Source of the DNA: a virus
Reading direction: 5' to 3' (one strand)
Virus record (IMG/VR): IMGVR_UViG_3300032665_000165
Span: 1-26,662 of that record
DNA length: 26,662 bases
Both the position numbers and the translations under genes were made by a program. The notes under the pieces are model-generated. The model saw only the letters and a list, made by a program, of their open reading frames with translations. It had not been told where the DNA came from and made no database searches. This document shows positions 1 to 26,662 of this stretch, piece by piece (positions within the stretch are counted from its first letter, which is position 1; the number at the start of each line of letters is the position of its first letter).

Positions 1-46
1 TAGGGAAACCGCCATGTATTTATAAATAAAACACTTACTAGAATTT

Positions 47-145
47 CGGTCACGATGTATCAAACTTTCGGTCACGATGTATCAAACTTTTACAGGTAAA
101 TCATTGAAAATAAACAACACTGTCGGTCACGATGTATCAAACTTT
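47..145 (+). repeat. Three 22-bp direct repeats (iterons)
   Basis: Identical 22-bp copies lie at 47-68, 69-90 and 124-145, sharing the core GGTCACGATGTATCAAAC followed by TTT. The first two are head to tail with no gap. The third starts 55 bp after the second, about five helical turns at 11 bp per turn, so all three could face the same side of the helix. Exact identity in non-coding DNA next to a rep gene is typical of initiator-binding iterons. Confidence 0.88.
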
Positions 146-164
146 TGCCGCGAGAACAACAGGT

Positions 165-173
165 TTATCCACA
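165..173 (+). promoter_or_regulatory. DnaA box
   Basis: TTATCCACA is an exact match to the DnaA-box consensus TTATNCACA. It lies 19 bp after the last iteron, where host DnaA would help the plasmid initiator open the origin. Confidence 0.8.
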
Positions 174-270
174 GACAGGCAATAACGGCCTGTAACAAAT
201 AAGTGGCTACTTGGGTATCAGAAAACATAATGAAAGCTACACAAGCAAAATGTGTGCTATCTAAGGCCAT

Positions 271-1275
271 TCAAATAGAAAGTCTTGCCGAACTGCGCGA
301 TGGTATCAATCGAGATGAAGGACGCAATAAAATTCCAGAGCGATCTTCAAGGATTGTGATGTTTGCCTTCGGATACCATTTGTGCGCCAGGTGGAGCGCC
401 GGCAGGAATTTACTCCAGAAATGTTTTCTCTGTTTTATTTCGGAACCGAACATGGAATGTAAAGCATCTGCAGAAACCTTTACAGGATTCTTTAATGAAT
501 TGAGACGATGAACTAAAAATGTGTGTATGTCCATTGCCCGAGGGTTATGCTGCAAAGACAGAATTGATGGCCAATAAATCGGTGGAAGCATGTCGCCTTC
601 CGTTAATGCCTGGTAATACTTTTCCGACAACCAAAAAGAAGATGACCACGATAATTTCTGATTTGAATCACGTTCAGACCAAAATGATATTTCATCGGCC
701 ACAGTTGCCTGCTGCTGCCTTTTAATTTTCCCCCATGTTCCCAAATAAATTATCGAACATGCAAGATTTTGGATCTCTCGCTGCAATTCAACACTGTTAC
801 GTCCACCGATTGAAATACCGAGCTTTTGCATACCCTTATGCAACGTCTTGCCCATAGGTATTTCTCGCGTCTTATGGAGAAGTGCATATCCAGTGATGTA
901 AGCATTTAAAATTCTAGCTTTAGAGCCAGCGGGAACCTCGCATCTTCTGAATTCATTAGGGCGGTCGGGATATATGAGTTCTCCGGCCCTGATAACGAGT
1001 GAGGACAATCCATTGTTTGATTGCCAGCGTTGAGAATTTTCAGCAGAGTGGTGCAATGGAAAATAACATTGCAAAAAAATTGGATGAGTGTATCCAATCT
1101 GGTCTGACGTAATCTCATGTTCCCAAAAGCCAGAAGGCGGCAGGCGCAGTGGGCGAGATTTTTTCGGTGCATCAAGAATCGAAGTAGGCGCCTGGTCTAG
1201 CAACGTAGAAGGTATTTCTGTGTTGTTAAACAAATCGCCTACCGACTCAAATTGGCTATTCAGTCTGGAATCCAT
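271..1275 (-). CDS. repA: Plasmid replication initiator, RepA_C-like
   Basis: A 334-residue protein that resembles plasmid RepA proteins of the RepA_C group (PF04796 type). Residues about 114-176 carry the family pattern: VPAGSKARILNAYIT, then a helix with LHKTREIPMG, then LGISIGGRNSVELQREIQNLACSI. Further on are a WLSEKYYQAL segment and an LQHNPRAMDIHTFLVHRL segment, matching the family's 'LS..F......P' and 'SP.ALDLY.WL..R' stretches. Such proteins bind iterons and start theta replication with host DnaA; here the iterons lie just past the gene's 3' end. The start codon sits 20 nt inside the preceding RHH gene, which suggests translational coupling in a parA-rhh-rep operon. Recognition is by pattern only; a different initiator family with a similar winged-helix fold is the main alternative. 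Confidence 0.78.
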   Translation of the reverse strand: MDSRLNSQFESVGDLFNNTEIPSTLLDQAPTSILDAPKKSRPLRLPPSGFWEHEITSDQIGYTHPIFLQCYFPLHHSAENSQRWQSNNGLSSLVIRAGELIYPDRPNEFRRCEVPAGSKARILNAYITGYALLHKTREIPMGKTLHKGMQKLGISIGGRNSVELQREIQNLACSIIYLGTWGKIKRQQQATVADEISFWSERDSNQKLSWSSSFWLSEKYYQALTEGDMLPPIYWPSILSLQHNPRAMDIHTFLVHRLNSLKNPVKVSADALHSMFGSEIKQRKHFWSKFLPALHLAHKWYPKANITILEDRSGILLRPSSRLIPSRSSARLSI

Positions 1276-1582
1276 TTTTTTTAATCATCTCCAAACCTAA
1301 ATCAATAAATTCTCGAACGAAAACCGATACATCAATGTCATGTTTGAGTCGAAGTTTTTTAAGAGCATCCATCTGACTGATTTTAATTCTCACAGTTGTG
1401 GATACAAAATGTTCTTTTTTCCCAGCACGTAGTGAGGGGAACACTGATGCGGGTTGCGAGTCAAGAGAATTTGATATTTCCGAGACAGAATCCACCGCTT
1501 CATGTGCTGGGCCGGCAGATGGAAGTTGTACATGCAAATCGGAAAATTTTGTTGCCGCTAAAGGGATGTGTTTGTGAGCCAT
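1256..1582 (-). CDS. Ribbon-helix-helix partition partner or regulator (ParG/ParB-like)
   Basis: A 108-residue protein with a polar, probably flexible N-terminal half and a C-terminal ribbon-helix-helix domain at about residues 61-102: strand TVRIKI, helix SQMDALKKLRLKHD, turn, helix DVSVFVREFIDLGLEMIKK. Small proteins of this shape directly after a short ParA are centromere-binding partners and autorepressors in type Ib partition systems. The ATG lies 25 nt inside parA and is preceded by a strong ribosome site, AAAGGAG, read leftward. Its own end overlaps the rep start. Likely DNA targets are the palindrome at 2307-2322 and its partial copy at 2254. The role is inferred from fold and position; it could act only as a copy-number regulator. 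Confidence 0.72.
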   Translation of the reverse strand: MAHKHIPLAATKFSDLHVQLPSAGPAHEAVDSVSEISNSLDSQPASVFPSLRAGKKEHFVSTTVRIKISQMDALKKLRLKHDIDVSVFVREFIDLGLEMIKKNGFQTE

Positions 1583-2235
1583 TTAATAATCTCCTTTGTG
1601 AGATTGAAGTATTCATCGGCAGCTTTATGGCTAGGAACGAGATCGAGAATTGTTTTTCCAGAACCCGAAACCTCAGCAATTGCGGTTCGCAATCCGATTG
1701 AAGTTTTCAAGATGATAGAACCAGGGATGGGAGAAAAAAGAATTTCAGCTTGAGAATGTGATTCCCTTCCCAATAAATTCTTCTGCATACCGTTGATCAA
1801 AACAGCTACTTTGACACTGGAAGGTTTTTCTTTTGCCAAAAATCTGACAAAAGTTGCAGCCGCGGAAAAATCAACATTCGAAGGCCGTAACGGAACCAAT
1901 AGAGCATCGGACTGGCGAATGGCATGACGCGCAAATGTAATTGCAGGGTCTTGCGAGGACATGCCGACACCGGCTGGGCAATCAATAACAATGAAATCGT
2001 AATCAGATTCGCGCAAGGGGTTAAAACGGTTTTGCAACAACTGTGAAGTTGTCACGTCGAATGGAATGGTTCCCTGCCCTTGTGCAATGCTCCAGCGCAT
2101 CGCACTTGCCTGCGGGTCCGCATCAACAACAAGAGTTTTGTAATTGGCCTTTGTAAAACCACCGGCCAAATTCATGACGGTTGTAGTCTTGCCACAGCCG
2201 CCCTTCTGATTAGCGATTGAAAGAATTATCGGCAT
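1558..2235 (-). CDS. parA: ParA-type partition ATPase
   Basis: A 225-residue Walker-type ATPase. The deviant Walker A box KGGCGKTTT is at residues 11-19 with the signature lysine K11; the A' motif VVDADPQAS is at about 36-44; the Walker B FIVIDCPAG is at 81-89. ParA proteins form ATP-dependent gradients on the nucleoid that place plasmid copies in both daughter cells. The length and the lack of an N-terminal helix-turn-helix region fit the small type Ib ParA, which relies on its RHH partner for DNA binding and autoregulation. It is the first gene of the leftward operon, overlaps the RHH gene by 25 nt, and has no strong ribosome site before its ATG. Some phage-plasmids such as P1 and N15 carry partition ATPases, usually of the larger type Ia. 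Confidence 0.93.
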   Translation of the reverse strand: MPIILSIANQKGGCGKTTTVMNLAGGFTKANYKTLVVDADPQASAMRWSIAQGQGTIPFDVTTSQLLQNRFNPLRESDYDFIVIDCPAGVGMSSQDPAITFARHAIRQSDALLVPLRPSNVDFSAAATFVRFLAKEKPSSVKVAVLINGMQKNLLGRESHSQAEILFSPIPGSIILKTSIGLRTAIAEVSGSGKTILDLVPSHKAADEYFNLTKEIIKWLTNTSL

Positions 2236-2357
2236 GGCAGAACAGTATCATTAGAATACAAATGTATCAAGTGCCTACTTATGTAATAAGGCGATATGTA
2301 GGTATAGAATACAAATGTATTCTGGTATAGAATAAGCCAAACACGCAGCGAGGCAAA
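2236..2357. promoter_or_regulatory. Divergent promoter and operator region
   Basis: This 122-bp AT-rich gap lies between the leftward parA operon and the rightward phage genes. The 16-bp sequence TAGAATACAAATGTAT occurs at 2252-2267 and 2305-2320, 53 bp apart. The 11-bp GGTATAGAATA occurs at 2301-2311 and 2324-2334. A plausible rightward -10 is TAGAAT at 2328-2333; a weak leftward -35 is TTGATA, complementary to 2266-2271. Exact promoters cannot be fixed by eye. The 9-mer ATGTATCAA at 2262-2270 also occurs inside each iteron, so the initiator could bind here too. Confidence 0.6.
2307..2322. promoter_or_regulatory. Perfect 16-bp palindromic operator candidate
   Basis: GAATACAAATGTATTC has 7-bp arms (GAATACA/TGTATTC) around AA. 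A near copy with a degenerate right arm starts at 2254. Size and symmetry suit a dimeric DNA-binding protein, most simply the RHH protein of the par operon. The site overlaps the likely -35/-10 spacer of the rightward promoter. Confidence 0.6.
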
Positions 2358-2810
2358 ATGACGACATGGAGAGACATTTGCGGAATCAAGCCTGGTGAAA
2401 AAATTGGGCCTCGAAAGCCATCCAGTGAAATATCAAATCGCACCGTCGAATCCACGAATATCATTCCAGGCTCAACGATAAAAACGAAGCACCGCAATCA
2501 TATTCCTGGAGTGATGAATAAACTGGAAGGCCGGTATGCGGAATATTTGGAGGGGCAAAAACTTGCTGGTGAAATCATAGCGTGGCAATTTGAACCCATA
2601 AAATTCCGACTAGCCAAAGCCACATTCTACTCGCCAGATTTTCTGGTAATCGTAAAAAATAATCGAATTCGATTTGATGAAGTGAAGGGATATTGGGAAG
2701 ATGATGCGCGAGTAAAAATCAAAGTCGCCGCGAATTTATTTCCGTGGTTTGAGTTTTACGGTGTGACGTTTCACAAAAAACTTGGCTGGCAGTTCGAGCC
2801 GATTGGATAA
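2358..2810 (+). CDS. DUF1064-type PD-(D/E)XK nuclease
   Basis: A 150-residue protein whose residues 53-148 match the DUF1064 phage family: MNKLEGRYAEYLE helix (E57), YSPDFLV (D94), FDEVKG (E108, K110), then WEDDARVKIKVAA and a closing GWQFEP. These are the expected acidic and lysine residues of a PD-(D/E)XK endonuclease active site. The N-terminal 50 residues are polar and not recognised. Family members are small phage nucleases, probably involved in recombination or branched-DNA resolution, perhaps like T7 endonuclease I in role. It is the first gene of the rightward block, with GAGG at 2350-2353 as ribosome site, directly downstream of the shared operator region. Confidence 0.78.
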   Translation: MTTWRDICGIKPGEKIGPRKPSSEISNRTVESTNIIPGSTIKTKHRNHIPGVMNKLEGRYAEYLEGQKLAGEIIAWQFEPIKFRLAKATFYSPDFLVIVKNNRIRFDEVKGYWEDDARVKIKVAANLFPWFEFYGVTFHKKLGWQFEPIG

Positions 2811-2820
2811 AAGGAAAACA

Positions 2821-3237
2821 ATGAAAGAGATAGCGATAAAAGAATTCTATTCAACACCCCACTGTGTCATGTGTCCCAATGAAATCCCTGCAGATCGCAG
2901 GAAACATAAGGCAGTAACATGCAGCCCGATATGCGCCGAGATGTGGGAAAAGAAACGGCGTGAACGCCAAGATTCCAGAGAGTGCAGGTTTTGCAGAAAG
3001 CCAAGCACGCCAGAACAGCGCGCAGCGTACCAGAGATTTACTAGACTGGAGAAGTCAAAACCGCACTTATTATATCCCGCCGAATATGAACAGTGGTGCA
3101 AAGACCAAGAACTATTTTCAACCGCGAACAAGGATGCCAAGAAGAAATTCCCAATCAATCCTGATGCGTTTGCGAAGCACTGGAAAGAACAGCGTAAAAT
3201 TTTATTGACTCAAAAGCCTGCGATGGGGTTAGACTGA
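2821..3237 (+). CDS. Small zinc-finger protein
   Basis: A 138-residue protein starting at the ATG that follows AAGGA (2811-2815). An in-frame ATG at 2782 lies inside the previous gene with no such site, so the later start is preferred. Cysteines come as C15-x2-C18, C34-x3-C38 and C55-x2-C58, separated by a basic KKRRER stretch. The first four look like a treble-clef or zinc-ribbon site and the last pair may begin a second. The C-terminal half is helical and charged. It lies 10 nt after the nuclease gene, so the two are probably co-transcribed. A DNA-binding or small terminase-like role is possible, but no family is recognised with confidence. Confidence 0.7.
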   Translation: MKEIAIKEFYSTPHCVMCPNEIPADRRKHKAVTCSPICAEMWEKKRRERQDSRECRFCRKPSTPEQRAAYQRFTRLEKSKPHLLYPAEYEQWCKDQELFSTANKDAKKKFPINPDAFAKHWKEQRKILLTQKPAMGLD

Positions 3238-3242
3238 CTTCG

Positions 3243-3271
3243 GGCGGTAGAACCGCCAAAGGAGAACCGCC
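3243..3271 (+). promoter_or_regulatory. Hairpin and alternative pairing around a ribosome site
   Basis: GGCGGT (3243-3248) pairs with ACCGCC at 3252-3257, leaving the Shine-Dalgarno AAAGGAG (3258-3264) free. A second ACCGCC at 3266-3271, right against the ATG at 3272, could pair with the same GGCGGT and trap the ribosome site in the loop. The two pairings exclude each other. A translational effect is inference. Confidence 0.45.
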
Positions 3272-3910
3272 ATGCCACTTACAGATCGCCCGTTTGGGCC
3301 ATACACTCCCGCAGCGAACAGCGCGACACAATCTGCATTGAATGTCTCTGCTGTGCCGCAAAGCGGCCCCAGTGGTCCGCTACCTGTAACACAAAGCATC
3401 ACATCATCCTCCGAAGCGCTGATTGAGACGGCCTACAATTCTTCTGTGGCGCTGACGTGCCAAGTTGAACCCGATACGAATATCGAGCAGTCTGTTTTCG
3501 ATTTCTGGACTTCGGGAATTGTCAAGACGACCTCAACAACCAATTTGACGTTGAAGGTGTACGAAGGCGCAGCCATCTCCAGCGGAAATTTGCTGGGCAG
3601 CAGCGGCACTGTGGCACAAAACGGAACTACCGGATCGCCGGTAACGGCAGCGTTTTATTCGCATGTGCAAGCCATCTTCGATTCTGTCAGCGGTGTACTG
3701 GCCGGCACAATCGAGTTCTACATCAACAAAACGAATGTGGCCAAAGTGACGTTCTCGAACTTTGTTGGCGGATTCAACAACACCGGCAACCCGAGCGCGA
3801 CACCGCCGACAGCAGCAGTGTTGCCGGAATTCTGCATGAGCGTTACCAGCAGCGGAGCAACCACCGGCGCGCCGACCACGGTGAATGTTCAGAAATTCAG
3901 CTGCGGCTAA
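3272..3910 (+). CDS. Beta-rich virion decoration or fiber-like protein
   Basis: A 212-residue protein rich in Ser, Thr, Gly, Ala and Val, with alternating hydrophobic strands and few charged residues. It begins MPLTDRPFGPYTP and ends VNVQKFSCG. No catalytic motif or transmembrane segment is seen. The composition and strand pattern resemble jelly-roll head-decoration or fiber proteins of phages and recall the similarly sized protein at 11585-12223. It has a strong ribosome site (AAAGGAG) and is followed at once by a terminator, so it is probably made in quantity. The exact function is not recognised. Confidence 0.6.
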   Translation: MPLTDRPFGPYTPAANSATQSALNVSAVPQSGPSGPLPVTQSITSSSEALIETAYNSSVALTCQVEPDTNIEQSVFDFWTSGIVKTTSTTNLTLKVYEGAAISSGNLLGSSGTVAQNGTTGSPVTAAFYSHVQAIFDSVSGVLAGTIEFYINKTNVAKVTFSNFVGGFNNTGNPSATPPTAAVLPEFCMSVTSSGATTGAPTTVNVQKFSCG

Positions 3911-3933
3911 TTTTCATTCACCAACACCATCCA

Positions 3934-3964
3934 CGCCCCAGCCTAATAAGCTGGGGCGAATTTT
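3934..3964 (+). terminator. Rho-independent terminator
   Basis: CGCCCCAGC (3934-3942) and GCTGGGGCG (3950-3958) form a 9-bp GC-rich stem around a 7-nt loop, followed by AATTTT. It lies 24 nt after the decoration-like gene. Confidence 0.8.
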
Positions 3965-3982
3965 CACAACCGGAGAAAGTCG

Positions 3983-4303
3983 ATGGAAAAGAAAAAGTCG
4001 GAACATGCGGAACACGAAAAGCACAAAGGCAAAAAAGAAAAAAAACGCCTTGTGCGTCAGGAAGTGGAAGAAACCGAAGATGGGCATTATTTGCACCATC
4101 ACACCTACCGCAATGGTAAAGGTGAACATGAACACCGCAAGAATGTAGCGGTGAGTGCATCGCCCGAAGAAGCTGGAGAACACGTGGCCGAGCAGTTCGG
4201 CATGAACGAACAGCCCGAAGATGATGAACAGCAGCCCGATGAAGCATCTGAGCAGATGGCTGGAGAGGGCGGTGCAACAGCACCGGCAGCGCCAGGACAG
4301 TAA
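3983..4303 (+). CDS. Small charged protein upstream of the terminase
   Basis: A 106-residue protein of strongly biased composition: a Lys/His/Glu-rich N-terminus (MEKKKSEHAEHEKHKGKKEK), a central His-rich stretch with HYLHHHTYRNGKGEHEH, and an acidic Gln/Glu/Asp tail. Its stop codon touches the ATG of the large terminase gene (TAAATG), which suggests translational coupling. A small terminase subunit often holds this place, but no helix-turn-helix is seen, so that role is only a positional guess. Most of it may be disordered, perhaps nucleic-acid binding. Confidence 0.6.
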   Translation: MEKKKSEHAEHEKHKGKKEKKRLVRQEVEETEDGHYLHHHTYRNGKGEHEHRKNVAVSASPEEAGEHVAEQFGMNEQPEDDEQQPDEASEQMAGEGGATAPAAPGQ

Positions 4304-6010
4304 ATGATTCTTGAGCTAGAGCGTGTTGATAGCGATGATGCTTACCGTGAGGATATGCGTCATCGCTGCATCACGGACCATTTTTTTCTAGCGCAGGTGA
4401 TGGGATTTAATGACTTTGTGCCTCGCATCCACCAGCCAGTCGTTGATTTATATTTTCCGAAAAATCCTCAACTCTCCATTGCAGAACAGCACCCAATAAA
4501 AAAACGGATGCATTTGGATCCGCGCGACACGTTCAAGACAACTATGGGCCGCGTAGATACGATGCAATGGATACTCGCGTTTCCACAGACAGCAACCATC
4601 GTGAACGAATCTGCCACGCAAAAACTTGCAGAAAAAATCAGCAAGGGAACCGCAGAGTTCCTGTGCCGTTACCGCGCTCCAAGACCAGGATTGTTGAAAT
4701 TGTTTCCAGAACTTGCAGTGGACAAGTGGCCATTCCATAATGACGTTGAAGAATGGAACACACCGAACCATGACAACGTAGAGATTGACCCTACGATGGC
4801 GTACTCATCGCCAAAAAGCACACACTCAGGATGGCATCCATGGATATACAACCCCGATGACATGGTAGAGACGATCAACAGCGGATTACACGCAAGCGAA
4901 GATTCGCGCGAACGCATCAAAAGCCGGTATCACACCAACAAGAATACGGTGCGCGGCGGCGGATACATCAACATGCGTGGGACGAGATACCATCCGTTTG
5001 ATTTGTACGGCGACATGCTCAAAGAAATTGATTTGAAGAATCCAGAAAGAAGTGGATGGAAACTTTTGATTCGCACGGCAATGATCGTGCGAAACGGGAA
5101 ACAGTTGGTCCCAGGTGAATTTCCAGAAGAACGTGAAGTGGTGTTGCAGTTCCCCGAACTTCCGGCACTGAGTTATGAAATCCTGCGCGAAAAGTTTTAC
5201 GACAATTATGAAAGTTTCATGTGTCAGCAGATGAACGACCCGAAGGGCGGACACGTCTCTACGTTTCCAGAAAAGCTGTACCACAGTTGTGAAATTGAAG
5301 CGAGTCGAATCCCTGCTTACGGTGGAGAAACTTTTATTTGTTGGAGATTGCCATACGGCGGTAAAACGAACATGGCGAAATACTCCGAGGGAGTCGCGGC
5401 GCGTGTAGTGGACGGCAAGGTGTATATATTGGATTGCTGGCAGGGAATTTATCAGCCCACGAATTTAGCCGAGCGCATGGTGGCGGCGTACAAGAAGCAC
5501 CAAGCCAGTGTGATGATGATTCTGGAAACCCCAGGCAGCGAGTACATGCAGGCCCACATCAGAAATGAATCAGCGAGAAAGAACGTAAGCATGAGGCCGA
5601 TTCGCTGGGTGTGGTGGGATGAAAGCGACGAGCGGAGAAACGAGGCCATCAAGCAACTTGAGCCGTTGATGAACGTAGGCCGCTTGATGTTTTCTACCGA
5701 TATGACAAAATCAGTAGAGTGCCGCCAGCAGTTTGTACATTATGGTTTAGTGCCTGAAAATGGAATCATCGAGTGCATATCGAAATTCTCTGATCTTGTT
5801 CCACTATCTCAACTGCGCGCCAACATGGAGCAGGAGGAAATAGAGGCACACCAGAGAATCAGAGAAAATGCATTGATGAACCATTTTATCGAGCAACAGG
5901 GTATGCCGCAGGTGGATGAAAATGCGCGCAAAGTGACGGCGCACATACAAGCGGTGCAACGCTCTACAACGATTGGCCTGCCGCCGTTGCCAGGAGGACT
6001 AGATGGATAG
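4304..6010 (+). CDS. terL: Terminase large subunit
   Basis: A 568-residue DNA-packaging motor that would translocate phage DNA into the prohead through the portal and cut it. The N-terminal ATPase domain has the Walker-A-like loop LDPRDTFKTT at residues 71-80 and a likely Walker B with acidic pair at D185-D186 (IYNPDDMVET). The C-terminal nuclease domain begins near residue 340 and includes KVYILDCWQGIY (D377), MMILETPGSEY (E408) and SKFSDLVPL near the end. The length fits T7-like large terminases. It abuts the previous gene and overlaps the portal gene by 8 nt. One oddity: the stretch ETFICWRLPYGGK, where the first nuclease aspartate is usual, has no Asp. Assignment from motifs and from the following portal gene. 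Confidence 0.87.
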   Translation: MILELERVDSDDAYREDMRHRCITDHFFLAQVMGFNDFVPRIHQPVVDLYFPKNPQLSIAEQHPIKKRMHLDPRDTFKTTMGRVDTMQWILAFPQTATIVNESATQKLAEKISKGTAEFLCRYRAPRPGLLKLFPELAVDKWPFHNDVEEWNTPNHDNVEIDPTMAYSSPKSTHSGWHPWIYNPDDMVETINSGLHASEDSRERIKSRYHTNKNTVRGGGYINMRGTRYHPFDLYGDMLKEIDLKNPERSGWKLLIRTAMIVRNGKQLVPGEFPEEREVVLQFPELPALSYEILREKFYDNYESFMCQQMNDPKGGHVSTFPEKLYHSCEIEASRIPAYGGETFICWRLPYGGKTNMAKYSEGVAARVVDGKVYILDCWQGIYQPTNLAERMVAAYKKHQASVMMILETPGSEYMQAHIRNESARKNVSMRPIRWVWWDESDERRNEAIKQLEPLMNVGRLMFSTDMTKSVECRQQFVHYGLVPENGIIECISKFSDLVPLSQLRANMEQEEIEAHQRIRENALMNHFIEQQGMPQVDENARKVTAHIQAVQRSTTIGLPPLPGGLDG

Positions 6011-8222
6011 CGAACGCGATGACGCAGCAGCCATACTAAACGGCGACGGTATGCCTATCGGCAACGAGATGACCCCGCTCATTCAGCGGAACCAGGTCGA
6101 GTTGCCCGAAGAAGGAAAAAAAGAACTCCGATTTGATGATGATGCGGCTGGCACGATTGCTTGGGAAAATTTTCAACTTGCCCAGCAATGGTTGGACAAC
6201 AACAGTTGGCTGGCAGAATGGCAGTACGTTGATTATCTATACCAAAGCCCGAACTATGATCGTGATTGGAGAAACAGCAACAACAACCAGGCAGCGCGCA
6301 TCAGCCGTTTTAACATCCTGAGAAATACAAACACCATGACGACGCAGGTTCGCCGTGGGATATTCGGGGATGATAATTTTTTCCTGCTAGAGCCGCGCGG
6401 CAAATTGGCCGGAGAAAAAAATGCGCAGGATTACATTGATGCCATCACTGAGTTATTGATGATTCTCTGTGATCGCGCAGATTTTCAATACAACATGGAA
6501 TTGATGATTGACTGCGCCGGACTTCAAGGAACCGGCATTGCGGTTCCTGGATGGGAAGAACGAACCGTCATACGCGAAACACGGAAGCGTAAAGCCCAAC
6601 CCGTAAAAGTGGAGATGCCGGTTGGCGGAGAATCTACGGTCAACACATGGGAAAGTGACCAGTTTGAAATCACCAAAGAAGAAGTCACCGAAAGCTGGCC
6701 GTTTTTCGAGTACAGGCGCCTCGGAACAACATTGTTTGATGAAAAATGGCGCACACCAAATAGGCCGGAAAAAAGTGCGGCGTACAGAATTGATATTAAT
6801 TATGTGACTCTCGAAGATTTGCGCCAGATGCGCGAAGAAGTCGATTGCTACAAAGACATTCCAAACGATGAAGATCTGATTCGTTATTTTCTGCAGAACC
6901 CTTATGGAGATGCTTCCACTCCGTCACAGACGGCGCAAGCCATGAACGCGAACACGTCCACCGTGTTACATGCTGAGGGAGAAGAAAGAAACACGAGCGA
7001 AAATCCATTTCAAAAACCGATGATGTTAATCAGCCAATGGACGGCTGAAAATGTTATCGAGATGTTGGTATATGAAGGCCGTCATAAAGTCATCCGCAAC
7101 GATAACCACGACCTAGACGACTACGCTTTAGGATTTGCAGCGAACTGGATCAATATCGACAACTGCGGCTATGGAATCGGCATTGGGCGAATCAACGCAG
7201 GCGATCAGCGCATGGCGCAGGGCATTTTGAACGAAGTCCTCAAAATGATCGCCTATCCCTTTAACGCGCCGCTGCTGTACAACACGGCCTATGGAAACGA
7301 ACCGACACAGAACAATATCCAAGGACTCGGAAGCTATTGGGGACTGAACGCACCCCCAGGCGAAGATATGCGCAAGGTAATGACATTTTTGCAGCGCCCT
7401 GAAATACCAGGCGAAGCATTTACGATTTACCAAAAAATTGCCCTTGAGGGTGGGGAAAGTGTGGTGGGAGCCAATGCCACCACCATGCAGGGACAGTTGC
7501 AAGGACCAGGTTCAAGCGCAATGAGAACCGCAGCAGGCGTTAACAGAGTTGGTTCTAAAGCGGATGAAAACGTATCAACACCCATCCAGCATTTTGAGTA
7601 CGTGATTGAACGGTGGCTGCAATTCTTGTGGCGCATGGTTGTGCTGTACATGCCGCTGAAAGAAATCCGCGAAATACTGAGCGATAAATTTTCGGCGGAT
7701 ATTCTGGACAAGATAGATACAGAAATTCTGACCAACGCGAAATTTTCTATCAAGATATTGGCCGGCCAAAAGTTGGCGGCAAAGGCGGCCATCGGTCAGC
7801 TAATACCATTCCTGCTGCAGATTATCCAGCAGCCAGCACTCTCAGATGCAATTCATCAAATCGGAAAAACAATTGATTATTCCGTGATTGAAAAGCTATT
7901 CATCCAGGCCAGCGAACTTAATGGACGGCAGGATATTTTCGTGGACATGACACCGCAGCAGAAGGCCGCCTATCAGCAAAACAATCCGGCAGTAATCAAG
8001 ATGAAAACGGAACTCGCCAAAGAACAACAGAGAGGCCAGAACGAAGTTGCAACCGAGCGGGAACGCGGACAGCAGGACCAGCAGACAGCTATTGTCGGCG
8101 CGGCGGCGAAGGCGGTTGCGGACAAGACGGCAGGCGCGACACAACTGGACAATGCAGAAGCGCGACTGGAGCGCAATCAGGACATGAGCGAGTTAGAACA
8201 GGGAGCCATTCCACAGGAGTAA
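6003..8222 (+). CDS. Portal protein
   Basis: A 739-residue protein, the usual size of podovirus portals, directly after the large terminase and overlapping it by 8 nt. It would form the dodecameric ring at one head vertex for DNA entry and tail attachment. Features seen: a polar N-terminus; an Asn/Arg-rich stretch with SPNYDRDWRNSNNNQ; a region ALGFAANWINIDNCGYGIGIG followed by GRINAGDQRMAQGILNEVLK, typical of the portal core; and a Gln/Glu-rich, probably coiled C-terminal tail from about residue 655. A ribosome site is not obvious at the overlap, so coupling to the terminase gene is likely. Assignment rests on size, order and overall pattern. Confidence 0.85.
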   Translation: MDSERDDAAAILNGDGMPIGNEMTPLIQRNQVELPEEGKKELRFDDDAAGTIAWENFQLAQQWLDNNSWLAEWQYVDYLYQSPNYDRDWRNSNNNQAARISRFNILRNTNTMTTQVRRGIFGDDNFFLLEPRGKLAGEKNAQDYIDAITELLMILCDRADFQYNMELMIDCAGLQGTGIAVPGWEERTVIRETRKRKAQPVKVEMPVGGESTVNTWESDQFEITKEEVTESWPFFEYRRLGTTLFDEKWRTPNRPEKSAAYRIDINYVTLEDLRQMREEVDCYKDIPNDEDLIRYFLQNPYGDASTPSQTAQAMNANTSTVLHAEGEERNTSENPFQKPMMLISQWTAENVIEMLVYEGRHKVIRNDNHDLDDYALGFAANWINIDNCGYGIGIGRINAGDQRMAQGILNEVLKMIAYPFNAPLLYNTAYGNEPTQNNIQGLGSYWGLNAPPGEDMRKVMTFLQRPEIPGEAFTIYQKIALEGGESVVGANATTMQGQLQGPGSSAMRTAAGVNRVGSKADENVSTPIQHFEYVIERWLQFLWRMVVLYMPLKEIREILSDKFSADILDKIDTEILTNAKFSIKILAGQKLAAKAAIGQLIPFLLQIIQQPALSDAIHQIGKTIDYSVIEKLFIQASELNGRQDIFVDMTPQQKAAYQQNNPAVIKMKTELAKEQQRGQNEVATERERGQQDQQTAIVGAAAKAVADKTAGATQLDNAEARLERNQDMSELEQGAIPQE

Positions 8223-8231
8223 GGAAAAGAT

Positions 8232-8654
8232 ATGGCCGATTTGATTAATGACAACGCAGCGATAGACCGCCTGCGAATGTATCACGAAGGGAAACCGCTT
8301 ACGCCGGAATTGGCAGAGATAAAAGAAGGACGGCAGACACAAGAAGCGGCTTCCAAAGTCAGAACAATGCCACATCCGTCCCTTCACGATCCCATGCGTG
8401 AGTTGACCAATACGGAACGCGGGATTTTGCGGGAGTTGAAATTACATCCAGGCTGGGCGGTGCTGCAGAGATTAAAAGAAAAATCATTGCAAATGCACGT
8501 CAGTAATGCTATTAGTAAAAGCCAGATAGACCCATTGGGAGAAGCCGACCAGGTAGTAAAAGCATGGGCCTATGTTACGATGATTCGCAGGGTATACCAT
8601 GAACTTGAAGTGATGATTGAAGTGGAATTGAAAGCACAGGACGAAACATTATGA
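8232..8654 (+). CDS. Small helical phage protein of unknown function
   Basis: A 140-residue, mainly helical charged protein with ribosome site AAGGA at 8222-8226. The best-marked part is LHPGWAVLQRLKEKSLQM, continuing into DPLGEADQVVKAWAYVTMIRR. It ends with a short amphipathic helix and its TGA overlaps the next ATG (ATGA). It lies between portal and scaffold-like genes, where several podoviruses carry a small conserved helical protein. No function is recognised; a head-assembly accessory role would fit its place. Confidence 0.7.
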   Translation: MADLINDNAAIDRLRMYHEGKPLTPELAEIKEGRQTQEAASKVRTMPHPSLHDPMRELTNTERGILRELKLHPGWAVLQRLKEKSLQMHVSNAISKSQIDPLGEADQVVKAWAYVTMIRRVYHELEVMIEVELKAQDETL

Positions 8655-9499
8655 AGTGCGGATATACAGAAACACGAGCGAATGGCCGTCCGGTAGAAGC
8701 CGGATTTCTGTGCTGGAAAATTGATCCAGAAGATGGGACGCACCCCATCTATGTGAATGGCCGCACCGCCGAAGAAATACAGATGAAACTTTCCCTGCAA
8801 AATTTGCACGCGCAGGCCGCGCTTGTAAAACGCAATGCAGTCCCAACGCCGCCGACAAACACGCCGACTGCCGCCGCTCCGATTCCTATCCGCACACAGT
8901 TAACTGCTGACCAAAGATTCCAGGCCACCGCCGATCTAAGCAACCCAGGGAAATCTGCCGCCGCTGTCACGGCGCTTGTGGAAGAACAGACCGGCATCAA
9001 TCTTGAGCAGTTGGCTCAAGAACGATTTGGAAAACTCGCGATGGAATGGGAGGCGGAACATCCCGAATATTATCCGCACCCAGGCAACCGCACGTTGGTT
9101 GGCGATTTGGCTGGCCGACTGGTGGATAGAAAAGTTGGACTGATCACCAAAGAGATTTTGACTTCCGCGTTTCATCAATTGCGGAATCAGGGTTTGCTGT
9201 TTGAGGAGTTGATCCAGCAGCAAGAAACACCAAAAGCAACAGAACCTTCTACATCGTTTCCTGCGGAGACTCAGGTTCAACGTACAGAGGGACAAACGAG
9301 GCGGTTTGCAACTGGAGTACGTGGCAGCACGATACGCCCAGGACAAGGCGCAACCACACGTGGACCAAAGTACACCGAAGCTGATATTCGCAATATGCCC
9401 GAATCAAAGCGACTTGCCCTGTTGGAAGATAAGGGGCAAGCTGGCCGCGATTACGAGGAAGCCTGCGAATATTACTACGGCCAACGCGCAACAGCCTGA
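8651..9499 (+). CDS. Scaffold-like head assembly protein
   Basis: A 282-residue protein between portal and major capsid protein, the usual place of the scaffold. It has an N-terminal segment with FLCWKIDPEDGTHPIYVNGRT, a Pro/Thr/Ala-rich linker at about residues 65-85, a helical middle with LEQLAQERFGKLAMEWEAEH, and a charged C-terminal helix containing KYTEADIRNMPESKRLALLE. Such disordered, helical proteins guide capsid assembly and leave the mature head. The gene overlaps the previous one by ATGA and ends 22 nt before the capsid start. The assignment is mainly positional; it could be another head-assembly factor. Confidence 0.6.
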   Translation: MKCGYTETRANGRPVEAGFLCWKIDPEDGTHPIYVNGRTAEEIQMKLSLQNLHAQAALVKRNAVPTPPTNTPTAAAPIPIRTQLTADQRFQATADLSNPGKSAAAVTALVEEQTGINLEQLAQERFGKLAMEWEAEHPEYYPHPGNRTLVGDLAGRLVDRKVGLITKEILTSAFHQLRNQGLLFEELIQQQETPKATEPSTSFPAETQVQRTEGQTRRFATGVRGSTIRPGQGATTRGPKYTEADIRNMPESKRLALLEDKGQAGRDYEEACEYYYGQRATA

Positions 9500-9505
9500 C
9501 GGCTG
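9492..9505 (+). promoter_or_regulatory. Short hairpin before the capsid ribosome site
   Basis: CAGCC (9492-9496) and GGCTG (9501-9505) can pair around the loop TGAC, which contains the scaffold gene's stop codon. The hairpin ends 4 nt before AGGAG at 9510-9514, the ribosome site for the ATG at 9522. It may protect the capsid mRNA or tune coupling. Confidence 0.35.
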
Positions 9506-9521
9506 GCGCAGGAGCGAAGCT

Positions 9522-10730
9522 ATGACGAAGCGCACGCAACTGAAAATTTCCCTCGCACTCGCCACCATTCTTGATGCTGTGGTGAGGTTCACACTCAACA
9601 TGCTGCTGCCATTGGCGGCGGCAATCATGGCCGCGTTCATTACCACTGCCCGTTGCTGGGCCGAAGCCTATGCGATGGATTCGCATGGCCTGGTATTGCA
9701 TGATGGAGCCAGCCCAGCGGCGCAGACCAGCGCGAACATGCCGCAGGCGAAGTACACCATTCATTACAACAATGTTTTTATGAAATTTCTGTATCAGCGG
9801 CTAAATAAGTTACTCATGTGTACCCATCAGAACTTGCCGGAAAAGAGCGGCCAGACCATCCGCAACTATATGAATGTGGTGCTGGGCGCGGATAACCAGC
9901 AGCAGACCGAAGGCACACTCGGACCGCCCGAACAGATCTCCACGAACTTCCGCGACATTGTTGTAGGCCAGTGGGCGAACTACAACAACATCAGTGATTT
10001 TGCCTTTATGACTTCCATCAGCAACGATTTGGAAAACAATCGTCGCGTGATGGCGTATCAGTTGGGGCAGACCATTGATGATTTGGTGATGTACATGTTC
10101 GACTATCTGCGCACATACGACACGCGCACAACGAACCAAGACAGCACCAATTCTCCGTATGCGTTCACGAAGAACATCATCGAGCAGATGCCGGCCAGCC
10201 TGGGCGGTGCCAATGTGCCGCCGATGGCAAACGGCTTCTACAACGGCAGTATCCACAATTTCTTTGTGGGTGACATGCAAATCGACAACAGCAACAATTC
10301 TTTGGTGGACGTGTGGAAGCACACCGAAGCCGGACAGTTGAAGTTGGAAGCGCTGACCGATCCAGGCTATGAGGGTGACGCGCCGACGCAAATCCTCAGC
10401 CTGTTTGGATGCCACTGGCGGCAGTCGACGAACCAGACGCAGACGGCCAACTGGCAGGGATCCACTCAGACCGGCATCAGCACTTACCTTGCCGGTATGG
10501 ACGCGGTGATTTTTGTCAACTTCCCGAACAAGCGGCACACGAAGATTGACCCGAAGTGGGAAAACATGAACCTGTGGGCCGGTATGTACACCGAGCGCAC
10601 AGCGTATGACCCGAACGGGCTGATCATCGGTGGCACCGGTTACAACTGTGTGCTGGGTGTTGGATTGCCGCCTGACCCCAACGCCGTCAGCCGCGCGCGT
10701 GTCGCCATCGCGGTGCCGCAGACCACCTAA
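9522..10730 (+). CDS. Major capsid protein (N4-gp56-like) with hydrophobic leader
   Basis: The reading frame is open from 9306, but the ATG at 9522 follows AGGAG (9510-9514) with 7-nt spacing and does not overlap the scaffold gene, so it is chosen; the product is 402 residues. From about residue 70 it resembles HK97-fold capsid proteins of the N4-gp56 type: GQTIRNYMNVVLG, TEGTLGPPEQIST, then NISDFAFMTSISNDLE and QLGQTIDDLVMYMFDYLRT. Residues 1-51 are odd: a basic start, a hydrophobic run at 9-42, and AEAYA just before M52, like a signal peptide ending in Ala-x-Ala. M52 (ATG at 9675) could be the real or processed start, but has no clear ribosome site. A strong terminator follows. Confidence 0.82.
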   Translation: MTKRTQLKISLALATILDAVVRFTLNMLLPLAAAIMAAFITTARCWAEAYAMDSHGLVLHDGASPAAQTSANMPQAKYTIHYNNVFMKFLYQRLNKLLMCTHQNLPEKSGQTIRNYMNVVLGADNQQQTEGTLGPPEQISTNFRDIVVGQWANYNNISDFAFMTSISNDLENNRRVMAYQLGQTIDDLVMYMFDYLRTYDTRTTNQDSTNSPYAFTKNIIEQMPASLGGANVPPMANGFYNGSIHNFFVGDMQIDNSNNSLVDVWKHTEAGQLKLEALTDPGYEGDAPTQILSLFGCHWRQSTNQTQTANWQGSTQTGISTYLAGMDAVIFVNFPNKRHTKIDPKWENMNLWAGMYTERTAYDPNGLIIGGTGYNCVLGVGLPPDPNAVSRARVAIAVPQTT

Positions 10731-10742
10731 CTTGAACCAAAG

Positions 10743-10777
10743 TACCCCGACAGTCCAACCTGTCGGGGTAAGATTTT
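10743..10777 (+). terminator. Rho-independent terminator after the capsid gene
   Basis: TACCCCGACAG (10743-10753) and CTGTCGGGGTA (10760-10770) form a perfect 11-bp stem with a 6-nt loop, followed by AGATTTT. Confidence 0.85.
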
Positions 10778-10796
10778 CAGCAACATGGAGACAGCC

Positions 10797-11537
10797 ATGA
10801 ACAACGAAAAGCCGCAGACCGCCGCTGAAAAGCGCAAAGCTACTTTGGCAAAGAAGAAGGCCGAAGCCGAAGCGCAGAACAATTTTGCAGCACAGACTGG
10901 CGGCATTGGGCGCGTCACGGTGGAAAGTGAGCCGGTGGCGAATTTCACGGAAGAAGAAAAGCGCCAGAGATTGCTGGACATTCAGCTGACTACCGCGATG
11001 CTGAATCAGGACGCGGCGGACGAGGACAACCGGCGACGGAAGAACGAGCGTCATCAGAAGTCCCTGCAGAACGCACAGCGTCAGTCGCAGTTGGAGGCCG
11101 AACGCACGACCAGGCTGCGCGCCGCGCGCGCGTGCAACCACCGGCAGGGCGGCATGATGACGATGGGATTTTCTCCCAGCAAAGGACGAGGCCCGACTGC
11201 ACTGAACCGCATAATCATGCCGGACCACCGACTGATTATGTGCAATGCGGGATGTGGCCTGCGCTTGCAGAGTCCACATCCCTATGACCAAAGCACCGTT
11301 GTACGCAAGGGTGAAACCGTCGAACAGATGCAGGCGCGCGTGGCCAAATATCATCGTGATTTGGAATATTTCGAGGAACTTTGGATGCGCGCGGAAACCG
11401 AGGCCATCACGCCGGAAAGCGCGCAGATTATGGATTGCGGCGTGGAAGTGAAATTTATGGATCGCAACGGCTACGAAGTGTTGGTACGCCGCCAGTGCGA
11501 CGATTATGCGCTTAAGATGTATCCAAGCGTGGCGTAA
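10797..11537 (+). CDS. Coiled-coil and zinc-knuckle protein, function unknown
   Basis: A 246-residue protein. The ATG at 10797 is preferred over 10785 because TGGAG at 10786-10790 gives it a well-spaced ribosome site. Residues 1-112 are highly charged and Ala/Lys/Gln/Arg-rich, probably long helices. Then come C113-x-H115 and, after a 33-residue gap, C149-x3-C153 (MCNAGCG), which could bind one zinc ion. The C-terminal part has a helix with EQMQARVAKYHRDLEYFEEL and a basic end. It lies between the capsid and second decoration-like genes, each followed by its own terminator. I do not recognise the family; a head or packaging accessory role would fit its place. Confidence 0.65.
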   Translation: MNNEKPQTAAEKRKATLAKKKAEAEAQNNFAAQTGGIGRVTVESEPVANFTEEEKRQRLLDIQLTTAMLNQDAADEDNRRRKNERHQKSLQNAQRQSQLEAERTTRLRAARACNHRQGGMMTMGFSPSKGRGPTALNRIIMPDHRLIMCNAGCGLRLQSPHPYDQSTVVRKGETVEQMQARVAKYHRDLEYFEELWMRAETEAITPESAQIMDCGVEVKFMDRNGYEVLVRRQCDDYALKMYPSVA

Positions 11538-11584
11538 GACAACCGTAATACAGCGGTAATACACTTGTAAGCGGGAAGGGTGAC

Positions 11585-12223
11585 ATGGGAGCAGATTACG
11601 TTGTAATGGGACCGCCGACCAGTTCAGGAACGAATCCATCTGCAACGCAGGCGGTTGTCCTGGACAGAACCAATAATTTGCTGGGAGTGTCCGGCGCCAA
11701 CCAAAAATTGAATTGGTGCCGAATCGCGCCGGTTGTGTTGCCTGCACAGACGGCCTTGACCGCCATCACAACAGCACAGACGCTCCTCAGCACCATCTTC
11801 AACGCTGGGATGCTGGCCCTAGTGGGGCGGCGCATCCGAGTGAAAGGCTCCCTGATTTATTCGACCACATCAACCAATGTGGCGACGATTTCACTGTCCT
11901 TGACGCTGGGCGGCGTTACCCTTGCGACGATCACCACGGCAGCGACAAATACGGCCGCCAGCACCAACCTTCCCATCCAGTTCGAGTTTGAATTTACGGT
12001 GGCCAGCGTGGGCGCAAGCGGCACGCTGCAAAGTCATGGCCGCGTGGATGCAAACATCGGCACAACCGCCGCCGCAGCCATCGCAACCTATCTGGATACG
12101 AATACAGCCGTTTCCAGCGCGGTGAACTTGACTGCAGCCTCTACGATGACAGTCACCATCGCCGCCAGTGCCGCCGTACCCAGCGCGCAACTGCTGGACG
12201 CAGTGGTGGAAGTCGTAGCGTAA
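11585..12223 (+). CDS. Jelly-roll-like head decoration or fiber protein
   Basis: A 212-residue Ala/Thr/Ser/Val-rich protein with many short beta strands and almost no Lys. The pattern 'TAQTLLSTIFNAGMLALVGRR' followed by IRVKGSLIYS, then ISLSLTLGGVTLATIT, then FEFEFTVASVGASGTLQSHG, fits a beta-sandwich protein common next to phage capsid genes and usually called a decoration or fiber protein. It has an AAGGG ribosome site just before 11585 and a terminator after it, again suggesting strong expression. Its length equals that of the 3272-3910 protein, with similar composition, though direct sequence similarity by eye is weak. No enzyme motif is present. Confidence 0.62.
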   Translation: MGADYVVMGPPTSSGTNPSATQAVVLDRTNNLLGVSGANQKLNWCRIAPVVLPAQTALTAITTAQTLLSTIFNAGMLALVGRRIRVKGSLIYSTTSTNVATISLSLTLGGVTLATITTAATNTAASTNLPIQFEFEFTVASVGASGTLQSHGRVDANIGTTAAAAIATYLDTNTAVSSAVNLTAASTMTVTIAASAAVPSAQLLDAVVEVVA

Positions 12224-12244
12224 ATTATTGTTGGTTCCTCTGCA

Positions 12245-12279
12245 GGGTCTATCATTTATCGGGTGATAGGCCCGTTTTT
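12245..12279 (+). terminator. Rho-independent terminator
   Basis: GGGTCTATCA (12245-12254) pairs with TGATAGGCCC (12264-12273), with one T-G wobble, around a 9-nt loop; TTTTT follows at 12275-12279. It separates the decoration-like gene from the tail genes. Confidence 0.82.
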
Positions 12280-12292
12280 CTGAAAGAACATC

Positions 12293-13276
12293 ATGGGAAA
12301 CTCCACCATCACGCTCAGCACGGTCTACAACGACATTGTTACGAAGGGTGTCTATGACCCGCGCCGGTCTGCCAGTGGATACGGAGACAGCCTAGCGCTC
12401 ACTCTCGCAACGCAGGTAATGGCAGATATTTTATGCGAGAGATTCAATTGGAAGTTCAATTCTGCTGTAGCGACGCCATTTTTCACGAACAGTTGGCAGC
12501 AGGATTATCCCCAACCGGCGCAGGCACAGGGAACGATTGGATGGGGCGAATCGGTCACTCTGATTGATATCAACAACACAACCCTACCGAAACCCTTATG
12601 GACTCCGAGTTGGCGCAGGCAATTGATACCTGTCAGCGTCAGCACATGGCGGCCTTTCAATGTTTGCTGGATGTACAACAAAGATTTGCAGCTGGGAAAA
12701 TGGCCAGGAGCCGATGTGACGCTGTACCCGCTGCTGGGAAACTCTGCGCCGGCAGGCCAGAATCCAGTGCTATCCATGCTGGACGCGAACGGGAACATCC
12801 TGATCGTAACCACGTTCGGAACGACTGGCAGCAGCGCGCCAGCGGCACCAGCAAATGCAGCGGAAGGCACTACAGTAACCGATGGCAGCGTAGTTTGGAG
12901 CGTGGTCAGCGGCACGAGCCAAGGTTTCCGGCTGGACACTCTACCAGGCGCGAGTGGCCCCACCTATCAGGTAACTCCGACCTATCAAATTGATCCACCG
13001 AAATTCACTTCCGCGATGCAACTACTGGATCCCATCCCTGATTCTTACAGCCGATATTTTTATCGTGGACTGGAAAGCGAGTGCCTGCAGGCTAGTCCCG
13101 ATCCAGCCGATATGAAGCGCGGTATGGAGATGCGGAAACAATGGCTGGAGGCGATGGGCGAGGCAATGAAACAGGGAGACAGGGAACTAAATGCGTTCAA
13201 GCTGTTGCCCGAAAACAGCGCGGTGGAACAGCGGTGGAATCGCACCGGCACCTATACAGCGGATAATCCTTATTAA
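12293..13276 (+). CDS. Head-tail adaptor-like protein with inserted module
   Basis: A 327-residue protein at the start of the tail block. The N-terminal part (TVYNDIVTKGVYDPRRSASGYGD, then LCERFNWKFN) and the C-terminal helices (IPDSYSRYFYRGLESECLQ and GDRELNAFKLLPE) resemble podovirus neck adaptors such as T7 gp11. Residues about 158-206 look inserted: DANGNILIVTTFGTTGSSAPA then EGTTVTDGSVVWSVV, a small beta module also seen in the tail nozzle at 13988. It lies 2 nt before a second adaptor-like gene. The adaptor would join portal and nozzle. Assignment rests on position and pattern; direct homology is not proven. Confidence 0.6.
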   Translation: MGNSTITLSTVYNDIVTKGVYDPRRSASGYGDSLALTLATQVMADILCERFNWKFNSAVATPFFTNSWQQDYPQPAQAQGTIGWGESVTLIDINNTTLPKPLWTPSWRRQLIPVSVSTWRPFNVCWMYNKDLQLGKWPGADVTLYPLLGNSAPAGQNPVLSMLDANGNILIVTTFGTTGSSAPAAPANAAEGTTVTDGSVVWSVVSGTSQGFRLDTLPGASGPTYQVTPTYQIDPPKFTSAMQLLDPIPDSYSRYFYRGLESECLQASPDPADMKRGMEMRKQWLEAMGEAMKQGDRELNAFKLLPENSAVEQRWNRTGTYTADNPY

Positions 13277-13278
13277 TC

Positions 13279-13983
13279 ATGGTCACTTTATCCATCTCGG
13301 ACAGCATGACGTATGTTAAGACGTTGATTAAAAATCAGCGTTTTAGCATTGACAACCTGCAGCCAGGTATTACGATGGCAAACATCGTTTTACAAAGGAT
13401 GCTGGGCGCGCCGTTTGTATGGCGAGAAAATCGCGCGAATATATCACAAGCCATAACTACAACGGGCGGCACAGATTACGTTGTCGTCATCAGCAATCTT
13501 GGCCGCATTGAAACCCAATGGCTGACGGATGCGAACCAAAACAGCATCGCGCTTGAAGGCGCAGTGAGTCTGCCAAAAGTCAGCACAACGCGCAGACCCT
13601 TGAAGGTTGCACCTGTCTATGACGACAATAAAGGCAACATCACATTGCGTTTTGATGCCATACCAGACCAGAATTACACGGCATATTTTGACTACCAAAA
13701 GAAAGCTCCATTGCTGACCAGCTATGCAGCCACATTCGAGCCGGTGTCGGATGAATTTGGTTATTTGTTCAACACAGGAATGTTAGCGTTAGGGGCATTG
13801 ATTACGAATGATGCGCGCTTCAACATTTGGCAGGCCGAGTTTGTTGCAGGCATACTAGCAACGCAAGATGGATTGGATGCGCAATCGAAATCCCTATTCT
13901 ATGACCAGATGCTAAACGCCGGACGTACCGCGCTGCGAAGCCAGCAGATGGGAAAAAATGCGATGCAAGGACAGTTGAGATAA
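13279..13983 (+). CDS. Second head-tail adaptor-like protein
   Basis: A 234-residue protein following the previous gene by 2 nt. It starts with helices (SMTYVKTLIKNQRFSIDNLQ, then NIVLQRMLGAPFVWRENR), has a beta middle with YVVVISNLGRIETQWL, and ends with helices including EFGYLFNTGMLALGALITND. This helix-beta-helix plan matches tail adaptor proteins of podoviruses (T7 gp11 type) and loosely the first and last parts of its upstream neighbour. In the T7 order the adaptor precedes the nozzle gene, as here. Either it or its neighbour, or both in stacked rings, may be the true adaptor. Confidence 0.62.
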   Translation: MVTLSISDSMTYVKTLIKNQRFSIDNLQPGITMANIVLQRMLGAPFVWRENRANISQAITTTGGTDYVVVISNLGRIETQWLTDANQNSIALEGAVSLPKVSTTRRPLKVAPVYDDNKGNITLRFDAIPDQNYTAYFDYQKKAPLLTSYAATFEPVSDEFGYLFNTGMLALGALITNDARFNIWQAEFVAGILATQDGLDAQSKSLFYDQMLNAGRTALRSQQMGKNAMQGQLR

Positions 13984-13987
13984 CAGC

Positions 13988-16900
13988 ATGGCAGATGCAA
14001 TCACAGCAGCGGGAGCCGTAAAAGGCCAATCGCGGTATGCCGCTCTTAACATGGGCGGTGAACAATTCACCGGCCTGTGGACTGCGGGACAGCGCAGCGC
14101 CTATCGTGATGCTGCCACGCCCTACATACAGAAAAAATTTTATCAGGCAAATCGGTTTGATTCCATCATTGACGGCATCAACCGAGAAATTTCGCAGCGC
14201 CTAACTACCCGCCGCCGCCCAGGATCGAGCATCTACAACTCGAACATATTTCCAGCCGCGAACAGCATGAAAAACTGGAAATATATTCAGAACAACGCAG
14301 AAGTGGTGCGGGTGATTTATGACGGCGTGGATGGAAACATCTACGATGCCACCGCAGGACAAAAAAGTACTTTGTTCAGCAAAAGTGCAGGCGCATCAGC
14401 AGCGCGATTTTTAGGAGTGAACACGGAATTATTTTTTACCGATGGAGTCGAGAACAAAAAAATTGTCCAGTCTGCGTTCATATGGGGAGCAGATGAATAC
14501 TTTGAACAAGGAACCTTCATTGTAGACAGCAACAAAAACCTGCAGGTTGCGTGGGGAGGAATCACTGTAAATATCTCCAGTGTGCAAGTGACGAGCAATG
14601 TATTGACGCTGACACTTGACCCCAATGATCCAAATTTGCCGGACAATCTATTGTTTCTTGTGGGAATGAAATTGACCGCCAGCGGATTGACGAGTGCGAC
14701 ATTTCTCAATTCGCAAACCTTTACGATTGCCAGCGTCGTACAGGGAAACCCTGAAACCAGCAGCCATATTTTAACGGCATCCTTCACCCATGCGAATTAC
14801 GGGCCGGCACCGGACACAGGCAGCGTAACCAGCGGAACAGGCATTAGCGGAAGCACAGCGCCATCGTGGGGCAGCGGCAAAGGTACATGGACGTATGGCG
14901 ACGGCGGCCAGCAATGGTTGTGCGGCGGCAGCAATATACAGAATTGGGGTTCTGCAGCACCAACGACGGCCCCGAGCGTTAGTTTTGCCACAAAGCCAAA
15001 TCCATACAATGCGTGGGCCGCAAATACCTACTATGGCGTAGCTCAATATCCTGTGGTGTTGGACAACAACGGTATACAGGCATGTACGACAGCAGGTGCG
15101 ATCAGTGGAGGCACTCCCACATTCTCAGGAACACTCGGAGGCACGACGACATGGGGAACTGCAGTATTCACAAATGTAGGAACCGGCAACTGGACAGCAG
15201 CGACATTATTTAATACCGGAACGTATGCCACGAATCCAGTAGGGATTTACAACTATTTGTATGTGTGCATCCAAAGCGGAGTCAGCGGAGCATCCCAAGC
15301 CATATGGCTTACTTCAACTGGAGCGATTGTTTACGACAATGATGCAGTATGGCTCTGTCTTGGAATTGCAGTCGGGTCGATTGCCACAGTAGGCTCTCCA
15401 ACTGTTGAAACAACGGGGTACATCGTAGACAGCAACGGTTATTTGCAGGCCGCACAAGTGATGGCCGGACTCACGGGAGCCACAGAACCAACATGGTCAG
15501 AAATTGTAGGCAATACAACATCCGACACTGCAAGTTCAGACAACCAAAGCTGGCTGAACAGTGGAAACTTTGAAGCAGGCGGCACAGCACCAGCCACCTA
15601 TGCCTATTCGTTCGCAAGCAGCATCACAGGTTTTGTCAGCACGTCCAGCCCAGCCAGCACACCGAGGACACTGCCACCGGATGCAAAAATCATCGTGCAG
15701 GGATTTGGCAGCACCGATACGCAGATTGACACGATTTATATTTGGGCGACGACACAGGGCGGCAGCACACTATTGTTTCTCGATAAAATTCCCGCTCCAT
15801 CTGCGGGAGCAAGTGGCACATGGAGCTACATAAGAGTTCAGCCCATCGGAGTCAACGAAGATTCCGACTTGAACGCATTTATTGCTGCGCCGATTGATGA
15901 TGCAAATGACCCACCGCAGATTGGCATGACAGCACCGACATATTATTTGCAGCGAGTATGGGCCATCGTTGAAAACAAGGTTGTGTGGAGTGGTGGACCG
16001 GATACGTTAGTTGGAAGCGGCGATGAATCTTTCCCGCCGTTGAACTTCATACCTTTCATTGCACAGCCGATTTGCACTAGTCCTATTACCGTTCAAAATG
16101 GCGGTTTGTTAGTTTTTACGACAGATGGCAGTTACATCATTCTCGGAACCGGCACATCCACCAACCCGTTCTATGCCACACCGTACTACAGCAGCGTGAG
16201 TATCAGTGGATACAACGCAGTGGCCGTGTACAACAACACAGTTTTCTTGATGGAATCAAACGGCATGGTTTCGAGTATCGCCGCAGAATATCCTTTCAAC
16301 CCGCAGAGTGGCTACACGGAAGTTGGTTTCCCTGTTGGCGATCAATTCCTAAATGTTAACACTGGAGGAATTAACACCGCGCTCTACAACCCAGCTACAG
16401 CGTACCTCAGTTGGAACCGAGCCAACACGCAAGATTGGGGAATGTATGTGGCGGACGGTGCGGTAGGATGGTTCAAAATGTCTGTGATTTCACCGCCTGA
16501 ATCTGGATTGGTGTGGAGTACCAGGGCGGCGATTTATGGCGGCACAAGCGCTGTACAAGATGTGGAAGTGGCGGCAGGCGAACATAGATTGCTGATTGCT
16601 CCGGCAGTGGGAACCACAGGGCCGATTCTGCAGCGCGACACGACAGGAACCGTATGGGGCGACTGGAGCGCAACCAATAATGCCTATGAACCGTATCCAT
16701 CATGGGACGCGAAGGGCGTGAACCTTTTGTGCGCCACAGGACAGTGGGCAGAAGTATCACACATCAGCACAAAGAGTGTAGCGGTAGGAGCGCGGCCAAC
16801 CATCAGCATTTTGCTGAATGAAATTGAGCCATCCACTGACCGGCCATATTTGAAGATGCAAGTGGACGACATGCAGAACGATCCGGCAATTACGCTGCCA

Positions 16901-17077
16901 AGCAAGAGCGTATACAGTAACCGATATGTGGCATTGGCCGGAGACGGGCTACCAACACAAGGCGATTGTTTGCTGACCAAATTTGATTATGGCAGCCAGC
17001 AGTTTGCGGATGAATTGTTGGATTGGGGAATTTATGCATCGGTGACCGATGAACGCGAGGAGCCGGTTGCGCGATGA
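13988..17077 (+). CDS. Tail nozzle / tubular protein with glycan-binding-like insertions
   Basis: A 1029-residue protein in the place of T7 gp12 (nozzle). Residues 1-160 start the fold, with YIQKKFYQANRFDSIIDGIN. About residues 165-528 look like an insertion of four diverged modules with the pattern 'VDSNGYLQAA...GATEPTW...W': copies near 165-315 (itself interrupted at about 193-280), 340-400, 402-460 and 474-528. The rest, from about 560, is beta-rich with propeller-like blades: YYLQRVWAIVENKVVWSGGP, LLVFTTDGSYIILGTG, AVYNNTVFLMESNGMVSSI. It would form the tail tip through which DNA leaves, and the modules may touch surface glycans. The stop overlaps the next gene. Assignment by order and repeats; modules are inferred. 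Confidence 0.68.
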   Translation: MADAITAAGAVKGQSRYAALNMGGEQFTGLWTAGQRSAYRDAATPYIQKKFYQANRFDSIIDGINREISQRLTTRRRPGSSIYNSNIFPAANSMKNWKYIQNNAEVVRVIYDGVDGNIYDATAGQKSTLFSKSAGASAARFLGVNTELFFTDGVENKKIVQSAFIWGADEYFEQGTFIVDSNKNLQVAWGGITVNISSVQVTSNVLTLTLDPNDPNLPDNLLFLVGMKLTASGLTSATFLNSQTFTIASVVQGNPETSSHILTASFTHANYGPAPDTGSVTSGTGISGSTAPSWGSGKGTWTYGDGGQQWLCGGSNIQNWGSAAPTTAPSVSFATKPNPYNAWAANTYYGVAQYPVVLDNNGIQACTTAGAISGGTPTFSGTLGGTTTWGTAVFTNVGTGNWTAATLFNTGTYATNPVGIYNYLYVCIQSGVSGASQAIWLTSTGAIVYDNDAVWLCLGIAVGSIATVGSPTVETTGYIVDSNGYLQAAQVMAGLTGATEPTWSEIVGNTTSDTASSDNQSWLNSGNFEAGGTAPATYAYSFASSITGFVSTSSPASTPRTLPPDAKIIVQGFGSTDTQIDTIYIWATTQGGSTLLFLDKIPAPSAGASGTWSYIRVQPIGVNEDSDLNAFIAAPIDDANDPPQIGMTAPTYYLQRVWAIVENKVVWSGGPDTLVGSGDESFPPLNFIPFIAQPICTSPITVQNGGLLVFTTDGSYIILGTGTSTNPFYATPYYSSVSISGYNAVAVYNNTVFLMESNGMVSSIAAEYPFNPQSGYTEVGFPVGDQFLNVNTGGINTALYNPATAYLSWNRANTQDWGMYVADGAVGWFKMSVISPPESGLVWSTRAAIYGGTSAVQDVEVAAGEHRLLIAPAVGTTGPILQRDTTGTVWGDWSATNNAYEPYPSWDAKGVNLLCATGQWAEVSHISTKSVAVGARPTISILLNEIEPSTDRPYLKMQVDDMQNDPAITLPSKSVYSNRYVALAGDGLPTQGDCLLTKFDYGSQQFADELLDWGIYASVTDEREEPVAR

Positions 17078-17532
17078 TGAAAGCCACCTACAAAGGCATG
17101 ACAATGCGCCTTGCGCTACCGAATGACAATGCGGTGGCACAGGCATGGTGCGAAGCCGATGAATGGCATGAGTGGGAAAGCAAGCAGCCGTTTTATTGGG
17201 TGCAGCAAAAATGCAATGTGATGAGTTTGGTTTTTGAAGATGACAGAGGGCCGGTCTTATTTCCCAAGATATTTATTTTGAATCCAGAGGAAATTGAGAT
17301 CACCATTCAGTTTGCACCGCAGTTGGATATGGAGATTCGCCGGCGTACCATGAAGGCGCTAAAAATTGGCTGGGATGGGCTGAGAAAAAACCTATCAGCA
17401 AAGGGTGTCAAAACTGTATATTTTTCAAGTAAGAACCCGCAATTGATTAAGTTCTGCCGTTGGGTATTGGGTTTCAGGATTGATGGGGAGAAGTTCCGGT
17501 ATGACATAGTACCGGTTGAGGCGATGATATGA
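17074..17532 (+). CDS. GNAT-fold phage protein (T7 gp13-like)
   Basis: A 152-residue protein with two adjacent ATGs (17074 and 17077) overlapping the nozzle stop. It has the outline of a GNAT acetyltransferase: a strand-rich middle (FPKIFILNPEEIEITIQFAP), a helix with MKALKIGWDGLRKNL, then GVKTVYFSSKNPQLIKFCRWVLGF, matching the family's final strand, helix and 'lGF' turn. The acetyl-CoA loop (Q/RxxGxG/A) is not evident, so it may be non-enzymatic. T7 gene 13, also right after the nozzle gene, encodes a GNAT-like protein needed for virion assembly. Size and place agree. The next start overlaps by ATGA. Confidence 0.65.
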   Translation: MMKATYKGMTMRLALPNDNAVAQAWCEADEWHEWESKQPFYWVQQKCNVMSLVFEDDRGPVLFPKIFILNPEEIEITIQFAPQLDMEIRRRTMKALKIGWDGLRKNLSAKGVKTVYFSSKNPQLIKFCRWVLGFRIDGEKFRYDIVPVEAMI

Positions 17533-18125
17533 CCGGACCGACTGCAGCGCAGACCACATTAACGAACGAAGAAATACAATCATACCAGCAGGCCACCACG
17601 ATGACGGCTGAGGAGTACGCCAACCAGCAGGCCATCTACGGCCCGATGACGCAGCAGTTTGAATCCATCTTCAATCAGGGACCGAGCCAAGCCGGATTTT
17701 CCACGGCAGAAACCAATTCACTAAATACTGAAGCTATACAAGGAACTGCACAGAATTACAAGCAGGCAGCGACGGCGTTGAATGAAAATCTTGCCTCAGA
17801 GGGTGGCGGCTCCAATCCATTGCCGAGCGGCGCGCAGACGCAACTGAAAGAAGAAAATGCGACCAGTGCAGCGGGAGAAGAATCGGCAGAAGAAAATAAA
17901 ATTCTGCAGTCCGATTACCAGCAAGGGGAAAACAATTACCAAAACGCGGCGACAGGACTTCTGAGCATCGCAACTGGAGAGAACCCGCTGGGATATGAAA
18001 ATGCAGAAAGCAACGAAGGCAATACTGCAAACACCGAGGCCAACGCAGTTGCATCCGAGGAAAATAGCTGGGTAAATGCGGCCATTGGATCCGCAGGCGC
18101 TATTGGGGCTGCAGCCATAGAATAA
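17529..18125 (+). CDS. Internal virion protein (T7 gp14-like)
   Basis: A 198-residue protein, close to the 196 residues of T7 gp14, in the same place in the gene order. It is Gln/Asn/Glu/Ala-rich, with no Cys, mainly helical, and ends in the small hydrophobic stretch WVNAAIGSAGAIGAAAIE. T7 gp14 forms the outer-membrane part of the ejection channel. No direct sequence motif is recognised, so the assignment is from length, order and composition. It overlaps the previous gene by ATGA; an AGAGGG ribosome site for the next gene lies 6 nt before its ATG at 18151. Confidence 0.55.
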   Translation: MTGPTAAQTTLTNEEIQSYQQATTMTAEEYANQQAIYGPMTQQFESIFNQGPSQAGFSTAETNSLNTEAIQGTAQNYKQAATALNENLASEGGGSNPLPSGAQTQLKEENATSAAGEESAEENKILQSDYQQGENNYQNAATGLLSIATGENPLGYENAESNEGNTANTEANAVASEENSWVNAAIGSAGAIGAAAIE

Positions 18126-18150
18126 AGGTATAACAGCCACAGAGGGCAAC

Positions 18151-20040
18151 ATGGACGCACCGACAGGCGCAACGACACCGGACAGCACCAACGCATCCTC
18201 GCAGTATGTACAGGCCGCGCAGGGCGCTACAGCGCAACCTACCGCTGACAAGACCGCGCAACCTACCGCGCAGCCGCAGACGCCGGCCCAGGCAACCACT
18301 CCAGGACAGACGCAGAATCCAGCAGCACAACCGCAAGGCAATACACCGGCGACAACAACGACTGCAGCCACACCGCAGCCCGTCGAAATTAAGCCTGTAG
18401 AAACCGGAATCAAAGGCATTATGACAAAAGTCATGGATGCCATCGCAGGAACACAAACGCCTGAAATTGGAGCGGATCCGCAGGGCAATAAATATGTGAA
18501 GGAAACCACTTTGTCTCGAGGCCAGCAGTGGGCGCGCATCGCCGGTGAAGGAATCTTGGGAGCAGCGGCAGGCTGGGCGGCAGGGAAGGGAGCAGGAAAC
18601 ACTGGTAAAGCAGCCCAGGCCGGAGTACAAACAGGTTTAAAAATTACTGATGATCAGAAACAAGATTTAAAAGACAAGAACAATGAAGTGCAGCAGTCCA
18701 TTTTAGATAAAGCCAACAACCAGATGCTGCAAATGAATATGGCAAAAACCGCGTGGGAGGCGGTGCAGGCAAAAATAAAAGCAACCCGCGATACAGTTGA
18801 TTGGAATGACAAAAAAATAAAAGAGTTGATCGACGCAGGTGGCACAAATCTTGGCACTATGGCCGGACCGGATGAACTACGCAACATCCTGAAAGTACAG
18901 CCGGACGTGATGGATCAGTTGATTAAGAAAGGCACAATCCAGATTCGCCCGAACTATGATGAAGATGGCACAGTGCAAGGAATCCACGTCATTATGATGC
19001 CAACGAGCTACGGAGATGAAATTGCACCGGCAGGCTCAGTTTTTCAAACATACGATTCAGCCACAAATTCGTTCACTGACCACACGACGACCGACCCGAT
19101 GCCGAAACGCCAGTTGGAGAATTACAACAGCAAGGCACACTCCGACCAGTTGGACTTTCTGACGAAGAAGCAGAACATTGCAACCAAAGCGGCACAGGAA
19201 CGCGAAGCCAACGCGAACGCCGACAAAGCACCATCTGAAATTGAGAAAAACAAGGCGGAAGCCAGCAAAGCCTATCAGGATGCGCAAGCGGCAATTCGGG
19301 CCGGCGCGAGTGCCGACGATCCTGCGGTGGCGAACCTGGGCGAGTTGACCGCGCGCGGCGGCTTGACCGAGGACCAGTTGAGCCGATTTGGAAAAGGTAA
19401 GGACGGGCAAAACACACTTTCCGCCGTACAAAAATATTTGGCGCAGAAATACCCGAACCTCAACCAAGATTCAATCTTCATCACGGCGCAGGAACGCCGA
19501 ACATCAGACCTGGCGAAAAATGCAATGCACAATCTGGAAGGAATTGGAGCGATTATTGCAAAACGCCCTGATTTGATTGGCCCATTAAACGGCATACTTT
19601 CCAGCGGAAAAACAGTAGTCGGAACGAACGATCCAGATTTGGCGCAACTGAATACGCTGGCCGGATTGTACGTTTTGCCTTCACAGGGAGCGCATGGCAG
19701 CCGCAGCGCACAGGTCTATGAAAAGACCAAAAACGATATCATCAACGGTTTAAAGAATGGACCGAAAGGTGTTGCCGCATCCATCGATGCAGCGCGTTCG
19801 AGCTTGCAGAACTTAGCCGATGTGGGCAAGCCAAAAAACCTAGACGGCACTCCGTTTGTTCCTACAAGCGCACCGGCGCCAGCCGTAGCACCCGCCGCCG
19901 CGCCAGCCGCGCCAACCGCGTTACCCTCACCACAGACCCATGTTTTTTCAGTATCGGCATGGCAAAGAGCAAATCCGAAAGGCGATGTGAACGCTGCCAA
20001 AGCCGCCGCACAAGCAGCGCATTACACAGTGACGAACTAA
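18151..20040 (+). CDS. Ejection / internal virion protein (T7 gp15-like position)
   Basis: A 629-residue protein with three parts: a Pro/Gln/Thr/Ala-rich low-complexity N-terminus (about 1-90), a glycine/alanine stretch with AGEGILGAAAGWAAGKGAG at about 130-150, and a long helical body with charged coiled segments, for example ITDDQKQDLKDKNNEVQQSI and KAAQEREANANADKAPSEIE. The end has a Pro/Ala linker and then FSVSAWQRANPKGDVNAAKA, a short motif seen at the ends of phage ejection proteins. Such proteins enter the host cell with the DNA. The next gene starts 1 nt after its stop. Confidence 0.6.
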   Translation: MDAPTGATTPDSTNASSQYVQAAQGATAQPTADKTAQPTAQPQTPAQATTPGQTQNPAAQPQGNTPATTTTAATPQPVEIKPVETGIKGIMTKVMDAIAGTQTPEIGADPQGNKYVKETTLSRGQQWARIAGEGILGAAAGWAAGKGAGNTGKAAQAGVQTGLKITDDQKQDLKDKNNEVQQSILDKANNQMLQMNMAKTAWEAVQAKIKATRDTVDWNDKKIKELIDAGGTNLGTMAGPDELRNILKVQPDVMDQLIKKGTIQIRPNYDEDGTVQGIHVIMMPTSYGDEIAPAGSVFQTYDSATNSFTDHTTTDPMPKRQLENYNSKAHSDQLDFLTKKQNIATKAAQEREANANADKAPSEIEKNKAEASKAYQDAQAAIRAGASADDPAVANLGELTARGGLTEDQLSRFGKGKDGQNTLSAVQKYLAQKYPNLNQDSIFITAQERRTSDLAKNAMHNLEGIGAIIAKRPDLIGPLNGILSSGKTVVGTNDPDLAQLNTLAGLYVLPSQGAHGSRSAQVYEKTKNDIINGLKNGPKGVAASIDAARSSLQNLADVGKPKNLDGTPFVPTSAPAPAVAPAAAPAAPTALPSPQTHVFSVSAWQRANPKGDVNAAKAAAQAAHYTVTN

Positions 20041-20041
20041 A

Positions 20042-22276
20042 ATGGGAAGCCCAACGATTGATATTACAGCCGGTCTTGTTTCAGCAGCGCCAGCCCAGGC
20101 ACCAAGTACACCGGCTGCACCCATTGATCTATCCGCAGGGATTCAACCGGCTGCGCCGCCAGCTTCAACCAATAAAGAGCCGCTCAAGAACCCAATGGAT
20201 GACGGATGGAGTCCATCGAGTGAAGTAGAAGATCTTGCAAAAGGTGCGGGAAAAAGTTTCGTGAGCGGCGTTAATACTACTTTGGGATGGCTCGACTATA
20301 TCAGCGACAAAACAGGCGTCAATGTAACGTCACTCTCGCCCACAGGTATCTCTACGCCAAAAGTCCCAGGTCCATCCACGCTGAAAGCAAATGCCGAAGC
20401 ATTGGAAGATAAATATGCGCCAGGTGTACGCAACCCCCCCAACAACGCAGATCAAGAATTAGGCGGCGCGATGGAAATGGCCGCAGAGTTTTTTTATGGA
20501 GAAGGCGAAGCGCGGACGATGTTCGAAGCACTTCCATTCTCTGAAAAAGTGGCGAAGCTGGCAAAAGCCACCAAATTTTTAAAAGAACATCCTGCCATTG
20601 CAAAAACAGTTGCGGCAGGAATTCGCGCCGGTGGAGTTGGTACGGGGCAGGCCGCCTTCCATGGAGCCGATACCAATACCGCGCTGACAACAGGAGCTAT
20701 TACGGGAGGAATAAGCGCTGGATTAGAAGGAATTCCCGCAGCGATTAGCTATGTCATCAGTAAATTTCGACCAGTCACCGAGGATATAGCCGGTGTGACT
20801 GTGCCGGAGCGAGTGGGGCAGGCATCCGCCGCATCGAAACAAACAGCAAAACCGGCAACCACGCAAAACGGAAGCGCAACACGCGCCACGCAACAGGCTG
20901 CTGTTCCACAAGTGATTGGGAACCTTGCGCGCCGTTCGCTGGCAAATTCATTGGAAGATGTAAATGCAGGGCGCGCCGCATCCAGAATTACGAACCCAGC
21001 ACAAATGCTACCCGCGCCAGAAGATGCACAGCCCTTCACTTTTGAAATCGGAACCGGCCCGACAAAAGAAGTGAGGGAAGGCAATGTATCGCAACCGGCT
21101 GCGCGACTGCCACAGAAGAACATAACTGGAGGCACAACCCCGAAGAACGAAGCGGAGTTAGGTTCCACAGCATACACCATTCCAGGAAGCGTACAGAGAA
21201 CGGCATTTATGACGAGTGCCGAACCAGGGAATGTAGCCGGAGAAACAACCGCAACGGGCGGTGGCACGTACAAAACGAGCGATCCAGCGCAAGCGGAGTT
21301 GATTCTTTCGCGCATGAAGCAGGTAGAGGACAGCGCGGATTTTACGAAGTTGCCAAAGGCACAACAGGCTTTATTGAGAGAATCCCGCGAAAGCCTGCAA
21401 CAACAGGTCGACATGTTCCACGCATGGCGCGAAACCCAGCCGCATTTTGCCCCATTGAACACGGATGACATTGTTGGACAGGTGAATAACTTTGGTGAAG
21501 TCCGCGACCAGTTACAGGCATCGGCAAAACCGATTGCGCAAAAGCTGGAAAGACTATCCGCAGACCCCGAAGGCGGCGGCAATGAGTTCAGCCGGCTGCA
21601 GTCGGCGCGCGCACGCGCGTTCCGCAACAACGATTATGACGGTGTGCGCGAGGCCGAAAACGGCATCCAGAACCTGATTGAAAAGAACAAAAATTTCATG
21701 AGCACCGACGAATACAGGAACTTCAATCGCCTATGGTCACAGTCCAAAATTGCGGAGAAATTACAGTGGGCGACGGACGGAACTGCCAATGCATCGGAGC
21801 GGTTTGCACAACAGAAACAAGCTGGCCGCCTGTTTGACGGCAAACAGATGACGCAGCGGCTTAATAAGATTGAAGAAGAATACGGCGCAAAACGGCTGGA
21901 TGATTTTCTAGGGACGAACGGTATGGACAATCTGCACCGCATGGCGGACCTGGTATCCAACCCGACAACCGAAAGTGAAACGCGCGATGCACTCAGCCAG
22001 GTTGCGGTGGCCCTGTATCACCGCGCGGGCAAAGGCGCACTCGCCGGTGGACTGCTAGGGCATCTGGGCGGACATGCATTTATGGGAGTGGAAATTGGAG
22101 TGGCCACAGAATCATCGCTTCGCAGTCTCTATGAATATGCATCCACAAGTCCGCGCATCGGCAGTCTGCTGGATTATGCCGTGAGAAACAAAGTGAACCC
22201 GAAGATTTATGTTCCGTTGATTGCAGGGGAAATCGAGCGCGAGAATACACAACCAAAACAGGGAGCAACGCAATGA
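20042..22276 (+). CDS. Large ejection / internal virion protein (T7 gp16-like position)
   Basis: A 744-residue protein in the place of T7 gp16. It begins with a Pro/Ala-rich stretch, has a hydrophobic glycine-rich region at about residues 180-240 (TVAAGIRAGGVGTGQAAF, TTGAITGGISAGLEGIPAAI) and another near 665-690 (GALAGGLLGHLGGHAFMGVE). Between them are charged helices such as VREAENGIQNLIEKN. The two hydrophobic regions could insert into the host inner membrane and form part of an ejection channel. I see no lysozyme or transglycosylase motif, although T7 gp16 has one at its N-terminus. The stop overlaps the next ATG (ATGA). Confidence 0.6.
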   Translation: MGSPTIDITAGLVSAAPAQAPSTPAAPIDLSAGIQPAAPPASTNKEPLKNPMDDGWSPSSEVEDLAKGAGKSFVSGVNTTLGWLDYISDKTGVNVTSLSPTGISTPKVPGPSTLKANAEALEDKYAPGVRNPPNNADQELGGAMEMAAEFFYGEGEARTMFEALPFSEKVAKLAKATKFLKEHPAIAKTVAAGIRAGGVGTGQAAFHGADTNTALTTGAITGGISAGLEGIPAAISYVISKFRPVTEDIAGVTVPERVGQASAASKQTAKPATTQNGSATRATQQAAVPQVIGNLARRSLANSLEDVNAGRAASRITNPAQMLPAPEDAQPFTFEIGTGPTKEVREGNVSQPAARLPQKNITGGTTPKNEAELGSTAYTIPGSVQRTAFMTSAEPGNVAGETTATGGGTYKTSDPAQAELILSRMKQVEDSADFTKLPKAQQALLRESRESLQQQVDMFHAWRETQPHFAPLNTDDIVGQVNNFGEVRDQLQASAKPIAQKLERLSADPEGGGNEFSRLQSARARAFRNNDYDGVREAENGIQNLIEKNKNFMSTDEYRNFNRLWSQSKIAEKLQWATDGTANASERFAQQKQAGRLFDGKQMTQRLNKIEEEYGAKRLDDFLGTNGMDNLHRMADLVSNPTTESETRDALSQVAVALYHRAGKGALAGGLLGHLGGHAFMGVEIGVATESSLRSLYEYASTSPRIGSLLDYAVRNKVNPKIYVPLIAGEIERENTQPKQGATQ

Positions 22277-22350
22277 TCCACATACTACAAATTATTGGAG
22301 TGATTCTTCTCCTCGCCAACTGGAAATATATCTTCACAGGGGAACGGTGA
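22273..22350 (+). CDS. 25-residue transmembrane peptide
   Basis: A tiny gene starting at the ATGA overlap with the previous stop. The product has one hydrophobic segment (ILQIIGVILLLANW) followed by a short basic-polar tail. Its own TGA overlaps the next ATG (TGATG). Back-to-back overlaps on both sides support real translation. Position after the virion genes and near a possible hydrolase would suit a holin- or lysis-related peptide, but 25 residues is very short for a holin, so the role is open. Confidence 0.5.
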   Translation: MIHILQIIGVILLLANWKYIFTGER

Positions 22351-22534
22351 TGATCAACAAAGAGATTTGCGAACAGAGGATGCAATCGCTACTGGTATTG
22401 CGCGGAAACTGAGCCTAGCGCCAACCGAGGTTCAATTGCAAAACGAGCAGACCATCGAGATATGCCGCTTGGCACTCAGCACATTTGATGCAGAGTCCAC
22501 GCCCAAAAAAGATGAAGGAGTCTTGACAACATGA
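22350..22534 (+). CDS. Small gene split between two frames (possible -1 shift)
   Basis: An ATG at 22350 has a good ribosome site (AGGGG at 22338-22342) but its frame stops at 22412 after only 20 residues (MINKEICEQRMQ...). The frame one base back stays open from about 22302 to the TGA at 22532-22534, which overlaps the ATG of the next gene. It reads EDAIATGIARKLSLAPTEV and QLQNEQTIEICRLALSTF, convincingly protein-like, but lacks an ATG; TTG at 22367 would give 55 residues. A -1 shift between the two would give about 61 residues. I cannot tell a programmed shift from a sequence error or a TTG start; no classic slippery heptamer is seen. Confidence 0.4.
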
Positions 22535-23583
22535 GTGAACAGAAAACACCAGCCCTTCATATCGGCAGGCGGCATCAATCGGCACCGGCAGAACATTTTG
22601 TGGACAAAGAAATCCGCAAAGCCGCAGAGGAAATTGACCGAGGCAATTACATTCCCGAACTAGCGGAAGGCAGCGACCATCCTGATTTAAACATTGCGCT
22701 TGGACTCGGAACAGACCGCGTGGCAATGGGAGAAAAACCGACGCTGGAGGACTTCCAGCGTACCCATGAATTGAACCAGCTTGGGCAGCACCCGCGCGTG
22801 ATTGAGGCCCTCGAAAAATTGAAGCAGGAAAGTGAAGATGGAAAAACCCCCGAAGAACTGGAAGAACGAGCGATGGCCATGCACGATTTGATGGCCATGC
22901 AAAGCGCAAAAGACAAGTGGGAAGGACAGTCGCGCTGGGAAGGCAAAGAGAACGAAGAAAAACGAAAAGGCGAATTGCTGACACCCTGGCAATTCTATGA
23001 TCGTCTGACTGCTGTGATCGGCAGCGGGAGAGTGTTTTTATCACCCCACTTTATCCCCAGCCTGCAGAACCCGAAAAGCGGCCGTATGGGATTGTATGTC
23101 CCCAATCCAAAATATGACGGAGATGCGTTCATAAAGAAAACCTACCTGCAGGAGCGCGCTGCAGAACTACGGGATGAAGGTTTGACGAAATTGAAAACGG
23201 CCCGACAGTTGCGCGCGAACGGACAAAATGCAAAGGCCGATAAGATGTTCCACGAAGCCGGAAGCCTTGCACAAGCCGCGACTGAGATGCTGATGCAAAT
23301 GAATATGGACGACCAGTTGGCAGAACCACCAGTCTTGCGTGTAGGCAGCCTGCAGGCCCCGCTGGGAACAGAATGGATGATCATGCAGTTTGACCGCTAT
23401 GGTGTTCCGGTGGAGGCAAAGTTTCTTGGATGGCGTACCGCATTGCTGACGATGATCCGCTGCAAGGCCATCACGGAAACCGAAGCCCACACCGCGTTTC
23501 CTGTACGCGGCGGCCTGGATGTGAGCGACCACTACATGAAGCAGTTGTATTTACTGAGAAACCAGGAACAGAAAGTTAACTGA
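22531..23583 (+). CDS. Phage protein of unknown function, 350 residues
   Basis: A 350-residue soluble protein with AAGGAG at 22515-22520 before its ATG. The first half is charged and helical (for example EERAMAMHDLMAMQSAKDKW); the middle has WQFYDRLTAVIGSGRVFLSP and a helical repeat region with LQERAAELRDEGLTKLKTAR; the end is more globular (GTEWMIMQFDRYGVPVEAKF, then LGWRTALLTMIRCKAITE). No signal peptide, membrane segment or catalytic motif is recognised. The place between ejection genes and fiber genes suggests a virion or tail-associated role. The next gene starts 1 nt after its stop. Confidence 0.72.
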   Translation: MSEQKTPALHIGRRHQSAPAEHFVDKEIRKAAEEIDRGNYIPELAEGSDHPDLNIALGLGTDRVAMGEKPTLEDFQRTHELNQLGQHPRVIEALEKLKQESEDGKTPEELEERAMAMHDLMAMQSAKDKWEGQSRWEGKENEEKRKGELLTPWQFYDRLTAVIGSGRVFLSPHFIPSLQNPKSGRMGLYVPNPKYDGDAFIKKTYLQERAAELRDEGLTKLKTARQLRANGQNAKADKMFHEAGSLAQAATEMLMQMNMDDQLAEPPVLRVGSLQAPLGTEWMIMQFDRYGVPVEAKFLGWRTALLTMIRCKAITETEAHTAFPVRGGLDVSDHYMKQLYLLRNQEQKVN

Positions 23584-23584
23584 T

Positions 23585-24046
23585 ATGACCCTGAATGATT
23601 TTCAACGTGTGATGCTGGCAGAGTTCGCCATTCGACAGGCCGGACCGCTGGGCAGCGTTGAACAGATGAAGGCAATTTGCTATGTGATGCGCAACCGCGT
23701 GAGAAAGGGATGGAATGATGGCAATTGGATTGCGACGATAGAGGCGGCTCCAGACCATGCGGCACACGATCCACTCCCGATGCGGATTGACCCGAGCAGC
23801 CGCACCATGCAGCGATTGATCTCCGATATTGACGATATTTTTTATAGTTACAAATTCGGGGCGACAAGCGATGATGGGAGCATCCTCGGAAACCTTGAAA
23901 GCACGTTGACCGAAGAAAAGCATGAAGCCCTGTATTGGAGTTATGCGAACCGGCCTGTACGGGAATGGTTTTTGAAGAAGATACAGAAAGACGGCATCAA
24001 CCATCCACTACGCGCTCAAATGGGAACGATGATGTTTTACGAGTGA
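23585..24046 (+). CDS. Possible cell-wall hydrolase (SleB-like)
   Basis: A 153-residue protein whose N-terminus, MLAEFAIRQAGPLGSVEQMK then AICYVMRNRVRKGW, resembles the start of SleB-type cell-wall hydrolases: an early glutamate (E13) where the catalytic Glu lies, a helix, then an NRV turn at 37-39. If correct it would cut peptidoglycan glycan strands. The rest (residues 50-153) is not recognised. There is no signal peptide, so it would need a holin, or would be virion-borne. The resemblance is weak and a non-enzymatic structural role is possible. It lies just upstream of the fiber genes. Confidence 0.4.
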   Translation: MTLNDFQRVMLAEFAIRQAGPLGSVEQMKAICYVMRNRVRKGWNDGNWIATIEAAPDHAAHDPLPMRIDPSSRTMQRLISDIDDIFYSYKFGATSDDGSILGNLESTLTEEKHEALYWSYANRPVREWFLKKIQKDGINHPLRAQMGTMMFYE

Positions 24047-24055
24047 GGAAAAAAA

Positions 24056-24622
24056 ATGAGTCTAACACCACAAATCACGCTGACCGCAACCCTGCAAGAT
24101 ATTTGCGGAAATGAGGCAGGCAGTGTCAGCAATCCTGCTCGCCTGCGGATTGTTTTGTGTGGCTATGGCTTGACGTTGCCGGTTATCGTCGGCACCTCAT
24201 CGCTGGCGCAAATTGAATATGAAATCGCTTCAACAGGCTCCCCAATTTCGATCAGTCTATGGGGCCAAGATGATATCTCGCCCAGCGGGACCTTTTATCA
24301 AATCACCATTCTTGACGGAAACGGCAGAACATTACAATGCGGAGCCTATCAATTTTTCGGAACACAAACGATTGATTTGAGCAACGCAACACAGATCGTT
24401 CCCAGCGGAAGTACGCCATCAGGACTTGGCAGTTTAGAGTTGGCAGTTTGTAACGGAACCAAACCAGGCACAGTTTTTACAGCGTCAGGAATTGTTGTAT
24501 GTGTCTTTGTGAATGGTCTGCTGCAACGCCCGACAATTGATTATACTGTGTCAGGAACCACCATCACTTTCAATTACACCGTTGGAGGAAGTTCAAATGT
24601 CTATGCGCTCTGCATTGTCTAA
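24056..24622 (+). CDS. Short fiber / tail-tip beta protein
   Basis: A 188-residue beta-rich protein with GAGG before its ATG. It starts MSLTPQITLTATLQDICG and has LRIVLCGYGLTLPVIVGTSS, then GTFYQITILDGNGRTLQCGAY and TIDLSN, a pattern common in phage fiber or tail-knob proteins. The end (VFVNGLLQRPTIDYTVSGTTITF) matches the small 'FVNG..q...DY..sGt.itf' domain of many tail fibers. It probably joins the long fiber encoded next, or forms a short fiber itself. It overlaps the next gene by 26 nt. Confidence 0.7.
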   Translation: MSLTPQITLTATLQDICGNEAGSVSNPARLRIVLCGYGLTLPVIVGTSSLAQIEYEIASTGSPISISLWGQDDISPSGTFYQITILDGNGRTLQCGAYQFFGTQTIDLSNATQIVPSGSTPSGLGSLELAVCNGTKPGTVFTASGIVVCVFVNGLLQRPTIDYTVSGTTITFNYTVGGSSNVYALCIV

Positions 24623-26662
24623 AGTCGCAGTCGTACTGCTTTTACTGACGTGCTATGCACATGCGCAGCAACAGATTGATCCATCGCAAAACATTGCATG
24701 GCCAGCATGTACTGGCACGCAACAGGTGTACAGCATCACGTTGAACCAATGCATCACGCCACAATCCGCGGCTGGAGCAGTCGTAGAAAGCCCTGTTATC
24801 ACACAGACAGTAGCACAGCCGAGCGGGACAAACTTCAATGTAACCACGAGCTATGGCGGCAAGGAAGAATACAATGGCAGTGAAGTATGTTCTGCTGTAA
24901 ATGGACTGTGCCTAGTACCAATCACTGCTGGAACTGAAAACATAGGTTCCACTACAAATTGGTTCAAAAATTTGTTTATTGGTTATGGTGCAAGTTATTA
25001 TACAGAAATTAGTGGCTATAATTCACAAACAGGAAACGTAACTTATACTATGCCCCCTGTTGCTACCGGCAGTGATACATTGGTTTCAATTGCTGCTTCA
25101 CAAACGCTTACAAATAAGAGCATTGCTGGTAGTGAAATCAACAGCAGCACTATTGGCACTACTTATGGTGGCACAGGTCAAAACTGGGGATCAAGCTCTG
25201 GTATTCCTGAATTGAACGCTGGAACATTTGGTTTATATAATACTTCATGTTCAAGTGCAACCAATGCGCTAACTTGGAATAACTCAACAGAAGCATTTGG
25301 ATGCAATACTATTTCATCTGGCACTGGTACAGTAACAGACGGAAGTGGTGTAACAACTGCCGGATACATTCCAGTATCAACTACCTCTGCTCACGTATTG
25401 TCTTATACACCAACCAGCACATACAACCTTAGTGTGCCAACTCTAAGTGCTAATGATACTGTTGATACCCTTGGTGCAGCACAAACATTTACTGGTGCTA
25501 AAACATTTAGCACAACAGCACCTATATTCTCAGTTGGCCTAGTATCAAACACTGCTGGAACTGGTAATATTGGATCAACTTCAAAGTGGTTCAATAACTT
25601 ATTTTTTGCCGCTGGTGCAAGTTACTATACTGAAATTAGTGGCTATAATTCACAAACAGGAAACGTAACTTATACTATGCCCCCTGTTGCTACCGGCAGT
25701 GATACATTGGTTTCAATTGCTGCTTCACAAACGCTTACAAATAAGAGCATTGCTGGTAGTGAAATCAACAGCAGTACGGTTGGGTCTGGATATGGCGGCA
25801 CAGGACAGGCATGGGGATCAAGCTCTGGTATTCCTGAATTGAACGCTGGAACATTTAGTTTATATAATACTTCATGTTCAGGTGCAACCAATGCGCTAAC
25901 TTGGAACAGTTCAACTGAAAGTTTTAGCTGCAACACTATTAGCAGCACAACACCTGGTGGCAGTTCAGGAGCCGTTCAATACAACAACTCTGGCTCATTT
26001 GGTGGATTGAGTACAATCGGTTCCAATAATGTTTCAACAGTAACATTGGCACAAAATTGCACACCGTGTATTGGCGGATTGAATATCAACATTACTCCAG
26101 GTGTTAGTGGCACAGCTACAGCAGAACCAGCTTATCTAAATTTTGGTTCATATTGGGTACAGCAAACACAAGACCCAGTATCAGCAAATCCTTCAACATT
26201 TCAAATACTTGACAAGAACAGTGTGCCAAGATTTTATGCTGGTGCAGCTTCATCAACTGCTTTAGGTTTTACCAGCATTGATGCTGATGGCAGTGGAAAC
26301 AGTGTGAATGTAAATGACCAATCTGGTGCTGGCACTGGTGGGTTGTCTATTTATTCAGGCGGTGGTAGCCCTACAGTATGGGCAACTATTAGCAGTTCAC
26401 TTGCTGCGTCAAGTGGATACACTTGTTTGCAAGCTAATACTTCCGGCGTTCTTAGTGCTGTTGGAAGTGCTTGTGGTACTGTAACTGATGGCAGTGGCGT
26501 GACTACCGCGGGAATCATCCCCGTTTCAACCACTACGGCGCACACCCTCAGCTATACACCAACCAGCACATACAACCTTAGTGTGCCAACTCTAAGTGCT
26601 AATGATACTGTTGCTACCCTTGGTGCAGCACAAACATTTACTGGTGCTAAAACATTTGGTGC
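24597..26662 (+). CDS. Long tail fiber, partial, with signal-peptide-like leader
   Basis: A reading frame of at least 688 codons runs off the right end. GGAGG at 24584-24588 lies 8 nt before its ATG, fixing the start inside the previous gene. Residues 1-23 look like a signal peptide: basic start, hydrophobic VAVVLLLLTC, then AHA before QQQ. The rest is Gly/Ser/Thr/Asn-rich fiber sequence with phage-fiber motifs such as SQTLTNKSI, YGGTGQ and AAQTFTGAKTF. A unit of 209 residues repeats (first copy from 24915, second from 25542). It probably binds the host surface; a C-terminal chaperone or receptor domain would lie beyond the window. The repeats are more AT-rich than neighbouring genes. Confidence 0.82.
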   Translation, partial: MSMRSALSKVAVVLLLLTCYAHAQQQIDPSQNIAWPACTGTQQVYSITLNQCITPQSAAGAVVESPVITQTVAQPSGTNFNVTTSYGGKEEYNGSEVCSAVNGLCLVPITAGTENIGSTTNWFKNLFIGYGASYYTEISGYNSQTGNVTYTMPPVATGSDTLVSIAASQTLTNKSIAGSEINSSTIGTTYGGTGQNWGSSSGIPELNAGTFGLYNTSCSSATNALTWNNSTEAFGCNTISSGTGTVTDGSGVTTAGYIPVSTTSAHVLSYTPTSTYNLSVPTLSANDTVDTLGAAQTFTGAKTFSTTAPIFSVGLVSNTAGTGNIGSTSKWFNNLFFAAGASYYTEISGYNSQTGNVTYTMPPVATGSDTLVSIAASQTLTNKSIAGSEINSSTVGSGYGGTGQAWGSSSGIPELNAGTFSLYNTSCSGATNALTWNSSTESFSCNTISSTTPGGSSGAVQYNNSGSFGGLSTIGSNNVSTVTLAQNCTPCIGGLNINITPGVSGTATAEPAYLNFGSYWVQQTQDPVSANPSTFQILDKNSVPRFYAGAASSTALGFTSIDADGSGNSVNVNDQSGAGTGGLSIYSGGGSPTVWATISSSLAASSGYTCLQANTSGVLSAVGSACGTVTDGSGVTTAGIIPVSTTTAHTLSYTPTSTYNLSVPTLSANDTVATLGAAQTFTGAKTFG
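24915..26168 (+). repeat. In-frame 627-bp repeat units in the fiber gene
   Basis: Unit 1 is 24915-25541; unit 2 starts at 25542. The best-kept part is an exact 143-bp match, 25005-25147 against 25632-25774; another match, 25185-25229 against 25812-25856, has the same 627-bp offset. The second unit diverges after about 25940. The repeats are direct and in frame (209 codons). Confidence 0.88.
25404..25508 (+). repeat. Second fiber repeat, copy 1
   Basis: These 105 bp recur at 26553-26657 with a single mismatch (GTTGATACC against GTTGCTACC). The offset is 1149 bp, again a multiple of three. The encoded stretch includes TSTYNLSVPTLSANDTV and AAQTFTGAKTF. Confidence 0.88.
26553..26657 (+). repeat. 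Second fiber repeat, copy 2
   Basis: Copy of 25404-25508 with one mismatch. It is preceded by a more diverged copy of the GTVTDGSGVTTAG segment (from 26475, against 25326) at the same 1149-bp offset. Confidence 0.88.

Follow-up and report, generated by a model that had tools for sequence, protein, structure and literature searches.

The major capsid protein (MCP) encoded in the window, by which we mean the whole 26,662-base IMG/VR record IMGVR_UViG_3300032665_000165 of an uncultivated tailed phage, begins with a long hydrophobic leader that, judged against the genes of its relatives, is best read as translated protein. We show, from comparison of these sequences, that the leader fits a single origin, was kept in every relative found and is grafted exactly before the N-terminus of leaderless homologues. 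We infer, with confidence evenly balanced for and against, that it serves as a membrane-associating or hydrophobic assembly prosequence at the N-terminus of the MCP and is probably cleaved.

Window and sequences compared

IMG/VR was scanned with the MCP (34 loci), with an MCP profile (41 loci) and with a terminase profile (48 loci), the three sets of loci overlapping. The main comparison set consists of 40 MCPs, that of the window and 39 others from across the clade, which are not fully independent of each other; MCPs of the clade are 32-73% identical to the window's. Membrane-like and signal-like character was assessed by hydropathy (best 19-residue Kyte-Doolittle value, KD19, with a cut-off of at least 1.5) and by a hand-made rule, and a Shine-Dalgarno (SD) sequence at the leader start was scored when it comprised at least 4 nt. 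Genome contigs searched with the MCP and with the terminase for a host or provirus yielded no relatives, and a plasmid search found none.

The capsid gene and its predicted fold

The MCP gene lies on the plus strand at 9522-10730, its frame open from the ATG at 9522 to the stop at 10730, and the SD sequence AGGAG, read directly at 9510-9514 on the same strand, precedes the ATG with a spacing of 7 nt. The leader (9522-9704, plus strand, residues 1-61) extends up to a conserved D-G and combines a basic start (MTKRTQLK), a long, predicted hydrophobic helix with a best KD19 of 1.90, and an Ala-rich end. The first-pass annotation had described a 51-residue version of it (9522-9674), MTKRTQLKISLALATILDAVVRFTLNMLLPLAAAIMAAFITTARCWAEAYA, followed by M52 with its codon at 9675; the AGGAG and its 7-nt spacing, the 51 extra residues, the basic start, the hydrophobic run and the A-Y-A ahead of M52 (A49-Y50-A51, 9666-9674) are all correct in coordinates and sequence. 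A 645-codon open frame with a GTG start also runs antisense on the minus strand at 9810-11747, spanning the MCP and the next gene, and is probably compositional.

Behind the leader, the HK97-fold core (9705-10730, plus strand) starts from G62; phrog_1357, the alignment, AF2 and Foldseek are the evidence for it. The profile match to phrog_1357 'major head protein' is weak (E=1.9e-5), with no Pfam match at E 1e-3, and by sequence no entry of the PDB is matched significantly (best E 0.26). With 60 diverse homologues, AF2 predicts an HK97 fold behind one long helix at a mean pLDDT of 71.8; with 20 close relatives the core reaches a pLDDT of only 35. The top Foldseek matches of the model are the capsids of Pan3, Moo19, GP4, Pam1 and N4, at E values of 1e-12 to 1e-9 (best 4.6e-12), and one BFVD match is named N4-gp56 family. 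On the strength of this model, the ORF at 9522-10730 is one that encodes an HK97-fold major capsid protein.

Evidence for translation of the leader

The leader frame upstream of the core is free of stops in 40/40 MCPs, as against 1/40 and 23/40 for the other forward frames, and it reaches a KD19 of at least 1.5 in every case, which the other forward frames do in 0/40. An SD stands before the leader start in 39 of the 40 genes, and in the relatives this start falls directly downstream of the end of the preceding gene. Of the loci from the terminase scan, 47 yielded an MCP, and in every one of these a hydrophobic N-terminal extension is present ahead of the core, even where the MCP is 32-50% identical to the window's. 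Most changes in the leader occur at third positions and pN is below pS; the median pN/pS is 0.69 for the leader and 0.30 for the core, values that are indicative only, many pairs being near saturation at synonymous differences, and that point to relaxed purifying selection on the leader, with a constraint weaker than that on the core. Because the frame is open and hydrophobic, with an SD, an upstream start and pN below pS, we read the leader as protein, and both a mis-called start and an RNA element are disfavoured.

Among the explanations offered in the first-pass annotation was a wrong start, and relatives that begin at M52 and have nothing conserved upstream were named there as what would refute a leader. 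The comparison of starts shows otherwise, as the leader is kept in the relatives together with its SD and its upstream start codon, whereas an ATG at M52 is missing from most of them. Such a reading, in which translation begins at the core or nearby and chance alone keeps the upstream frame open, could appeal to the ATG at 9675 in the window and to 3/40 genes in which a start codon in frame close to the junction is preceded by an SD-like sequence, but an ATG occurs at the tested M52-equivalent position in 7/40 only. Together with the 40 open hydrophobic frames and the 39 SD sequences, this leads us to reject initiation at M52 or the core, and chance openness of the upstream frame, set against the other frames and against pN below pS, deserves hardly any credence.

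Anatomy of the leader and its junction

AF2 models the leader as a single helix, residues 3-56, with a pLDDT of ~80-89 over most of its length. Across the clade the leader is about 50-80 residues long (51-61 in the window, depending on the end point chosen) and contains a charge-free stretch of 21-45 residues, with a median of 34. Lys and Arg together average 3.95 before the helix and 0.33 after it in the 40 MCPs; helical structure, membrane affinity and a positive-inside charge bias are predicted features of the leader. As read from the alignment by eye, the commonest form has an N-terminal part that reads M-[KT]-x-x-TQ-x-[KR]-[IL]-S-x-x-[LV]-V-[RK]-x-[VIL]-[LF]-W-P-x-[VL]-Q-L-[IL]-AA-x-GGA-[IL]-[AV]-VT, and a C-terminal part with an Ala-rich stretch and then [Q/A]-A-x-[A/G/C]-x-x-[F/L]-x-D-G-x-SP. 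One subclade (L007, L024-L028, L030-L033) carries an extra, very basic and Trp-rich segment of the YRMWKRKKQWVSGT type ahead of the hydrophobic helix; it makes up the first ~30 residues of the MCP and is conserved within the group.

The A-Y-A before M52, which the first-pass annotation had pointed out, is not conserved. The conserved element lies slightly downstream, at S54-H55-G56 in the window (9681-9689, plus strand), where most relatives have A-x-A/G/C, and is a candidate processing site or helix end. With positions counted back from the D in D-G, all of the 40 MCPs have A or S at -7, and a small-x-small pattern at -7/-5 occurs in 31/40, as compared with 12.4 +/- 2.8 in shuffles. A test of the leader for helix-face periodicity (Ala zipper or small residues) was not significant (p 0.73).

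Distribution and origin

In a maximum-likelihood tree based on the core only, all 40 leader-bearing MCPs fall on one side of one branch (98/97), which corresponds to one change and no loss among the 40, in a tree where some end branches, including those of the outgroups, are long and the root stands on weak ground. The nearest isolated relative is Tunturi_3 (PP885686), a Tunturiibacter podovirus from the Acidobacteriota (PMC11924767), which makes this phylum a tentative candidate for the hosts of the leader clade. Its portal and terminase are homologous to those of the window and its major head protein is a relative by sequence (32% identity), but the latter starts at the core and has no leader, with a stop codon a few codons upstream. 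The Tunturi_3-type clade is without a leader in all members read whose match reaches the N-terminus, and no hydrophobic leader is present in Paenibacillus phage API480 or in five human-gut phage contigs. The leaderless sister MCPs begin at the alignment column where the core of the leader-bearing MCPs begins.

Gene neighbourhood

Genes upstream of the MCP match families of terminase large subunits and of head-tail adaptors, the adaptor-type gene being homologous to the annotated portal of Tunturi_3, and the order terminase, portal, scaffold-position gene and MCP is conserved across the relatives. The scaffold-position gene (8651-9499, plus strand) encodes 282 aa, ends 22 nt before the leader start and has homologues in 45 related loci. 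Its product matches no Pfam or PHROGs family and gave no significant BLASTP similarity to Tunturi_3 gp4; from its position we consider it a putative scaffold. With Pfam and PHROGs, none of the late genes was recognised as encoding a prohead protease, which means little because such families are very divergent.

Beside the late module, at 271-2235 on the minus strand of the window, are genes for a plasmid RepA_C protein (E 5.5e-10) and a ParA-type ATPase, with ParA homologues (56%) in two relatives; since these genes adjoin a phage late module, they suggest a phage-plasmid lifestyle. In one related record, IMGVR_UViG_3300010376_000035 (68,976 b; loci L022/L023), the same genes are mirrored in both halves, an inverted duplicate that is probably an assembly artefact.

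Comparison with signal peptides

The likeness to a signal peptide drawn in the first-pass annotation holds in part. The leader shares with Sec/signal peptidase I signal peptides a basic n-region, a hydrophobic h-region and a small-x-small junction, but differs from them in the length of its hydrophobic stretch, in the lack of conservation of AYA/M52 and in an atypical +1 residue. The h-region of Sec peptides is short (about 7-15 residues), and both the charge-free stretch of the leader and its predicted helix exceed it. The residue directly after the MCP junction is Pro in 12/40 and Gln in 1/40, although other cleavage registers are possible. According to works cited in PMC2638155, signal peptidase I is hindered by a Pro at +1. 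Gln at +1 is a feature of exported proteins of Bacteroidetes and of scattered other groups (PMC5837995), and it therefore does not fix the host.

In the same genomes, the late module ends with fibre-type genes whose products do begin with classical Sec signal peptides; these serve as an internal control, and the MCP leader is longer than they are. In the window, such a gene (24597-26660) encodes a protein with the start MSMRSALSKVAVVLLLLTCYAHA/QQQIDPS and a predicted cut before Q; long near-identical direct repeats were seen by eye within this gene, at ~25000-25160 and ~25610-25790. Fibre-type ORFs with signal peptides are also found in the relatives G002, G003, G004, G005, G007, G008 and G010-G016, commonly with Gln at +1 and often with A/QQ and then a motif of the type x-[IV]-[DN]-P-x-x-x-I-x-W-P. 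Large signal-peptide-bearing ORFs are present in 13/15 genomes with the leader and in 2/4 without it (Tunturi_3-type G017 and G018). We considered a tie between the MCP leader and the fibre signal peptides and do not claim one; because similar peptides occur in the two leaderless genomes, the fibre signal peptides are, on the sequences compared, a peculiarity of their own that extends more widely among these phages. Directly downstream of the MCP, the head modules of G001 (13637-14092, L078) and G014 (13746-14195 and 14165-14746, L240) also encode small proteins whose starts resemble signal peptides.

A true Sec signal peptide would send the MCP to the periplasm, to be cut by signal peptidase I. 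The n-region, h-region, small-x-small motif and positive-inside bias, and the textbook signal peptides on the fibre-type genes, speak for this, but the window's terminase and portal are without such an N-terminal run, packaging is cytoplasmic and the MCP is expected in the cytoplasm. Moreover, Pro directly follows the conserved A-x-A in the 12 MCPs noted above, and Gln is nearly absent from the MCP junction, in contrast to most fibre signal peptides. Hence, although the leader resembles a signal peptide, it is probably not one of the ordinary kind, and export of the MCP by this route appears very unlikely.

Possible roles of the leader

The MCP would, as we propose, be translated from 9522 as a precursor in which the leader forms one long hydrophobic helix. 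This helix might dock new coat protein on the host inner membrane from the cytoplasmic side, or it might draw the N-termini within each capsomer together as a hydrophobic bundle in the prohead interior. At about the time of maturation, a cut would probably be made at the small-x-small junction, and the mature coat protein would then begin where leaderless MCPs begin. The end of the leader coincides with the start of leaderless homologues, as expected of an extension before a mature N-terminus, and in HK97-fold proheads the N-terminus faces inward, where MCP prosequences sit. A prosequence and a membrane anchor, both put forward alongside the wrong start, are still viable where the latter falls, and may be one and the same thing. 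A simple N-in spanning helix that obeys the positive-inside rule would leave the capsid core on the far side of the membrane, outside the cytoplasm where packaging takes place, so that normal packaging requires a peripheral, hairpin or intra-prohead arrangement of the leader. As a separate scaffold-position gene lies upstream, a scaffold role of the leader may be redundant. It is doubtful that the coat protein is integral or lipid-anchored in the membrane during assembly, with HK97-type shells built on or around the host membrane. If true, the prohead of these tailed phages would be membrane-templated and might contain lipid; we know of no HK97-fold virus that assembles in this way.

Alternatively, the leader may stay on the mature coat protein as an internal helix that lines the capsid interior or bundles at capsomers and makes no contact with a membrane. 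The continuity of the AF2 helix through residues 3-56 is consistent with this, sequence-specific conservation, for example V[RK]-[FY]-[IV]-L-W-P-L-x-Q-L-x-AA, is suggestive of packing contacts, and the basic N-terminus could face packaged DNA. However, a charge-free, strongly hydrophobic stretch of this length would be unusual in hundreds of copies in an aqueous lumen, the helix-face periodicity is not significant, and an uncleaved helix needs no fixed small-x-small junction; we regard it as unlikely. A leader freed in the head and ejected with the DNA, which it would help to cross the host membrane, is also compatible with a hydrophobic helix and a possible cleavage junction, and capsid-derived membrane-active peptides exist in some animal viruses. 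Nothing in the data favours ejection over assembly, and we know of no phage precedent for a membrane-active capsid leader peptide in infection; this role we consider highly improbable. The assembly prosequence remains the reading that we prefer, and a membrane, or a hydrophobic handle for assembly that can be removed, would then probably take part in the building of these shells.

Comparison with known capsid systems

Few protein families in virology are as well studied as the HK97-fold coat proteins, which are treated as soluble and cytoplasmic. A clade-wide, membrane-like helix on such a protein, apparently gained once and with no loss found, provides a natural experiment on prohead initiation and maturation. 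Whether membranes take part in the assembly of proheads, a long-standing question, becomes testable by comparing leader-bearing phages with their leaderless sisters. It is also a warning for annotation, as gene callers that clip starts, or filters for secretion signals, would hide or misfile such MCPs.

Keyword searches of the open-access literature found no description of a tailed-phage MCP with a hydrophobic or signal-like leader. The window's MCP resembles the N4-gp56/GP4/Pam1/Pan3-type MCPs in its HK97 fold, as predicted by AF2 and Foldseek, and in its head gene order, but it differs from them in having no significant sequence match to a solved structure and in its leader. Those relatives without a leader that were examined begin with the core and, to our knowledge, no capsid protein of this type carries a hydrophobic leader. 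The T4 gp23 propeptide and the HK97 delta domain are charged and are cut by a known prohead protease. Like them, the leader is an N-terminal extension before the mature MCP, of broadly similar length and predicted to be helical; unlike them, it goes with no recognised protease and is hydrophobic in the manner of a membrane helix.
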